Shown one piece after another: positions 1 through 64,000 of a stretch of DNA of 64,000 nucleotides. The stretch covers positions 124,001 to 188,000 of the forward strand of contig JAEUHM010000021.1 in the NCBI GenBank assembly GCA_016795485.1, given 5' to 3'. Numbering within the stretch: the stretch's first letter is position 1; each line of letters starts with the position of its first letter. Position numbers and translations under genes: made by a program. The notes beneath the pieces are model-generated. The model made no database searches. It saw only the letters and a list, made by a program, of their open reading frames with translations, and had not been told where the DNA came from. This DNA is from Verrucomicrobiaceae bacterium (GTDB lineage: Bacteria > Verrucomicrobiota > Verrucomicrobiia > Verrucomicrobiales > Verrucomicrobiaceae).

Positions 1-121
1 CCGGACCCTCATCCTCCTCGCACGGAACCTCCGTGGCTTCAGAAGCCTCATTCACCGGCACATTCTCAAGGAACGAGAACGTTGCCTGGGTCAGTTCATC
101 AATGGTAGGCTGGATCCGCAT
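1..121 (-). CDS. Unknown protein, N-terminal 40 residues only
   Basis: The reading frame starts at an ATG at 121 (minus strand) and runs off the window edge without a stop. The visible protein starts MRIQPTIDELTQATFSF and becomes strongly acidic (many Glu) by residue 25. A purine-rich AGGGGAAG lies just upstream of the ATG. The start is only 11 bases after the stop of the serine acetyltransferase gene, so the two are probably co-transcribed. There is too little sequence to name a family. Confidence 0.55.
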   Translation of the reverse strand, partial: MRIQPTIDELTQATFSFLENVPVNEASEATEVPCEEDEGP

Positions 122-132
122 CGCTTCCCCTA

Positions 133-1095
133 CTAAGCCGCTGTTTTGCCCTTCTGCTTGTTACTGATGCGATGCTCCTGATCACCAAGCGCAAGCACAT
201 GGTTATCCGGCACACTCTCCATGAGGAAAACGCTAGCGCCGATCGTGCTGCCATGCCCGATGATCGTATCCCCGCCCACGATGGTAGCATTCGCGTAAAC
301 CGTGACGTGATTTCCAAGCGTGGGATGACGCTTCTTGCCCCGCAAGGCCTGCCCAGCGGCCAGAGATCGTGCCACAAGGCCCACACCCTGGTACAGCTTC
401 ACGTGGTGACCGATCTCGCACGTCTCCCCCACCACCACCCCCGTGCCGTGGTCGATGAAGAAGTGCGATCCGATCGTCGCACCCGGATGAATGTCGATCC
501 CCGTGCGGCCATGAGCCCACTCAGTCATCATCCGCGGAATCAAGGGCACCCCCAGATTGTAGAGCACATGCGCGGTCCTTTGGATCGCTATCGCCTCCAG
601 CCCAGGGTAAGCCAGCACCACCTCCTCCAGTGAGCCCGCCGCCGGATCACCCTCAAAGGAAGCCTCCACGTCCGTATGCACCAACTCCCGCACCGCAGGC
701 AGTTGACGGAGGAAAGAGCACACCAGATGGCTAGCCTCAGCGGTGTGGTCACCATTCCCGTTTCTTAGCCGCAGACTCCGCCGCACCTCGGTGCTCAACT
801 TTTGGCGCGTAGTGGCCACCAGCTCATTCGTCAGCATCTCCAGCTCTCCGGTGGCCACCGCCTCCTCACTGAAGAACCCAGGGAACAGCAGATGAAGTAA
901 ATCCTCCGCGATGGAGGCAATCGCCCGCTTGGACGGCAGGCTACCGCAGTCGAGGTGATTGATACCGCCGCGCGCACGATACGATTCCATGAGCGCGCTG
1001 ACGATTTCTTCCTGGTGGCAGTCCATGGCAGAACATGATGAAAATTGGCCATTGCGCAAACGCGCCGGTGAGATTTGCCACATCAAGATATTCAC
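133..1095 (-). CDS. cysE: Serine O-acetyltransferase (EpsC/CysE type)
   Basis: It transfers an acetyl group from acetyl-CoA to L-serine to make O-acetylserine, the precursor for cysteine synthesis in the cytoplasm. The C-terminal half is a left-handed parallel beta-helix with hexapeptide repeats. The family signature is clear around residues 190-260: GIDIHPGATIG, FIDHGTGVVVGE, KLYQGVGL and KRHPTLGN, with the catalytic His in IDHG. The N-terminal half is the helical SATase domain. I prefer the GTG start at 1095 because a strong GGAGGGG lies four bases upstream; the first plausible ATGs (1083, 1026) have no such site. At 320 residues it is longer than E. coli CysE (about 270) and fits the EpsC-type group. 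It is followed closely by the partial gene at 121. The family call is firm; only the start is open. Confidence 0.93.
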   Translation of the reverse strand: MNILMWQISPARLRNGQFSSCSAMDCHQEEIVSALMESYRARGGINHLDCGSLPSKRAIASIAEDLLHLLFPGFFSEEAVATGELEMLTNELVATTRQKLSTEVRRSLRLRNGNGDHTAEASHLVCSFLRQLPAVRELVHTDVEASFEGDPAAGSLEEVVLAYPGLEAIAIQRTAHVLYNLGVPLIPRMMTEWAHGRTGIDIHPGATIGSHFFIDHGTGVVVGETCEIGHHVKLYQGVGLVARSLAAGQALRGKKRHPTLGNHVTVYANATIVGGDTIIGHGSTIGASVFLMESVPDNHVLALGDQEHRISNKQKGKTAA

Positions 1096-1245
1096 AGCCC
1101 CTCCAAGCTGATTGAGGAGTCATCGTCGGAATCCGCTGTGGCAGACGCGGGTTGTAGCCCACCGCACCCGAAACGCCCCAGTCAGCATCAGCAGCTTCAC
1201 GTACATGACCCCCATCACCCAACTGCCTTAGGCAGAGAAGCCGCA

Positions 1246-1542
1246 GGGGTGACCCCAGCGGGAGCGCGGGGTCACTCCAAGCGATGCTCTAGGTGACCCA
1301 AAGAATCCGTTGGGGTCACCCCTACAACTCAATGGAGTCACTCCGAGCTCTGCCTGGAGTCACTCCAATAAACCGTAGGGGTCACCCCTGCGAGTCACTG
1401 GAGTCACTCCAAGAACGGAACGGAGTCACCCCGAGAGTTTACTGGAGTGACTCAAAGAACCGATTGGAGTCACCCCAAGACCCGACTGGGGTCACTCCAA
1501 TGAACGCATGGAGTCACCCCAATGACTTACCGGAGGCACCCC
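1246..1542. repeat. Array of 14 palindromic 11-mers with exact 22-bp period
   Basis: Fourteen copies of GGRGTCACYCC or its complement are centred at 1251, 1273, 1295, 1317, 1339, 1361, 1383, 1405, 1427, 1449, 1471, 1493, 1515 and 1537, that is every 22 bases without slippage. The 11-base spacers vary, though the bases flanking each core are often ACT before and AA after. Each core is an odd-length inverted repeat (GGAGT-C-ACTCC). A different perfect inverted repeat, CTGCCT-T-AGGCAG, is centred at 1229, which is also in phase. The array fills most of the gap 1096-1774 between cysE and the Gloeo_Verruco gene. The rest of that gap (1096-1200 and 1580-1774) shows nothing I can name. The short ORFs crossing the array are repeat artefacts. 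Confidence 0.9.
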
Positions 1543-1774
1543 AACGCTGTTCATGGGGGCCACATGTCACTCCGATGTGAGCCATACACGCCACGGCTGT
1601 AGCTTGGGTCTGTGACCCAGGAGGCGTAGGACTACATTCAAGCCCAAGGACAAAAAACCCCGCCCGCCTCCCGCTTACCACTTCAGGATTGACTTTCCCT
1701 GCCCAACAAGAAATCCTCGGCTTCTGACACACCCCATCTTGGGCGGCTTTGTGTGCGTCACCTCACTCACTCTC

Positions 1775-4700
1775 ATGATAAAGGCTCTAGTTCTCAATAC
1801 TCTGCTGATCGCTGTTACAGGAACGCTGCTGTTCTCGGTGTCAGCTCATGGGCAGAGCTTTGAGGTGCTGTTTTCGGATAATGAAGGTAGCCGCCCTCGC
1901 GCCGGACTGGTGCAAGGCAGTGATGGCAACTTCTATGGAACCACTGATGAAGGTGGGGAAAGCAACAATGGCACGGTGTTCAAAGTTACCGCTAGTGGCA
2001 CCTTGACGGTGCTGCACAGCTTCAACCGAATTACCGGTATTCAGCCTAATGCGGAGTTAGTGGAGGGCAGCGATGGCAACTTTTACGGCACCACTTACGC
2101 TGGCGGAGCGAGCGGCTACGGCACGGTGTTCAAGATCACGTCAAGCGGCACCCACACCCTTCTGCACAGCTTCAACAACACCAACGGCGCCCTTCCCTAT
2201 GCGGGGCTGGTGCAGGGCAGCGATGGCAGCTTCTATGGCACCACTCAATATGGCGGAGCGAGCGACTACGGCACGGTGTTCAAGATCACCGCCAGCGGCA
2301 CCCACACCCTGCTGCACAGCTTCAACAGCACCAATGGTCGCTATCCCATAGCCGGGCTGGTGCAGGGCAGCGATGGCAACTTCTACGGCACCACCAGTCG
2401 TGGCGGAGCGAGCGGCTACGGCACGGTGTTCAAGATCACTGCCAGCGGCACCCACACCCTGCTGCGCAGCTTCAACAGCACCAATGGCAGCTACCCCGAA
2501 GCCCGGCTAGTGCAAGGCAGCGATGGAAGCTTCTATGGTACCACATACCAAGGCGGAGGGAGCGACTACGGCACGGTGTTCAAGATCACCGCCAGCGGCA
2601 CCCACACCCTGCTATACAGCTTCAACAACACCAATGGCAGCTATCCCTATGCAGGGCTGGTGCAGGGCAGCGATGGCAACTTCTACGGCACAACAAATGG
2701 TGGCGGAGCGAGCGGCTACGGCACGGTGTTCAAGATCACCGCCAGTGGCAGCCACACCCTGCTATACAGCTTCAACTCCACCAATGGCCGCTACGAAGCC
2801 GGGCTGGTGCAGGGCAGCGATGGCAGCTTCTACGGCACCACTTACTATGGTGGAGTGAGCGACAACGGCACGGTGTTCAAGATCACCGCCAGCGGCACCC
2901 ACACCCTGCTATACAGCTTCAACAGCACCAATGGCAGCAATCCTCAGTCGGGGCTGTTGCAGGGCAGCGATGGCAGCTTCTACGGCACTTCCAGGGATGG
3001 AGGAGCAAGTGGCTGCGGCACGGTGTTCAAGATCACCTCCAGCGGTATCCACACGTTGCTGCACAGCTTCAACTCCACCAATGGAAGCCTCCCTCATGGG
3101 CTGGTGCAGAGCAGCGATGGCAACTTTTACGGCACTACCAGCCATGGCGGAGCGAGCGGCTTTGGCACGGTGTTCAAGATCACGTCCAGCGGCACGCATA
3201 CGCTGCTGTATAGTTTCATCGCACAGATGTCTGGCATCTTCCCATCTGGGGGCCTGACGCGAGGAAGCGATGGCAACTTCTACGGCACGACCGGCTTTGA
3301 GGGAGTGGTCGGCTATGGCACGGTGTACAAGATCACCTCTGGTGGCACGCGCACGGTGCTACACAGATTCAACGACACCAATGGCAGCTATCCATCTGCA
3401 GAGCTAGTGTTGGGCAGCGATGGCAGCTTCTACGGCACTACACGAAGTGGCGGAGGGGGCGACGGCACGGTCTACAAGATCACCTCCAGCGGTATCCACA
3501 CGTTGCTGCACAGCTTCAACTCCACCAATGGAAGCCTCCCTCATGGGCTGGTGCAAGGCAGCGATGGCAGCTTCTACGGCACCACTTTAAAGGGCGGAGC
3601 AAGCGGCTACGGCACGGTGTTCAAGATCACCTCCAGTGGCACGCACACATTGCTGCACAGCTTCAGCGGAAGCGATGGCCGCGATCCCCAAGCCGGGCTG
3701 GTGCAAGGCAGCGATGGAAGCTTCTACGGCATTACACGAAATGGCGGAGCGAGCGGCTTGGGCACGGTCTACAAAATCACCCCTGGTGGCACTCACACGG
3801 TGCTGCATTCCTTTGATGGTAGCACCACCGGTCCTCCCCTTGGCACTCCCACCTTCAGCAGCGATGGCAACCTGTATGGCACAGCTGACCCATTGGCGGT
3901 CTGGCGACTGAACTTCTACCCCACGCGGACGCCAACGCTGTTTGCACCGATTTCGAGTAGTATCACGACCTCGCCCATCAACGTCTCGTTCTCCTTGCCG
4001 GAGGCGGCTGTGGCTGGGAGTGTGAAGCTGTTGTTTGGCAGCACTGAACTGGTGCTGGCTGCTTCACAGGAGACTGCCGGGGCGCATAGCTTCTCGTTTG
4101 ATCCGGCTAACCCGACCGCTAGCCCGGAGATAGCGAGTGGCAGTGCCATTGCAGATGGTAGCTACACGGTGACGCTGAGCTATCAGGACGCGCTGAGCAA
4201 TACCGCGGCTCAGGTGCAGAGCTTGAACGTCGTCGTCGATACCATCGCGCAAATCCCGATGCTTTCTGCTCCGGTTTCGGGTTCTGCCCACAAGGATAGC
4301 GTATCGGTCTCGTTCTCTCTGCCTGAGGCGGCCAGCCCTGGGAGTGTGAAGCTGGCCTTTGGAGGCACGCAACTGACTTTAGCAGCATCCCAGGAGACAG
4401 TGGGCACACACTCCTTTACGTTTGCTCCGCCAGACCCTCTGGCTAGCCCTGAGATAGCTAGTGGTGAGCCCGTGACAAATGGCACCTACACGGTGACGCT
4501 GAGCTACCAGGATGCGCTGGGGAATGATGGTGCCTCGGTATCTGCTACCAGTGTGGTGATTGATCGTGATCCGCTGCTCTCGACGGAGGCGAGCAAGGGT
4601 AGTGCGGTGCCTGGTGCTGGGGTGGTGGGCAGTGGCATCCCGGCGGGTGCGGTGTGGCATAGGCTGGGGGTGCCAGCGTTGAGTGAGCTTGGCCAGATGG

Positions 4701-6112
4701 CTGTGTTAGGTGAGTGGAAGGTGGGGGCGAGTCGGGGTCAGGGCTTGTTTTACCAAGACTCGGCTGCGGGCCAGATGACTCTGCTGGCGGCTAAGGGTGA
4801 AGCGGTGCCTGGGGTGCCAAAGGCGGTGTACAGTGGCTTCAAAGATCCGCTGCTGTGCCCTTGCGGTGCAGCGGTGTGGTACGCGACTCTGGCGAATGCG
4901 CCTGGCACCACGGGTGCGGTGAAGACGAGCACTGATGCGGCGATTTTCCTGGATGAAGATGGCCCCGGTGGCGATCCCCCAGTGATCGTGGCGCGTAAAG
5001 GGGCTGTGGCCGCTGACACGGCGAGTGCGAAGTGGGCTTCGTTTAGCTCGGTGGTGGTCAGTGAGGGGTCCGTGGGGTTCTTGGGCAAGATGGTGGTGTC
5101 TGCATCGGCAGGTGTGAGCCTGGCGAGTGACTCAGGGCTGTGGCTTTACGATCGGTTCTCTGAGTCGAACGTGATGCTGCTGCGTGAGGGCGAGGTGGTG
5201 CTGGGGTCGAGAGTGAAAACGATCAGCGCACTGACCACGAGAACGAAGGCGGGTGGTCAAGGACGCGGAGTGATCTCCAGCTTCGGCGATGAGCAGATCT
5301 CGCTGCGAGTGACGCTGAACAATGGCAGGACAGCGATCGGTGTGGTGTTGTACCCCAGCAGCTTAGACTTCCCCTATGAGAGCAACACGGACGCCGTGGG
5401 CTATGGCACAGGAGCGCTATGGTCGTCGTTCAGCATGCCTGGGCAGACGAATCCCACTGGGGCACTCTGCTTCCGAGGAGTGGTGAAGCCGGGCACGGGC
5501 ACGGCTACTGCTACGAACAATGTAGCGCTGTTCGCGGAGGACGATGCCACTTGGACCCTAACGAAGCGCTACGGACTCAAGGACCCAGCGGGTATCACCG
5601 GCGGTGTGTTCTCTGGCTTCAGTGATCCGGTCAATGAGAGCGGTGAGGTGCTAGCGTTCATCGGGAGCATGGCCAGCAACTCAGCGGCGGGCATTACCAG
5701 CAGCAGCAACGATGGCGTGTGGTATGACGACAGCACGGTGCTGAAGCTGATGGCCCGAGAAGGCGCGCAACCGCCAGGCGTGGTGACCGGAGCACGCTGG
5801 AAGTCCTTCAACACCGTGGCACTGCCAGAGGGGCGCGGGCCGATCTTTGTCGCAACGCTGGAGGTAGGACGTGCAGGCATCACCACCGGCAAAGACAAGG
5901 GAGTATGGGCCACGGACAGCGCGGGAGCAGTGAAGAAGCTCATCCAAGAGGGAGACCCGATAGGCGTCTCGAAAGTAGCGAGCTTCCAAGTGCTAAGCAC
6001 CGTGTCAGGCAGCCCAGCTCAAACAAGGAGTTTCAACAGCGCTGGTGAGGTGGTGATGCAAGTCACGGACACGGCGGGTGGGACGCATTTGCTGCATGTG
6101 GCGGTGCCGTAG
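1775..6112 (+). CDS. Large secreted Gloeo_Verruco repeat protein
   Basis: This is a probable cell-surface or secreted protein of about 1445 residues. From the ATG at 1775 it has a signal peptide (MIKALVLNTLLIAV...) ending near AHGQS. Residues about 30-700 hold thirteen clear repeats of roughly 48 residues plus one degenerate copy. The core is GSDGxFYGTTxxGGAxxxGTVFKIT followed by LLHSFNxTNGxxP, which matches the Gloeo_Verruco repeat family (TIGR03803). Two Ig-like modules of about 100 residues follow (residues about 735-940), each carrying SFSLPEAA, LAASQET and YTVTLSYQDALxN. The C-terminal 500 residues repeat a loose GxWxxD/REGxxxPG pattern also seen in the FG-GAP proteins at 17538 and 20562. 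The gene is monocistronic. An upstream in-frame start at 1739 would spoil the signal peptide, so I chose 1775. Biochemical function is unknown. Confidence 0.88.
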   Translation: MIKALVLNTLLIAVTGTLLFSVSAHGQSFEVLFSDNEGSRPRAGLVQGSDGNFYGTTDEGGESNNGTVFKVTASGTLTVLHSFNRITGIQPNAELVEGSDGNFYGTTYAGGASGYGTVFKITSSGTHTLLHSFNNTNGALPYAGLVQGSDGSFYGTTQYGGASDYGTVFKITASGTHTLLHSFNSTNGRYPIAGLVQGSDGNFYGTTSRGGASGYGTVFKITASGTHTLLRSFNSTNGSYPEARLVQGSDGSFYGTTYQGGGSDYGTVFKITASGTHTLLYSFNNTNGSYPYAGLVQGSDGNFYGTTNGGGASGYGTVFKITASGSHTLLYSFNSTNGRYEAGLVQGSDGSFYGTTYYGGVSDNGTVFKITASGTHTLLYSFNSTNGSNPQSGLLQGSDGSFYGTSRDGGASGCGTVFKITSSGIHTLLHSFNSTNGSLPHGLVQSSDGNFYGTTSHGGASGFGTVFKITSSGTHTLLYSFIAQMSGIFPSGGLTRGSDGNFYGTTGFEGVVGYGTVYKITSGGTRTVLHRFNDTNGSYPSAELVLGSDGSFYGTTRSGGGGDGTVYKITSSGIHTLLHSFNSTNGSLPHGLVQGSDGSFYGTTLKGGASGYGTVFKITSSGTHTLLHSFSGSDGRDPQAGLVQGSDGSFYGITRNGGASGLGTVYKITPGGTHTVLHSFDGSTTGPPLGTPTFSSDGNLYGTADPLAVWRLNFYPTRTPTLFAPISSSITTSPINVSFSLPEAAVAGSVKLLFGSTELVLAASQETAGAHSFSFDPANPTASPEIASGSAIADGSYTVTLSYQDALSNTAAQVQSLNVVVDTIAQIPMLSAPVSGSAHKDSVSVSFSLPEAASPGSVKLAFGGTQLTLAASQETVGTHSFTFAPPDPLASPEIASGEPVTNGTYTVTLSYQDALGNDGASVSATSVVIDRDPLLSTEASKGSAVPGAGVVGSGIPAGAVWHRLGVPALSELGQMAVLGEWKVGASRGQGLFYQDSAAGQMTLLAAKGEAVPGVPKAVYSGFKDPLLCPCGAAVWYATLANAPGTTGAVKTSTDAAIFLDEDGPGGDPPVIVARKGAVAADTASAKWASFSSVVVSEGSVGFLGKMVVSASAGVSLASDSGLWLYDRFSESNVMLLREGEVVLGSRVKTISALTTRTKAGGQGRGVISSFGDEQISLRVTLNNGRTAIGVVLYPSSLDFPYESNTDAVGYGTGALWSSFSMPGQTNPTGALCFRGVVKPGTGTATATNNVALFAEDDATWTLTKRYGLKDPAGITGGVFSGFSDPVNESGEVLAFIGSMASNSAAGITSSSNDGVWYDDSTVLKLMAREGAQPPGVVTGARWKSFNTVALPEGRGPIFVATLEVGRAGITTGKDKGVWATDSAGAVKKLIQEGDPIGVSKVASFQVLSTVSGSPAQTRSFNSAGEVVMQVTDTAGGTHLLHVAVP

Positions 6113-6132
6113 AAGATCTCAACGGAGGTTTG

Positions 6133-6235
6133 GAGCCTCTCGTGCCCCTTCAGGGCACCTCGCGTTGCGGGATGAGGAACCCAGGGCATCGCTACGCTCA
6201 GCCCTGGGCTGGGCTCTGCCGACCCGTTGGGCCGG
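6133..6235. repeat. 103-bp intergenic repeat, copy 1
   Basis: This segment is repeated nearly base for base at 6528-6630 (offset 395). It contains GTGCCCCTTCAGGGCAC (an inverted repeat) and CCCAGGGC...GCCCTGGG around GCTACGCTCA, so each copy can fold into consecutive GC-rich hairpins. A related but rearranged block (CCCAGGGCTTGGCGGAGCC) lies at about 6451-6480. It starts 20 bases after the Gloeo_Verruco stop codon. Confidence 0.85.
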
Positions 6236-6296
6236 AGGGGGGAAGTTGGAGTGGTGGAGTGGTGAACGGTAACCGGTGGTCGGTAAGGTGGGTATT

Positions 6297-6366
6297 CGGT
6301 CATCGGTCATCGGTCATCGGTCATCGGTCATCGGTAACCGGTAACCGGTGGTCGGTGGTCGGTGGT
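6297..6366. repeat. Heptanucleotide tandem array (CGGTNNN)x10
   Basis: Ten in-register 7-base units are present: CGGTCAT five times (6297-6331), CGGTAAC twice, then CGGTGGT three times. The blocks show stepwise expansion of variant units. Similar CGGTAAC/CGGTGGT units occur just upstream at 6267-6289. A 7-base period does not preserve a reading frame, so this is non-coding. It lies in the 6113-6743 gap, which otherwise holds only the two 103-bp repeats and related GC palindromes. Confidence 0.85.
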
Positions 6367-6527
6367 TGGGTTGCTCCAGGCGTGTTGGGTGACGAGGTGG
6401 TGTGGTGTTTTGCGGGATGGACGCCCCCACGGTGGGGCGGAGATTTTAGCCCAGGGCTTGGCGGAGCCATGCCCTGGGTCTCGGTGTGGCCTATGCGGTG
6501 CGGCCTGAAGGGCCGCGAGAGGGATCA

Positions 6528-6630
6528 GAGTCTCTCGTGCCCCTTCAGGGCACCTCGCGTTGCGTGATGGGGAACCCAGGGCATCGCTACGCTCAGCCCT
6601 GGGCTGGGCTCTGCCGACCCTTTGGGCCGG
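6528..6630. repeat. 103-bp intergenic repeat, copy 2
   Basis: Second copy of the 6133-6235 element, differing at a few positions (for example GAGTCT for GAGCCT and CCCTTTGG for CCCGTTGG). It carries the same hairpin arms, CCCAGGGC and GCCCTGGG. Both copies have the same orientation. Confidence 0.85.
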
Positions 6631-6743
6631 TGGGGGGGGGGACGCGGCCATGAATCCTGCGGGCTTTGCTTTGATTTGTAGGGTGGAGCAGTTTATCGGG
6701 AACAATTGGGTGCCCTCGGGCGTCTAACTGCTGTCTTAACTTC

Positions 6744-7484
6744 ATGAAGAATAGTCTCTTTTCCCCAAAGATCCTGGCCGGGTTTGTCGCCGTGCTGGTG
6801 GGAGTCGTTTACCTTGGCTGGAAGCTCAGTGGGCCGGATGGTCCACCTCAAGTTGCCCTGCCTACGCCCCCAAAGCCACCTGCCCCCAAGGCTGAGCCCA
6901 AAACAAGCCCACCGCCTGTGGCTCCCACTCCGGGTGCACCCCAGGGAGCGGGGCAGAACGCTCCACCGCAGCCAGCGCCAATGGTGGTGGAGCCCAATGC
7001 TCCAAAGACACCAGACGAAGCTGCACGCGAGGCTGCTGATTACAAGATCGGCACCATCATTCAGCAGGAGGCGACTCCGGAGGCGGTCAGTGCCAAGCTT
7101 TACTTGCTGTTCCCCAACTTTACGTCCTACGAAAAAGTGGCCGCAGCACCTCACATGGTGAACCTGACGTCTGACGAGGAGCTCCCGAAGATGATTAACT
7201 TGCTGAAGAACCCGCTCACGCCCCCAGAGGCCATGGAGTCGTTCTTCAACGACATGCTTAATCGCCCACCAGAACTTGGGTGGCCAGTATTGATCGATAT
7301 CATCGGTCAACCCCGGCATCCGATGGCGGAGCAAGCGAGGGAACTGATGTCGACGATCGTTGGAGACGACTTTGGGACGGACATCACCAAGTGGCGTGAA
7401 GGTCTGCGCGAGCAACTGAAGCTCCAGGGTGCTGATTTGCCACCAGACGGCACGGCTCCAGCCATCCCGCCTCCTCAGCAGTAG
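6744..7484 (+). CDS. Hypothetical membrane-anchored proline-rich protein
   Basis: I do not recognise a family. The 246-residue protein starts with a short basic stretch and one hydrophobic segment (residues about 10-28, FVAVLVGVVYLGW), which should anchor it in the inner membrane with the rest outside. Residues 30-90 are a proline/alanine-rich linker (PTPPKPPAPK, PPPVAPTPGAP). Residues 95-235 form a mostly helical, globular-looking domain with no recognisable catalytic motif, and the C-terminus is again proline-rich. It ends 63 bases before folC and is on the same strand, so they may share a transcript, but there is no functional link in sequence. It could be a periplasmic scaffold or regulatory protein. 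Confidence 0.7.
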   Translation: MKNSLFSPKILAGFVAVLVGVVYLGWKLSGPDGPPQVALPTPPKPPAPKAEPKTSPPPVAPTPGAPQGAGQNAPPQPAPMVVEPNAPKTPDEAAREAADYKIGTIIQQEATPEAVSAKLYLLFPNFTSYEKVAAAPHMVNLTSDEELPKMINLLKNPLTPPEAMESFFNDMLNRPPELGWPVLIDIIGQPRHPMAEQARELMSTIVGDDFGTDITKWREGLREQLKLQGADLPPDGTAPAIPPPQQ

Positions 7485-7547
7485 GCAATGTATCTGCCTG
7501 ACCTCGCCGGTTGCGATGGCGAGAGGCAGGCGCTTTAATCCGATGCG

Positions 7548-8792
7548 ATGTCTGCTGAACCCAGTGAAGAAAAACGCCTGCTCGACTGGCTCTATGGCAC
7601 GCAGATGTATGGCGTTAAGCTGGGTCTGGAAAGCACCCAAAAGCTGCTAACGGAGTTTGGCCTGCCAACCAAGGACCAGCGCTTCATCCATGTGGCGGGG
7701 ACGAACGGCAAGGGCTCTGTGTGCGCTTTCGCTCACAGCATCTTGTCTGCCGCCGGAGTGAACGCTGGCTTGTTCACCTCACCGCATTTGATTCAGTTCA
7801 GGGAGCGCATCCGCGACAGTCACGGGATGATTCCGCATGATGATCTCGTGGTGATTCTCAGAGAAGTGCGCCAGAGGGTGGCTGAGTGGGATCCACATCC
7901 GACGTTCTTTGAACTATCGCTGATCGTTGCATTGAAGTGGTTCGCCCAGAAGAAGCTTGAGTGGGTGGTGCTTGAGACGGGAATGGGAGGTAGGCTGGAT
8001 GCTACCAACGCGATCCAGTCTGCGGTAACGGTGATCACTTCCATCAGCATGGATCACCAAGCGGCGCTTGGGAATACACTGGCTGCTATTGCTGGTGAAA
8101 AGGCAGGGATCATTAAGCCTGGAATCCCAGTGATCACGATGAAGCAGAACCCGCAGGCGATGGAAGTGGTCTCACGCACAGCACGGGAGCGCGGTGCACC
8201 CATGAACATCGTCACCACGCCAGTCCGCGGTTACCAACTGGGACTTGCCGGACATCATCAACTTTGGAATGCGGCAATGGCCGTAGCCGCCGTCAAGGCC
8301 GCTGGATTCAAGCTTACCGAGACCATTCTCAATCCAGGGCTCAAAAACGTGTCGTGGCCTGCCCGATTCCAGAACCTGGACGGTGCCAATCGGATGATCT
8401 TGGACGGTGCGCACAACATTGATGCAGCTGAAACACTGGTGCGGACGTGGCAGCACAAGTTTCCTGGTGAGAAGGCGACCATTGTCTTTGGTGCGGCAGC
8501 GAACAAAGATGTGCGTGCTGTAGTTCGTGCGCTCCAGCCGATTGCAGCGCGCTGGTGCTTCACAGACTTTGATTCGCCTCGGGCGGCAAATCCTGCACAG
8601 GTCAGTGAAATGCATCATGCCATTTACGGGGACTCCTTTCCGTCCTCAGTGCATGAGAATCCAAAGGATGCGCTGGCAGAAGCGGCCAAGCACAGGCAAA
8701 GAGTGCTCATCACGGGATCACTCTACCTTGCTGGTGAAGTGCTGGCTCAAATACGGGGAGAGCGAGATCTCTTTGAGCCCAGTCATCAATAA
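7548..8792 (+). CDS. folC: Folylpolyglutamate synthase / dihydrofolate synthase
   Basis: This is an ATP-dependent Mur-ligase-fold enzyme that adds glutamate to dihydropteroate and/or to reduced folates in the cytoplasm. The P-loop HVAGTNGKGSVCAFAHSIL is at residues about 48-66. The other family blocks follow in order: LFTSPHLIQFRERI, FFELSLIVALKWF, ETGMGGRLDATN, SISMDHQAALGNTLAAIAGEKAGIIK with the metal-binding His, and the C-terminal ILDGAHN. Length (414) is normal. The ATG at 7548 gives the expected N-terminus (SAEPSEEKRLLDWLYGTQ). The next gene starts six bases after its stop, suggesting co-transcription with the secreted protein at 8798. Confidence 0.95.
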   Translation: MSAEPSEEKRLLDWLYGTQMYGVKLGLESTQKLLTEFGLPTKDQRFIHVAGTNGKGSVCAFAHSILSAAGVNAGLFTSPHLIQFRERIRDSHGMIPHDDLVVILREVRQRVAEWDPHPTFFELSLIVALKWFAQKKLEWVVLETGMGGRLDATNAIQSAVTVITSISMDHQAALGNTLAAIAGEKAGIIKPGIPVITMKQNPQAMEVVSRTARERGAPMNIVTTPVRGYQLGLAGHHQLWNAAMAVAAVKAAGFKLTETILNPGLKNVSWPARFQNLDGANRMILDGAHNIDAAETLVRTWQHKFPGEKATIVFGAAANKDVRAVVRALQPIAARWCFTDFDSPRAANPAQVSEMHHAIYGDSFPSSVHENPKDALAEAAKHRQRVLITGSLYLAGEVLAQIRGERDLFEPSHQ

Positions 8793-8797
8793 AGCCC

Positions 8798-10234
8798 ATG
8801 AATCGCAGACGATTTCTAAAGTCAGCAGCGCTATCGGCGAGTTTGCCCGCAGTTGCAAGTTCGGCACAGCGCCCACGCGTTCTCGGCATCACCGTCTTGC
8901 CTGAGTACATTCAGACGGAGGGCATTGATGGAGTGCTCAAAAACCTCATCGAGCGCGCCGGAGCCACCGCTGTAGCCACCTCGCCCTACCTCATGCTGGA
9001 GGCGGACTCAAAAACAGGCTCGCGAGAGCCACCTGCAGATGCTGGAGCAGGCGCGGTGCGACTTCTGGATCGGCCTCTGTTCGGGAAACGCGAACTCTTT
9101 GTCACCACGACTCCGGCGTTTGCAGCTAACAAAGAGTTGTATCAGTCATTGCGCTATCAGCCTGCTCCTCCGTCATCCTACACTCGAAAGCAGGGCCAAA
9201 TCGTCCGCAGTTTCGTGAAGGAAGCGCGCAGTGCCGGGCTAAAAGTTTACCTCCAGGTCCAGGCAGCTATTCCACCTGGTTATCGGGTTCAGTTTGGTGG
9301 GCCACAAGATGATGACTTGCCGCGTTTGCCCAACGGTAAGCTACCGCAAGGACGCGTGGACAAGAATGGCACCCTCGCTAGCCCGCACATCCTCGACTAC
9401 GAGCGTGCGCTGATTCGTGATCTGCTAGAGCACTATCCTGAGATCAACGGCCTACGCCCCGACTGGCCAGAGTTTCCGCCTTACTCTTTGGATTCGTGGT
9501 TTCTTGATTTTAGCGCTCATGCCGAAGCCGCTGCTGACCGTCTTGGGCTTAACTTCAAAGCGATGCGCGCCGAGGCCAGTGCCCTGTATGAGAAACTTCA
9601 CGGCGGATTATCCAACGCTGGCCTGGAGGCGATGCAGAAGCTGCCAGAGATGCAGGTGCACTCGTTCAAAGCCACTCTGGTGGAAGAGTTCGTTGCCGAA
9701 CTGCGGAAGACGCTGACCTCTGCTGCTGGAGCTGACAAAGAACTGGTGCTAAATGCCTTTCCGCTGCCTTGGAGCCAGATCAGCGGTCTGGATTACTCCC
9801 GTGTGGCAAAGCATTGCCAAGGCATCTGCTCCAAGCTCTATACCATGCACTGGACGATGATGCTCCGGTTCTATGGCGATCAGTTGTTGAAGGCAAATCC
9901 AGGCTTGGACAGCTCGGTCGTGGCTGCAGCTCTACAACGCTGGTTTCAGATTGCCGATGGTCCCGGACTTCCTCGTCTTGAAGACTATCACTATCCCGAA
10001 CCCGAAGAGCCGCATCACTTCGGGCCGCTCTCCATGGCGGAGAAGATCCGCTCAGCCCAGAGGATGGCCGGTGACTGCCCAGTTCATGCCTTAGCGCACG
10101 GTTACGGTCCTCTTGAAGACTACCACAAACGCATGTCCATCGCTTGGCAGGCGAGCGGCGGTAGCATGTGGGTGAATCGCTACGGCTATCTCACGGACGA
10201 AAAACTCTCCGTGCTGAAGGAAGTGTGCAAATGA
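8798..10234 (+). CDS. Secreted hypothetical protein, glycosidase-like TIM barrel
   Basis: The N-terminus MNRRRFLKSAALSASLPAVASSA is a Tat-type signal (R-R-x-F-L-K), so export in folded form is likely. The body (about residues 28-478) has the rhythm of a TIM-barrel hydrolase: LKVYLQVQAAIPPGY at one strand end, EINGLRPDWPEFPPYS, ELVLNAFPLPW and WQASGGSMWVNRYGY near the end. Acidic residues sit at strand ends, which is reminiscent of hypothetical glycosyl hydrolase families found in Planctomycetes and Verrucomicrobia. I cannot assign a named family or catalytic pair. It lies five bases behind folC, but the two have no obvious shared role. It is followed by the converging two-component genes. Confidence 0.75.
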   Translation: MNRRRFLKSAALSASLPAVASSAQRPRVLGITVLPEYIQTEGIDGVLKNLIERAGATAVATSPYLMLEADSKTGSREPPADAGAGAVRLLDRPLFGKRELFVTTTPAFAANKELYQSLRYQPAPPSSYTRKQGQIVRSFVKEARSAGLKVYLQVQAAIPPGYRVQFGGPQDDDLPRLPNGKLPQGRVDKNGTLASPHILDYERALIRDLLEHYPEINGLRPDWPEFPPYSLDSWFLDFSAHAEAAADRLGLNFKAMRAEASALYEKLHGGLSNAGLEAMQKLPEMQVHSFKATLVEEFVAELRKTLTSAAGADKELVLNAFPLPWSQISGLDYSRVAKHCQGICSKLYTMHWTMMLRFYGDQLLKANPGLDSSVVAAALQRWFQIADGPGLPRLEDYHYPEPEEPHHFGPLSMAEKIRSAQRMAGDCPVHALAHGYGPLEDYHKRMSIAWQASGGSMWVNRYGYLTDEKLSVLKEVCK

Positions 10235-10261
10235 TGCTTCTTTGCTCCTCGAAGAGGGAGA

Positions 10262-10942
10262 TCAGGTAACGTTGTCGCGCACCCACTGGGCCGCTCTCAA
10301 ATACAGGGCAGCCGAGCTATTTAAGCCGAGTTTCTCTCGGATGCGGGAGCGGTAGGTTTCCACAGTGGATTCACCCAACCCGAGTGCTTGAGCGATTTCT
10401 TTGGTGTTTTTGCCTCTACCGAGGAGTTGCAAAACCTCCAACTCACGGTCTGCCAGAGACGCAATCTCCGAAGCATCGGGTGCTGACCGTGTTTGGACGA
10501 TTCGCTCAAGCAAAGTGTTGGTGAATCTCTTGCTGGCGTAGATTTCTCCAGCAACCACCTTGCGTATGGCTTTCACCACCGTCGTAGACACCTCATTTTT
10601 GGTGATGTAACCACGCGCTCCGGCCCTCATCGCGCGCTCAGCATAAAGTTCTTCTTCGTGCATCGAGAGTACAAGCACACTGATCTTAATGCCCTGGGCT
10701 TTGATGTCTTTTAGCAGTTCCAAGCCGCTCGGTCCACGCAGCGTAATATCGACGATCGCCACATCGGGGCGATGTTCTTGTATCAGCCGCATCGCGTCTC
10801 GGACATTGTCAGCTTCTCCACAGACGTTCAGGCCCAGTTCGCGGTTGATCAACTGTGTCAGGTACTCCCTGAACATTGGGTGATCATCAACGATCAAGAT
10901 ACTGCATTGGGAAGGGATGGCCGTAGGCGCGGATTTTGGCAT
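10262..10942 (-). CDS. NarL/FixJ-family response regulator
   Basis: A DNA-binding response regulator of 226 residues. The receiver domain occupies residues about 14-130: the acidic pair in ILIVDDHPMF, the phospho-acceptor Asp near residue 65 (VAIVDITLRGPSG), Ser/Thr switch region LVLSMHEE and the conserved Lys in GYITKNE. The LuxR-type HTH follows near residues 160-220 (LADRELEVLQLLGRGKNTKEI, then ALGLGESTVETYRSRI). It sits 26 bases downstream of the histidine kinase at 10969-12129 on the same strand, and the two should form one signalling pair. The target genes are not evident from the sequence. Confidence 0.94.
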   Translation of the reverse strand: MPKSAPTAIPSQCSILIVDDHPMFREYLTQLINRELGLNVCGEADNVRDAMRLIQEHRPDVAIVDITLRGPSGLELLKDIKAQGIKISVLVLSMHEEELYAERAMRAGARGYITKNEVSTTVVKAIRKVVAGEIYASKRFTNTLLERIVQTRSAPDASEIASLADRELEVLQLLGRGKNTKEIAQALGLGESTVETYRSRIREKLGLNSSAALYLRAAQWVRDNVT

Positions 10943-10968
10943 GATGGCTAACTAGAATGTGCGGTGCA

Positions 10969-12129
10969 CTAAGGGTCGTGGCGGTAGGGGGCAAGGCACA
11001 CCATTTTGGTGCCGCCGTCCTTGCGCGGGCGGATGGTGATCGACGCGCCGATCGCATGAGCCCTAAATCGCATCGTCTGAAGACCCAATCCATCTACCAT
11101 CGTTGGTGTTTCTGTTTCGAGGAAGCCTCTGCCGTCATCCTCCACACGTAGTTCCACTTGTCCGTCTGCAGTGCGCTGAAGAGCGACCAGCACTTCATTT
11201 CCATGGCTGTGACGGACGGCATTGCTGATCGCTTCCTGGGCGATCCGGTAAAGGTGAGTCGCCTGCTCAGCATCTTTAATCGAGACTTGATCGTCTACTT
11301 CCAACTTAACCGGAACGTTTCCCAGCCGGTTGGTCATCTCCACCAGGAGTTGAAGCGCGTTGACAATACCACCGCGTGCTACAGACAGTGAAGTCATACC
11401 ACCTGCAAGACTCCGCGCTTCTCCGATTGATCGTTGAAGTTCTTTGCCAATGTTTCGTGCGTCATCTGCCTCTGGCGCTTTTCGCTCTCGCAAATCCGCA
11501 GCGAGCGCCTCCAATGCGCAACTCAGAGCAGCGAGCTGTTGGCAGAGTCCATCGTGGAGATCTTGTCCGATGCGCTGTTGCTCGCGCTCCTTAGCGTTGA
11601 CCAGCTCCATCTCCAGTTGGCGCATTTCGTTGAGCATCTTTATTTTGATCTGGTCAGACTCAGTCTTGTTTCTGAGAGCCCCGGTTCCTGCTGCGACTAC
11701 GGTGAAATACGCTACCCTTCCCAGTGCTATCCACCCCACGCTCCACATCGTGTTCAGGTCCAGATTGCCGTAGTTCGCTGTTAACCAAATAGCTCCAGAA
11801 AACAAAGCAAGCCAGTATCCGCATCGGCTGCAAACCATCCACGTGACTCCTGCGATCGGGAGAGCATAAAAGACAAAGAAGCTTGCTCCCTTCCCCGCAT
11901 AGTGATCGAGGAAGCCAATGACGAACTGCAAGGTCAGAAATCCAGTGACTAGCAGCCCAGGAGGCAGTCCACGGAGGCGCTCCAGTTGGTCAAACCACGA
12001 GACTCGGTCTCCGGTAGCCATCTTGAGGATTTCCCTGGCAAGTTTCGTCGTGTCGGCACTGATTTGCCTCAAGTCAGACGGCGGGTTTGGCAGAGCAATG
12101 GTTTTAGAACTGGTATTTATGGACGTCAC
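10969..12129 (-). CDS. Membrane sensor histidine kinase (HisKA_3 / NarX-DegS type)
   Basis: Residues about 55-152 are hydrophobic, with about three to four membrane segments (LLVTGFLTLQFVIGF, FFVFYALPIAGVTWMV, YWLALFSGAIWLTA, VAYFTVVAAGTGAL), so sensing is probably intramembrane. A coiled-coil linker leads to the dimerisation box with the phospho-acceptor His at about residue 192 (RIGQDLHDGLCQQLAAL). The HATPase_c domain follows with the N-box LYRIAQEAISNAVRHS and the G-box VEDDGRGF. The annotated start is a GTG at 12129; an in-frame ATG at 12021 would remove only the polar N-terminal 36 residues and is a real alternative. It pairs with the response regulator 26 bases downstream. Confidence 0.92.
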   Translation of the reverse strand: MTSINTSSKTIALPNPPSDLRQISADTTKLAREILKMATGDRVSWFDQLERLRGLPPGLLVTGFLTLQFVIGFLDHYAGKGASFFVFYALPIAGVTWMVCSRCGYWLALFSGAIWLTANYGNLDLNTMWSVGWIALGRVAYFTVVAAGTGALRNKTESDQIKIKMLNEMRQLEMELVNAKEREQQRIGQDLHDGLCQQLAALSCALEALAADLRERKAPEADDARNIGKELQRSIGEARSLAGGMTSLSVARGGIVNALQLLVEMTNRLGNVPVKLEVDDQVSIKDAEQATHLYRIAQEAISNAVRHSHGNEVLVALQRTADGQVELRVEDDGRGFLETETPTMVDGLGLQTMRFRAHAIGASITIRPRKDGGTKMVCLAPYRHDP

Positions 12130-12421
12130 TCGCTGAGTATTGTGGGGGAGAGGTAGGCGCTACGCACTGGACAACTTTTGTCGCAAAAAACGCTACATGT
12201 CATCAGCCTGAATACCATAGCCTATGAGCTAGGTGCCAGGCGTGTGGTATTCGTTGGTTCTGTTGCCACTCCGCCCGTCGAAATCTGACGTTCTGGGGGC
12301 TGGCAGGCCAGCCCGGCTCCATCCCTTATGTCAATCCTATCCGGCTGGGTGGTCGCTTCACTGAGCCACCAGTTCGAAGAAGTTAATTGGGAACAATGCA
12401 GCCAAGAGTGATATTGAAAAT

Positions 12422-12435
12422 TGATAATATTATCA
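12422..12435. promoter_or_regulatory. Perfect 14-bp AT palindrome in a divergent gap
   Basis: TGATAATATTATCA is a perfect palindrome inside a strongly AT-rich stretch (12400-12510) of the 389-base gap between the divergently oriented histidine kinase and the beta-barrel gene. It is a plausible operator upstream of the beta-barrel gene, but I cannot name a regulator. The rest of the gap, 12130-12400, holds nothing I can identify. Confidence 0.35.
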
Positions 12436-12518
12436 CAATTGTAAATACGTGTTGCCATTTTCATTGAAATTACCTAAAATATGCAAATGCATTCGGTGAA
12501 TCTAGATTTTTGACGCCT

Positions 12519-13736
12519 ATGATGGTCGGAACTGCGATAAGAACATCCCTGATAAGCCTCCTTGTTTCGAGTGTGGGTTCATCAATAGGCACAAATGTCA
12601 GATTATTGAGTGTGATTGCACTTATCGTGTTCGCAGGTTTGGAACTGGGCGCTCAGGAGGCTTTTTCAATCTCCTCCCAAGTCGTTTCTACCGAGAGTGA
12701 CACCAGCCTTACCGTCCGAGGCAGGTATTCCTGGGTGGACGACCGCTCCATTGGCGGTCTGGACGCTACCTTGTTTCAGCAGCTCAGCGCTGACACGATG
12801 CTGCTTCTGAACGGCAGTGCTGCCTTGGGTGACGACGACTTGGCGATTTACAGCGGTGGGCTCGGGCTTCGGACTCTCGTGGCCGGTGGCGATGTGATGC
12901 TTGGGGTGAATGGCTTCTTTGACCATCTCCAGACAGGCGAGGTGAGCTACAATCAACTCGGTGCAGGCATCGAAGCTGCTGCTGGGCGATGGTTTTTCAA
13001 CGCGAGTGGCTATTTCCCTCTCAAAGACGACCTCAGAGTGGAAACCGTCCGCCGCGCGCTCGGGACGGAGACCACTCGTGAAAGTCGGCCCATTCCTGGC
13101 GGCACGGGCATTACGGAGATCCGCCGGGCGGTGACACAGGTCACTCACACCCACACTCGTGCCTTGAAGTCGGTGGAGGCAGAGTTGGGCTTCCATCTTT
13201 TGCAAAGAGGCCCCATCACGGTCGATCTTGCCGCTGGCTATTATCAGGCCTGGGTGGCAGACCTCGACATTCAGGGGTTCAAGGTGCGTGGGCAGATCGG
13301 CCTTGGGCAACATTTGTTTCTCGGTGCTGAATGGAGGCAAAATGGCGAGGCGCTTGGCCAAGAATGGCGATTCGATATCACCGCCGCTTACACCTTTGGT
13401 CGCCCTAGTCGGCCAGTTGGTATGTCTGGGCATGATTTGTGCCGCTATGCGTTCAACCACTACGGTGCAGACACGCCGCACACCGGAGCGTCAGGACCTT
13501 CGGGCAAGAGCGCCAAGAACGTGCAGCCCATGTTGCCACCTCCGCCAGTGCCAGCGCTTCCATTGATTCATCCGCTCTTGATTGGCCCCATCCAGCGCAA
13601 TGCATGGCCGTTGCTCGGGGAGGTGAGCGCTAGCCATCTCTCCGAAAGCATTTCCACCCGCACCTTCACCCGCCGTCATCCGTCAGCTATCCCGCAGCAG
13701 GTCTGTAAGGGTGGTCCCCCGTTGATCTTCGACTGA
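12519..13736 (+). CDS. Inverse-autotransporter-type outer-membrane beta-barrel protein
   Basis: Residues about 55-290 resemble the inverse autotransporter beta-domain (IAT_beta, intimin/invasin type). The hallmark is a MLGVNGFFDH strand followed by YNQLGAGIEAAAGRWFFNASGYFPL, matching the family's G-x-N-x-F-x-D ... N-Y-Y-P-L pattern. Later strands end with amphipathic stretches (VDLAAGYYQAW, QHLFLGAEWRQNG, WRFDITAAYTFG). A long N-terminus with a hydrophobic segment (LLSVIALIVFAGLELGAQ) is the signal. After the barrel only about 100 proline-rich, low-complexity residues remain, so there are no visible Ig-like passenger domains. ATGs at 12519 and 12522 fit better than the upstream TTG at 12510. 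The next gene starts 18 bases after its stop. Confidence 0.78.
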   Translation: MMVGTAIRTSLISLLVSSVGSSIGTNVRLLSVIALIVFAGLELGAQEAFSISSQVVSTESDTSLTVRGRYSWVDDRSIGGLDATLFQQLSADTMLLLNGSAALGDDDLAIYSGGLGLRTLVAGGDVMLGVNGFFDHLQTGEVSYNQLGAGIEAAAGRWFFNASGYFPLKDDLRVETVRRALGTETTRESRPIPGGTGITEIRRAVTQVTHTHTRALKSVEAELGFHLLQRGPITVDLAAGYYQAWVADLDIQGFKVRGQIGLGQHLFLGAEWRQNGEALGQEWRFDITAAYTFGRPSRPVGMSGHDLCRYAFNHYGADTPHTGASGPSGKSAKNVQPMLPPPPVPALPLIHPLLIGPIQRNAWPLLGEVSASHLSESISTRTFTRRHPSAIPQQVCKGGPPLIFD

Positions 13737-13754
13737 CCTCACAGGCCTCTCGCC

Positions 13755-15197
13755 ATGACTCGATACCTTGTTCGCACCTTGCTCAGCCGCTGCCAGACGT
13801 TGGCCGTGACCGCAGCGCTCGTGGTGAGCGTTGCCAGTAGCGAACCTGCTGCCCGTGGTCAGGAACCTGCGGTCATCAAAGACGACGATGATGACGATAT
13901 TGTAATCCCTAGCAGGAATGTGGCGACTTACTGCCGCACTCCGATTGAGATCAATCCTCTGCGTGATGTTCCACCACCGCCACAGGGCGGGCAGTGGACG
14001 GTGGTGAGCATTGGCCCTGCTCAACTGGGTGAGGCCTTGATTTTGACCAATGGATTCATCCGCTACACGCCAAAGAGGAGCGCCAACTTCTACGGCAATG
14101 TCTCCGATAGCTTCATCGTCATCTTGCGAGACTCCACCGGCCGTTTCGCCACACGCACGATCAACGTCCGTACGTTTGAATCCATCTCCGGCTCCTTCAG
14201 CAGCCTGCTCCAGCCGGAAAATCTCGTGAACCCCAATCCTAACGTCGGCGATCTTCCAACTGGAGCCAAAGGTCTCGCTCGGGTGACACTCACCAGGAAT
14301 GCGGCCATCACGGCAAAGATTCTCCTGGAGGGCAGAACCCATCTTCTCAGTGGCCCACTCACCGGTCCCCTTCTCTTTACGAAGACCATCGCCCTATCTC
14401 CTGGCGTCACACGCACCATCACCCTCAAGTATGATGACACGACTGACCGGTGGAACGTGCGTGTCGATGAAACGGGCCAAATCTTTGGCCTCGTGGGCAA
14501 TCCTCTGCGTCACAACCACTCCGTTCCTGCTCTCGCATCGCGCTACACCGTAGCATTTGCGCCCACCGCCACGCCTGATACTAACGGCTATGCCACCATG
14601 AGCGTCACCTCCACGGGAGCCATCGCCCTCAGTGGTGAGCAGGCATGGGGTGGCAGTTACACTATGACGGGCAATGTGCGTGTCGATGGCGTGGCCCATC
14701 TTTATCGGTCGCCCTCAGCATCTTCCACTGCACCCAAACAGCAACTCCTCGCCATGGTGTTGGACTTCAACAACACTTCCGCCACCGGCGAGGTCGTGGG
14801 TTTGGCTGACTGGCGCTTCAAAGACAATCGCCTCGGCGGTGGTCTGAGCATCGTTCCTGTGCGCCTTGACGTCCTTGGGAGCAAATACATCGCGCCTACC
14901 TCCGGCACACCGGTCGTTGGTGTGCCCGGCACGTTGAAGCTGAACTACGATGACGGACCCACGCTCGCCGTCATTCCATCCGTAGCGCCGTTCACGGCAT
15001 TGACTCAAACGGGCACCTTGGCGTTAGATGTCTTCAAGCTCACCCTCACACGTTCCACCGGTGTGTGGTCGGGCACGCTCGCTCGCGGTCTCAATGTCTT
15101 GCCGCTGAGAGGTGTCACCTTGCAAACAAGGCAGGAAGCGCGCGGCTTTGGCAGCACGCCGACACTGCCGAACGGCAGTTGGCTCCTGAAACCCTAG
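13755..15197 (+). CDS. Secreted hypothetical protein with cadherin-like and surface domains
   Basis: The 480-residue protein has a signal peptide (residues 1-36, ending near ARGQ) followed by a short acidic run of six Asp. Residues about 70-135 look like a bacterial Ig/cadherin-like module (NGFIRYTPKRSANFYGNVSDSF). Residues 175-480 are a beta-rich region with repeated blocks such as GLARVTLTRNAAITAKILLEG and FKLTLTRSTGVWSG. The same blocks occur in the C-terminus of the beta-helix protein at 32798-36181 (LKINRATGVFTG), so it is a shared surface domain. It starts 18 bases after the beta-barrel gene and the two are probably one operon; it may be a separately encoded surface partner of that barrel, which is an inference. 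Confidence 0.72.
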   Translation: MTRYLVRTLLSRCQTLAVTAALVVSVASSEPAARGQEPAVIKDDDDDDIVIPSRNVATYCRTPIEINPLRDVPPPPQGGQWTVVSIGPAQLGEALILTNGFIRYTPKRSANFYGNVSDSFIVILRDSTGRFATRTINVRTFESISGSFSSLLQPENLVNPNPNVGDLPTGAKGLARVTLTRNAAITAKILLEGRTHLLSGPLTGPLLFTKTIALSPGVTRTITLKYDDTTDRWNVRVDETGQIFGLVGNPLRHNHSVPALASRYTVAFAPTATPDTNGYATMSVTSTGAIALSGEQAWGGSYTMTGNVRVDGVAHLYRSPSASSTAPKQQLLAMVLDFNNTSATGEVVGLADWRFKDNRLGGGLSIVPVRLDVLGSKYIAPTSGTPVVGVPGTLKLNYDDGPTLAVIPSVAPFTALTQTGTLALDVFKLTLTRSTGVWSGTLARGLNVLPLRGVTLQTRQEARGFGSTPTLPNGSWLLKP

Positions 15198-15215
15198 TTC
15201 ATCACCTAACAAAGA

Positions 15216-15251
15216 AAAACGGCACCGTGGATCACTCCGCGGTGCCGTTTT
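15216..15251. terminator. Bidirectional intrinsic terminator
   Basis: The 12-bp stem AAAACGGCACCG (15216-15227) pairs with CGGTGCCGTTTT (15240-15251) around a 12-base loop. It lies between two converging genes, the secreted protein ending at 15197 and acs ending at 15274. The stem ends in A/T runs on both sides, so it can terminate transcription from either direction. Confidence 0.85.
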
Positions 15252-15273
15252 CGTTAGCTCTTTGAGTCAGATC

Positions 15274-17289
15274 TCAATCATCACCACTCGCAGCGAGTTG
15301 CGCGATGACGTTGATGTCTTCCAGGGTCGTCGTGTCGCCTTTGATGATCTCGCCGGCAGCCACTTGCTTCAGCAGACGGCGCATGATCTTGCCAGAGCGT
15401 GTTTTCGGCAGTGCTGCGGCAAAGCGGATCTCATCAGGAGTCGCCACGGGACCAATCACGGTCCGCACGTGCTTCTTCAGTTCCTCGCCAAGCTCACGGC
15501 TCGTTTTCACGCCTTCCTTCACGGTCACAAAGCAGACCACGCCCTGACCTTTAAGTTCATCAGGACGCCCTACGACCGCAGACTCCGCTACAGCAGGGTG
15601 AGAAACCAGTGCTGACTCCACTTCCGCAGTGCCCAGGCGATGCCCGGCTACGTTCAGCACATCGTCGATCCGGCCAATGATCCAGAAGTAGCCATCCTTA
15701 TCACGGCGCGCTCCGTCACCGGCAAAGTACCAGCCTTTGAACTCGCTCCAGTAGGTTTCCTGGTAGCGCTTCTTGTCGCCCCAGATACCACGCAGCATGG
15801 AAGGCCATGGCTTGCGGATGACCAGCTTACCTTGTTCATCCTTGCCCACTTCCTTGCCCAAATCATCCACGATGGCGGCATCCACGCCGAAGAATGGCAG
15901 TGTCGCTGTGCCCGGTTTCGTTGGAGTCGCACCAGGGATGGGCGTGATCATGTGGCCGCCCGTTTCCGTCTGCCACCAGGTGTCCACGATGGGGCACTTG
16001 CCGCCACCGACGAGCTTGTGATACCACATCCAAGCCTCCGGGTTGATCGGCTCGCCCACCGTGCCCAGCAGACGCAGTGAAGTGAGGTCGTGCTTCTTCA
16101 GCCAGTGATCGCCCCACTTCATGAAGGCGCGGATGGCGGTAGGCGCGGTGTAAAACACGCTCACCTTGTATTCGTCGATGATGCGCCAAAAACGATCATT
16201 CTCCGGCCAGTTCGGCGCGCCTTCATACATCAGAGACGTAGCTCCGAGCGCCAGCGGGCCATACACCATGTAGCTGTGGCCTGTCACCCAGCCCACATCC
16301 GCCGTACACCAATAGACATCCTCATCCCGCAGGTCGAACACATACTTGCAGGTCATGTAGGAGTGCAGCAGGTAGCCACCCGTCGTGTGCAGGATGCCCT
16401 TCGGCTTCCCAGTCGAGCCACTCGTGTAGAGAATGAACAACGGCGCTTCCGCATCCAGTGCCACCGCAGGGCAATTGGCGTCCACGTATTCCAGTTCACG
16501 GTTCCACCACACATCGCGGCCTTCCTCGATATGCACATCCTGGCCCGTGCGCTTATAGACGATCACCTTCTTCACCGTCGTCTCACCCAGTTGCAGAGCG
16601 TCATCCACGTTCTTCTTCAGTGGCACCACCGCTCCACGGCGGTAACCACCATCCGCAGTCACCACGATCTTCGCCTGGCAGTCATTCACGCGATCCTTGA
16701 TCGACTCCGCGCTGAAACCACCGAACACCACACTGTGCATCACGCCGATGCGCGCACACGCCAGCATCGCTATCGCTGCCTCAGGTATCATCGGCATGTA
16801 AATGATGACCCGATCACCCTTCTTCGCGCCGTTGCGCTTCAGCACGTTGGCAAATCGGCACACCTCACGATGCAGTTGCTGGTAGGTCAGCACACGCTTC
16901 TCCCCAGGCTCCCCTTCCCAAATGATCGCCGCCTTCGTCTTGCGCGGGCCATTCAGGTGCCGGTCCAGGCAGTTCTCGCTCACATTCAGTTTGCCACCCA
17001 GGAACCACTTCGCGTTCGGGCACTTCCACTCCAGCACCTTTGTGAAAGGCTTCTGCCAGGACAGCTCCTTCGCCTCACGGCCAAAGAACTTGTCCGGGTG
17101 CTTGATGCTCTCGTCATACATCTTCTTGTATTGAGCCATGCTGCTGATGCGCGCGGCCTTGGAAAACTCCGCTGACGGCTTAAACACACGACTTTCCGTC
17201 AGGGCAGGCTTGGCTGCGGCGGCAGACGCGGGCTTGGATGACTTCTTCTTGGCAGGCTTGGATTTTTTCGAGGCGGCTTTCTTGCTCAT
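15274..17289 (-). CDS. acs: Acetyl-CoA synthetase
   Basis: It activates acetate to acetyl-CoA through acetyl-AMP in the cytoplasm. All AMP-forming synthetase motifs are visible: [20 protein letters not shown] (P-loop), [30 protein letters not shown] and [20 protein letters not shown]. The C-terminal [11 protein letters not shown] carries the catalytic Lys that is the usual target of reversible acetylation. The N-terminus has a lysine/alanine/serine-rich extension of about 30-40 residues ([18 protein letters not shown]) before the normal family start at [11 protein letters not shown]. The alternative is a shorter protein from that internal Met, but the extension has no stop and normal codon use. 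It is monocistronic and ends at the terminator at 15216-15251. Confidence 0.97.
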
Positions 17290-17537
17290 GGCTGGGAAAG
17301 GCGAGACTAGAGTGTCATCCCGCCCAAGGTCAAGCCACGAGCGCTTGTAGTTCGACCTTCAGGTCGTTAGGTCCGTGGAAGGGCTGGAACACGATGCTGT
17401 CCTTGATGCCCGTGAACCTTTTGGGTCTCAGAATCTCATCATGTCGGCTGCCTATCCGACTTTAGTCCTAGTCTCTTGGTCGGATTGCAGCCTCCCCATA
17501 GTGACGAAGAATACTCTCGGTCTATCTGACCTTTCCC

Positions 17538-20468
17538 ATGAACGCTTCATCACTCCTCAAATCCGCACTGTTCCTTTTGATTGCGGCTTCAACTCTCGCC
17601 ATCGATCCCGAGCCGGATGGGTATTTGAAAGCCTCCAATACCCGTTTTGGCTCCTACTTTGGTCAAGTGGTGGCTATCTCCGGCAGTACGATGGTGGTGG
17701 GCGCTCCCTATGAAGATGGAGCCAGCACGGGCGTGAATGGGGACCAGAACAACTTCAACGCCAGTGAGGTGGGTGCGGCCTACGTCTTCGTCCGTGTGGG
17801 TACCGAGTGGGTGCAGCAGGCCTACCTGAAGCCGGCTCGTTACAACAGTGAAGATCATTTTGGTGCCAGTGTGGCCATTTCTGGGGATACAATTGTCGTA
17901 GGTGCACCGGGGGAGGACAGCAATGCCAGTGGCGTCAATGGTGATGCGTCCAACAACACTTCGAGCCAATCTGGTGCGGCGTATGTGTTTGTGCGTCAGG
18001 GCAACAGTTGGATCCAGCAAGCCTACCTGAAGGCTTCCAACCCAGGAGACGGAGATGACTTCGGATTCTCCGTGGGTGTGGACGGAAACCTCATCGCGGT
18101 GAGTGCGCCAGACGAGGATAGCTCTGGCCGCGACATCAATGGCGATCAATCCACGAACAACGGCAGCGACAGTGGCGCAGTTTACATTTTTGCCCGCAAC
18201 GGCACTACCTGGACGCAGCATGCTTTCCTCAAAGCAGCGAATGCGGACATTAGTGATGCATTTGGATACTCTGTGGCCGTCTCGGGAGCCACCGTGGCGG
18301 TGGGCGCTCCGTTTGAGAAAAGCCGCGACACTGACCCCTCCGACAACACCGGGAATCATAATGGTGCGGTGTATGTTTTTGTCAGGAGTGCTTCGTCGGT
18401 CTGGACCCAGGAAGCCTATGTGAAGGCAGGTCAGTACGCAGACATCGGCGATGAGTTTGGCTTCAGCGTGGCACTCTCCAAGGACACGTTGGTGGCGGGG
18501 GCACCGCGGGAGGACGGCAAAGGCACCAAGGTCAACGGCCCAGAACAAGACAACAGCGTCTCGGACGCCGGTGCGGCCTATGTGTTCCATCGTCAGGGCA
18601 CGACCTGGAGTCGTCAGGCCTATCTGAAGGTGGGCAGCATCTTGTTCTTCTACTTGGACCCTGCAGTCAATATCCTGGATAAGTTCGGCTCAAGTGTGGC
18701 CATCTACGGTGAGCGTGTGGTGGTGGGCTGTCCTAACTACAATCTGGATATTCCGAACAACACGGACATCGGTGCGGCCTTTATCTATCAGAGGCAGGAT
18801 GCGGGCTGGGACTTCGTGAGTCAGCTTTATCCAGACCGTGGCACTTACTCGGGCTACTACGGTGATGAGTTCGGTTCATCTGTAGCGGTGTCAGATAAGT
18901 TCGCTGTGGTGGGTGCGCCGAAAGAGGACAGTCCCTCGAAAGGCACACACGGGGACCCTTCTCTTGGCGGGGAGAATGATTCTGGAGCGGCCTACACCTT
19001 CTTCGTGGGTCCGCAGGTAATCGGGATCGCCAAATCGGGGATGCCTGCTCCAGGTGGGCCGAGCATCGCATTTGGTAAGTTTGGCGAGGTCTGTGTGGAT
19101 GGGTCCGCCGCAGGCCAAGTGCTTTTTCGTTCCAGCTTGACTGGCCCCGGCGCTCTGGCTGGCCAAACGCAGGCTATGTTTGATGTGGAGTATCTCTCCG
19201 GCTTGTTGTGGATGTCCATGCGCACGGGCACTCCTGTGGGAGGAATGTTGGGTCTGCCTTCCTCAGCCAGGATATCCGCCCTCTCCAAACCGGTAAACAT
19301 CGGTGCTTACCGCCATGCCTACTATCAGGCCCAAGTGGGAACCAGCAAAGTGGTGCTCGTGGATGACGGCAACACCGTGCAGCCGGTCTTCCGCACGGGG
19401 ATGGCGATGCCCGCACTCAACAACGCCAGCATTTCCACCATCGTCGATATGCTGCCCGCCAGCGGCCAGTCGGAGCTGGCAGTGCATTACAAACTCAACA
19501 GCTCCACCGCTACGGACAGTGGCTTTATCATATTGGATAATACCGGGATGGTGACCAATGCCGGGCTGCGTGAGGGCAGTAGCTTCTTTGGCATGGGCAC
19601 GGCCAAGTTTGGCCAGATGGTGCGCGTGGCCCGTGGGTTCGGTGGTCCGCGCTGTATCGTTAAGATGCTCCCTGGCAACGGACAACCTGCCAAAGACACG
19701 GTGTGCTCTTTGACTGCTGCCCAGCCGACAATGCAGGGCGAACTCGCTGGCGATACCACCGCGGGCGAGCGCTACGGAACCTTCACCGGCATCGGGACCA
19801 TGGGAGCCTTCAGCTTGATCAAGGCCACCCTGACCAACAGCCCATCCAGCACCAACGAAGGGCTGTGGCTGGACAACGGGGTGCTCGTGGCGCGCAAGGG
19901 CCAGGACATTGGAGGCGGAGTGAAGATCGCCCGCTTCATCCGTGTGTGGGCCAATGACGCGCCGCACTACCTGCTGCACGTCGTGTTGAGCGGTCCTGGC
20001 GTCACCAAATCCAATAACGTGGCTCTGCTGCTCAAACCACACACCAGCACCAACTTCCAAGTCCTCATTCGCACAGGACTCCCCGTGCCAGGCATCTCCG
20101 ACCCCTCGCTCCGAGTGAGCAGCATCAGCGCCATCGACACGGCATCCGCAGGTGGTCACTACATGGTGCTCGCCACGACCACTGGACCCTCTTCCACCAA
20201 TCAGGTGCTCTTGGCCGGGCGAACGGTGTTGGGGGATAACTTCAACTACGCCTACGAGCGCCGACCTCAGTTGCTGTTGCGGAAAGGGGACAAAATCCAC
20301 ACCGCGTCCACGCCAGGCAGCACTGTGACGGGCATTTCCATTCGGCCTGTGCTCCACGCAAGCGGTGTGGGCAACTACGGCGAACGGCGGCAGGTCAACG
20401 CAGGGTTCGCAGCTGCTGTCGTCACCACCAGCGCCGGAACGCAGGAGCTCCTGCGCATTGCTTATTAA
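17538..20468 (+). CDS. Secreted FG-GAP repeat protein, paralogue 1
   Basis: A 976-residue exported protein with a signal peptide (residues 1-22). Residues about 25-490 contain seven FG-GAP-type blades. Each has the core D-x-F-G-x-S-V-A-I-S-G followed by VVVGAPxED and GAAYVFVR, consistent with an integrin-alpha-like beta-propeller. The second half (500-976) has no named domain. It repeats motifs such as RTGxxVPGI and NEGLWLDNGVLVARKGQDIGGG, which are shared with the neighbour at 20562 and, more loosely, with the C-terminus of the Gloeo_Verruco protein at 1775. It is a tandem duplicate of the next gene, with 93 bases between them. It is probably surface-located; ligand or role is unknown. Confidence 0.88.
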   Translation: MNASSLLKSALFLLIAASTLAIDPEPDGYLKASNTRFGSYFGQVVAISGSTMVVGAPYEDGASTGVNGDQNNFNASEVGAAYVFVRVGTEWVQQAYLKPARYNSEDHFGASVAISGDTIVVGAPGEDSNASGVNGDASNNTSSQSGAAYVFVRQGNSWIQQAYLKASNPGDGDDFGFSVGVDGNLIAVSAPDEDSSGRDINGDQSTNNGSDSGAVYIFARNGTTWTQHAFLKAANADISDAFGYSVAVSGATVAVGAPFEKSRDTDPSDNTGNHNGAVYVFVRSASSVWTQEAYVKAGQYADIGDEFGFSVALSKDTLVAGAPREDGKGTKVNGPEQDNSVSDAGAAYVFHRQGTTWSRQAYLKVGSILFFYLDPAVNILDKFGSSVAIYGERVVVGCPNYNLDIPNNTDIGAAFIYQRQDAGWDFVSQLYPDRGTYSGYYGDEFGSSVAVSDKFAVVGAPKEDSPSKGTHGDPSLGGENDSGAAYTFFVGPQVIGIAKSGMPAPGGPSIAFGKFGEVCVDGSAAGQVLFRSSLTGPGALAGQTQAMFDVEYLSGLLWMSMRTGTPVGGMLGLPSSARISALSKPVNIGAYRHAYYQAQVGTSKVVLVDDGNTVQPVFRTGMAMPALNNASISTIVDMLPASGQSELAVHYKLNSSTATDSGFIILDNTGMVTNAGLREGSSFFGMGTAKFGQMVRVARGFGGPRCIVKMLPGNGQPAKDTVCSLTAAQPTMQGELAGDTTAGERYGTFTGIGTMGAFSLIKATLTNSPSSTNEGLWLDNGVLVARKGQDIGGGVKIARFIRVWANDAPHYLLHVVLSGPGVTKSNNVALLLKPHTSTNFQVLIRTGLPVPGISDPSLRVSSISAIDTASAGGHYMVLATTTGPSSTNQVLLAGRTVLGDNFNYAYERRPQLLLRKGDKIHTASTPGSTVTGISIRPVLHASGVGNYGERRQVNAGFAAAVVTTSAGTQELLRIAY

Positions 20469-20561
20469 CTCATACCTCCGACCAAAGTCCTACTCCCTAG
20501 GTCCGATAGCGCCGCCGCCACACTGAACGCACCATTGGCACATCACTTTCGCCGCCCTGCC

Positions 20562-23432
20562 ATGAAGATCTCTTCTCTACTCATTCAATCGCTGCTGACT
20601 CTCTCGCTGTTCGTCTTTGTCGGCCGGGTTCACGCCTTTGATCCCATTTACGTCAACGATGCGCCTTTCCTCAAAGCCACCAACACGGCTGAGGATAGCT
20701 ACTTTGGCCGCGCTGTTGCGGTCTCCGGTTACACCCTGGCTGTTGGTGCCCCAAAAGAAGACAACAGCGCCACAGGCGTCAATGGCAACCAAGCCCTCGG
20801 CACTGCCATCAACTCAGGAGCCGTGTATGTGTACGTTAGAGATTTACTGGACCCTTCCTATTGGCGGCTCGAAGCTTACATCAAGGCACCGAATGCAGAA
20901 GCAGGTGATGGATTTGGCACGAGCGTGGCACTCCATGGCGACACACTCATCGTCGGTGCCCCACTGGAGAAAAGCAATGGCAGCAGCCAGACGGACAACA
21001 GCGCGGCTTCCGCAGGCGCGGCTTATGTGTATAAGCGCGTGGCCAACTCCTGGGTGTTCCAAGCCTACCTGAAAGCCTCCAATACCCAGGCGTACGACCT
21101 GTTTGGCCAGTCCGTGGCGATTGAAGGCAACACCGCTGTCATCGGTGCGTACGGCGAGGATGGCGGTGTAGGCGGAGTCAATGGAAACGACAATGACGAA
21201 AGCCAGTCCGGCTCTGGCGCGGCGTATGTCTTCGTTAGGAATGGTTCGGTGTGGAGCCAACAAGCCTACCTCAAAGCCGCCACACCTCTCCAAGGCGACT
21301 CTTTTGGCCTGAGCGTGGCCATCTCTGGCAATACCATCGTGGCGGGTGCCTATGGAGATGACTCCGGCGGCAACGATTCCGGTGCAGCTTATGTTTTTCT
21401 CCGCACAGGCAGCACCTGGACTCAGCAGGCCAAACTGAAAGCCGCAGTGCTTGATGCGTTGGACTACTTCGGCTGGGGCGTCAGCATCTATGGCGACTCC
21501 ATCGCGGTGGGCGCGCGCGGAGAGGACAGCAGCACCGCCGCCATCAATGGCAATCAAAACGACGACAGCCTCTCTGCCGCTGGAGCCGCCTACATCTTCA
21601 CCCGCACTGGCACCACCTGGGCACAGGAGAGCTACTTGAAGGCCACCTCGCCCCTCATGGACGGTTACTTTGGCACAGCGGTCAGCCTCTATGGCGACAA
21701 ACTCCTGGTGGGCGCTCCAGCCGATCCCGCAGGTGCGGGCAACGCGGAGTTGTATCTCTGCCGGGGCGGTTTGTGGACTTGGGTGAAGACCATCACCCAT
21801 CTGGACCCAAACGCTGGCGATGCTTTGGGCATCTCCGTTTCCATCGGTGAAAACTGGATGCTCGCGGGTGCAGAAGGCGATGACAGCAGCTCCGTCCAAG
21901 GCCCAAACTCGGAGGAATACAGTGCAGGTGCCACCAATGCAGGTTGTGGATTGGTTCATCCCGCTGGGGCGATCCTCACCGGATCAAGCAAAGCACGGAT
22001 GCCAGCTCCAGGAGCCTTTGACATCGCCTTCGGCACCACACGGGAAACAGCAGTCGGGCCTGGTGAGAACCTCCTCTATTCCAACAAGCTCACTGGCAAA
22101 GGTACGGCCAACGGAGGTGGAGTTGGGTTGTTTTCCCAGTTGGAGGAGATCACGGAAATGGTTCTCCAAACTGGTGCCTCCATGGGTGGTGCCATGGGAT
22201 TGCCTGCCACCGCCAGGGTGAGCAGCATCTCCCGGCTCTCTGCCAATCATGCGAGTGCAGGTAGCGTTTTCCTCGGCACCCTCAGCGGAACGGGTATCAC
22301 TGCGGCTAACAACACAGTGATGTTCGTGGACTACGGCACACATGTTTCACCGCTGTATCGCACCGGTCTCCAACTCGGCAGTGTGGGTGTGCCGGATCAG
22401 TTTCTCGACTTGGTTCAGGCGCACACTCTGGACCGCTTGTCGTTCATTTATCATCTTGGTGGAGGCGTCCTGCCAGATGTTGATACCGGTCTGCTCATGC
22501 TCAATCACGCCGGTGGCATCATTCTCTCCAGTCATCGTGAAGGCGCTGCTGCACCTGGGGGTGCTGGCTTTCTGGGTCAGTTTGTCCGCAGCACCTATGA
22601 CGGTACCTTCTTCAGCTATCAGGCCAAATGGATCGCCGCTTCCGGACAGCCGCCCAAGGACGCCCTCTTCAGTCTCAGCACCCGTCATGCGCCACTAGAA
22701 GGCGATCTCGCAAGTGGCACCACAGCGGGTGAGCGCTACGGCACATTCACCGGCATCACTCGCCGCAATACAGAGACCATCATCCGCGCCACGCTCACCG
22801 GCAGCCCCAGCGCCACCAACGAAGGCGTATGGAGCCAGGCCGGCACCCTGCTGGTGCGCAAAGGCGATCACATCGGGGGCGGTGTGAAGCTCGCCAAGCT
22901 CATTCGCGTTTGGGGCACCGACGGCAATCAACTCATCATCCATGCCGTGCTCACGGGCACCGGAGTCACCAGAGCTAACAACCAGGCCGTGCTCTGCAAG
23001 CCCGCCACAGGCAGCTTTCAATACCTCGCCCGCACCGGCAGCCAGTGCCCTGGCATGACACCGGGTTGCCGCCTGAAGAGCATCTCCGCTGTGGATGTGG
23101 ACCCCATCAGCAGCCGCTACGTCGTTCTGGCGAGTTTGAGCGGTGTGCCTGCTGGCTCCTCCCAAGCTCTGCTCAGCGGACGAACCACCTTTGGCAACGA
23201 CACCTTCCTCTCTGGGCTCCGTCTGCCCAACCTCATCCTCCGCAAAGGCCAGCACTACCACACCGCCGCCAGCATTACCGACACCATCACCGGCATCGCC
23301 CTCAAACCTACGCTGGACCCCAGCGGAGTCGGCGGTCGCGGCCTTGGACAAGTCATCGCGTCAGACGGCAGCATCGCAGTTATCATCAAAGGCCGCAGTG
23401 GCGCAGAAGAAGTTGTCCGCCTAACACCCTAG
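20562..23432 (+). CDS. Secreted FG-GAP repeat protein, paralogue 2
   Basis: A 956-residue paralogue of the protein at 17538 with the same layout throughout. A signal peptide (MKISSLLIQSLLTLSLFVFV, ending near VHA) is followed by seven FG-GAP blades (SYFGRAVAVSG, DGFGTSVALHG, DLFGQSVAIEG and so on). The C-terminal half carries AGERYGTFTGI, NEGVWSQAGTLLVRKGDHIGGGVKL and RTGSQCPGM. I chose the ATG at 20562 because it starts the signal peptide; the upstream in-frame Met at 20535 adds nine residues and no RBS. The pair probably arose by tandem duplication followed by substantial divergence. Downstream lies the REP-like mosaic. Confidence 0.88.
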   Translation: MKISSLLIQSLLTLSLFVFVGRVHAFDPIYVNDAPFLKATNTAEDSYFGRAVAVSGYTLAVGAPKEDNSATGVNGNQALGTAINSGAVYVYVRDLLDPSYWRLEAYIKAPNAEAGDGFGTSVALHGDTLIVGAPLEKSNGSSQTDNSAASAGAAYVYKRVANSWVFQAYLKASNTQAYDLFGQSVAIEGNTAVIGAYGEDGGVGGVNGNDNDESQSGSGAAYVFVRNGSVWSQQAYLKAATPLQGDSFGLSVAISGNTIVAGAYGDDSGGNDSGAAYVFLRTGSTWTQQAKLKAAVLDALDYFGWGVSIYGDSIAVGARGEDSSTAAINGNQNDDSLSAAGAAYIFTRTGTTWAQESYLKATSPLMDGYFGTAVSLYGDKLLVGAPADPAGAGNAELYLCRGGLWTWVKTITHLDPNAGDALGISVSIGENWMLAGAEGDDSSSVQGPNSEEYSAGATNAGCGLVHPAGAILTGSSKARMPAPGAFDIAFGTTRETAVGPGENLLYSNKLTGKGTANGGGVGLFSQLEEITEMVLQTGASMGGAMGLPATARVSSISRLSANHASAGSVFLGTLSGTGITAANNTVMFVDYGTHVSPLYRTGLQLGSVGVPDQFLDLVQAHTLDRLSFIYHLGGGVLPDVDTGLLMLNHAGGIILSSHREGAAAPGGAGFLGQFVRSTYDGTFFSYQAKWIAASGQPPKDALFSLSTRHAPLEGDLASGTTAGERYGTFTGITRRNTETIIRATLTGSPSATNEGVWSQAGTLLVRKGDHIGGGVKLAKLIRVWGTDGNQLIIHAVLTGTGVTRANNQAVLCKPATGSFQYLARTGSQCPGMTPGCRLKSISAVDVDPISSRYVVLASLSGVPAGSSQALLSGRTTFGNDTFLSGLRLPNLILRKGQHYHTAASITDTITGIALKPTLDPSGVGGRGLGQVIASDGSIAVIIKGRSGAEEVVRLTP

Positions 23433-23461
23433 TGACGTAGCAGGCCTCCCCCATTCCCCGA

Positions 23462-23915
23462 CGTAGCGGAACTCGCCAGAGTTCCGTCCCCAGCGCTCCG
23501 AAATCACCCCTCGGCCAATCCTCGGAAGCTTGGCAGCTTCCGCTACGAGTTCGTAGTTCGAGCTTCAGCTCGCTCAGGAAGCGCCGGGGACGAGCTAAAG
23601 CTCGAACTACGAGCACAGATGCCCTCCGCTACGCCATCCCGACGTAGCGGAACTCGCCAGAGTTCCGTCCCCAGCGCTCCGAAATCACCCCTGGGCCGAT
23701 CCTCGGAAGCTTGGCAGCTTCCGCTACGAGTTCGTAGTTCGAGCTTCAGCTCGCTCAGGAAGCGCCGGGGACGAGCTAAAGCTCGAACTACCAGCACAGA
23801 TGCCCTCCGCTACCCCCCCAACGCCCCCCCGTAGCGGAACTCGCCAGAGTTCCGTCCCCAGCGCTCCGAAATCACCCCTGGGCCAATCCTCGGAAGCTTG
23901 GCAGCTTCCGCTACG
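23462..23915. repeat. REP-like mosaic: three 86-bp and two 60-bp palindromic units
   Basis: An 86-bp element starts CGTAGCGGAACTC and ends GCAGCTTCCGCTACG. It occurs at 23462-23547, 23643-23728 and 23830-23915, the first two 181 bases apart. Its ends are inverted, and it also holds two internal hairpins (GGAACTCGCCAGAGTTCC and GGAAGCTTGGCAGCTTCC). Between copies lies a second palindromic unit (23552-23611 and about 23733-23792) with arms CGTAGTTCGAGCTTCAGCTC and GAGCTAAAGCTCGAACTACG. Further copies of the 86-bp element are at 31444-31529 and, without its left arm, 31534-31594. Frames that appear open through this block on both strands are artefacts of the repeats. Confidence 0.9.
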
Positions 23916-24115
23916 CACCGTGCTCTAAGTCCTCACCCTCTTAACAGCTCACAGCGGCGGAAGCGACTCCAGGGCGGCATCGAGGCGTGCGGTGGTGCCG
24001 TGCTTCCGTCGAGATCAAAAATCAAAAATCGTCACTCAGAAATCAATTGGTCCTGCCAGTGTGCATTGCATACGCCGAACAATAGATTGCTGATTTCTGA
24101 GTGCAGATTTTTGAT
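23916..24115. repeat. Composite repeat with 95-bp hairpin element (copy A)
   Basis: A linker at 23916-24020 (beginning CACCGTGCTCTAAGTCC) joins the REP mosaic to a hairpin element at 24021-24115. The hairpin arms are ATCAAAAATCGTCACTCAGA and, at the far end, TCTGAGTGCAGATTTTTGAT, so about 23 of 25 bases pair. The same linker plus hairpin recurs at 31595-31804, so this is a duplicated composite segment. Copy A lacks a roughly 10-base stretch (GGAGTGCGCT) found in the centre of copies C and D. Confidence 0.85.
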
Positions 24116-24190
24116 GGATGTGAGGCGCGACTTTGAGGTCGGCAGTGGTGAGATCGTTCCGCATCAGGCGGGACGAGCTGGATCAAATCA

Positions 24191-25381
24191 TCAACTCGCT
24201 CCTGCGATGACCGGGAGCTTGGCGAGCCAGCGGTGGCCTAGGCGCGGGGTCCATTCTTTGGGCTCGGGGGTGGTGGCAAGATTTGGGAAGGCTTGGGCTA
24301 GGGCTTGGAAAGCGGTGGTCATTTCTAGCTTCACCAAGGGGCCTCCGATGCAGGAGTGTCTGCCTTGACCGAAGGCGAGGTGGCGATTGCTTTGCCGATC
24401 GGGCTGGAAGGTGTCTGGATCGGGGAAGGCTTCTGGATCGCGATTGGCTGAGCCGAAGAGGAGAAGGATGCCGGAGTTCTTGGGAATGACTTTGCCGTGG
24501 AGGGGGATGTCTTCTTTGGCCACGCGCCCGACGAACATGGCGGGGGATTCATACCGCAGGCACTCATCGACGACGGCGGGAATGACGGTGGGCTGCTCGG
24601 CCATGCGGCGCCAAAGGTTGTCTTCTCTGGGGAGGATGACGGAGGCTCCGTTGGCGATGGCGCGGTCGACGTTCTCCACTCCATCGGCAAAGAGGAGCAT
24701 GGCGGTGTCTACGATCTCGGCATCACTGAGGCCTGAGATGGCCAGGGCATGCATGAGGGAGCTGTCTGGGCTGCTGCGGACATGCGTTAGGCGGTGGCGA
24801 AAGTAGTCGCGGAACTGAGCAAGCGCTTGGTCAAGTTGATCGCGCACTTCTTTAGAGGGGATGATGGAGAAGAGGTAGAAGAACCAGTGGCTCCATTCCT
24901 TGAGTGCGGTCTCTTCTTCTCTGGGCACGCCGAGAGTGCGCCCTATGGCAGCGATGGCATAGGGAGTGGCAAAGTCGTGCAGAAGATCAAAACTTGTGCG
25001 TGCGCGCAGTGGAGCGATGAACTCTTCCGCTAGAGCCGCGAGGTCCGGTGGCTGGTGCCGCATCTGCCCAGCAAAGGCGCGGCCGATGAGACGGCGTGGT
25101 GTATCGTGCTCCGGTGGATCGAGGAACGGAATGATGTTGTTGGCTACATCAGCGCATAGGTAGCGGTGGCGATTGCGAGAGTTGACGACCGCATAGGGTG
25201 AAGGGGCGTTGCCTATGCGTGGATCGCTCAAGGCGGAGACGATGTCTGCATGGCGGGTGAGCGCCCAGACGCCTGCACTGTTGCGGTGGGCGGGGTCTTC
25301 CTGCCGGAGGCGACTGAGGAGGGGGTAGGGATCGTGGACAAAGGCCGCATCCAGCGGCTGAAGATCAAGCGTGGAGTGCAT
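24191..25381 (-). CDS. Cytochrome P450
   Basis: A soluble bacterial P450 of 396 residues, expected to oxidise a small or carrier-bound substrate using electrons from an unlinked ferredoxin system. Numbered from the ATG at 25381, the haem-binding loop AFGQGRHSCIGGPL has its Cys at about residue 344. The ExxR motif is ECLR in VVDECLRYESP, and the meander FGSANRDPEAFPDPDTFQPD is normal. In the I helix the usual G-x-D/E-T becomes G-V-E-N (LLFADGVENVDRAI), so the proton-relay Thr is replaced by Asn. I prefer 25381 to 25426 because it limits overlap with the amidohydrolase to 17 bases. It is the last gene of a three-gene operon, which suggests it tailors the product of the ligase/thioesterase upstream. 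Confidence 0.92.
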   Translation of the reverse strand: MHSTLDLQPLDAAFVHDPYPLLSRLRQEDPAHRNSAGVWALTRHADIVSALSDPRIGNAPSPYAVVNSRNRHRYLCADVANNIIPFLDPPEHDTPRRLIGRAFAGQMRHQPPDLAALAEEFIAPLRARTSFDLLHDFATPYAIAAIGRTLGVPREEETALKEWSHWFFYLFSIIPSKEVRDQLDQALAQFRDYFRHRLTHVRSSPDSSLMHALAISGLSDAEIVDTAMLLFADGVENVDRAIANGASVILPREDNLWRRMAEQPTVIPAVVDECLRYESPAMFVGRVAKEDIPLHGKVIPKNSGILLLFGSANRDPEAFPDPDTFQPDRQSNRHLAFGQGRHSCIGGPLVKLEMTTAFQALAQAFPNLATTPEPKEWTPRLGHRWLAKLPVIAGAS

Positions 25382-26501
25382 GGCCGGCACTGATGACGCT
25401 GAAGATTTGCTTGTCGTTGTTAGCAAGGTGGTCCTTCACTGCTTGCACCTGGGCAGGAGTGGGCATGACGCCGCAGGCAAGGCTGGCTAGGAGTTCTGGG
25501 TTGTAGTAGCGGATGGCGGCAGAGAGGGTGAAGACTTCGTCTGTGAGGTCAGCGGTAGTGCTGGGGGAGCACATGTCTGAGATATTGTCTGACCCAAGGC
25601 GGACGGGGATGCCTGCGGCAATCATTTCCAGCACTCTAGGAATGCTGTTGGTGGTAGGCGTCATGAGAGGACGGAGTTGTCTCATGCCAATGGCGGCGGA
25701 TGGGCAGGAGATGAGTCCCACCCCGAGTTCCAACATATTCTCCATGAGCCGCTGATGCCGCGCTTCGTCATAGGTGGCGGGCGATACCATGTGGACGACC
25801 CAGACTCGGGGCTCCTCGGTCATGGACTGGCCGTGGCCCTCCTGGCGCATGACTTCTAGCAGGCGCTCGGTGCCGCTCTCGCCGGGCTCATTGCGCTGAT
25901 CCGTGTGGACGTGGATCATTTTCCCATGCTCAGCCGAGAGGGCTAACATGCGGCGGCAGTGCTCCTCAAATCCAATATGGCCGGGATACTCGGAGAGCTC
26001 GTCTGACTCAGGAAGGGCTGAGATGAAGTCAGCGAGCTTGGTGCCTTCTTGGAAAAGCTCCCAGCGCTCCGGTTCATCTGCCGGAAATCCTAGCGGGGAA
26101 TAGCAGGCAACGCGGAGGTCAATCTTGTCTGCCCAGTCTTTTTTGATCTGGAGCATCGTTTGGAGTGCGGTAAGGCCCACGCGGTCAGCGGTGACGTCTG
26201 CCAAGGTGTCAACCCGGCGTGTGTTGACGTCTTGCATGACCTGAAGGTGAGCGCTGACGCGTGCGGTGAGGTCGTCTTGATCATACGCGGGGCCACGGTG
26301 CACCTCATAGATGAGGCGGTGCTTCTCGTGAAGGGAGATGTAGGACGTGTCTTCTACGCGGAGACCTACATCACGCCAATAGCGCTGGTCCATGGTACCA
26401 GCTCGGTCGAGATGAGTGTGGGCATTGAGGTAGCCGCCAAGACGGCGGACTTCGTCATCGAGTTCTCTGTAGAAGGGGGAAAGCAGTTGTGCAGGTGACA
26501 T
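25365..26501 (-). CDS. Amidohydrolase-superfamily protein (cytosine/adenosine deaminase-like)
   Basis: A 378-residue metal-dependent hydrolase. The first metal pair is the H-x-H in GGYLNAHTHLDRAG (residues 28 and 30). Next come a His-containing strand HGKMIHVHTDQRNEPGESG, another in VWVVHMVSP, and the Asp of VRLGSDNISDM near residue 300. This order fits deaminases acting on cyclic amidines or amide hydrolases of the cytosine deaminase group, but the substrate cannot be read from the sequence. It lies 23 bases behind the adenylation/thioesterase gene and overlaps the P450 by 17 bases, so it is firmly part of that operon and probably acts on the same small molecule. Confidence 0.82.
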   Translation of the reverse strand: MSPAQLLSPFYRELDDEVRRLGGYLNAHTHLDRAGTMDQRYWRDVGLRVEDTSYISLHEKHRLIYEVHRGPAYDQDDLTARVSAHLQVMQDVNTRRVDTLADVTADRVGLTALQTMLQIKKDWADKIDLRVACYSPLGFPADEPERWELFQEGTKLADFISALPESDELSEYPGHIGFEEHCRRMLALSAEHGKMIHVHTDQRNEPGESGTERLLEVMRQEGHGQSMTEEPRVWVVHMVSPATYDEARHQRLMENMLELGVGLISCPSAAIGMRQLRPLMTPTTNSIPRVLEMIAAGIPVRLGSDNISDMCSPSTTADLTDEVFTLSAAIRYYNPELLASLACGVMPTPAQVQAVKDHLANNDKQIFSVISAGHALHA

Positions 26502-26524
26502 GGTGAGGAGGTTTGAAATGCTTG

Positions 26525-29455
26525 TTAACTTCTGGGAGCGTGGATACTGACAGGGAGATGGAGCGGGGAGGACAGCTTGCGGGCGTTCTTGCGGTCGGAG
26601 AACCAGGTGACGCCTTCATTGATCATATCGACCTCCAAAGTGTTGAGTCCTGGCTTGGCTGGAGCGACAAAAGGCAGCAGGAAGTGGATAGTTTTCTTGC
26701 TGGGCACTATGCGGCGGAGTGGAAGGGACTCGCCTGGATCGCCAATGAGTTGGCCGTGTGCATCTCGCCAGCGGTAGCCGAGGTAGAGGCCGCTTTCGCT
26801 GGAGGGTAGCCAGTCGCTTTGGCTTTCATTGAAGACACGGACGTGAGCCCAGCCGCGCGCGCCTGCTTTGGCCACTTTCTGATGAATGAAGGAGGTGATC
26901 TGTGCCCGATGAGCTGCTGCTGGGGCCGGGGAGACGAGGTTCTGCCTGCGGAAGGGCTGCTCGCCGCTGAGCAGTGCCTGGAGACGCTTCACGTCCGGCT
27001 GGATGACCTCTGGGCTGAAGATCGCATTGTGAACAGCAGGTAACTCCGCTGCATGCCAGCCTGCGGGGAAGAGTCGGTCATAGCGATGCTCTGGCCGTGA
27101 GAACTTGCGCCTAACATCAAAGGACGATTCTTTGCAAAAACCGAGAGCGACTGGCACCTGAATGGGCTCCACGGGCATGAACTCATAGAGGATGAGCATT
27201 TTGATGCGGACACCGGCTTCCAGCAAGAACTGAGCTGCATCGTAAGCGATGCGCGCCCCGGCACAAAAGCCACCCAAGACGATCTCTCGCCCCTGATGAA
27301 CGGTAGCTACCTCATGCGCAAAGACACGGGCAAGGGCACGCTCGTCCTCGCGATTCTTGCCCTCGAACAAATAGAGAGACCGCAGTCCGTAGGTGGGTTG
27401 GTTGTTAGGCCAGTGATTGGCCAAGCCCTCAAACTCGCTCTGGCCCTGGACGCACCAGAAGAGAGGTGGGCCGGATGCCGATGCATTGCGACCAACGAGC
27501 AATGACTCTGCCGATGCGCGCTCTCCTGGCCACGTCTGCATGACGGCATGGAGGCGCACGAAGTATTCTGGATTCAATCCAGTGCCCGGCGGCGGCTGCA
27601 AAGTGGGTCGGGTATCTTGTGCGGCAGTGGTGCCTGCCAATTGATCCACATATGAGGCAAAAGCTCTGAGCGTGGGATGATCGAAGAGCGCTGCGGGACG
27701 TGCTGGAATGCCCAACTGCTTCTCAAGCTCCAGCACGAAGCTTGCAGCCCCCAGCGAGTCGCCACCGAGTTCAAAGAAGTCAGAGGCGCTGTCGGTCACT
27801 GGCACCCTCAACTCGCCCTCCCACAGGGCGGCGATCTTCTGCTCCGTGGCAGTGAGTTCACTTGAGTCCGTGCTCGCGGCGGTAGGCGAGTTTCCGCTCA
27901 GGGGTGTGAGTCCCTGCACCATCTCTGGCAGCAACCTACGACGAAGTTTGCCTCCTGGGCCACGCGGCAAGCTGCTAACAACATAGAACGCACGTGGAAC
28001 CTTAAACCAAGCGAGGCGCGAGGAGACGTGCGCGGTGAGTTCCGCAGCGGTGGCCGCAGTTGCGGGCTTCCAGACGATGGCCGCAGCGACCTCTTGGCCT
28101 AGCTCTGCATGACTCGCGCCAAACACGGCCACATCCTGAATAGCGGGATGACTGGCGAGCACATCGTCGATCTCTCTGGGCGAGACTTTCTCTCCACCGC
28201 GATTGATTTGATCTCCGATGCGTCCCGTGATGAAGAAGTAGCCTTCATCATCGCGGTAGCCCTCGTCACCCGTCTTCAGCCAGCCGTCCGGGGTAAAAAA
28301 CTCGTCATTGGCGCGGCCTTCATATCCGGTCATGACGCCCGCACCACGGACGAGGATCTCACCACGCTCGCCGGGGTGTTCCGCTCCCTGGATGGTGACT
28401 TCCATGCCATCTGTGGCGAGGCCTACCGAGCCGATCTTCCTTTGGCGTGGAGGCAGTGGATTGCTGGTGATGACCCCTGCGGTCTCCGTCATGCCATAAA
28501 TCTCGACCACGGGAGCACTCAGAGTGGACTCGATCTGCGCGAGCCAGTCTGGAGGCAGGGGCGAGGAGACGGAGCGGATGAATCTCAATGAGGCGCGCTC
28601 TGCTTTACCTGGAGTGAACTGCCTAACAACCTCATGAAGGAGTGTGGGCACACCTTGGAACCAAGTGGGCCTGCCGCTGTCTAACGCAGCATAGAACGCT
28701 GGCACCGACATCGTGTCTGGCCGCAGCACGCAGCCACCTACCGAGAGAGGAGCCAGCAGAAGGTCAACGATGGCCCCCACATGAAACATCGGCATCATGT
28801 TCAGGCAGCAGTCGGCATCACTGAGCGCAAGAGAGGCCGCCATGCGCCTGGCAGAGGCCGTGAGCTGTTGATGAGTGAGTGGAACGCGCTTCGGTCGCGC
28901 ACTGGAGCCGGACGTGAGCAGAATGAGAGCGGTATCCGTGGGCAAAGCCGGTGCACTCGATGCTGCATCGGGTGTGGGCCGACTTTGAGCTGTCCAGGTC
29001 AACTGGCCCGTCGTTTTGTCCCAATCGACTTCAATAATAGGCAATCCTGCACGTTCCGCCGCCGTCCGTGCCTCATTTGCTGCAATGCCGTGGGCGATGA
29101 GCACCTCAGCCCGAAGCTCCGGCACCAACTGGATCACTTCGTCAGCGCGCAGATCGGGATTGATGGGAGCACAGACCGCAGCCCGTGTGAGCGCCATTAG
29201 CACCATCGCCGTTAGGTGGCCATCTGGCAGGGCCGTCATGACCCGCGTCTGCCGTCCTATGCCCAGTGAGCGGAGGTTTTGCTCTGCCGTCTCAAGAAGG
29301 GAAGCGAGCTGGTCATGGCTCACGTTTTGGCAGTCATCCATGCCGACAATCGCCGCACGGGCAGGAGCCGAACGACACCCTACGGCAAGTAGATCAGCGA
29401 TCGTTTGGGCGGTAATGAGACTGCCTGTCATTAAGGAGCAAGAAGGGAGCCTCAC
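26525..29455 (-). CDS. NRPS-like adenylation-carrier-thioesterase protein
   Basis: A 976-residue multidomain enzyme. Residues about 15-510 are an acyl/aminoacyl-AMP ligase: P-loop TSGSSARPKR at 181, EIYGMTETAG at 318, GWLKTGDEGY at 391, and the C-terminal catalytic Lys in PRGPGGKLRRR at about 503. Residues about 535-605 are a carrier domain, with phosphopantetheine Ser567 in FFELGGDSLGAASF. Residues about 660-850 are an alpha/beta-hydrolase thioesterase whose nucleophile elbow is GGFCAG (Cys731 in place of Ser). Residues 865-976 are a beta-rich domain I cannot name. There is no condensation domain, so it should load, hold and release one acyl unit. The start is GTG at 29455 (GAGG nearby) or ATG at 29431. 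It heads the operon with the amidohydrolase and P450. Confidence 0.87.
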   Translation of the reverse strand: MRLPSCSLMTGSLITAQTIADLLAVGCRSAPARAAIVGMDDCQNVSHDQLASLLETAEQNLRSLGIGRQTRVMTALPDGHLTAMVLMALTRAAVCAPINPDLRADEVIQLVPELRAEVLIAHGIAANEARTAAERAGLPIIEVDWDKTTGQLTWTAQSRPTPDAASSAPALPTDTALILLTSGSSARPKRVPLTHQQLTASARRMAASLALSDADCCLNMMPMFHVGAIVDLLLAPLSVGGCVLRPDTMSVPAFYAALDSGRPTWFQGVPTLLHEVVRQFTPGKAERASLRFIRSVSSPLPPDWLAQIESTLSAPVVEIYGMTETAGVITSNPLPPRQRKIGSVGLATDGMEVTIQGAEHPGERGEILVRGAGVMTGYEGRANDEFFTPDGWLKTGDEGYRDDEGYFFITGRIGDQINRGGEKVSPREIDDVLASHPAIQDVAVFGASHAELGQEVAAAIVWKPATAATAAELTAHVSSRLAWFKVPRAFYVVSSLPRGPGGKLRRRLLPEMVQGLTPLSGNSPTAASTDSSELTATEQKIAALWEGELRVPVTDSASDFFELGGDSLGAASFVLELEKQLGIPARPAALFDHPTLRAFASYVDQLAGTTAAQDTRPTLQPPPGTGLNPEYFVRLHAVMQTWPGERASAESLLVGRNASASGPPLFWCVQGQSEFEGLANHWPNNQPTYGLRSLYLFEGKNREDERALARVFAHEVATVHQGREIVLGGFCAGARIAYDAAQFLLEAGVRIKMLILYEFMPVEPIQVPVALGFCKESSFDVRRKFSRPEHRYDRLFPAGWHAAELPAVHNAIFSPEVIQPDVKRLQALLSGEQPFRRQNLVSPAPAAAHRAQITSFIHQKVAKAGARGWAHVRVFNESQSDWLPSSESGLYLGYRWRDAHGQLIGDPGESLPLRRIVPSKKTIHFLLPFVAPAKPGLNTLEVDMINEGVTWFSDRKNARKLSSPLHLPVSIHAPRS

Positions 29456-29616
29456 TTGCCTCAGGGTTCAACCCTATTAGGCTGCTAGATTATTTGGATG
29501 GCTGAAGTTTTGCTTCCCGGCAGACCCCACGGCCAATCCCGCCCATGGCCCGGTGGATTTTCAATTTCAGTCCCATCACCTTGGCTTCTCCCGTGGGCCA
29601 ATTTTCCCCAGGAGGC

Positions 29617-29840
29617 CCAAACGACCGTCGTTTGGCGTGCTTTTTTTCCCAGGAGGCCCAAACGACCGTCGTTTGGCGTGTTTTTTTTCCCAGGAGGCCC
29701 AAACGACCGTCGTTTGGGGTGCTTTTTTTCCCAGGAGGACCAATCGACCGTCGTTTGGCATGCTTTTTTTCCCAGGAGGACCAATCGACCGTCGTTTGGC
29801 GTACTTTTTTTCCCAGGAGGCCCAAACGACCGTCGTTTGG
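29617..29840. repeat. Six 41-bp units of palindrome plus T-tract
   Basis: The palindrome CCAAACGACCGTCGTTTGG has 9-bp arms around a single C. It is centred at 29626, 29667, 29708, 29749, 29790 and 29831, exactly 41 bases apart. In units 4 and 5 the left arm reads CCAATCGAC, leaving one T-T mismatch. Between palindromes lie CGTGC (or close), a run of 7-8 T, and CCCAGGAGG. On the plus strand each unit therefore resembles a hairpin followed by a U-tract, though five bases separate stem and T-run. The gap 29456-30092 otherwise holds only a small AGGTTA-TTTT-TAACCT hairpin (29951-29966). Open frames through the array on both strands are repeat artefacts. Confidence 0.92.
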
Positions 29841-30092
29841 AGGTCTTTTTTTCGCCTGCGGGTGAAAAAAGATTGCGTTCTGGGGCGGGATTTCATTACG
29901 CTGCCGTCCGTAGCTTCCCTTTTTACTGTCGGGCGTTGCTTGGCGGGGGGAGGTTATTTTTAACCTTGTGGTTAACTTTCACCCTTTGCAGCGCTTAGAC
30001 TCGTGGCCCGGTTCGGACAGGCATTTTTCGGAGATGGTTCACGGTTTGGCGTTCAGGCGGTGGTGGTGCCACGCTTGCGACACAAAAGTATT

Positions 30093-31013
30093 ATGGCTTC
30101 AAACTCATTACCAGCTGCTCAAGACCGACTCTTTGCCCAAGGAACGGACATGGTTCACGGTCTCCACGAACACGAGGTGCCTGTGGGCATCAAACAAAAC
30201 ACGGAGGTTGTCGTCTCTGGGGCTCTGAATGCGGCCGTAGGGGCAGAGGCCGCCTACGGGGTGAAACAGGTGGAGAAAAAGGCTGCTAACGCGGTGGTGA
30301 TAGCTCAGGATAAGGCAGCCAAAGTGTTCATCAGCAACGCACGCAAGCGGCTCTCCGGATTCTTTGGGGAGAGCTACAGCACGGAGTGGGGTGCCGCTGG
30401 CTGGCCCAGCAACTCTACCGCCATCCCCACGACTCAGGATGAGCGCTTTTCCCTCATCAACAGCCTGAAGCTCTACTTTGCCAGCCATGCAGCGCATGAG
30501 AGCGCGGACCTGGGCGTCACCTCTGCCCTGGCAGCCACCCTGCACACGGCCATGAGTGACGCGCGCGCGGAGTTGGACCAGAAAATAACCGAGGTGGGTC
30601 TGGCCAAGGTGGCGCGGGACAATGCCGTGGCCAACTTGCGCAAGCGCATGGAGGGCCTGATCGGTGAACTGGCTACTCTTCTGAGTCCTGATGATCCTCT
30701 CTGGCACGCCTTTGGCCTGAATCGCCCTGCGGACCCTGAGACGCCTGAGGTGCCCACCTTCACCACCGCGCTGCCCGGCGTGCCAGGTTCCGTGCTGGTG
30801 GACTGGGATGATGCCGCGCGGGCTGAGCGCTACCGGGTGTGGATCATGATCGTGGGCACAGACACGGACTTCCACGCCGTGGAGACGGTCTTTGATAGTG
30901 ACGTGACGCTGACCGGCCTGCCCAGCGGTGCCACCGTGAAAATCCGTGTAACCTCCGCCAATGACGCCGGCGAAAGCACCCCCGGACCCGAAGCTACGGT
31001 GGTAGTGCCGTAA
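30093..31013 (+). CDS. Helical protein with C-terminal fibronectin type III domain
   Basis: A 306-residue protein with no signal peptide from the ATG at 30093 (an in-frame start at 30003 would add 30 basic residues of poor quality). Residues about 25-215 are predominantly helical and alanine-rich (GALNAAVGAEAAYGVKQVEKKA, shown here in part by AAYGVKQVEKKAA) with possible coiled-coil stretches (RAELDQKITEVGLAKVA). Residues 220-306 form one fibronectin type III domain: GSVLVDWDDAARAERYRVWI, TLTGLPSGATVKIRV, ANDAGESTPGPE. Function is unknown. It lies directly after the 41-bp array and is followed by an interleaved inverted repeat and a small ORF. Confidence 0.72.
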   Translation: MASNSLPAAQDRLFAQGTDMVHGLHEHEVPVGIKQNTEVVVSGALNAAVGAEAAYGVKQVEKKAANAVVIAQDKAAKVFISNARKRLSGFFGESYSTEWGAAGWPSNSTAIPTTQDERFSLINSLKLYFASHAAHESADLGVTSALAATLHTAMSDARAELDQKITEVGLAKVARDNAVANLRKRMEGLIGELATLLSPDDPLWHAFGLNRPADPETPEVPTFTTALPGVPGSVLVDWDDAARAERYRVWIMIVGTDTDFHAVETVFDSDVTLTGLPSGATVKIRVTSANDAGESTPGPEATVVVP

Positions 31014-31025
31014 GTGGGGGAGTTT

Positions 31026-31108
31026 GCGGTGGTTGAGCGATTGTTGAGCAGTGGTTTAGCCATTGTTTATGAAGAATCCGCTCAACCACTGCTAAACCAC
31101 CGCTCAAC
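31026..31108. repeat. Interleaved inverted repeats downstream of the FN3 gene
   Basis: Arm L1 (31026-31039, GCGGTGGTTGAGCG) complements R1 (31079-31092) with one mismatch. L2 (31043-31060, GTTGAGCAGTGGTTTAGC) complements R2 (31091-31108) with one mismatch. The order L1-L2-R1-R2 means the pairings cross, so both cannot form as simple nested hairpins; RNA could adopt either alternative fold or a pseudoknot. It sits 12 bases after the FN3 stop codon and may simply be a terminator built from duplicated arms. Confidence 0.6.
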
Positions 31109-31153
31109 GGCGCGCCAGCGCCCCTCAACCATAGCCAACTTCCCCTTTTCCCC

Positions 31154-31363
31154 ATGCCCTTCGATCCTGACTGGCCACAAAACGGCCAAAACATAGATGC
31201 AGATAAGTTCCGCGAGCAGTTCACCAGCCTGCTGGCTGAAAGCAGCGCTAACACGAACAACGTGGACACGCTCAACATGAACGCGGAGCCCAACTACGAG
31301 CAAAACCAAATCCAAGCCATCCTGCAAAAGCTGGATGAGGTGATCCTGGCGCTGCGGCGGTAG
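31154..31363 (+). CDS. Small hypothetical protein, 69 residues
   Basis: MPFDPDWPQNGQNIDADKF opens a small acidic, polar protein without signal peptide. The last 20 residues (NQIQAILQKLDEVILALRR, 19 shown) form an amphipathic helix. It follows the FN3 gene by 140 bases on the same strand and could be co-expressed with it. I do not recognise a family. Absence of repeats inside the frame and a plausible amino-acid composition support it being real, but evidence is limited. Confidence 0.5.
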   Translation: MPFDPDWPQNGQNIDADKFREQFTSLLAESSANTNNVDTLNMNAEPNYEQNQIQAILQKLDEVILALRR

Positions 31364-31389
31364 GTGCCGTGCTTCCGTCGAGATCTAAA

Positions 31390-31434
31390 ATCAAAAATCG
31401 TCACTCAGAAATCAACTGGTCCTGCCAGTGTGCG
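31390..31434. repeat. Truncated hairpin element (copy B)
   Basis: Only the left half of the hairpin element is present: ATCAAAAATCGTCACTCAGA through CCTGCCAGTGTGC. It then breaks off near CGACGTAGCGG, where an 86-bp REP-like unit begins (31444). The right arm is missing, so an insertion, deletion or recombination between repeat families has occurred here. Confidence 0.8.
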
Positions 31435-31443
31435 CCATCTCGA

Positions 31444-31594
31444 CGTAGCGGAACTCGCCAGAGTTCCGTCCCCAGCGCTCCGAAATCACCCCTGGGCCAA
31501 TCCCCGGAAGCTTGGCAGCTTCCGCTACGAATAACCCCAGCGCTCTGAAATCACTTTTGGGCCAATCCTCGGAAGCTTGGCAGCTTCCGCTACG
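31444..31594. repeat. 86-bp REP-like unit plus a left-truncated copy
   Basis: 31444-31529 is a full copy of the element described at 23462-23915. 31534-31594 is a second copy lacking its CGTAGCGGAACTC arm. Both end in CAGCTTCCGCTACG, and the second is followed by the same CACCGTGCTCTAAGTCC linker as at 23916. Confidence 0.88.
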
Positions 31595-31683
31595 CACCGT
31601 GCTCTAAGTCCTCACCCTTTTAACAGCTCACAGCGGCGGAAGCGACTCCAGGGCGGCATTTAGGCGTGCGGTGGTGCCGTGCT

Positions 31684-31817
31684 TCCGTCGAGCTCAAAAA
31701 TCAAAAATCGTCACTCAGAAATCAATTAATCCTGCCAGTGTGCACTGGAGTGCGCTGCATACGCCGAACAATAGATTGCTGATTTCTGGGTGCAGATTTT
31801 TGATTTGTCTGAGGCGC
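31684..31817. repeat. 134-bp direct repeat with hairpin element (copy C)
   Basis: Starts TCCGTCGAGCTC and ends TTTGTCTGAGGCGC; the internal hairpin element is 31700-31804. It is almost identical to 32641-32774 and in the same orientation, so the two copies bracket the Uma2 gene. Left and right arms (ATCAAAAATCGTCACTCAGA and TCTGGGTGCAGATTTTTGAT) can pair. The stretch 31818-32004 between it and the Uma2 stop shows no gene I can support. Confidence 0.88.
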
Positions 31818-32004
31818 GACTTTGGGTCCGGTGGTTCCCTTTGGTCACACAATGGCTTATCTCTCTCAAGCCTCCGGCTTGGGGATATGCATTGATTCGT
31901 GCCTATTGGTGTCCATTCAGCCTTGGGAGTAAACCTTTCATCGTTCGCAGTTTGCTACGAAGAATGGAACGGAGAACGGACTAGCGAGGATTGGCGGTTT
32001 TTTC

Positions 32005-32586
32005 TCAAAACCCGAGGTCTGCCAGTGAGAGGCTGGTGCCGGGGCTGACGGTGGTGAGAGGCACGTTCATACCGCTGGTATAAACGGTCTCCTGACCGTA
32101 GGCCGCTCCTTCTGGCTTGCTGAACACGCTGATGGTTTTGCCATTAATGTCCACCAGCCATGACTCTGCTATGCCGCAAGATGCATAGAGAGGAATCTTG
32201 GCATCCCGATCATAAGCTAGGCTGGTGTCCGCAACTTCAATAGCCACCAGGACATCACTCGGCTCAGGATGGCTGCCCGCATAGAAGTCAGACCGGAACT
32301 TGGCTACCACAATGTCTGGCTCCGGCTCGGAGTAGTCATGGATGGTGATGGGTTCCTGTCCGCGAACCACAAAATCCAGTGGAAGGGCGCGAATAAGCAT
32401 TTGCTCAAGACGGGTGCGGATAGCGCTATGGAGTGAGCCTATGGACATTTTCGTTACAAGGTAGCCGTGGATGAGTTCCACGCGGTCATCTTCACTCAAC
32501 ACACCCTGCTTGATCATGGCGTGGTATTTCTCGCAGGTGATACGTGCCAAGGGTGGCGCGGTAGGTGGCAAGGCTGCGAGTTTCAT
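32005..32586 (-). CDS. Uma2-family endonuclease-like protein
   Basis: A 193-residue member of the Uma2 (DUF820) family with a restriction-endonuclease-like fold. The typical blocks are all visible: RVELIHGYLVTKMSIGSLHS, EPEPDIVVAKFRSDFY (with the catalytic Asp), DVLVAIEVADTSLAYDRDAK (active-site Glu and Lys) and LYASCGIAESWLVDI. The start at 32586 (MKLAALPP) is preferred over 32604, which adds only six residues. The gene stands alone between two 134-bp direct repeats with hairpin ends, which suggests movement or duplication as a cassette. Uma2 genes are often multi-copy and of unknown physiological role. Confidence 0.9.
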   Translation of the reverse strand: MKLAALPPTAPPLARITCEKYHAMIKQGVLSEDDRVELIHGYLVTKMSIGSLHSAIRTRLEQMLIRALPLDFVVRGQEPITIHDYSEPEPDIVVAKFRSDFYAGSHPEPSDVLVAIEVADTSLAYDRDAKIPLYASCGIAESWLVDINGKTISVFSKPEGAAYGQETVYTSGMNVPLTTVSPGTSLSLADLGF

Positions 32587-32640
32587 GATGGGTGAGTATG
32601 TCACTACTGAGTGGGAGTGGCAAGAGTGGAGGCTGGGGCG

Positions 32641-32774
32641 TCCGTCGAGCTCAAAAATCAGAAACCGTCACTCAGAAATCAATTAATCCTGCCAGTGTGC
32701 ACTGGAGTGCGCTGCATACGCCGAACAATAGATTGCTGATTTCTGAGTGCAGATTTTTGATTTGTCTGAGGCGC
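32641..32774. repeat. 134-bp direct repeat with hairpin element (copy D)
   Basis: Second flank of the Uma2 gene and the near-identical partner of 31684-31817. It carries the same GGAGTGCGCT insertion in the loop region that copy A lacks. The left arm is slightly altered (ATCAGAAACCGTCACTCAGA for ATCAAAAATCGTCACTCAGA). Confidence 0.88.
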
Positions 32775-32797
32775 TGCCCCATGAAGATCAGCGCCCA

Positions 32798-35700
32798 CTA
32801 CGGCGCTACCCCAGGATGCAGTTCGATGAAGTAGCTCGTGCTGGCGCTGGGTCCCACGGCATAGCCGAAGGCGTTGGCGTCATTCTGCACCAGCACGCCG
32901 TAGAGCGGTATGGGTGCCGTTTTGGTGGTGGGCAGTTGGCCCGCTACGGGTAGGGCCGGGTGCGTGCCGGTGAAGACGCCCGTGGCCCGGTTGATCTTCA
33001 AAGTCAGTCCGTTCACCGCCGTCGTCAGCACCAGCAGGGGCGAGAGTTGGGCGTTATAGGCTGTGACCAGTGACGCACCGCCAAACCCTCGATCCACCTC
33101 CACATACATTGCGTGGTTGGTGGCCATGCCAGCCACCAGAGGCTCTCCCTGGATCGTTGGGGTGTAGCGTAGGAATGAAAAACTGCTCTGCCTGTTAAAT
33201 CCACCCGCCACGGACGCGGGCTTGGCAGGCGTCACGCCCGCCGGGCGGAAAATCTGGGCCGTTCCGCTGAAGTCTAGCCCGCCCCCATTCAACCCGCCGA
33301 ACAAAAGATAGCCCTTCTTGTTATAGAGCGGTATCCGCCCGCCAAAACCTATTCCCAATGCCGCACTGCCCCTCAGCCGTGTGCTGTAGGTGAACTTCGT
33401 CCCGTCATACAGGCCGCCAGTGACCTTCACCACGCCTTTGGACGTGATCTCTACCGCCATCACGCACACCAGGGTATCCACATCAAACATCCTCGCCGTG
33501 TAGCGTCCCACCGTTGCGGGTGGAGCCTGGTATTTCGTCGTGGGTGCCAGTTCGGCCACTGAACCGGCCGACTCGCCGGAGAAACTCGCCCCCGTCACCT
33601 TGGCCTGCAGGAACTCGTCCTGCGCTCCGCTCAGGGTTAGGTCCAGCGTGAAGGGCGGCAGGTTCTTGCCCGTCACCTGGATGGAAGCGGTCCGATTCTG
33701 CCCAAACTGGCCGCTGAAGGTGTATTTGGCTCCCTGGAAAGTGATCGTCCCGGTGAACTTGCCATTGCCCGTCAGATTCAGAGTCAGTTCAGACGCCCCG
33801 TTGTTGATGACGATAGGTGGCGCGGCACGCCCCAGAGGCGGTGGAGGCGTGGTGTCACCCAGATTCACCGAGAACTGCCCCGTGCCGAACGTCCCGAACT
33901 CAAACGCACCCACGTCCGCCTTGTCCTTGATGCCCAGGCCACGCTGATCACCCCCCAGGCTGGTTGTCGCCTTGTCGATGGCCGGGCTGCCCGCCAGGAG
34001 AACCATGGTGCGGGTAGGGCCACCGTTCTGAGCCAGAGCGCTCAGCATCGGGTCCACCGTCAGAGGAGCCGCCCCACTGAGCTTGCCACCGTGCACGGTG
34101 AGAATATTCGGCACGATGTTCACCCCTGCGGTGATCAGCCCCTTGTTCTGATCAAAAAAGTCATTGTTATTGGTCACATCATTCGGCATCAGCGGAAAGG
34201 CCGTGTTGCCGGAGATGATGGAGTCCGTCAGGGTGCAGTCATAGAGCAAGTACAGGCCACCACCGCCCTCCATCTCATTGGCCGTGTTGCCTGAGATGGT
34301 GCAATGCGTGATCTTCAGCACCGGCTTGCCCCCCGTAGGGAACTGATACTGATCTATCGCCCCGCCGAACATCGCCGAGTTGCCAGAGAACGTGCAGTTC
34401 TCCAGGGTGGCATGGCCCTGATTCAGCAGAGCGCCCCCACCGGAGTCCACCGGCGGCACGGCACCCACATTCGCTTGGTTGCCAGAGAAAGTACAGCGCT
34501 GGGCTTTCAGCGTCCCCACATTCACCACGCCACCACCGCCCATGGAGGAGGTATTCCCTTCCACCGAGCACTCGGTCAGCAGTAGGTTGCCATCGTTCCT
34601 GATGCCACCTGCCGCCGGGTCATTTCCATTTTTGAACGTCATCCGCCTCACCTCCAGCACCACACCAGAGAACACATCCATCAACTTCGTCCCCCCGCCG
34701 CCATCCACCGTCACTCCCGCGCTGTCTGCCGTGGGGGCGATGGCAGTCGCATCTATGATAAGCCTACCCGCCTTCACCTTCAGCGGCCCCAGGGCTGCAT
34801 TGAGGGCGATGGTATGGAAGAGGCCATTGAAAGCACTCGGGCTGAAGGTGATCGTGCTTCCATCCCCGGCATAAGTCAGCGCCTCTCTCAAAGAGATACC
34901 CGTGCCGTCGGGAGGGAAGTCATTGAGTTCATCCGTCGTCGTCGTCACCTCCACGCCCTTGCCCTGAAACGCAAACGTAGGAAACTCAAAGGCACCCACA
35001 TCACACTTCCCGCCCATCAGGCGTGGGCGGCCACACTGGTCCGACCCGCCGAGCAGACTGGGTGCCCGATCTATGGCCGGACTGCCCAAGCTCAGCGCTA
35101 TCGTCTGCGTACGCCCGTGATAGCTGTCCAGGGCGGCCAACTTGGCCTCTTTGATGGAGGTGGGGAGAATATTAGACTCACTGTCCACCAAGGTGAATGC
35201 ACCATCCGTCCGCTGGCTGGAAAGTTTCTGAATCATATTCACACCCCTCACCTGAAGCTTGGGCGGAAAAGGTGGATTCGGCGCGTTGGCAGCTACGAAG
35301 GAGCCCATCAACACATCCGCGCCACCTGCCGCATGCGGAGCCGAAATATTCCCCGTGATCAGACAGTTCTCCACCTTCACCGTGGCGTTCGGGCTGTTTA
35401 ACACCGCCAGTCCCCCTCCCCCCTGCACTGCCCTGTTATTAGTGATCGTGCAGTGGCTCAGAGTGCAGTTGCCGCTGAAGTCTTGGAGCAGGATCGCTCC
35501 ACCTGCCTGCATTGCATTCAGGCTCTTAGCTATGCCCACTTTGTTCCGCGTGAACGTCGAGTTGGTTATCTTCACCGTCCCTCCTCCTCCATAGACCACT
35601 AAGGCACCTCCCCCGGTGATGAGTGCGCTGTTAGATACATTGTTATCCCCACTCTCATTATCCACAAAAGTGCAGCGTGTGATCTCCACTGAGGTGCTTG

Positions 35701-36181
35701 GGCCCCCAGCCGCAAAAATCACGCTGCCGCCGGAAGATGCAAAGTTCCCAGAAAAGGTGCAGTCGCTTAGGTTGAGAGAGCAGTTTCGCTCCATGGTGAT
35801 CAATCCAATACTTCCAGCGTTGCGGAACGTCAGTCCCCGCAGGGTGAGGGAAGAACCTTGCATGACGTCAAAGGCTTTTCCCCTATTCGCATTCACCGTG
35901 ATGCCGTTGGGCAAACTCGTCGCATCGATCACCACATTAATTGTGCCATCGAATACCTCGCTTAATCTAATCACCCCGCCATCCAACGAGGGGGCAAACG
36001 TCACCTTCCCGCCACTGTTTCCCACGGCCGAGACGGCCTCCGTTAGTGTGACATCCGCACCAGACGGGACACTGAACTCATCATTAAGTAGCGTCGTGAC
36101 CACCGCATCCACCGCCCAGGCAGGCGAGGCGAGCGCGAAAAACGTAACCAGGGAGAGGCAGGGGAAGTGAAGCGTTTTCAT
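32798..36181 (-). CDS. Secreted right-handed beta-helix / choice-of-anchor Q protein
   Basis: An 1127-residue exported protein. From the ATG at 36181 it starts with a signal peptide (MKTLHFPCLSLVTFFALASP, cleavage near AWA). Residues about 30-400 and 410-770 are two parallel beta-helix regions with Pmp-like rungs (LSDCTFSGNFA, ITRCTFVDNES, LTECSVEGNTSSMGGGG, LENCTFSGNSAMFGG). Each helix ends with a choice-of-anchor Q motif: LGSPAIDRAPSLLGG...CDVGAFEF and AGSPAIDKATTSLGG...ADVGAFEF. The C-terminal 330 residues carry the beta-rich module also seen in the protein at 13755 (LKINRATGVFTG). The upstream in-frame start at 36208 would precede the signal peptide and is unlikely. Surface adhesin or polysaccharide-binding roles are possible; neither is shown. 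Confidence 0.87.
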   Translation of the reverse strand: MKTLHFPCLSLVTFFALASPAWAVDAVVTTLLNDEFSVPSGADVTLTEAVSAVGNSGGKVTFAPSLDGGVIRLSEVFDGTINVVIDATSLPNGITVNANRGKAFDVMQGSSLTLRGLTFRNAGSIGLITMERNCSLNLSDCTFSGNFASSGGSVIFAAGGPSTSVEITRCTFVDNESGDNNVSNSALITGGGALVVYGGGGTVKITNSTFTRNKVGIAKSLNAMQAGGAILLQDFSGNCTLSHCTITNNRAVQGGGGLAVLNSPNATVKVENCLITGNISAPHAAGGADVLMGSFVAANAPNPPFPPKLQVRGVNMIQKLSSQRTDGAFTLVDSESNILPTSIKEAKLAALDSYHGRTQTIALSLGSPAIDRAPSLLGGSDQCGRPRLMGGKCDVGAFEFPTFAFQGKGVEVTTTTDELNDFPPDGTGISLREALTYAGDGSTITFSPSAFNGLFHTIALNAALGPLKVKAGRLIIDATAIAPTADSAGVTVDGGGGTKLMDVFSGVVLEVRRMTFKNGNDPAAGGIRNDGNLLLTECSVEGNTSSMGGGGVVNVGTLKAQRCTFSGNQANVGAVPPVDSGGGALLNQGHATLENCTFSGNSAMFGGAIDQYQFPTGGKPVLKITHCTISGNTANEMEGGGGLYLLYDCTLTDSIISGNTAFPLMPNDVTNNNDFFDQNKGLITAGVNIVPNILTVHGGKLSGAAPLTVDPMLSALAQNGGPTRTMVLLAGSPAIDKATTSLGGDQRGLGIKDKADVGAFEFGTFGTGQFSVNLGDTTPPPPLGRAAPPIVINNGASELTLNLTGNGKFTGTITFQGAKYTFSGQFGQNRTASIQVTGKNLPPFTLDLTLSGAQDEFLQAKVTGASFSGESAGSVAELAPTTKYQAPPATVGRYTARMFDVDTLVCVMAVEITSKGVVKVTGGLYDGTKFTYSTRLRGSAALGIGFGGRIPLYNKKGYLLFGGLNGGGLDFSGTAQIFRPAGVTPAKPASVAGGFNRQSSFSFLRYTPTIQGEPLVAGMATNHAMYVEVDRGFGGASLVTAYNAQLSPLLVLTTAVNGLTLKINRATGVFTGTHPALPVAGQLPTTKTAPIPLYGVLVQNDANAFGYAVGPSASTSYFIELHPGVAP

Positions 36182-36293
36182 AAGCATAAAGTCCGCCACC
36201 GCAGGCACCGCGCCCTAGTGGCCGTGAGAACTACCCCATTAAACGCCCCTTCCCGAAAAAAATGAAGGTCTTTTTCCGCTACAGTGGGTCATT

Positions 36294-38417
36294 CTACACC
36301 CCGCTTCGGCCAGAAGACACGACTCCAACCGTGCTCTCGGCGGTGACTCTAACGGTGCAGTGCTTGTAACTGGGCTGTCGGCTGATGGGGTCGACGACTT
36401 CTAGGGTGAGCTGGTTGACTTGGGGGTTGTGCATGGGGAGGAAAGCCTCTCCGCGGCGGACGGTGGTGCGGAGTTGGGCGGTGGCTTTGATGCTGCCGCG
36501 CCTGGATTGCACAAGAACCTTTTGTCCATCGACGATGTGACCAGCGTCTGATGGGTGAAGGGTGAGGATGAGCTCGCTGGGGTGGAGTTTGCTCAAGACT
36601 TGGGACTTACCCGTGCGGGTCTCGGTGTGCCACTGGGCACTGCTGCCTCTGCCGGTGAGAAGCACGAGGGGGTAGGCGTCGTCTGGAGTCTCGATCGGCG
36701 GCTGTGGATCGGCCACTACGAAGCGGGCTTTGCGGTCTGGGGTGAAGAACTTGCCGTCCTCAAAGAGTCGGCGCTCCTTCCCCTGCCCTGGCGGCCACTG
36801 CACGCCGCCTTCACGAATGAGCTGCTCGTATCCCTGAATGCTGGTGATGTCGCATGGCTGGTCAGCGCTGCATCGTTGTAGAATCTTAAAGACCTCAGCA
36901 GGGCTGCTCCACTCGCGAAACAGATCGCCGCAGCCCCAGCTCTCTGCAACGAGCCGGAAGATGCTGAAGTCGCTAAGTGCCTGGCCGGGTGGACGCCGCA
37001 CTTTCATGCTATAGCCATGGCGGCGCTCTGAGTTGATAAAGGTGCCTTCTTTCTCGCCCCAAGCTGCGGCTGGCAAAAGCAAGTGGGCCATGCGTGCGGT
37101 CTCGGTGCTGTGATACATGTCCTGCACGACGAGGAACTCCAGTTTAGACGCAAGCTTTTGAAAGCGGCCCTGCTGAATCCACGAGTGAGCGGGGTTGGTA
37201 GCGATGATCCATAACGCCTTGATGCGCCCTTCTTCGACTTCTTGAAGAATCTGGTCATACGCAAGGCTAGGGCGCGTGGGAATACGCTCCAGCGGGATGC
37301 CCGTGGCACGCGCGACTTTCTCCCGATGGATAGGATTGGTGAAGTCATGGCCGCCAAGCAGGTTGGTGGTGTTGGAGAACAATCGCGAGCCCATAGCATT
37401 GCATTGGCCTGTGATGGAGTTGGCTCCTGTGCCTGGCTTGCCGATGTTGCCCGTCATGAGGGCGAGGTTGATGATGGACTGAGCAGTGCGTGTGGCCTGA
37501 TGTCCCTGGTTGACACCCATGGTCCACCAGAAGGAGACCCGCGGCGTGCCTTCCACAATCCATCTGGCTAACATACGGATGTCACTCATGGCGATATCCG
37601 TCTCGCTGGATGTCCTATCTAGATCATAGGCCTGGACATGCTCCCGCATTTGCTCGTAGCCGCTGGTGCTGGCTTGGACGAAGGCTTTATCGGTGCCGCC
37701 AAGTTGAATGATCTGATGTGCTAGGCCATAGAACAGTGCCAAGTCACTCTTGGGCCGCAGGCGGAGATGCATGGTAGCAGCCGCAGCGGTCTCTGTGGTG
37801 CGTGGATCAATGACGACGATCTTGGGATTGCGTTTATTGTTCAGCACCCGCTGCCATAGAATGGGGTGAGCGATGCAGGGATTGGCCCCAACAAAGACGA
37901 GCACATCGGATTGCTCAAAGTCGGCATACGTGAAGGGTGGCGCATCAAAGCCGAAGCTCTCTTTATAAGCAGCGACTGCGGTGGCCATGCACTGGCGGGT
38001 ATTCCCGTCTCCGTGCAGGATGCCCATGCCAAACTTGGCCACGGCCCCGAGGAGCGCCATCTCCTCAGTCATGATTTGTCCCGTAGAGATGAAGGCTGCG
38101 TTCTCTGGGCCGACCTCACGCATCTTCGTGGTGAAGATGGACATCGCCTCTGCCCAAGAAACGGGTTTACCATGATGCAATGGCACGGTGGCACGGTCTG
38201 GCGCATCCAAGACCGAGAGAGCCTCCCAGCCTTTGGGACAGGCCGTGCCTTGGTTCACCGTGTAATCGAGATCGGGCGTGACCACTCCATTCTCATGCAA
38301 CTTCAACCCGCAGCCAGTGGAACAGAAACCACACACGGCCTTGCCCAGCACCTTGGGTGGGTGGCGAACCAGATCGCGTGTGAGCGGCCCATCCCACTCT
38401 CTGAGCTGAAGGCTCAT
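36294..38417 (-). CDS. nasA: Assimilatory nitrate reductase, molybdopterin catalytic subunit
   Basis: It reduces nitrate to nitrite at a bis-MGD molybdenum centre in the cytoplasm. From the ATG at 38417 the protein is 707 residues. The N-terminal [4Fe-4S] ligands are Cys29, Cys32, Cys36 and Cys60 ([23 protein letters not shown]). Molybdopterin-binding blocks follow, such as [39 protein letters not shown] and the C-terminal dinucleotide-binding domain [20 protein letters not shown]. No C-terminal [2Fe-2S] BFD-like domain or signal peptide is seen, fitting a NarB/NasA-type cytoplasmic enzyme. Its start overlaps the stop of the Fe-S/membrane fusion by four bases (ATGA), implying translational coupling and a shared complex. 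It is the last gene of the nitrate operon. Confidence 0.94.
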
Positions 38418-39598
38418 CGGGTAAAGAAGCGGTGCCTTTCCCACACCAGAAGTGCTGCGAGTGGCCCGACCAGCATCCAAGGCAAGACCATGACGAGCGT
38501 GGTGGCAGCAAATCGGGGAACAGTGACCTGCCAGCGCCACTGTGGCCTGCGAGTGTCCACATAAACCATGATGGAGCAGATCACTGATACGATGCCTGCC
38601 GCAAGCGCGAGCGGAGTAGCGCGGGGATCGATAACACTGAGACCCGCTAACGGGACATAGGCTCCAAATGCCAAAATCTCGCGTGAGAGCCAGCTTTTAC
38701 GCCAGCCAAGGAAGGCGCGCCAGGCCTTGAGCGGCTGACCGAGATGTAAGGTGCTGATGGCGACTCCAAGCGCTCCCAACAGTGCACATGCAAGAGGGTG
38801 TTTACCAAACAGAATGCCACCAACACTCAACTGCGTGAGAACAAGCATCCACGCAAGAGGACCATGGTGTTGAGCTTCTGACTTCTGGTCAGTGCCAGAG
38901 GGAAGATCCTTGCGCTTGGTGTGATACACGCTGGTCGGCTGGGTGTAGCTCCGATCAAAGGCTCCTGGAAACAACACGCCAACATCGGCATCCTTCTTCA
39001 CCACGCGAATGCGGATGGCTTCATTGGGGCAACTCTGCACACAAGCGGGTGCTTCCCCTGCTGAGAGGCGCGACTGACACATGTCACACTTCCGGACGAT
39101 GCCTTTTTTGACGTTCCACTTGGGCACGTCATACGGGCACTTCATCATGCAGTAAGAGCAGCCAATGCATTGGTCATCGAGATGGCGGACGATGCCAGTG
39201 GTCTCATCTTTCTCGTACGCGAGCACCGGGCAACCATTGGCACACGCGGGGTCTTCACAGTGATGACAGGCCTTGGTAATTGTCTGCGTCAGATTGCTAG
39301 ACGTGTCGGTAATAGAAAAGACATCGCGCCAGGACTCATTTTCATCCAGGCCGTTCATGGTGTGACAAGCCACCACGCACGCCTTGCAGCCCGTGCAGGC
39401 GTCAAGATTGACGTCAAAGGCGTATTGCTCGCCCGGCGAGGGTTTGGTCAGCGGAATAAGGTGGCTAAACCGACCACCCGAGTGCTCGGATATCTCGACC
39501 ACCGGAGTCCTGAGCACTCGCTGATCTAGCAGGAGCTCATCCAGCAGAAGAGAAGGCTTCCTGGAGCTCACCGACCGTGTGTCGATTGCAATACTCAT
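38414..39598 (-). CDS. Fused DmsB-like ferredoxin and DmsC-like membrane anchor
   Basis: A 394-residue electron-transfer protein. Numbered from the ATG at 39598, residues 60-200 hold four cysteine groups for four [4Fe-4S] clusters: [11 protein letters not shown] (68-78), [13 protein letters not shown] (111-123), [11 protein letters not shown] (144-154) and [16 protein letters not shown] with CVQSC (171-190). This is the DmsB/NrfC pattern. Residues 246-390 have about five membrane helices with the DmsC-like [25 protein letters not shown], fewer than the eight of DmsC. It should oxidise quinol and pass electrons to the nitrate reductase encoded next (ATGA overlap). The start overlaps nirA by 62 bases; a GTG at 39571 is an alternative. 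This replaces the soluble ferredoxin or NasB diaphorase usually associated with NasA. Confidence 0.87.
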
Positions 39599-41264
39599 GA
39601 AATGACTCGCCCTCCTTTCTATGAGCGAGGTAGCCCTTGAGCATGGCTTCAAGAGTGGAACCCAAAGACTCAATGGGAACACCACTGAACACTTGGCGGC
39701 CAATCTTGCGATTCTCACCAAAGCCGCCTCCGACCGTGATGTGATAGCCCTCGCCTGACTCGGACTTCACTTTCGTCCCAAGCAGGCCGATATCTCCCAT
39801 GAAGTGTTGTGCACAAGAGTGCGGACAACCGGTGAAGTGAATATTGACTGGCTTGTCGAGCTTGAGACGCCTATCGAGGTAATCCATCATCGCGATGGCA
39901 TGGGACTTGGTGTCGGTAGCGGCGTATTTGCAGTAACGATTACCCGTGCAGGCAACGAAGCCGCTGCGGAGGTTGGATTGCTCACAAGGGAAGCCGAGTT
40001 TGCCAAGAGACTTCACCAAGGTAGCCGCATACGTCTGCTGAACGTTAGGGATAATGAGGTTCTGCCACACAGTAAGCCGCACCTCACCCGTGCCATACGC
40101 CTCAGCAAGATCCGCAACACGACGGAGCTGTTTGGCCGTCAACTGACCGACGGGCACACTGGCACCGACATAAACAAGACCTTCCTGCTTTTGCCGATGC
40201 ACGCCAACATGCGAGTGACCCTGCTGCGAGAAGGCTCTGCGCTCCTGGAGAGACGAGTCAGCCGGAAGTCGCGTGAGTTTAGCAGGGAGCAGTTTCTCCG
40301 CCTCATCTAGCACGCCAGAGAGACCGAGCTTCTCGACCACATACTTGAAGCGTGCGCGCTTCCGATTCGTCCGATCACCATGTTTGATGAACACCCGAAG
40401 CAGAGCAACCATCACATCATTCAACTGAGCTGCAGGGACGATCACACCCCAATCACTAGCGAACGTTTGGTGGCCAGTGACACCACCGAGGGCGATTCGG
40501 AAGTAGATACCGGGCTCGATGCCTTGATCATTGCCCAAAATCTTTACCGCAGAGGCTCCAATGTCATTGGTGTCCTCTACGGAGCTAATCAAACCACCGC
40601 CGTCATAAGCGATGTTGAACTTCCGAGGCAGATCATAGAACTCCGTGCTGCCGATGATAAGCGTGGCGAGCTCATTGACCAGGGGGCGGACATCCAGCAG
40701 CTCAAAGGGATCATAACCCGCACAGGGGTTCATGGTGATGTTGCGGATGTTGTCCGCTCCAGCACCTCTCGAGTGCAACCCACAGCCTTGAATGCGCCGC
40801 AGCACCTCTGGGCAGTTCTTTGGCTCGATGAGGCGAATCTGGAAGTTATTCCGCGTAGTGATTTGGATGTAACCCGAAGTTAGCTCTTCCGAAATGGCAG
40901 CAAGTTCGCGTAGTTGATGACTCCGCACGATCCCACCAGGAATCCGCAGCCTGCACATGTATCCGTCTTTGACTGGATTGAGCCAAAAGAGGCCATTCCA
41001 CTTGTAACGAAAGACATTCTCAGGCTCGGGCTTGGCGTTCCAACGCGCATCAATCATGAGCTGCTCCATGGCATTGAGCGGTGGCGACTCTCTTTTGATG
41101 CGCTCCTCTTTGGTGAGGTCATCCAAAGCAGGGCCTTCCGGTTGTGGTGTAGGCGCAAGTTGAGAGAAAGACACTCCACCCGCTGAGACACCAGAGAAGA
41201 AGCCCTCCAAGTATCGTGTTTGTTCCAGAGAAAAGGCACTCATCGTTTTGGCTTCAATAGACAT
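39537..41264 (-). CDS. nirA: Nitrite reductase, NirA-type sirohaem/[4Fe-4S] enzyme
   Basis: It catalyses six-electron reduction of nitrite to ammonium. The 575-residue protein has the duplicated nitrite/sulfite reductase fold: GYIQITTRNNFQIR near 131, NITMNPCAGYDPFE near 175, and the cluster/sirohaem ligands Cys439, Cys445, Cys480 and Cys484 (ACTGNRYCKYA, FTGCPHSCAQHF). The N-terminal 30 residues, FSLEQTRYLEGFFSGVSAGG, form an extra segment closely resembling the N-terminus of the flavoprotein encoded just upstream. The gene overlaps that flavoprotein by 11 bases. Sulfite reductase activity is an alternative, but the setting among nitrate genes makes nitrite the likely substrate. Electrons may come from the flavoprotein rather than ferredoxin. 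Confidence 0.92.
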   Translation of the reverse strand: MSIEAKTMSAFSLEQTRYLEGFFSGVSAGGVSFSQLAPTPQPEGPALDDLTKEERIKRESPPLNAMEQLMIDARWNAKPEPENVFRYKWNGLFWLNPVKDGYMCRLRIPGGIVRSHQLRELAAISEELTSGYIQITTRNNFQIRLIEPKNCPEVLRRIQGCGLHSRGAGADNIRNITMNPCAGYDPFELLDVRPLVNELATLIIGSTEFYDLPRKFNIAYDGGGLISSVEDTNDIGASAVKILGNDQGIEPGIYFRIALGGVTGHQTFASDWGVIVPAAQLNDVMVALLRVFIKHGDRTNRKRARFKYVVEKLGLSGVLDEAEKLLPAKLTRLPADSSLQERRAFSQQGHSHVGVHRQKQEGLVYVGASVPVGQLTAKQLRRVADLAEAYGTGEVRLTVWQNLIIPNVQQTYAATLVKSLGKLGFPCEQSNLRSGFVACTGNRYCKYAATDTKSHAIAMMDYLDRRLKLDKPVNIHFTGCPHSCAQHFMGDIGLLGTKVKSESGEGYHITVGGGFGENRKIGRQVFSGVPIESLGSTLEAMLKGYLAHRKEGESFHEYCNRHTVGELQEAFSSAG

Positions 41265-42804
41265 CCCGGCAGTAACGACCCTCTTTGCGCATGGCCTCTA
41301 CTGTTGATTCACCGACGATCTCACGGAGAGCAGCGTCTACGTCCTTGGCCATGCGTTTAGCATCGCCACACACGTAGAAGTAAGCGCCACCATCAATCCA
41401 GCGCTTCAACTCATCCGCAGACTGCCGCATGCGATCCTGAACATAGACTTTGTTCTCCTGATCGCGGCTGAATGCTGTGTCCAACCGCGTGAGGTGACCA
41501 CTCTGAAGCCAGGCGGTGATCTCCTCGTGGTAAAGGAAATCAGATGCTCGCCTTTGGTCACCGAAGAAGAGCCAGTTCTTACCTTTGGATCGAGTCGCCT
41601 CTCGTTCCTCCAGGAAGGCGCGGAAGGGTGCTATGCCCGTGCCGGGTCCTACCATGATGATCGGGACATCAGTGTCTGTGGGAAGTCGGAAGTGGTTGGC
41701 TTTATGGATGAAGACACCCGTTGTTTCATTGAGCGCCAACCGCTCAGACAGGAAGGTAGATGCAACGCCTTTGTGCTGAACTCCACCGTCCTCATATTTG
41801 ACCACGCCAATTGTCAGATGAACCTCCTCTGGGTGCGCATTGAGACTGCTGGCGATGGAATACAGCCTGGGCTGGAGTTTCCGGAGTGTCTCGAATGAAA
41901 ACTCGCCACGTGGTTTGCCCAAGAGATGCCGGATCTCATATTGAGTGGTTAGCTTTTCTCGCAGTTCTGTGTCCGCAGCATCCAAACCTTGTTGATTGAT
42001 GACAAGATCAACCACCTCGGGGCAATTGCTGACGTAGACGCCAAGCGCATCACCCACTTCATAGACCATGCCTGAGCCTTTAAGGGAGAAGACAATGTGT
42101 CGGGTGTCTTTGGCAGAGTCCTTACTCGTGAGTCGATTGTTTGCCTTCAATGAAGCGGCAAATGGTTTCTTCTTTGTCCATCCGACCTCCTCACTCTCCT
42201 CAGTTACCTTAGCCGCAGGTGCCACTCCAAGGGCCGCAAGCGCACTGGAGGACCAATGCTCAGCCGTCTCCTCAAAATCCACATCGCAGTCAGCCCGACC
42301 CACCACACGCTCTGCTCCAAGCTCGGCAAAACGCTCATCAATCTTCCGGCCCGCGAGGCAGAATGTATCGGCGTAGTTTCGGTCGCCAAGAGCAAGCACA
42401 CTGTAGCGAACTCCTTTGAGCTTGGGTGAGCTTCCGTTCTGATTGATCGAGGTCCAAAAAGACTGAGCATTGTCAGGCATGTCCCCATCACCCCAAGTGC
42501 TGGTAACCACTAGCACGTTCTTTTCCGCAGGAAGTGCACTAGCAGCCACCGTGTCCATGCTAGCCGCCCGCGCACTGAAGCCGCCGGCAGAAGCTCGTTT
42601 GGCGATCTTCTTTGCCACAGCTTCCGCGTTGCCGCTCTGGCTGCCGTAGAGCACCAGGAGTGGTTCCTGGTGCTGGGTGCCACCTGCTGGCAATGAAGCA
42701 CCAGCAGGTGCGCTCCCACGGCTGAGAACTCCTGCGAGAAAGCCATTTAGCCAGGCGCGCTGCTCAGCCGAAAATGGGGCATTCTCTGGAATGAGGGGGA
42801 CCAT
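41254..42804 (-). CDS. NADPH diflavin reductase (sulfite-reductase alpha-like)
   Basis: A 516-residue flavodoxin-FAD-NADPH reductase of the CysJ type. The N-terminus has FSAEQRAWLNGFLAGVLSRG. The flavodoxin domain (residues about 48-195) shows LLVLYGSQSGNAEAVA, VVTSTWGDGDMPDNA and LGDRNY. The FAD domain has RLYSIASSLNAHPEEVHLTI, and the NADPH domain has VGPGTGIAPFRAFLEER, WLFFGDQRRASDFLY, YVCGDAKRMAKDV and ends in RYCRDVY. It supplies electrons from NADPH to a partner. Because it overlaps nirA by 11 bases and both proteins share an unusual N-terminal motif, nitrite reductase is the likely partner. CysJ for a cysI elsewhere is the alternative. Confidence 0.92.
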   Translation of the reverse strand: MVPLIPENAPFSAEQRAWLNGFLAGVLSRGSAPAGASLPAGGTQHQEPLLVLYGSQSGNAEAVAKKIAKRASAGGFSARAASMDTVAASALPAEKNVLVVTSTWGDGDMPDNAQSFWTSINQNGSSPKLKGVRYSVLALGDRNYADTFCLAGRKIDERFAELGAERVVGRADCDVDFEETAEHWSSSALAALGVAPAAKVTEESEEVGWTKKKPFAASLKANNRLTSKDSAKDTRHIVFSLKGSGMVYEVGDALGVYVSNCPEVVDLVINQQGLDAADTELREKLTTQYEIRHLLGKPRGEFSFETLRKLQPRLYSIASSLNAHPEEVHLTIGVVKYEDGGVQHKGVASTFLSERLALNETTGVFIHKANHFRLPTDTDVPIIMVGPGTGIAPFRAFLEEREATRSKGKNWLFFGDQRRASDFLYHEEITAWLQSGHLTRLDTAFSRDQENKVYVQDRMRQSADELKRWIDGGAYFYVCGDAKRMAKDVDAALREIVGESTVEAMRKEGRYCRDVY

Positions 42805-42817
42805 GATTGAAGTGAGG

Positions 42818-44182
42818 TTAGAAGTTTACCTGCACTTGAGCGTAAGCGAAGTCAGCGTCATCCGATGCCCCTGTGTCAGAGAGGTAGTCTCCGGCGAAGT
42901 AGTGGCTGTAGCCGAACAAGAAGCTCAGGTTCTTACTGTGCTTATAGGCGACTGTGACGTCGATTTCTGAGCCTCGGAAAGTATCAGCCCCAGCACCGTT
43001 CTCTCTCACTTTGGTGATGCCATTGACGCGATACCAAGCATCGTTGCTCGTGTCGTTCCAGTAGAGGTGGTAATCGAGTGTGATCTTGATCTTTTCCGTG
43101 GGCTGGATGCTCAGGTTGATCTGTGGGTTATGCATGTTGATCCAGCCAGTAGTGTCCATGAAGCCATAGAACAGGTGGTTGGTAGGAAAGAGGTTCTGGA
43201 ACGTGCCCACATCGCCATCGGTGGGATTGTCATCACCAGAGCCGTAGTTGTATTGCACCCCGAAGTTAGTCTTCCATGCGTCTTGGAACTGATAGCCGAG
43301 CTTCCAGTGGCCCGCGAATGCGAACAGGTCCTTGTCTGCCACTTCACCAAACTGAAGGGCCATCTCTGTGTTGTAGTAGAAGCCGTTAAGCTTCTTGGGA
43401 TCGCCTTTCCAAAGGGTGCCGAGCGTGAAGAAGCTTTGGTTTCCTGTGGGAGCATTTTGATCCAGGTGAAACACATAGAAGTCCGTGGTGGTGTTGAACG
43501 GCACGAACTGAGTAGCCAAATACGCTCCTGAGAACATCTGATCGCGTGGACTGTCGTTGTAGAAGTCGGACTGGTTGAACACGCCGTCCTCAAACGTCAC
43601 CACACTCGAAGTGAAAAGATCGAATGAATACTTCTTCCCAGCATATCGGAGCTTGGCAGCATCGAAGGTCCGTGAAGGATTGAGCCACTCGAGTGGACCA
43701 ACGAGGCGCTGATCGCCATACGAGAGTTTCTGGCGACCGGCCTTGAAGCTCCAACCATCTAGCTGTTGCCCCAGCATCACCCATCCCTCAAGGAGGTCGA
43801 AGGTATCGTCACCTTCAGCGCCGAGTTCACCGATGATGTTAGGACGATCTGAATCGAACTCACGCGCATCCTGACCTTGAGCGTAGAAGGACAGCCATGG
43901 GGTAGGTTTGAACAGAGCACCTAGACGGGCACGCTGAAGCAGCCAGGCATCATCAGTGAGTGAGTCGACACCACTGTTGAAGTCAAAGTTGTTCTCCCGT
44001 GCTTCAAATCGCATCTTCTCCTCAAAGTCGAAGGTGAGTTTGCCATCGAAGAAGGAGAGTGGATTGGCAGGAGGAGGTGGCGGTGGAGTAGCGGGTGCTT
44101 TTGCGGATGAGGCTGCATCACCAGCAAACGCTGGCGAAGAAGCAACGAGGAGGAGAGCAATGATAGGTCGTAATGATTTCAT
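42818..44182 (-). CDS. Outer-membrane porin, alginate-export family
   Basis: A 454-residue protein with a clear signal peptide (MKSLRPIIALLLVASSPAFA), a short proline run (residues 31-40) and a long beta-barrel region. FEEKMRFEARENNFDF, WLLQRARLGALFKPTPWLSF, FKAGRQKLSYGDQRLVGPL and the C-terminal DADFAYAQVQVNF with a terminal aromatic match the alginate-export (AlgE-like) porin group. It sits inside the nitrate operon, 24 bases behind the second ABC ATPase and 13 bases before the flavoprotein. This suggests that it admits nitrate or nitrite across the outer membrane. That role is inferred from position only; alginate itself is unlikely here. Confidence 0.88.
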   Translation of the reverse strand: MKSLRPIIALLLVASSPAFAGDAASSAKAPATPPPPPPANPLSFFDGKLTFDFEEKMRFEARENNFDFNSGVDSLTDDAWLLQRARLGALFKPTPWLSFYAQGQDAREFDSDRPNIIGELGAEGDDTFDLLEGWVMLGQQLDGWSFKAGRQKLSYGDQRLVGPLEWLNPSRTFDAAKLRYAGKKYSFDLFTSSVVTFEDGVFNQSDFYNDSPRDQMFSGAYLATQFVPFNTTTDFYVFHLDQNAPTGNQSFFTLGTLWKGDPKKLNGFYYNTEMALQFGEVADKDLFAFAGHWKLGYQFQDAWKTNFGVQYNYGSGDDNPTDGDVGTFQNLFPTNHLFYGFMDTTGWINMHNPQINLSIQPTEKIKITLDYHLYWNDTSNDAWYRVNGITKVRENGAGADTFRGSEIDVTVAYKHSKNLSFLFGYSHYFAGDYLSDTGASDDADFAYAQVQVNF

Positions 44183-44206
44183 AAGGTTTTTGGAGTTGCG
44201 GATTGC

Positions 44207-45085
44207 CTACACGGGGCTTGAGAGCAGCTGGCCGGACAGCTCTTCAGCCATGTCGATGGATGGTTGGAAATCGGGTTCCCGGCTGGGCCGGATGTGGGAG
44301 CGATCGTTCAAGAAGCCAATGAGGTGCTCGCGCAGTTCGTAGTAGCGCGGATCTTCCATGATCTGCTTGCGGCTTCTGGGACGCTCAAACGGGATACGCA
44401 GGATGTCTCCAACCTCGGCCTCAGGACCATCGGTCATCATCACCACACGATCGGAAAGGAAGATTGCTTCATCCACATCGTGCGTGACCATGAGTGTGGT
44501 GATCTTGTTCTTGCGCCACAGATTGAGCAGGACTTCTTGGAGCTCATAACGCGTGAGCGCGTCTAACATGCCGAATGGCTCGTCAAGAAGCAGCATCTTT
44601 GGCTGAAGGGCGAATGCACGGGCGATACCTACGCGCTGTCTCATGCCCTGGGACAGTTCTGCGGGCTTCTTGTGCATTGCATCTGCCAAGCCGACCACGG
44701 AAAGATAATATTCGGCAAGTTGACGGCGCTCCGTCTTGCTCGCCGTAAAGTAGACCTGGTTCACTCCGAGCATGACATTCTCAAACGCTGTCATCCAGGG
44801 CAGCAAACAAGGGCTCTGGAAGACGATGCCACGATCCGGGCCGGGGCCCACAGCTTCACGACCTGCGAGAATCATGTTGCCTTTGCTCAGATCACTCAAG
44901 CCAGCCACCATCATGAGCACAGTGCTCTTTCCGCATCCGCTGTGACCAATCAATGTAGCAAACTCACCTTCTTGAAGCTTGAGATTGAAGTTCTTTACGA
45001 TGGTAGCAGGCCCTTTCGGTGTGTCGTAAATCTTCCAGAGCCGATCAAGCTCCAGCATCTTTGGGTTGAGGCGCGGCTGGCTCAT
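44207..45085 (-). CDS. nrtD: Nitrate ABC transporter ATP-binding protein
   Basis: One of two ATPases that power nitrate/nitrite import through the NrtB permease. The 292-residue protein has Walker [12 protein letters not shown], the signature [14 protein letters not shown] (with Q for the common G), Walker [16 protein letters not shown] and the switch His in VTHDVDEAI. Its start overlaps the preceding ATPase by four bases (ATGA at 45082-45085). The C-terminal 50 residues ([20 protein letters not shown]) are the usual tail of the NrtD/SsuB/TauB group. The trailing [15 protein letters not shown] has no recognised domain. Confidence 0.92.
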
Positions 45086-45996
45086 GCGGACACCTCCACT
45101 TCTTCGCGTTTAAGTTCATTGCGCCTTCTAGGACCGTGGCGATTGAAGAACTGGAATGTGTTCACGTAGTTGAGATCTTCTGGCAGAATGTCAGGTAGAG
45201 TGAGTGTGACTGATGCAGTCGAGCGGGTGCGGCTTTTGGCTTCGAGCAGCGTGTTGATGAGCTGAGAACGCAACGACTTGAAGACTGGGTCATGGTTGAT
45301 GGCCCGGCGATCCCGCGGGCGTTCGATGGTGATGGGAATCGCCTCGCCCAAAGTTGCGGGAGCTGAGGGAAGAAGCGGAATCACCCGATCAGCGACGAGA
45401 ATGGCTTCGTCCGGGTCATTGGTTATCCAGACGACAGTGGTTTTGTTGTTCGACCAAATCTCAGCAATCTCATCCTGAAGATTGGCTCTCGTGAGTGCAT
45501 CCAACGCACTGAGTGGCTCATCGAGAAGCAGCACTTTGGGGTTCATTGCCAAGGCACGGGCCACTGATACCCGTTGCCTCATGCCACCTGACAACTCTTT
45601 GGGAAACTTGTGAGCTGCGTGGGAGAGTTTGACCATGGCCACGTATTTGGCCACGTGATCAGCTCGCTCTGCGGCGCTCCATTGAGGAAACACCTCGTCT
45701 ACAGCGAGCGCGATGTTCTCCGCGACAGTCAACCAAGGCAAAAGAGAGTAGTTTTGAAACACCAATCCGCGCTCTGGTCCCGGACCTGTGATGGACGATC
45801 CATTCATCAGGACAGTCCCCTCATCCGGCTTGAGCAGTCCAGAGATCATATTGATGAAGGTGCTCTTTCCCGTGCCGGAGTACCCCACAATGGCCACAAA
45901 CTCACCTTCATTAACCGTGAGGTTGACATTCGATAGCACTCGCGTGTCGCCATATGACTTGGACACGTTGTTGAGCTGAATCAGAGGAGCGCTCAT
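45082..45996 (-). CDS. Nitrate ABC transporter ATP-binding protein (NrtC-like, no sensor domain)
   Basis: A 304-residue ATPase with Walker [13 protein letters not shown], signature [15 protein letters not shown], Walker [16 protein letters not shown], and [10 protein letters not shown] where Asn replaces the usual switch His (T-H-D). In cyanobacteria NrtC carries a C-terminal nitrate-binding domain; here the protein stops about 40 residues after the ATPase core, so that regulatory domain is absent. A separate sensor-like protein is encoded at 48154. It lies three bases behind nrtB and overlaps the next ATPase. The loss of the switch His hints that this subunit may be less active than its partner and that the dimer is asymmetric. 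Confidence 0.9.
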
Positions 45997-45999
45997 GGG

Positions 46000-46884
46000 T
46001 CAGGCAGTCTTGAAGCGTCCCTCCACCACGCTCATGAGCCGATCCAACACGTAGCCTACGACTCCTATCGTCAGAATACAGAGAATGATATGAGCAAAGC
46101 TACTGGCGTTGTACTGCTGCCAAAGAAAACCTCCAACACCGGGACGCCCGGTAAGCATCTCCACGGCAACGATCACCAACCAAGCGATACCAAGACTCAG
46201 CCGAAAGCCGGTGAACATGTATGGCAAAGTTGCCGGCACCAAAACCTTCCACAGAGTCTTCCAGCGGTTGAGCTTCAATACCTTGGCAACATTGAGATAG
46301 TCCTGAGGAACTGCACGAACGCCTACCGCCGTGTTCATGACGGTGGGCCACATGGCGCAGATGGCGATCGTGAACAAAGCGGCAGCGTCAGACGCCCCAA
46401 AGGTGGTCTTGCCCGAGCTATCCATGAGTTTGACGCCACTGAACATCACCATACCCAGCGGAAGCCAAGCCAGTGGTGACACTGGCCGGAGCACTTGAAT
46501 GATAGGATCCAAGGCGATCGTCATCTTCTTGGACAATCCGATCACAAATCCCAGTGGTGTGCCGAGCAGAAGCGCGATGAAGTAGCCCTGGGCAACCAGC
46601 TTCAGAGAAAGCCAGGTGAATCTCAAAATGCCTTGGTCCAACTCACCACGTTTGGCGAATGGCTCTGTGACGTAAAGCTTGCTTGCCGTCCATGTCTCCG
46701 TTGGCGAGGGAAGATCTGCCGAGACCCCCTCCCGCTTGGTGACGGTGACTTTGTCTCCCCAGTCGTCTGTCTTGATCGTGGTGACCGATTTACCTGAGAT
46801 GGCTGTCCAGATGAGTAGACAGATGAGAATACCACCAAGCGGTAACAAAACAGAGTCGAGTTTGAATCGATGTATCAGATGCAT
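46000..46884 (-). CDS. nrtB: Nitrate ABC transporter permease
   Basis: The inner-membrane channel subunit for nitrate import, 294 residues with about six to seven hydrophobic segments starting at LLPLGGILICLLIWTAIS. Family blocks include VLRPVSPLAWLPLGMVMF and the cytoplasmic EAA loop around EMLTGRPGVGGFLWQQY, which contacts the ATPases. Between the first and second helices is a periplasmic insert of about 65 residues (VTTIKTDDWGDKVTVTKREG). It is four bases downstream of nrtA and three upstream of the first ATPase. Sulfonate or taurine permeases are related, but the cluster fixes nitrate as the likely substrate. Confidence 0.93.
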   Translation of the reverse strand: MHLIHRFKLDSVLLPLGGILICLLIWTAISGKSVTTIKTDDWGDKVTVTKREGVSADLPSPTETWTASKLYVTEPFAKRGELDQGILRFTWLSLKLVAQGYFIALLLGTPLGFVIGLSKKMTIALDPIIQVLRPVSPLAWLPLGMVMFSGVKLMDSSGKTTFGASDAAALFTIAICAMWPTVMNTAVGVRAVPQDYLNVAKVLKLNRWKTLWKVLVPATLPYMFTGFRLSLGIAWLVIVAVEMLTGRPGVGGFLWQQYNASSFAHIILCILTIGVVGYVLDRLMSVVEGRFKTA

Positions 46885-46888
46885 GTGA

Positions 46889-48157
46889 CTAAGCTTTAAG
46901 TGTCTTCACGCTGAAGCCGCTGGCATAAGCCTCGAGATCGGACTTTGGATCAAATGTGACCCCATCGAACAGAGTCGATGGCTTCTCATCTAGCCCGCCA
47001 TGGGTGTAGCCAATCTCCTTCATGGCTTCTTCGTAGATGTCATTACGCATCACCTGCTTCGTGACACCTTCATAGTCCGGAGCACCCTCGGTGAACCCCC
47101 AACGCCTAAGCTGAGTCAGCCACCATTTCGCGTATTTTGGCTGCGGATAGTTGCAGTTACGGTCACTGAAGATCATGTAATCAGGGTCTTTGATCTTCCG
47201 GCCATCACCCATGTCATACTTGCCTTGCAGGCGCCCAAGGATCGTCTCAGGAGGACAATTGATGTAGGTTGCCGCGCTGACGATCTGAGCCTGTTCGGGT
47301 CGATTCTCCATCTTGTCCAGCCAGAGGCTCGCCTCGTGCAGTGCCTTGAGCATTGCTTTGACCGTCTTCGGGTTTTTGGTGGCAAACTCTTCGGTGAACG
47401 CGCAAACTTTCTCAGGGTGATCTTTCCATATGGCCTGAGTCGTGATCGCTGTGAAACCGATGTCCTCCGCGATGGTCTTAGCATTCCAGGGTTCACCCAC
47501 ACAGAAGCCGTCCATCTTTCCCACTTTCATGTTAGCCACCATTTGTGGAGGTGGCACAGTGATCAGAGAAATGTCAGCACCAGCACCAACAGCGTCACCT
47601 GGGTTAATCCCCCCAGCGGCCAAGTAGTAGCGCATCCACATGGCGTGTGTCCCAGGTGGGAAGGTCATGGCAAAGGTCATTGGCGTGCCACTTGCTTTTG
47701 CGGCCTCAACGAATGGCTTCAATGCCTTCGGGTCACCTGAGACCTTACCTTTGAGCGAGTTGGCCAGAGTGATAGCCTGCCCGTTTCTATTGATGATCCA
47801 AGGCACGATCATGGGCTTCTTGGGAGCACCACCCAGCCCCATGGTGGAGGCAATTGGCATCCCGAGGAGCATGTGAGTGGCTTGGATATCTCCATTGCCC
47901 AAAGAATCGCGAATAGCGGCCCAACTTGCGCCCTTGCTCACCGTGGAGTTGATCCCGTATTTCTTGAAGAGGCCTTTCTCATGGGCGATGACGATGCTAG
48001 AGCAGTCTGTGAGGGCGATCATGCCAAGTTTGACATCGGGTGACTCTGGAGAGTCATCCGCAAACACTCGGCCTGACCAGCCAAGTGGAAGACCTGACAA
48101 CAAAGTTGCTGATTTAGTAAGAAATGCGCGGCGAGTGGGGAGTTTTGGCGTGTTCAT
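46889..48157 (-). CDS. nrtA: Nitrate-binding periplasmic protein, Tat-exported
   Basis: The substrate-binding protein of the importer, 422 residues from the ATG at 48157. The N-terminus TRRAFLTKSATLLSGLPLGW has the twin-arginine motif R-R-A-F-L and no lipobox, so it should be folded in the cytoplasm and exported by Tat, unlike the cyanobacterial lipoprotein. CmpA/NrtA blocks are clear: VKLGMIALTDCSSIVIAHEK, GMPIASTMGLGGAPK, ISLITVPPPQMVANMKVGKM and DGFCVGEPWNAKTI. The far upstream Met (48295) lies inside the preceding gene and is not used; the chosen start overlaps its stop by four bases. It is a paralogue of the cytoplasmic protein at 48154. Confidence 0.94.
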   Translation of the reverse strand: MNTPKLPTRRAFLTKSATLLSGLPLGWSGRVFADDSPESPDVKLGMIALTDCSSIVIAHEKGLFKKYGINSTVSKGASWAAIRDSLGNGDIQATHMLLGMPIASTMGLGGAPKKPMIVPWIINRNGQAITLANSLKGKVSGDPKALKPFVEAAKASGTPMTFAMTFPPGTHAMWMRYYLAAGGINPGDAVGAGADISLITVPPPQMVANMKVGKMDGFCVGEPWNAKTIAEDIGFTAITTQAIWKDHPEKVCAFTEEFATKNPKTVKAMLKALHEASLWLDKMENRPEQAQIVSAATYINCPPETILGRLQGKYDMGDGRKIKDPDYMIFSDRNCNYPQPKYAKWWLTQLRRWGFTEGAPDYEGVTKQVMRNDIYEEAMKEIGYTHGGLDEKPSTLFDGVTFDPKSDLEAYASGFSVKTLKA

Positions 48158-49227
48158 GTTAGAGCGTGTTTGAGCTTTGGGGTTTTGAGGATGGTGGGCA
48201 TGGGTGAAGCCCAGATTTGTGGTAAAAGAGCGAGAGCTTCTGGCTCGCGGTCGCCAGGAATCACTTGGTGACGAAGCAATTGATGCATGATCCACGCGCC
48301 TTTGGCTGGAGTGGACTCGTTGGCGTTGTGCCTGTGGAAGATATGAAATTGATCCGCAGGAATCTCACGTCCCGTGCCGGTCACAAAAGGCCCCGCAAGC
48401 GAGCGCATCAGCACATCTTCCTTGCAGCGGAAGTAGCTGCTCTCGTGTAGAATGCGTGCAACTGCCGGACGGTTCTCCATTTTGTCACACCAAGCACATG
48501 CCTGTGTCAGCGCGCTGATCACGGCAGCGATCTGGGAGCTATGAGCCTTGGCAAAAGCACTGCCAATGAGAAGCGCCTTCTCTGGGTGAAGTGGTGCCAA
48601 GTCAGCACTGGTAGCAGCAACCCATCCGTAACCGCTATTAACCGCCTCAGAGTTCCAAGGCTCACCGACACAAAAGCCATCAACCAGCCCCGACTTGAGA
48701 CTCGGTGCCATCTGTGTCGGTGGCAGCGAGACAATACGCAGATCCGTTTCAGGATTGATTCCTCCGGCGGAAAGCCACTCTCTGAGCAGAAAGTTGTGAG
48801 TCGAATACGCTGATACCACGGCAAAAGTGAACCGTCTGTGCGTGCTCTTGATGAGTTTCTTTAGCGTAGCTACGTCCCTTACACCCCGGTTCCACAAGTC
48901 AGTGCTCAACGTGATAGCGTTGCCATGGAGATTAAAAATGAATGGGGCCACCACCGGGAATGGCTGGCAGTCCAAACCGAGGCTGAGTGCGAATGCCAAA
49001 CCGGAGACGGCATGGGCTGCATCAACCTGGCCATGAAGCAACTTTTCCCTGATGGTGGCCCATCCCACCTCACAACTAAACTCAACTTGCACACCATGAA
49101 GACGAAACAGATCAAGCTCCCGGGCCACAAGAAGTGGTGCACAGTCCGCAACCGGTATAAAACCGATTCTCAGAGGCGATATCACCCCTTGGAGATGTGG
49201 CTGGGACTTTGACTGAGCTATCTTCAT
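48154..49227 (-). CDS. NasS-like cytoplasmic nitrate sensor (NrtA/CmpA family)
   Basis: A 357-residue NrtA homologue without any signal peptide: the N-terminus MKIAQSKSQPHLQGVISPL runs straight into the binding fold (LRIGFIPVADCAPLLVAREL). It keeps the ligand-site blocks AHAVSGLAFALSLGLD, IVSLPPTQMAPSLKSGL and DGFCVGEPWN. In several proteobacteria such soluble proteins (NasS) sense nitrate/nitrite and sequester the ANTAR antiterminator NasT. No nasT lies in this window, so the partner is elsewhere, or the protein works with the divergent LysR regulator or the ABC transporter. It is the first gene of the operon and overlaps nrtA by four bases. Confidence 0.85.
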   Translation of the reverse strand: MKIAQSKSQPHLQGVISPLRIGFIPVADCAPLLVARELDLFRLHGVQVEFSCEVGWATIREKLLHGQVDAAHAVSGLAFALSLGLDCQPFPVVAPFIFNLHGNAITLSTDLWNRGVRDVATLKKLIKSTHRRFTFAVVSAYSTHNFLLREWLSAGGINPETDLRIVSLPPTQMAPSLKSGLVDGFCVGEPWNSEAVNSGYGWVAATSADLAPLHPEKALLIGSAFAKAHSSQIAAVISALTQACAWCDKMENRPAVARILHESSYFRCKEDVLMRSLAGPFVTGTGREIPADQFHIFHRHNANESTPAKGAWIMHQLLRHQVIPGDREPEALALLPQIWASPMPTILKTPKLKHALT

Positions 49228-49308
49228 TGTTCAGTCGCTCATTCAGCACCGCGCGTGCCAGAGACTTCAAATCACCCATAAATGATTGGTAATCTTTTTC
49301 ACTGTATG

Positions 49309-49325
49309 CATGAATATCATTCATG
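49309..49325. promoter_or_regulatory. LysR-type palindrome overlapping the regulator start codon
   Basis: CATGAATATCATTCATG is a perfect inverted repeat (7-bp arms, 3-base centre) whose last three bases are the ATG start codon of the LysR gene. It lies in the 95-base divergent gap (49228-49322) between the nitrate operon and its regulator. The T-x-A-rich symmetry fits a LysR-type recognition site, and binding here would repress the regulator's own gene. Alternatively it is a site for another nitrogen regulator. Confidence 0.5.
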
Positions 49326-50231
49326 GATATCCTGGACACACGACAGCTCACAGCCTTCGTGGTATTGGCACGCCGCGGCAGTTTTACTCAGGCAGGAAAG
49401 GAACTGCACATCACCCAATCGGCGATAAGCCACGCCATTAAGGCATTAGAAAGCAATCTCGGATGCCAATTGTTCCTCAGGCAAGGGAAGAGCGTCTTCC
49501 TCACTCATCACGGGCGGGAACTGCTGCCATTGGCAGAGAATATTATGCAGCAGATGGCACAGGCGAGATTGGCACTTGGTGCCCTTGATCGTAACCCGAG
49601 GGGCAAGTTAACCATTGGGTGCACGCCGGCTGCGTCACAGTTCATTCTACCAACCGTCTTCCGTGAGTTTAAGGAGTCCTTTCCGCTCTACGACATCAAG
49701 GTCGTCCCCGGCGAGACTCCAGAAACAGCTAGAAGGCTCGTGGCGGGGGAAATCGATATCGGAATCTGCCTAAAACCATCCGATGCGAGCAAATTGGAAT
49801 GCCACCCGATCTTTACCGATGAACTTGAGATGCTGGTGTCACCTATGCATCCTTGGGCAACAGGGAAGCCGCGATTGAAGGACGCTGGCAAGGAGACTTT
49901 CATTGTCTCAAGCCGGAACAGCCAAAGCTTCACCATGTTGAATGAAATGTTTCTCAAGCAAGGCGCACGTCTCAATCACATCATTGAGCTTGGTAGCACG
50001 GAGGCAATGAAAGAACTGGCCAAACTTGGGATCGGCATTGCAGTCTCTGCACGTTGGACAGCTCAAGCAGAGATAAAACAAAAGCAACTCCACGTCGTGC
50101 CTCTCCCACGAGGCCAAGTCAAGCGCACCTGGGTAACCGCCATCCTCAAGGGCAAAAGACTCAACCTAGCCGAGCGCACTTTCGTTGGGCTATGTGAAGA
50201 AACAGGGCGTCTGATGACGAAGAAAGACTGA
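49323..50231 (+). CDS. LysR-family transcriptional regulator of the nitrate operon
   Basis: A 302-residue LysR regulator, divergent from the nitrate operon and sharing a 95-base promoter region with it. The N-terminal winged HTH is LTAFVVLARRGSFTQAGKEL followed by ITQSAISHAIKALESNLGCQLF (residues 8-52 in all). The periplasmic-binding-like effector domain starts at about residue 88 (GKLTIGCTPAAS) and includes VPGETPETARRLVAGEIDIGI. By position it should regulate nitrate uptake and reduction, functionally like cyanobacterial NtcB, though orthology to NtcB is not established. The effector is not readable from sequence; nitrite or nitrate is likely by analogy. Confidence 0.92.
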   Translation: MDILDTRQLTAFVVLARRGSFTQAGKELHITQSAISHAIKALESNLGCQLFLRQGKSVFLTHHGRELLPLAENIMQQMAQARLALGALDRNPRGKLTIGCTPAASQFILPTVFREFKESFPLYDIKVVPGETPETARRLVAGEIDIGICLKPSDASKLECHPIFTDELEMLVSPMHPWATGKPRLKDAGKETFIVSSRNSQSFTMLNEMFLKQGARLNHIIELGSTEAMKELAKLGIGIAVSARWTAQAEIKQKQLHVVPLPRGQVKRTWVTAILKGKRLNLAERTFVGLCEETGRLMTKKD

Positions 50232-50240
50232 ATGCCAAAA

Positions 50241-51821
50241 TCATCGCGTCGTGCTCAGGAACTGCCACACGTCGGCAATCTCGTTTGGTTGGAGATTCGT
50301 CATCTCTTCCGATAAAGGAGGATGAAGCGGGTTGATGATCTCGCCCAACATCAATGAACGAAAATACCACGGAGTTACCCGCTTGGTCAGGCTAGTAAGA
50401 TCGACTGCCGAAGCGACCGGAGCTGGATTGCCTGGAAGGATGTGGCATGAGGCACACTTAGCTACCGCAAGGGCACTACCACGGCCTGCATGACCACCAA
50501 CGAGCGCCACATCGTCTTGCTGATCAAGTTTGAACAACTCCAGGAGACTCTCGGATTCATGTTTGCTAAACAAAGGCATGCGGACCTCCAAGGACGGTCG
50601 CACCGCTGGCGCTCCAGATACCAGTGAGAACTTAAGAACATCTGGGAGCAGTTTTCCTCCAATGAAATCGAGGCTCGGGGGCAAACTTCCAGGATGCTTG
50701 GTGGAAAAGTAGGCCGCTCGCGGCTCTTCAGGACCGCCCTTGCCATCTCGGTCATGGCAGGCGTAGCAATTGAGTCGAGTCATCTGCCAATCCAGCCGTT
50801 GAGTAGGCTCCATCTCATCAGGAGGACCAGCCTGAAGGCGCTTAAGTGCGAGGCGAAGTGCGCGGAGTTGCAAGGGGTTGAAGTCATACTTGGCGGCACC
50901 GGGTTCCGGGACTGCTGTGAGGCAGTTCGTAGCGGTATCGAGCACGAGTTTGCCCATAGGCAGTGCCGGAGTTGACATCATGCCATCAAGGGTGTGGCAA
51001 TTGACGCAGCGTTCAGTCGAGAACGCCTTCTTACCTGCCTCGGCCGACTGTGGCGGAACTGCGAGGAACTTTCGCTCAGGCGCCGTCTCCACTTTGCGCC
51101 CCTCATGAAGGTAAGCAGCGATGTCTGCCGCCTCTTGTTCGTTAAGGCGCTGTGATGGCATTCTGCCAGAGGGGCGATCTAGCCGGGGATCAAGTAAGAA
51201 CCGAGCGAGGTGCTGAAGGTCGTAGGCGTCCGCCATCGCGATGGGCACAGACGCATTGCCCGGACGGTCAAAATCTTGTCCTTGAGCGATGCCCGGTGGA
51301 GTCACATCGCTAGCAGGCTCATGACAAGCCACACATCCGGTCTGATGGTAAAGCTTTCTTCCACGCGAACTGTCACCTTGGGGTAGAGATTCAACGTTCT
51401 TCTTCAGGCTTGAAAGGAATGATACGAGAGCCTCAACTTTCTCGTCGCTTCCTTCCGCATTCCCATAGAGCAGAGCGGGCATCTGGGTGCCACGCTTGCG
51501 CAATTGAGGACCGCGAATCATCAGCCATAGGGTGTCTGCATCCAACCGACTTCCTACACCAGCCAAGTCTGGTCCACGGGCTGGCTCGAGTTGGTTTCGC
51601 CATGCTGATGGAGCTTCGTGACAAGACCCACATCGAAGTTCGGCCATCAAAAGGAGACCGCCGTTGACCAAGTGATCGTCAGGATCTTCGGCCAAGTTGA
51701 ACTGATCAAACGTGAAGACGTAAGGGTGATTGATGGGCTCGGCCTGAAGCGGGTGTGCCCTCAGCCCTGCACCCAGCCCGCAACACCCAAGCACCAAAAT
51801 GCTAGCAACGAGAAATCTCAT
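50241..51821 (-). CDS. Pentahaem c-type cytochrome
   Basis: A 526-residue periplasmic cytochrome with a signal peptide (residues 1-22, ending near RAH) and five CxxCH haem sites: CGSCH (64-68), CVACH (163-167), CVNCH (272-276), CYACH (352-356) and CASCH (456-460). Each lies in its own cytochrome-c-like block with a later Met as likely axial ligand (for example TQMPALLYG, GRMPSQ, VRMPLF). The layout resembles the multi-domain cytochromes common in Planctomycetes and Verrucomicrobia. It overlaps the stop of the SSS transporter by four bases (51818-51821), so the two are translationally coupled. Its redox partner is unknown, and it converges on the LysR gene. Confidence 0.88.
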   Translation of the reverse strand: MRFLVASILVLGCCGLGAGLRAHPLQAEPINHPYVFTFDQFNLAEDPDDHLVNGGLLLMAELRCGSCHEAPSAWRNQLEPARGPDLAGVGSRLDADTLWLMIRGPQLRKRGTQMPALLYGNAEGSDEKVEALVSFLSSLKKNVESLPQGDSSRGRKLYHQTGCVACHEPASDVTPPGIAQGQDFDRPGNASVPIAMADAYDLQHLARFLLDPRLDRPSGRMPSQRLNEQEAADIAAYLHEGRKVETAPERKFLAVPPQSAEAGKKAFSTERCVNCHTLDGMMSTPALPMGKLVLDTATNCLTAVPEPGAAKYDFNPLQLRALRLALKRLQAGPPDEMEPTQRLDWQMTRLNCYACHDRDGKGGPEEPRAAYFSTKHPGSLPPSLDFIGGKLLPDVLKFSLVSGAPAVRPSLEVRMPLFSKHESESLLELFKLDQQDDVALVGGHAGRGSALAVAKCASCHILPGNPAPVASAVDLTSLTKRVTPWYFRSLMLGEIINPLHPPLSEEMTNLQPNEIADVWQFLSTTR

Positions 51822-53368
51822 TTCCGTTCAGGTGTCCGAAAGCAAACGGAAACCGCTACAGTGACGAGCGTGCCCAAGGTCACGCGCCAAGGGAAGCTTA
51901 ACACAAAGTTGAAGCCAAGTTTATCCTGAATGCCCATCGGATTCGATAATAGAAGCACCGCCACAATGCCGCAGATCATCGCGATGACATTGCCAGAATC
52001 GCTACCGCGAGTTTTGGTCAGTACTGCCACGAGAAATACCCCGAGAAGTGAGCCAAAAGTGAAGCCCAGGATACCCAGGACAAGAGGTAAGATTTCGACC
52101 TTCGGATTGTGTGCCATGTAGTAGGCGGTCCAAACGCCAATCACCACGATGAAGAAAGCAAACAGCGCGGTGCTCCAGCGCAAGACTCCTACCTTTTTAG
52201 CTTCCGACACGTCTTCTCCCATTCGAGGCAGCAGAAAGTCACGCGCAAAGCTGGTGCCCAACGCATTCAACGCGGTGGAGAGTGAGCCCATGGCCGTAGA
52301 GATGATTCCAGCCACTACGAGTCCCCGCAATCCTACCGGCATTTCATGAAGAATGAAGTAGGGAAATATTTCCCGAGACTCTTTTGGAAGATCAGCTGTC
52401 GGATGCGCCTGATAAAAGGCGAACAGCATGACGCCAATCAGGATGAAGGCACTGACGATGGGTAAGTCTACGATGCCAGAGAGGATGGTGGCAAACGCTG
52501 ACTGCTTGCGATTTTTGGCCGTCAGCATCCGTTGAACGGTGTCTTGATCAATCCCATGAGTGGCGGTGGTAACGAACGTGGAACCAATAATGGCCGCCCA
52601 GATCGTGTACTCGCTAGTCAGCACGTGTTTGATCCACTCCCAGAAGCCAGGCGAGCCTTCGGGTTTGGCAAAATCAAAGAAAACGGGCGACCTGATGGTA
52701 TTGGCCACGGTTTCCCATCCGCCCGGGATCTTGGACGCGAGGTATGGGATCGTGAACGCAAGCGATGCCACAAGGACTCCCACTTGAATGAAGTCCGTCC
52801 AAATCACCGCTCGGATACCGCCAACACTCGTGTATATGGTTGTTAACAGCGTGATCACTACGACGGCCATGGCGAACAGCCAAAACTTGGTATTAGGATC
52901 CACTGGCTTGCCGGTCACTGCGGCAAAACCGATGACAAGAACGATGGCGGCCACGTAGAGCCTGGTGCCCATGGCAAGAACGCGCGTAATGAGGAAAGTG
53001 CCTGATGCAAATAGCCGAGTTGCGTTCCCGAACCGAGTGCCGAGGAACTCATACAACGAAATGACATTGTGGTGATAAAAGATCGGGATGAACAGAAAGC
53101 TGACAATGATGCGGGCGATCACGGTCCCGATGGCGAACTGGGCATAGGACCAATTGCGTCTCGTGTAGCCAGCCTCTGGTGCGCCCAGGAAAGTTGCCGC
53201 GCTGATCTCCGCAGCGAGAATGGAGGCTAGCACCGCCCACCAAGCGATTTGCCGATCGCCCAAAGTAAAGCCTTCTACACTCCCGCTTTTGCTTCTTTGG
53301 GAAAGGCCTATGCCCATGATGAGGGCAAAGTAGGCAAGGATAACGATGATGTCTGGCAGGTAGATCAT
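51818..53368 (-). CDS. Sodium:solute symporter (SSS family)
   Basis: A 516-residue membrane transporter with about 13 helices beginning IIVILAYFALIMGIGL. SSS hallmarks include SVEGFTLGDRQIAWWAVLAS and ILAAEISAATFLGAPEAGY in helices 1-2 (sodium-site region), VRAVIWTDFIQ-like GGIRAVIWTDFIQVGVLV, and GLVVAGIISTAMGSLSTALNALGTSF, the conserved helix-9 signature. It should couple sodium entry to uptake of a small polar solute (sugar, amino acid or pantothenate-like); the substrate cannot be named. The downstream pentahaem cytochrome overlaps its stop. The 137-base gap upstream is a divergent promoter shared with the EamA gene at 53506. Confidence 0.9.
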   Translation of the reverse strand: MIYLPDIIVILAYFALIMGIGLSQRSKSGSVEGFTLGDRQIAWWAVLASILAAEISAATFLGAPEAGYTRRNWSYAQFAIGTVIARIIVSFLFIPIFYHHNVISLYEFLGTRFGNATRLFASGTFLITRVLAMGTRLYVAAIVLVIGFAAVTGKPVDPNTKFWLFAMAVVVITLLTTIYTSVGGIRAVIWTDFIQVGVLVASLAFTIPYLASKIPGGWETVANTIRSPVFFDFAKPEGSPGFWEWIKHVLTSEYTIWAAIIGSTFVTTATHGIDQDTVQRMLTAKNRKQSAFATILSGIVDLPIVSAFILIGVMLFAFYQAHPTADLPKESREIFPYFILHEMPVGLRGLVVAGIISTAMGSLSTALNALGTSFARDFLLPRMGEDVSEAKKVGVLRWSTALFAFFIVVIGVWTAYYMAHNPKVEILPLVLGILGFTFGSLLGVFLVAVLTKTRGSDSGNVIAMICGIVAVLLLSNPMGIQDKLGFNFVLSFPWRVTLGTLVTVAVSVCFRTPERK

Positions 53369-53505
53369 GCGACCTTCATCTTGGCGGTAGGGCGAGGTTG
53401 AAGCCAGCAGGAAGTTGCAGGGTTCATCAAGGGCGATAGATTCCGATCTTCAATGAGTAGCGACTCTCGGCGGGCCGGAAATGGGAAGGTGGTTGTGTTT
53501 CGGAA

Positions 53506-54405
53506 ATGAGCACAACAGAGTCTCCACGCCAAGGTCGGCAGACGGACAACCTTGGTCTTGGCACAGTCTACATGCTGCTTTCGCTGGCCGGTTATGCTTT
53601 CAATGCGCTGTTGATCAGTCGAATGAACACCCCCGGGAATCACGCTAGTCCTTGGGTGGCCATGGCTGTGCGGGGTTTGATCGGACTGCTAACAGTCCAA
53701 GTATTGGCTCCGGGAGTACTGCGGGCGGGGTGGAAACGGCTGTTCACCGAGCGCTTGATGTTCGAGCGCGGATTCATTGGCACCCTCGGCATCACGGGAT
53801 TTTACCTCACGCTCGGCCCACTCGGAGCCGGCAAAGCAACTTTGATCAATAACTCTTGGTCGGTTTTTGCGGCCGTGATGGCGGCGATGATGCTGGGAGA
53901 GCCTCTCGGCTTCTTCCGGCTCGGTGGGCTGGTAATCGCCCTTGTAGGACTCGGCATGCTACTTGGAGTTGGTTGGGATATTCTTGCTACCATTCACTGG
54001 CAAGAAGCTACCGCAGTGGCGGGCGCTTTTTTCAGTGCCGTGGCCGTTGTGGCAATACGGCAACTTTCAGCCACGACCTCTTCAGCGCTGATTTATGCCT
54101 CCCAATGCGTCTTTTGCTTTCTGATGGGACTTCCGGTGGCACTTGGTGGGTTTCATACGCTCACTGCTGGTGATTGGGCCTGGCTTTGCGGTGCAGGAGT
54201 GGCGGTCAGCCTCGCCCAACTTGCAATGACGGAAGGATTTCGTTATCTCAATGTGGCTGCGGGCGGCGCCTTCCAAATGATGCTGCCTCTCGTGATCTCT
54301 GGGCTCAGTGTTTGGATGTTCGGAGAGGCTTTCACAAGCCTCCAAGTGGCCGGGGCGAGCCTCTTACTGGCAGGATCACTGGTAGCAGTGATCGTTAGAA
54401 AATAG
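53506..54405 (+). CDS. EamA-family (DMT) membrane transporter
   Basis: A 299-residue protein of ten predicted membrane helices formed by two EamA repeats. The first repeat holds GTLGITGFYLTLGPLGAGKATLINN and AAMMLGEPLGFFRLGGLVIALVGL. The second holds LCGAGVAVSLAQLAMTEGFRYL and WMFGEAFTSLQVAGASLLLAGS; both sets are abbreviated here to their key parts. These show the typical P-to-G/E-rich helix ends of drug/metabolite exporters. No substrate can be assigned. It is divergent from the SSS transporter and separated by 143 bases from the GT39 gene, so it need not belong to either cluster. Confidence 0.85.
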   Translation: MSTTESPRQGRQTDNLGLGTVYMLLSLAGYAFNALLISRMNTPGNHASPWVAMAVRGLIGLLTVQVLAPGVLRAGWKRLFTERLMFERGFIGTLGITGFYLTLGPLGAGKATLINNSWSVFAAVMAAMMLGEPLGFFRLGGLVIALVGLGMLLGVGWDILATIHWQEATAVAGAFFSAVAVVAIRQLSATTSSALIYASQCVFCFLMGLPVALGGFHTLTAGDWAWLCGAGVAVSLAQLAMTEGFRYLNVAAGGAFQMMLPLVISGLSVWMFGEAFTSLQVAGASLLLAGSLVAVIVRK

Positions 54406-54548
54406 AGGTCGCGGGATGCTGGGGATTCAAGAATGGGGTTCCGTAGCCGTGCCTAAAGCAGACGCAGGTTCGGCAAATACTGTTAAAAGTCATAATAAAT
54501 CATTAGTCGTCTAGGCCGAAGTGCTGTTTATTATGGAAATAGCAGCAA

Positions 54549-55868
54549 ATGCAATCCCCTAGCAACTCCACAACTACTGGCGCTACGCTTCTGGCCGCTT
54601 CGTTGCCCGACAGCCGGGTTTTCGGATTGTCTGGGACTGCTTTCGCCAAGGTGCTGGCGGTGTTCGTTGTGCTGGCCTACTGGATGTTGGCCGCGATGCT
54701 TCATCCTGCCGGACTCGAGGGAGATGAGCAGCGCTATTATGATGACGCTGTCAATCTCACCAAGGGGTACTTCGTTGCGGATGATCATCCCCGCATTTTC
54801 AATGGCCCAGGCTACCCTTTCTTCCTGTATCCGTTCGTGAAGCTTGGTGCTCCGCTCACGATCATTCGCTTCACAGGTGCCGTTATGATCGGGCTGTCCG
54901 CTTGGTTCTTGTTCCTGGCCGGCAGGCGGCTCATGCCAGAGCCTTGGGCCATCGCGGTGGCGGCATTTTGCTCATTTCACCCCAACTTACTTCGGCAGGG
55001 GCACATGCTGATGACTGAACCGATGACACAGGTGCTGTTGGCGATTTATCTTTGGTGCTTAATCGTCGCAGTGCAGACTGAGAAGCGCTGGTGGTGGTGG
55101 GCCGCTGGGGCTGCGGTGAGCATCTGGATGCTCACGATGACCCGGGTTTTCATGGGGCATGTGATTACCGTCATGGTCATCGGCAGCGCCATTCTGGCTA
55201 TCTTCAAGAGCCTGAGATCTGCGGCCAGACGAACGTTTGTCGTGATGCTTGGTGCGCTGTTTTTGTGCGCACCTTATCTGCGGTTCACCTACAACAAGAC
55301 TGGGAGCTACTTCCTCTGGTCGACAAGCGCTGGCGAGCTGCTGTACTGGCTAACGAGCCATGAAGGAGGCGAAAATGGCCACTGGTATCACGAATCGGAG
55401 GTGTTTGGCCGCCCTGAACTTGCTGTCCGCCATGCGGACTTCTTCCGTAGCATTGCTGACCTAGGACCGCTCGAAAAGGAGGCAAAGTTTAAGGAAGTCG
55501 CCATTCGGCGCATCAAAGAATCTCCCCGCGACTTTGCACGGAACTGGGTCTGCAACGTGACACGCCTGTTCTATGGCTTTCCAAGATCTCTCGAGCGGGA
55601 GAAGATTACCACATTCCCCTTGTTCGTATTCAACACAGCTCTGCTAGGCGGCGTTCTCCTGGGATTGGCGCTGACTTGGCTTCGGAAGGAAAATCCACCA
55701 GCTATCCTTTGGGTGCTGCTGTTGATGGCAGCGTTCTACACTGGAGGCTCTACCTTGGCACCGGCCCTACCACGCTATTTTCTTGGGATTGTTCCCGTCG
55801 TAGCGATTGCCGCAGCATCCCTGCTGGCCCGGGTGCCGTGGCGGCGACTCTGGGCACCAGCCCATTAG
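54549..55868 (+). CDS. Glycosyltransferase family 39-like membrane protein
   Basis: A 439-residue polytopic protein with about nine to ten helices. The first extracytoplasmic loop has the acidic motif EGDEQRYYDDA right after helix 1, as in ArnT/PMT-type GT-C transferases, which use polyprenyl-phosphate sugars on the outer face of the inner membrane. Further blocks include IFNGPGYPFFLYPFVKLGAP and FHPNLLRQGHMLMTEPMTQVLL. The C-terminal soluble stretch is short. It heads the polysaccharide-type genes that continue at 56107, although 238 bases separate them. Sugar donor and acceptor are unknown. Confidence 0.82.
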   Translation: MQSPSNSTTTGATLLAASLPDSRVFGLSGTAFAKVLAVFVVLAYWMLAAMLHPAGLEGDEQRYYDDAVNLTKGYFVADDHPRIFNGPGYPFFLYPFVKLGAPLTIIRFTGAVMIGLSAWFLFLAGRRLMPEPWAIAVAAFCSFHPNLLRQGHMLMTEPMTQVLLAIYLWCLIVAVQTEKRWWWWAAGAAVSIWMLTMTRVFMGHVITVMVIGSAILAIFKSLRSAARRTFVVMLGALFLCAPYLRFTYNKTGSYFLWSTSAGELLYWLTSHEGGENGHWYHESEVFGRPELAVRHADFFRSIADLGPLEKEAKFKEVAIRRIKESPRDFARNWVCNVTRLFYGFPRSLEREKITTFPLFVFNTALLGGVLLGLALTWLRKENPPAILWVLLLMAAFYTGGSTLAPALPRYFLGIVPVVAIAAASLLARVPWRRLWAPAH

Positions 55869-55905
55869 AGGCTTAGTGCCAATTGTCGCCTGAAGGAGAC
55901 CTCTC

Positions 55906-55926
55906 CGAGGCCATTTTTTGGCCTCG
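55906..55926. terminator. Hairpin after the GT39 gene
   Basis: CGAGGCC (55906-55912) and GGCCTCG (55920-55926) form a 7-bp GC-rich stem around the loop ATTTTTT, 38 bases after the GT39 stop codon. There is no T-run after the stem, so it may be a transcript-stabilising or rho-assisted hairpin rather than a classic intrinsic terminator. Confidence 0.45.
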
Positions 55927-55983
55927 TGATCCGGAACTAGCCCTCCCGGCTAGCACCCAATGGTGTCATAAGGATCATTTTCT

Positions 55984-56003
55984 ATCAAAAATGCATTTTT
56001 GAT
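55984..56003. promoter_or_regulatory. Perfect 20-bp palindrome upstream of wecB
   Basis: ATCAAAAATGCATTTTTGAT is perfectly self-complementary and lies about 104 bases upstream of the wecB start, in a locally very AT-rich stretch (55975-56060) that contrasts with the surrounding GC content. It could be an operator for the polysaccharide genes. Its half ATCAAAAAT resembles the arm of the hairpin element at 24021, but nothing else of that element is present. Confidence 0.4.
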
Positions 56004-56106
56004 AATATTTGCAAAAAATAGTTGCATCTATTTTATGTTTGCTATAATTTCCATCTATTCCGGCCTTTTCATATGGTTGGCGTTTTACTCCCTCTAATAC
56101 CTCATC

Positions 56107-57234
56107 ATGAAAGCTCTCTTCTGCTTCGGCACCCGTCCTGAACTCATTAAAGTGGCACCACTCATCCGAGAGTTTCCGGGCCTGGGTATCACCCCGGTTG
56201 TAGCCAACACTGGGCAGCACTCTGATTTGCTGAAGCCGCTCTTCGAGCTGTTTCAGGTAAAGCCAGATCATGATCTCGAAGTGATGACACACGGCCAAAC
56301 ACTAAACGGTCTCGCCGCACGGCTAATGGAGCGCCTTGACCCAGTATTGGTTTCCGAGAAACCCGATGTAGTCCTGGTCCAAGGAGACACGGCTTCTGCA
56401 CTGGCTGGCGCACAAGCTGCATTCAATCGTCAGATTCCAGTGGCCCACATTGAAGCTGGGCTTCGTTCCGGAAATATGATGAGCCCATTTCCTGAAGAGA
56501 TGAATCGTCGTCTCATCACCCAATTGGCTTCCCTCAATCTTGCAGCCACCGAGCACAACAAGAACACCCTGCTAGCCGAGGGCGTACGCTCCGAAACCAT
56601 CCAAGTAACCGGGAACCCAGTCGTGGATGCTCTGAAATGGACGCTTAAGCACGTAAAGCCGGGTGACGCATTCCACGACATTTACGCGAGAGTCGCAGGC
56701 CGCAAGATGATGGTCGTTACAACTCATCGCCGAGAAAACTTTGGCGAGACGATGCGGCTTCACCTTCGTGCTTTGCGGAAGTTTGCGTCCAACCACCCGG
56801 AGGTGTGTGTGGTATTTCCCGTCCACCCCAATCCGAATGTCCGTTCGGCCGTGGCCGATGAACTTATGGGCTGTGAGAGCGTCCTGATGTGCCAGCCATT
56901 GGGGTATGCGGACTTTGCTCACCTTCTTTCCAAAGCATGGATGATGGTGTCTGACTCCGGGGGCATCCAAGAAGAAGCCGCAACTCTAGGAAAGCCGATT
57001 CTCGTTCTGCGTTCCAACACCGAGCGCCCGGAAGGTGTATTTGCCGGAGTTGCTCGTCTCGCCGGAGATCAAACCGAAAACCTGGAACAACTGCTGGAGT
57101 CTAGTGCTCACGATGCAGCATGGTTCGCCAAAGCGGCCACCGCTGGAGCTGTCTATGGTGATGGAACAGCTGCTCAGAAAACAGCTAAAGCGCTCCTCGA
57201 ACAGTTCAGCGTGGAAGTTCGCCTGGCGGCCTAA
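56107..57234 (+). CDS. wecB: UDP-N-acetylglucosamine 2-epimerase
   Basis: It interconverts UDP-GlcNAc and UDP-ManNAc in the cytoplasm, feeding surface polysaccharide or teichuronic-type glycans. The 375-residue protein has the full non-hydrolysing epimerase set: FCFGTRPELIKVAPLI, VANTGQHSDLL, VLVQGDTASALAGA, VAHIEAGLRSGN, FPEEMNRRLITQLASLN, VTTHRRENFGE, VFPVHPNPNVR, VSDSGGIQEEA and LVLRSNTERPEG. Its ATG at 56107 is right for the family. It is the first of four closely spaced genes (deacetylase 18 bases on, then GT2 and FAD oxidoreductase), which together look like an exopolysaccharide or glycolipid pathway. Confidence 0.96.
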   Translation: MKALFCFGTRPELIKVAPLIREFPGLGITPVVANTGQHSDLLKPLFELFQVKPDHDLEVMTHGQTLNGLAARLMERLDPVLVSEKPDVVLVQGDTASALAGAQAAFNRQIPVAHIEAGLRSGNMMSPFPEEMNRRLITQLASLNLAATEHNKNTLLAEGVRSETIQVTGNPVVDALKWTLKHVKPGDAFHDIYARVAGRKMMVVTTHRRENFGETMRLHLRALRKFASNHPEVCVVFPVHPNPNVRSAVADELMGCESVLMCQPLGYADFAHLLSKAWMMVSDSGGIQEEAATLGKPILVLRSNTERPEGVFAGVARLAGDQTENLEQLLESSAHDAAWFAKAATAGAVYGDGTAAQKTAKALLEQFSVEVRLAA

Positions 57235-57252
57235 CCTTTTGCACTCCCTCTC

Positions 57253-58230
57253 ATGCACCGTCTACCTGCAAGCATCTCGCTCGACCTGGACAACAAGTGG
57301 GCCTATCTCAAGACCCAAGGCTGTGAGTCCTGGAGAAGTTTCCCGTCGTACTTTGACGTCGTAACTCCGCGAATCCTCGACCAAATGCGGTTACTCAACC
57401 AGAAGATCACCTTCTTCGTGGTTGGAGCAGATGCTGAGCGTGCGGAAAACCACGGAGCGCTCGGTGCCATGGCTACAGCCGGACATGAACTGGCCAACCA
57501 CAGCTTCATGCATGAGCCATGGTTGCATCTCTACAGCCACGAGGAGCTTGCTAATGATTTCGACCGAACGGAAGCTGCGATCGAGGCGATATCTGGCCGC
57601 AAGCCAGTAGGATTCAGAGGACCTGGCTTTAGCAGCTCTACAACCGTTCGGCATGAGCTTTGCACCCGTGGTTACGAGTATGATGCTTCACTTTTCCCCA
57701 CCGTTTTGGGACCCGTGGCTCGTGCCTACTTCATGATGAAGAGCAATCTTTCTCCCGAAGAAAAAGCCAAGCGTTCAGGACTGTACGGCAACTTTAGCAG
57801 CGCATTTAGTTCACTGAACGCCCACGAAATCGAGTCAGGTCTGATGGAGATGCCGGTCACCACGATGCCACTGCTGCGCCTTCCGGTGCACATGAGCTAC
57901 TTGTTGTTCCTTGCTCAATACTCCATGCCGCTGGCCAGATTATACTGGAGCACGACTCTCACACTGTGCCGCATCAAGGGGATCAGCCCCTCAATGCTTC
58001 TGCATCCGACTGACTATCTGGACATAAATGATGTGCCTGAAATGAGCTTCTTCCCAGGGATTCGCATTCCGGCAGAGCGGAAGATGTCCTTTGTGAGTGA
58101 AGTCATCTCCAGTCTTCAGCGCCACTACCGAACCATGACTATGGCAGAGCACTGTCGTGAGGCAGCAGCACAACACCTTTCTCTAGCACCAAGCCTTTCC
58201 ATCAAAACTCAACCGTCCCTCAGCCGATGA
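57253..58230 (+). CDS. Polysaccharide deacetylase (NodB domain)
   Basis: A 325-residue carbohydrate esterase family 4 type enzyme expected to remove acetyl groups from N-acetylated sugars. The first motif ASISLDLDNKW supplies catalytic and metal Asp. The metal His pair lies in GHELANHSFMHEPW, and the third motif is VGFRGPGFSSS. The later LLHPTDYLD carries the C-terminal His/Asp. It has no signal peptide, so it should act in the cytoplasm, possibly on a lipid- or nucleotide-linked sugar, as for polyisoprenyl-linked deacetylases. It follows wecB by 18 bases and its stop overlaps the GT2 start by four bases, so the three are tightly coupled. Confidence 0.9.
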   Translation: MHRLPASISLDLDNKWAYLKTQGCESWRSFPSYFDVVTPRILDQMRLLNQKITFFVVGADAERAENHGALGAMATAGHELANHSFMHEPWLHLYSHEELANDFDRTEAAIEAISGRKPVGFRGPGFSSSTTVRHELCTRGYEYDASLFPTVLGPVARAYFMMKSNLSPEEKAKRSGLYGNFSSAFSSLNAHEIESGLMEMPVTTMPLLRLPVHMSYLLFLAQYSMPLARLYWSTTLTLCRIKGISPSMLLHPTDYLDINDVPEMSFFPGIRIPAERKMSFVSEVISSLQRHYRTMTMAEHCREAAAQHLSLAPSLSIKTQPSLSR

Positions 58231-59042
58231 TCACCATGAAAACAGCAAATACCTCCCAGCAAGAAGTCGCATTCGTTCTGCCTGCCTACAACGAGGAGCA
58301 AGATCTCCCTGCTCTGCTCCACCGCATTCATGACACCATGCAAGACAAGCCTTTCGGCTATCACATCGTCGTGGTCGATGATGGGTCGAAGGACCGAACG
58401 GCAGAGATCGCACGCACTGCTGCTCTCACCATGCCAGTCCGCCTGATTCAGCATGAAGTGAACAAGGGTCTCGGAGCCGCAATGCAAACGGGATTGAGTG
58501 CTGCAATGAAGGAAGCAGACTTTATAGCGACGATGGACTCAGATAACTCGCATGATCCCGAGTACATCACAGAGATGGTCCGCATGTTGAACCGCAACAG
58601 TAGCCTTGATGTCGTGATCGCCTCACGTTATCAGCGTGGAAGCATCGTGAAGGGCGTACCCTACTATCGGCAGATGCTTAGCTACGGCTGCTTCTTTATG
58701 CTCAAGACTCTTGCGCCGTTTCGTAACGTTAGAGACTACTCCACTGGCTTCCGCTGCTATCGTGCCAGCGTTTTGCAAAGGGTGGCCAAGCAATACGATG
58801 GCGAACTCATCAAAGAAAACGGTTTTGTCTGCCAATTGGAGTTACTGCTCAAGATGCGCTCTATCCGCGCAACTGCCGACGAGATCCCCTACACCTTGCG
58901 TTATGATCTCAAAGCTGGGGCAAGCAAGTTGCGCATCTGGCGGACCGTGAAGCGCTACTTCTCAGTGATCTGGCGTCACCGCAGAGTCTTGCCTGCTGCC
59001 GAGAGCATTCCCATGGCTTCAACTCAGCCACAACGCGCCTAA
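58227..59042 (+). CDS. Family 2 glycosyltransferase (polyprenyl-phosphate mannosyltransferase-like)
   Basis: A 271-residue GT-A enzyme with AFVLPAYNEEQDLPALL at the N-terminus, HIVVVDDGSKDRTAEIA for UDP/GDP-sugar binding, ATMDSDNSHDPEYI for the metal-binding D-x-D, and VIASRYQRGSIVKGVPYYRQ. The C-terminus has no membrane helix pair, so it is a short dolichol-phosphate-mannose-synthase-like form that would transfer a sugar to a polyprenyl phosphate. This would supply a GT-C enzyme such as the GT39-like protein at 54549. Its ATG overlaps the deacetylase stop (ATGA). Confidence 0.9.
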   Translation: MITMKTANTSQQEVAFVLPAYNEEQDLPALLHRIHDTMQDKPFGYHIVVVDDGSKDRTAEIARTAALTMPVRLIQHEVNKGLGAAMQTGLSAAMKEADFIATMDSDNSHDPEYITEMVRMLNRNSSLDVVIASRYQRGSIVKGVPYYRQMLSYGCFFMLKTLAPFRNVRDYSTGFRCYRASVLQRVAKQYDGELIKENGFVCQLELLLKMRSIRATADEIPYTLRYDLKAGASKLRIWRTVKRYFSVIWRHRRVLPAAESIPMASTQPQRA

Positions 59043-59071
59043 AGCAGTCGGTCTGCACCCTTCATCAAAGC

Positions 59072-60469
59072 ATGTCCCTCACATCTATGACACCTCCTCG
59101 AATCGCCGTTATTGGCGGCGGCATTTCTGGCCTTGTTGCAGCCTATCGGCTCATGAAGCAAGGCCGTGCCGTAACTCTCCTAGAAGGCTCGGCCCAACTT
59201 GGTGGACTCGGAACCTTTTTTGAGCATGACGGGCACACCTTTGAGAAGTTCTACCATTGCATGCTGCCAAGCGATGGACCTCTGCTCGCATTGCTTGATG
59301 AACTTGGCCTGTCGCACGACATCTATTGGAAGCCCACGACCTTTGCGTATGCTGAAGGCGAAAAGATATTCCCTCTCAATCGCGCAGTCGATCTGCTGAA
59401 GTTTGGGCCACTATCGTTCTGGGATAGGCTTCGGGTAGGATTCACTGGCTTGTATGGGAGAATGGTGAAGTCGACCGGCTTGGACGAAATAACGACTGCC
59501 GAGTGGCTAGAAAAGCTCTCTGGAGCCAGAGCATTCAAGAAGTTCTGGCAGCCGATGCTGGAAGCCAAGTTTGGTGACGCTTGGAGTGGAGTCCCTGCTC
59601 TATGGTTCTGGACTCGATTCAACCGAGAGAAAGGTGACTCCAAGGGTGAGTGCAAAGGTTACGTCAAGGGCGGTTACAAGCGGATCATTCAGGCTCTGGA
59701 GGCGGCACTCCGTGACGGAGGGGCTGTCATTCGGATGAATGAACCCGTCCAGAAAATCGAACTTGCCGAGGACGGCACGCCAGTGGTCGAAACAAGCCGA
59801 TTTACGGAGCGATTCTCGCAGGTGGTCGTTACATCACCATGGCCAACATTTGCCCAGGCGGTGGGAGACCGACTGAAGACTGAAGCGGGAAATATCTCGT
59901 GGGACATCGACTTCCAGGGGGTGATCAATGCTGTTTTTCTGCTCAAGCGACCACTTACCTCGCACTACTGGCTGGCTACTCCGGAAGAAGGTTACCCGTT
60001 TGACGGGATTGTAGAGACGTCCACACTCACCAACGCTGAGGATCGTGGACAGGCTGGGCGCACCGTTGTCTACCTTACCAAGTATCTACATCGCAGAGAC
60101 GCAAGATATGCGGCAAGAGATGAAGACATTAGAGAGAACTGGTTTGCGTCTCTGAAAAGGCTTTTCCCTGCTCTTGGAGAAGAGCATGTCGAGGCTAGTT
60201 ACATCTTCCGCGCTCCGTTCGTGGAACCCATCTACACCAAGGGCTTCCTGAATCGCCGCGCCCCTGAGGTCTTGATCCCAGGGCGGATATTCCTGTCCAC
60301 AACCGTGCAGGTTTATCCAACCGTCACCTCATGGAACGGAAGTGTTGGGCAAGTGGAGAAGACGATCCAAGCCTTGAACGATTCGCCTTCTGTGGCAGCA
60401 CCTTCAGTATCAAACGCAGGAAAACCCTCCGCAAAGCTCATTCAGGCAGCGGCTGCAGCAATGGTCTAG
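59072..60469 (+). CDS. FAD-dependent oxidoreductase of the amine-oxidase type
   Basis: A 465-residue FAD/NAD(P)-binding oxidoreductase. The dinucleotide-binding motif is RIAVIGGGISGLVAAYRL at residues 10-27, followed by LLEGSAQLGGLGTFFEHDGH. The middle section has FKKFWQPMLEAKFGDAW and GYVKGGYKRIIQALE, and the C-terminus EPIYTKGFLNRRAPE, all features of the protoporphyrinogen-oxidase/UDP-galactopyranose-mutase-like group commonly found in surface-glycan clusters. It lacks a membrane segment. The gene is 29 bases after the GT2 gene. A role in sugar oxidation or ring isomerisation in this cluster is plausible but not shown. Confidence 0.87.
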   Translation: MSLTSMTPPRIAVIGGGISGLVAAYRLMKQGRAVTLLEGSAQLGGLGTFFEHDGHTFEKFYHCMLPSDGPLLALLDELGLSHDIYWKPTTFAYAEGEKIFPLNRAVDLLKFGPLSFWDRLRVGFTGLYGRMVKSTGLDEITTAEWLEKLSGARAFKKFWQPMLEAKFGDAWSGVPALWFWTRFNREKGDSKGECKGYVKGGYKRIIQALEAALRDGGAVIRMNEPVQKIELAEDGTPVVETSRFTERFSQVVVTSPWPTFAQAVGDRLKTEAGNISWDIDFQGVINAVFLLKRPLTSHYWLATPEEGYPFDGIVETSTLTNAEDRGQAGRTVVYLTKYLHRRDARYAARDEDIRENWFASLKRLFPALGEEHVEASYIFRAPFVEPIYTKGFLNRRAPEVLIPGRIFLSTTVQVYPTVTSWNGSVGQVEKTIQALNDSPSVAAPSVSNAGKPSAKLIQAAAAAMV

Positions 60470-60494
60470 GCCCACGACCACGAAATCAAAAAAA

Positions 60495-60522
60495 GCGGCG
60501 TCGTGAGAAATCACGCCGCCGC
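60495..60522 (-). terminator. Intrinsic terminator of infC
   Basis: GCGGCGTCGTGA (60495-60506) pairs with TCACGCCGCCGC (60511-60522) with one mismatch around a GAAA tetraloop. Seven A on the plus strand at 60488-60494 give a U-run on the minus-strand transcript, so this ends infC, whose stop is at 60551. It also lies 26 bases beyond the FAD oxidoreductase stop on the other strand. Confidence 0.85.
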
Positions 60523-60550
60523 CACATTTTCGGACGTATGTAGGCTGATA

Positions 60551-61246
60551 CTATTCCCCGTCAGCATGATCATGAGCGTCATCGTCATGATCATCGTCAT
60601 TGTGATTCACATCGTTGGCGTGAGGGACATGATTCATGTCCTTCATACGCTCGGCTGTGCGGAACTTCCTGACGCGCTGCCGTTCCGGGTGAGGTGACAT
60701 CTGCATATTGATGTTACGACCTGCAAGCTTGGGCTCCATGTCTGGATGCCCAACAGTCGCCAAATCACCCTTAATGCGAGTAGCAAGCTCATAGCCCAGT
60801 TCCTGGTGCGCCATCTGGCGGCCACGAAACTGCAATTGAATACGGACCTTGTGGCCCTCACAGAGGAAATCCTCTGCATGAATAATCTTGATTAGGTAAT
60901 CGTGCGGATCGATGCCGATCCGGAACTTTAGCTCTTTGAGCTTGGAAGCCTTTTGGTGCTTGTGGGCCTCCTTTTTGTGCTTCTCTTGAATGTACTTGTA
61001 TTTGCCGTAATCGACAATCTTGCACACTGGCGGATCAACATTCGCCGCCACCTCCACCAAGTCCAGTCCCCGCTCCTTTGCAGCGCGAATCGCAATTGGC
61101 GTGGCAAGTACGCCCAGTTGCTGACCTGTTTCACCGTCAATCACTCGCACACGTGGCGAACGAATCCGCTCATTGACTCGGGTTTGATCGACATATCGAC
61201 CGCCACGATTCTGCGGTCTGTTGTAGTTGTTATTTGGGGTGCTTAT
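60551..61246 (-). CDS. infC: Translation initiation factor IF-3 with acidic His/Asp tail
   Basis: IF-3 binds the 30S subunit and enforces start-codon choice. The conserved RVNERIR lies upstream of every ATG or GTG, at codons 23-29 counted from an ATA at 61246. In-frame sequence before that ATA meets a TAA at about 61270, with no ATG, GTG or TTG in between. I therefore place the start at ATA 61246 (231 residues). The core is VIDGETGQQLGVL, PVCKIVDYGKYKY, LKELKFRIG and RGRQMAHQELG, ending at MQMSPHPERQRVRKF. A 40-residue tail follows, rich in His and Asp (HNDDDHDDDAHDHADGE). The usual rpmI and rplT do not follow: the gene ends at its own terminator. GTG 61150 would cut off the conserved N-terminal motif. 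Confidence 0.88.
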   Translation of the reverse strand: MSTPNNNYNRPQNRGGRYVDQTRVNERIRSPRVRVIDGETGQQLGVLATPIAIRAAKERGLDLVEVAANVDPPVCKIVDYGKYKYIQEKHKKEAHKHQKASKLKELKFRIGIDPHDYLIKIIHAEDFLCEGHKVRIQLQFRGRQMAHQELGYELATRIKGDLATVGHPDMEPKLAGRNINMQMSPHPERQRVRKFRTAERMKDMNHVPHANDVNHNDDDHDDDAHDHADGE

Positions 61247-61663
61247 ACGAGTTCTCGGTTTGAGTTACTGGGTTGGTGGCGCTTTGAGTTTGCGACAAAA
61301 ATACCGGCTGGGTAGAACACTTGATCGTCAGCAGTTCTCATGCGATCACGAACAACTCCCGCCGGTGCTTCCGGACACTCTGGGTAGTTGCGCAGTGGGT
61401 TCTAATCATGCAAAAATCGATTCAGATCACACCGAGTGATCCAGGGATCGTGGCTAGACAGGTTGTCTTTGCCTCCCTTCTTATACGGGTAAAATACTTC
61501 TTTCTTAGCGTCGGAGCAAGGGCATCTACCAGAAAAATCATGCATCCCAGAAGGGGATTCGGGTGCCGAGAATGGAAGTTTCCAGAGATTTCTCTATTCA
61601 TCAGAAATAACGCCCGAATGAATGTTCGACACTGGCACGTGGATTGCCTACCAAATACTTTCC
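61247..61663. other. Gap between infC and the ankyrin-transpeptidase gene
   Basis: This 417-base divergent gap contains the infC leader (minus strand) and, on the plus side, the promoter region of the L,D-transpeptidase gene. I see no tRNA, no small ORF I can support and no strong palindrome. Short AT-rich stretches at about 61470-61520 (CTTCTTATACGGGTAAAATA) could hold a promoter, but this is a weak guess. Confidence 0.4.
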
Positions 61664-63067
61664 ATGGTACCGCCCGTCTACTTGCCTAGAAAATGGCTCC
61701 TTTCAGCTAGTGCTGGGGGAGGGCTGTTGCTTGGGTCGGCCCTTGTGGGTGGGGCTGGTGACTGGTTTCGTGTGCCTATCACCGCAGTGGCCGTGGCGGA
61801 GAGCACGCCGGCAAATGAGATGAAGACCGTCCCTACAAATGAGGGGCGCATCCTAAAGGCGATTCCACTTTCAGTGGAGATTGCTACCCCGAGCCGACCG
61901 ATTCCGGACCCACTAACTCCAAAATCAGAGCTTCCAAAGCCAGATGCCAGTGTTCAGACGGCCAAACTAGAGTCTCCGAAACTCAAAACCGACTCTCTCG
62001 AGCCGAAAACTGGCACGAAGACGCCCAGCACATCAAAGGCTAAGCGCGAACCTGACATTCCGAATCGCCCGGCAGCATCCCCAAAGCCAAAAGAGATGAG
62101 CCTGTGGAATGAAGTGCCTGCGGGTGCAGCCAGGGAGTCAGTAGACTATTTCCTATCCCGCCATCTTTGGATAAGTGAGCACTCGGCAGTTTATCAGTCC
62201 GTGCTGCTCGGTGACAACGAGCTGCTGGAGGCACTGTTGCGAAATGGGTTTGATCCGAATGAATCTACCGCTTCTGGCGACACGCCACTTTGCGCTGCCG
62301 TTCGTACGGGCAATGTCACTGCGACAGATCAGTTACTCTGGTATGGTGCTAACGCCTCCCAACCAGGTCGTGGAGGCATGACCCCTATTTGTTTGGCATC
62401 ATTGCGCCGTTTCGCCCCGATCATGCGCTTGCTGTTGGCGTCTGGTGCAGATCCCAACACTACTTTTCCGAACCCTGTACCCGCAGATATTCTCGAGTCA
62501 GTACTGATCAAAGACTTGCGCTACTACCTCAGTGTCGACAGCCGCATCACACCGCTCATGGCATGTGCGTCTAGAGGTGACGTGGAAGGTGCGGCGACTC
62601 TGTTACGAGCCGGGGCCAAAACCAGCAGCTACACGCGCAAGTACAAGCGGTATGCGCTCAACTTTGCCGCCCAGCAGGGTTATCTCTTTCTGATGAGGGT
62701 CCTGCTTGGAAAATCGCCCGACGAAGAGCCTAAGCTACTTGTCACCGTCGATTTATCGCAACAAAAGGCATGGATCACCAAAGATGGCCAAGTCGTCGAC
62801 AAAACCTCCATCTCATCAGGTAGGGCAGGCTACTCCACTCCGACAGGCAGATACGTGGTGACGGATAAACATCGCACTCACACATCGACACTCTATCACG
62901 TCGCCATGCCTTGGTTCATGCGTCTAAACTGTAGCGCCATAGGTCTCCACAGCGGCCACGTCACTGGACGCCCGGCCTCCCATGGTTGCATTCGATTACC
63001 GTGGGAAAAAGCGCGGGACTTCTTCAATAAAGTGGACGTGGGCGACGAAGTCGAGATCGTGCACTAG
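61664..63067 (+). CDS. Ankyrin-repeat L,D-transpeptidase (YkuD) fusion
   Basis: A 467-residue protein from the ATG at 61664 (an alternative start at 61622 adds 14 residues). Residues about 10-35 are a membrane segment or signal anchor ([20 protein letters not shown]), followed by a proline/lysine/threonine-rich linker to about residue 155. Residues about 165-340 hold ankyrin repeats ([60 protein letters not shown]). The C-terminal 120 residues are a YkuD catalytic domain: [28 protein letters not shown] and [11 protein letters not shown] with SHGCIRLP, giving the catalytic His and Cys. It should form 3-3 cross-links in peptidoglycan or attach proteins, with the ankyrin array as a likely protein-binding part in the periplasm. 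Confidence 0.92.
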
Positions 63068-63129
63068 GAGACATTTCTCCTTCTGGACATTCGTGTCTTG
63101 GCCTGCTGTTCTTCAGTTTCACATCTGCT

Positions 63130-64000
63130 ATGTCATTCATCGCTCCCCGCTTCTCTCCGCCAGAACGTATACTGATGGGCCCAGGTCCAAGTGACGTTCC
63201 GCGCCGTGTTCTCAATGCTATGGCCGCCCCCACCTTGGGCCACCTTGATCCAGACTACCTTGCCATCATGGACGAAGTGCGTGACTTTCTGCGCAAAGTG
63301 TTCCGCACATCGAATGAAATGACGATGGCGATTCCTGGCACGGGAAGTGCAGGCATGGAGGCAACGGTGGTTAACCTCGTTGAGCCGGGCGATGAAGTCA
63401 TCGTGTGCGTGAACGGTGTTTTTGGTGGTCGTCTGAAGGATGTGGCGGAACGCGCGGGAGCTAAAGTGTTGGCGCTTGAGGCACCATGGGGAGAAACCAT
63501 TGAGCCAGCAGCCATAGCTTCCGCACTTGAGCAGCAGCCCGGTACCAAAGCAGTAATGATCGTCCACGCCGAGACATCCACCGGGGCCCATCAGTCGCTG
63601 GAAGAGATTTCCAAACTTGTGCATGATGCGGGTGCGCTGCTTCTCGTCGATGCAGTGACCTCACTGGCGGGTGTTCCGCTGGACTTAGATGCTCTGAAGA
63701 TCGACGCATGCTATTCCGGCACCCAGAAGTGCCTCTCCTGCCCTCCAGGGCTTGCTCCGGTCAGCTTTTCGGCTGCCGCTGTCGACAAGATCATGAGTCG
63801 CAAAACCAAAGTGCAATCTTGGTATCTCGATGTCAGCATGCTGAAGAGTTACTGGGGTCAAGAGCGGGTGTATCACCACACTGCACCGATCAACATGACG
63901 TATGCACTTCGTGAAGCTCTAGCGATCGTTTTGGAGGAAGGTCTGGAGTCTCGGTGGGCACGCCACCAGCTCAATCACGAAGCACTACGAGCAGGTTTGG
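63130..64000 (+). CDS. Class V aminotransferase (alanine-glyoxylate / serine-pyruvate type), partial
   Basis: The frame opens at the ATG at 63130 and runs past the window end, so the first 290 residues are visible. [20 protein letters not shown] with SDVPRRVL is the family's N-terminal block. Others are [57 protein letters not shown] (PLP-binding Asp) and [19 protein letters not shown] (the Schiff-base Lys). It is a PLP enzyme that moves an amino group between alanine or serine and a 2-oxo acid such as glyoxylate. Purine or phosphonate aminotransferases are less likely alternatives. It lies 62 bases after the transpeptidase gene on the same strand. Confidence 0.93.

Follow-up and report, generated by a model that had tools for sequence, protein, structure and literature searches.

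Among NRPS thioesterases (TEs) that use a cysteine nucleophile, ObiF and SulM have known products, and each closes a four-membered ring (PMC6668435, PMC11298585). In both of these enzymes the catalytic aspartate is relocated, whereas a third NRPS TE, AB3403, combines its cysteine nucleophile with an acid at the ordinary position. P450BioI, of the CYP107 group, acts on acyl chains bound to acyl carrier protein, and other P450s are known to hydroxylate amino acids on a carrier. Adenylation (A) domains that activate amino acids bind the alpha-amine through Asp235. Here, we describe a cassette of approximately 5 kb in which a relative of P450BioI is encoded next to a synthetase with A, thiolation (T), and cysteine-type TE domains and an amidohydrolase with the fold of cytosine deaminase (CodA) and N-isopropylammelide hydrolase (AtzC). 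The cassette lies within a 64,000-nucleotide stretch of DNA, the window, from a Verrucomicrobiaceae bacterium (assembly GCA_016795485.1, contig JAEUHM010000021.1, positions 124,001 to 188,000). In the literature searched, subscription papers and MIBiG aside, we found no pathway with this gene set.

All three genes are on the minus strand. The synthetase gene (window positions 26525..29455) encodes 976 aa, starts with a GTG codon followed by an in-frame ATG at codon 9, and has full-length relatives in 18 loci. After a gap of 23 bp comes the ATG (26501) of the 378-aa amidohydrolase (25365..26501), whose stop (25365) is overlapped by 17 bases by the P450 gene (24191..25381, from the ATG at 25381); the P450 frame can be extended at most to a TTG at 25426. 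These frames and their spacing agree with an earlier description made from the DNA letters alone, referred to herein as the sequence-only reading, which had also proposed a single-module enzyme with A, carrier, and TE domains. In keeping with that architecture, AMP-binding, AMP-binding_C, PP-binding, and p450 all scored above the Pfam gathering scores, and the Pfam search revealed no condensation domain in the synthetase. Pfam Thioesterase (15.6 bits; cut-off 26.4) and Amidohydro_3 (24.8 bits; cut-off 29.7) scored below their cut-offs in the window proteins, and the TE and amidohydrolase assignments are backed by relatives and predicted structures.

We found the amidohydrolase gene at 20 loci in Verrucomicrobia, Planctomycetes, and Alpha-, Beta- and Gammaproteobacteria, but the gene is rare, with no close copy among 386 further genomes from the phylum. 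Culturable carriers of the cassette include Psychrobacter sp. I-STPA10 and Devosia rhodophyticola, the P450 gene of the latter having an apparent frameshift. The synthetase adjoins the amidohydrolase in 17 of the 20 loci and the P450 does so in 14, with all three genes together in 13. Since these 13 loci span several phyla and classes, chance adjacency was ruled out, and the conserved three-gene set put forward in the sequence-only reading is far from being rarely adjacent elsewhere. At the four loci recovered with the amidohydrolase as the only bait, the P450 was adjacent in all four and the synthetase in three, the fourth having its synthetase elsewhere in the same genome. The sequence divergences of the three genes correlate across 10 loci (r 0.79-0.91), in part through host kinship, and the flanking genes vary between loci. 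As the flanks differ and the divergences correlate, the unit appears to travel together. No further conserved cluster genes were found, the neighbours in common being miaB-like or housekeeping-looking. Because the amidohydrolase and the synthetase stay paired without the P450, these two genes appear to form the core of the cassette, with the P450 as a tailoring part. Of the three genes, conservation is highest for the amidohydrolase, with 44-75% identity where the synthetase shows 30-55%.

The A domain (27917..29407, minus strand; residues 17-513) is of the acyl-CoA-ligase/oxalyl-CoA-synthetase type. Its closest PDB relative is oxalyl-CoA synthetase (AAE3, Pcs60; 252 bits), and its match to FadD7-type acyl-CoA ligases in NCBIfam reached 330 bits, below the model cut-off of 650. 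The core motifs are present, and the catalytic Lys503 is kept in 18/18 relatives. When positions were mapped by hand, the place of Asp235 was found to be taken by histidine (His225) in 18/18, as it is in oxalyl-CoA synthetase and the FadD7-type ligases, and the domain therefore does not class with the amino-acid-activating type. In an A-T-C-A-T protein, a related A domain (37-38% identity) stands at the starter position. In contrast to oxalyl-CoA synthetase and the FadD7 ligases, the A domain described here differs in several pocket residues and shares its polypeptide with a carrier and a TE. The carrier (27638..27850, minus strand; residues 536-606) scored 59 bits against PP-binding and bears its phosphopantetheine serine, Ser567, in a GGDSL motif; this serine is kept in 18/18 relatives. 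An ordinary CoA ligase with a decayed carrier, the outcome that the sequence-only reading had named as fatal to its proposal, was thereby ruled out: the ligase type was confirmed, but the decay was not. These results support the activation of one acid on one carrier without a condensation step. A single AcpS-type phosphopantetheinyl transferase, and no other, was found in the genome, and priming of the carrier is therefore uncertain.

The P450 has its heme ligand at Cys359 and the sequence DGVEN in the I-helix, and the heme-binding motif FxxGxxxCxG, cysteine included, is present in all 12 P450 sequences that cover it. Its best NCBIfam match, the P450-derived glycosyltransferase activators (TIGR04515), was rejected at 164 bits versus a cut-off of 343, and the heme cysteine is present. 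Among solved structures, the P450 profile matches P450BioI best (285.8 bits); the enzyme differs from it in having asparagine for the usual I-helix threonine and in being linked to an A-T-TE synthetase, not to biotin genes. With P450BioI as the nearest solved relative, the sequence comparison is in keeping with a P450 that may act on a carrier-bound substrate, as had been proposed, the amino-acid nature of that substrate aside.

The TE domain of the synthetase (26936..27553, minus strand; residues about 635-840) has Cys731 as its nucleophile, with Glu758 and His809. The assignment is strengthened by the relative L029, which scored 45.4 bits against Pfam Thioesterase, and by a predicted fold that matches NRPS and PKS TEs (Z 16-18); the alignments used for structure prediction exclude one row from a plasmid record. 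The cysteine, the Asp/Glu acid, and the histidine are kept in 14/14 relatives. The TE thus has its cysteine nucleophile and fold in common with ObiF, SulM, and AB3403. In the predicted structure the first strand beyond the nucleophile helix is immediately followed by the acid, which is thus at the ordinary position and not on the later strand to which it is relocated in ObiF/SulM-type ring-closing TEs. Compared with all three of those enzymes, the synthetase described here is single-module, lacks a condensation domain, and has an additional C-terminal domain (26546..26908, minus strand; residues about 850-970). These approximately 120 residues are predicted to form a separate beta-rich domain, which is present in most three-gene members; Foldseek matches to the model, which was of the whole synthetase and not of the beta domain alone, included GH3 beta-glucosidases and a Wzt protein.

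The predicted amidohydrolase fold matches CodA and AtzC with Z of about 30-33. The inferred metal ligands His28, His30, His199, and Asp305, plus His237, are those of subtype III (CodA/AtzC) and are present in 19/19 relatives. Other positions depart from both enzymes: Glu217, Gln156, and Asp314 of CodA correspond to Gln202, Pro136, and Asn306, and His219 and Lys65 of AtzC to Gln202 and Arg33. Gln202 and Pro136 are found in 19/19 at the positions of Glu217, the CodA proton shuttle, and Gln156. Since these two catalytic residues are replaced, cytosine deaminase was ruled out. The best curated match, NCBIfam NF005365 (PRK06886, hypothetical protein), reached 160.9 bits against a cut-off of 340. 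The modelled CodA/AtzC fold makes it plausible that the enzyme may edit a cyclic or amide group, as the sequence-only reading had suggested; its cytosine-recognising residues are replaced. Judged by their sequences, the catalytic residues of all three enzymes look intact.

We consider the chances about even that this locus is a self-contained, horizontally moving biosynthetic cassette that makes one small metabolite on a single carrier. The gene order, its recurrence, the retained catalytic residues, and the correlated divergence are direct observations, from which we infer the substrate, order of steps, and product as follows. The A domain, given its type, would adenylate a carboxylic acid without an alpha-amino group and load it onto the phosphopantetheine of the T domain, where the P450 may oxidise the acyl group in the manner of P450BioI. 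The chain would then pass to Cys731, the nucleophile that the sequence reveals, and be released to water or another nucleophile. In what is the least certain step, the metal-dependent amidohydrolase would cut a bond, C-N or similar, and thereby either supply the acid for loading or process the product after its release.

The emphasis of the sequence-only reading was on an amino acid that is activated, oxidised on the carrier by the P450 (for example, beta-hydroxylated), released by the TE, and edited by the amidohydrolase. P450s of this kind have precedent and the locus encodes A, T, and TE domains and a P450, but the acyl-CoA ligases nearest to the A domain, and the histidine in 18/18 where the alpha-amine-binding aspartate would be, make an amino-acid substrate rather unlikely. 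A catabolic operon that degrades an amide or N-heterocycle and loads a carrier instead of CoA would suit both the CodA/AtzC-type fold and the ligase-like A domain; we regard it as very unlikely, since catabolic CoA ligases need neither the carrier serine nor the fused TE that are kept throughout, and ring-cleavage, beta-oxidation, and uptake genes are not common to the loci.

Other alternatives concern single enzymes. The amidohydrolase could serve in self-protection or turnover, inactivating an active compound made by the synthetase and, where present, the P450. Its conservation, stronger than that of the other two genes, and its persistence beside the synthetase where the P450 is absent are consistent with such a role, yet conservation this high would suit a biosynthetic step too and no transporter or other resistance gene is common to the loci, so we judge it unlikely. 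As the cysteine nucleophile is invariant, both ObiF and SulM make four-membered rings, and the P450 could provide a hydroxyl, the TE might instead close a strained ring, such as a beta-lactone, after hydroxylation of the carrier-bound acid. We see little chance of this, because the acid is at the ordinary position in 14/14, unlike in ObiF and SulM, AB3403 likewise pairs cysteine with an ordinary acid, and the P450-less members L022 and L040 retain the cysteine.

Against the literature searched, the proposed cassette that builds one metabolite on one carrier is an orphan among NRPS-like clusters. More speculatively, it may make a new class of small carrier-derived metabolite by a chemistry without characterised precedent, in which a CodA-like amidohydrolase and a cysteine TE work on one acyl unit with tailoring by a BioI-like P450, and it may spread between distant bacteria because its product is useful in many hosts. 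Approximately 5 kb of DNA seem to encode one whole carrier-based pathway, retained by bacteria that differ widely, and a complete pathway this small would be unusually simple to reconstitute. Reconstitution would reveal the role of a CodA-like amidohydrolase in natural-product assembly and how a cysteine TE acts on a single acyl unit, and the 20 loci provide a test set for naming the amidohydrolase family.

The three genes of the cassette lie side by side on the minus strand of the window and encode a 976-aa adenylation–thiolation–thioesterase (A-T-TE) synthetase (26525–29455), a 378-aa amidohydrolase (25365–26501) and a cytochrome P450 (24191–25381 from its ATG; up to 25426 in the longest frame). 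Using Pfam, we found that AMP-binding, AMP-binding_C and PP-binding in the synthetase and p450 in the P450 scored above cut-off, that Thioesterase in the synthetase and Amidohydro_3 in the amidohydrolase scored below it, and that the three genes contain no condensation (C) domain. The sequence-only reading had proposed these genes as a minimal biosynthetic operon. The 23-bp gap between synthetase and amidohydrolase and the 17-base overlap between amidohydrolase and P450 were exactly as first noted when checked against the sequence, and the observation is correct, the genes being a real unit that is found again in other genomes.

The genes around the cassette are unrelated to it: they encode FG-GAP proteins, on the opposite strand, and a beta-helix protein, and there is also a repeat array. 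The FG-GAP proteins are tandem 976- and 965-aa proteins with seven FG-GAP_2 repeats each (17538–20468 and 20535–23432), apparently paralogues, while the 1136-aa right-handed beta-helix protein (32798–36208) shows weak similarity to Chlamydia PMP repeats. The array (29602–29853), ~150 bp upstream of the synthetase start, consists of a 41-bp unit repeated six times in tandem, each copy with the near-palindrome CCAAACGACCGTCGTTTGG (12 matches, both strands counted, versus 0.01 by chance), which is absent from the rest of the window.

When 59 genomes from the same family were searched in six-frame translation, full-length synthetase relatives turned up in only two others, and the same two were positive for the amidohydrolase (50 genomes searched). 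Both carry all three genes in the order of the window, with identities of ~55% (synthetase), ~75% (amidohydrolase) and ~74% (P450, truncated by a contig end in one genome). Among 387 genomes of the phylum, no close amidohydrolase was found outside the window's own genome, other matches being ≤28% identical. The amidohydrolase alignment, used to scan the species genomes of GTDB, yielded 14 loci, a lower bound since the scan relied on two short exact patterns: four in Verrucomicrobia, including the two same-family genomes, and the others in Planctomycetaceae, Alcanivoracaceae, Zhongshania, Psychrobacter, Hydrogenophilaceae, an Aromatoleum bin, Devosia, Pseudooceanicola and two other Rhodobacteraceae. 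One locus on a Gemmobacter plasmid and four from profile searches centred on two of the positive genomes (369 and 295 genomes searched) brought the total to 20, window counted in.

The synthetase adjoins the amidohydrolase, or has only the P450 between them, at 17 of the 20 loci (window, L022, L027–L032, L034–L038, L040, L060, L061, L063); the P450 is adjacent at 14 (window, L027–L032, L034, L035, L038, L060–L063), and the three-gene set is complete at 13. Orientation varies: at L032, L034, L060 and L061 the synthetase is opposed to the amidohydrolase and P450, and L063 reads amidohydrolase, synthetase, P450 on one strand, in reverse. The synthetase lies ~4 kb off at L039 and elsewhere in the genome (G1048) for L062; L033, the sole locus where none was found, comes from a binned genome, and its amidohydrolase gene sits near the end of a 6-kb contig. 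The 369- and 295-genome searches used the amidohydrolase as sole bait, so nothing in them selected for co-location. Flanking genes for the most part differ between loci. Across 10 loci, the pairwise distances of each protein correlate with those of the other two (Mantel r 0.86, 0.79 and 0.91; fraction of permutations reaching these values ≤0.0002), which supports, rather than proves, joint transfer because host kinship contributes to the correlation. Sporadic spread over phyla and the plasmid copy point to horizontal transfer. The P450 of Devosia rhodophyticola (L032, 11043–12346) is broken into two overlapping frames, either a frameshift or a sequencing error.

The cassette exists in two forms. 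In one, the P450 is present and the thioesterase is usually followed by a C-terminal beta domain; the other (L022, L036, L037, L039, L040) has no adjacent cassette-type P450. Genomes G447 and G448 gave zero P450 matches at 1e-40, and G450 and G451 distant ones only (≤221 bits, where the same search scored intact cassette P450s at 467–527). At L036, L037 and L039 the place of the thioesterase with a Cys nucleophile (Cys-TE) is taken by a different C-terminal region bearing a GTSAG- or GTSGG-like motif; the Cys motif is likewise absent from L063, a locus with the P450. The amidohydrolase and A-T synthetase are thus the most constant pair. Sulfotransferase-like genes, some called on weak matches, lie near P450-less two-gene cassettes (L022 6149–7183, L037 14041–14766, L040 9029–9895).

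The nearest solved relatives of the adenylation domain are oxalyl-CoA synthetases (252 bits), and the nearest curated ones FadD7-type ligases (330 bits versus a cut-off of 650). Its ten specificity positions, assigned by hand from motifs, read HVIQISIGVK in the window. Amino-acid-activating domains have Asp at the first position; here it is His in 18/18 relatives, with Gln267 and Lys503 invariant as well. A genome of the same family (G400; L026 7448–12577) encodes an A-T-C-A-T NRPS whose first A domain, in the position of the starter acid, is 37–38% identical to that of the cassette. Because of these relatives, the invariant His and the starter-position relative, the substrate is probably a carboxylic acid that carries no alpha-amino group.

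The carrier Ser is kept in 18/18 sequences. One phosphopantetheinyl transferase, a 128-aa AcpS (contig C27:5977–6264, L041), and no Sfp-type enzyme were detected in the window genome (PF01648), and carrier priming would have to fall to that AcpS. The predicted thioesterase structure (mean pLDDT 89.2) matches NRPS/PKS thioesterases (Z ~16–18, rmsd mostly 2.6–3.7 Å, ~170 residues), with a Cys nucleophile in 14/14 members, Asp or Glu at the ordinary acid position, and His. ObiF and SulM, two Cys-TEs whose reactions form four-membered rings, share the Cys but have a relocated Asp, whereas AB3403 combines Cys with Asp at the ordinary position (PMC11298585, PMC6668435). Ring closure by the cassette Cys-TE is possible, but the ordinary position of its acid does not favour it.

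A profile of 11 cassette P450s found P450BioI as best solved match (285.8 bits; runner-up 256.1), an enzyme whose substrates are acyl chains bound to acyl carrier protein. The heme Cys is present in all 12 sequences covering it, and the I-helix position that is usually Thr is Asn in 13/13. The window genome has one further P450.

The amidohydrolase model (mean pLDDT 87.2) is nearest to cytosine deaminase and AtzC (Z ~30–33, ~285–305 residues), and sequence alignments map the metal ligands and catalytic His of CodA/AtzC to His28, His30, His199, Asp305 and His237, invariant in 19/19. Taking the CodA–AtzC residue correspondence from PMC4577212 and the roles of the CodA Asp, His, Glu and Gln from PMC12828455, we found CodA Glu217, Gln156 and Asp314 replaced by Gln202, Pro136 and Asn306, and AtzC His219 and Lys65 by Gln202 and Arg33. 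Since the ligands are kept and the CodA residues replaced, this is an intact-looking subtype-III-type enzyme, and cytosine deaminase is ruled out.

The literature searched held no published pathway with this three-gene set, though one may exist elsewhere. The set is an orphan cassette assembled from known parts, and it most likely serves biosynthesis on a single carrier, starting from a non-amino acid and involving P450 tailoring and a Cys-TE.
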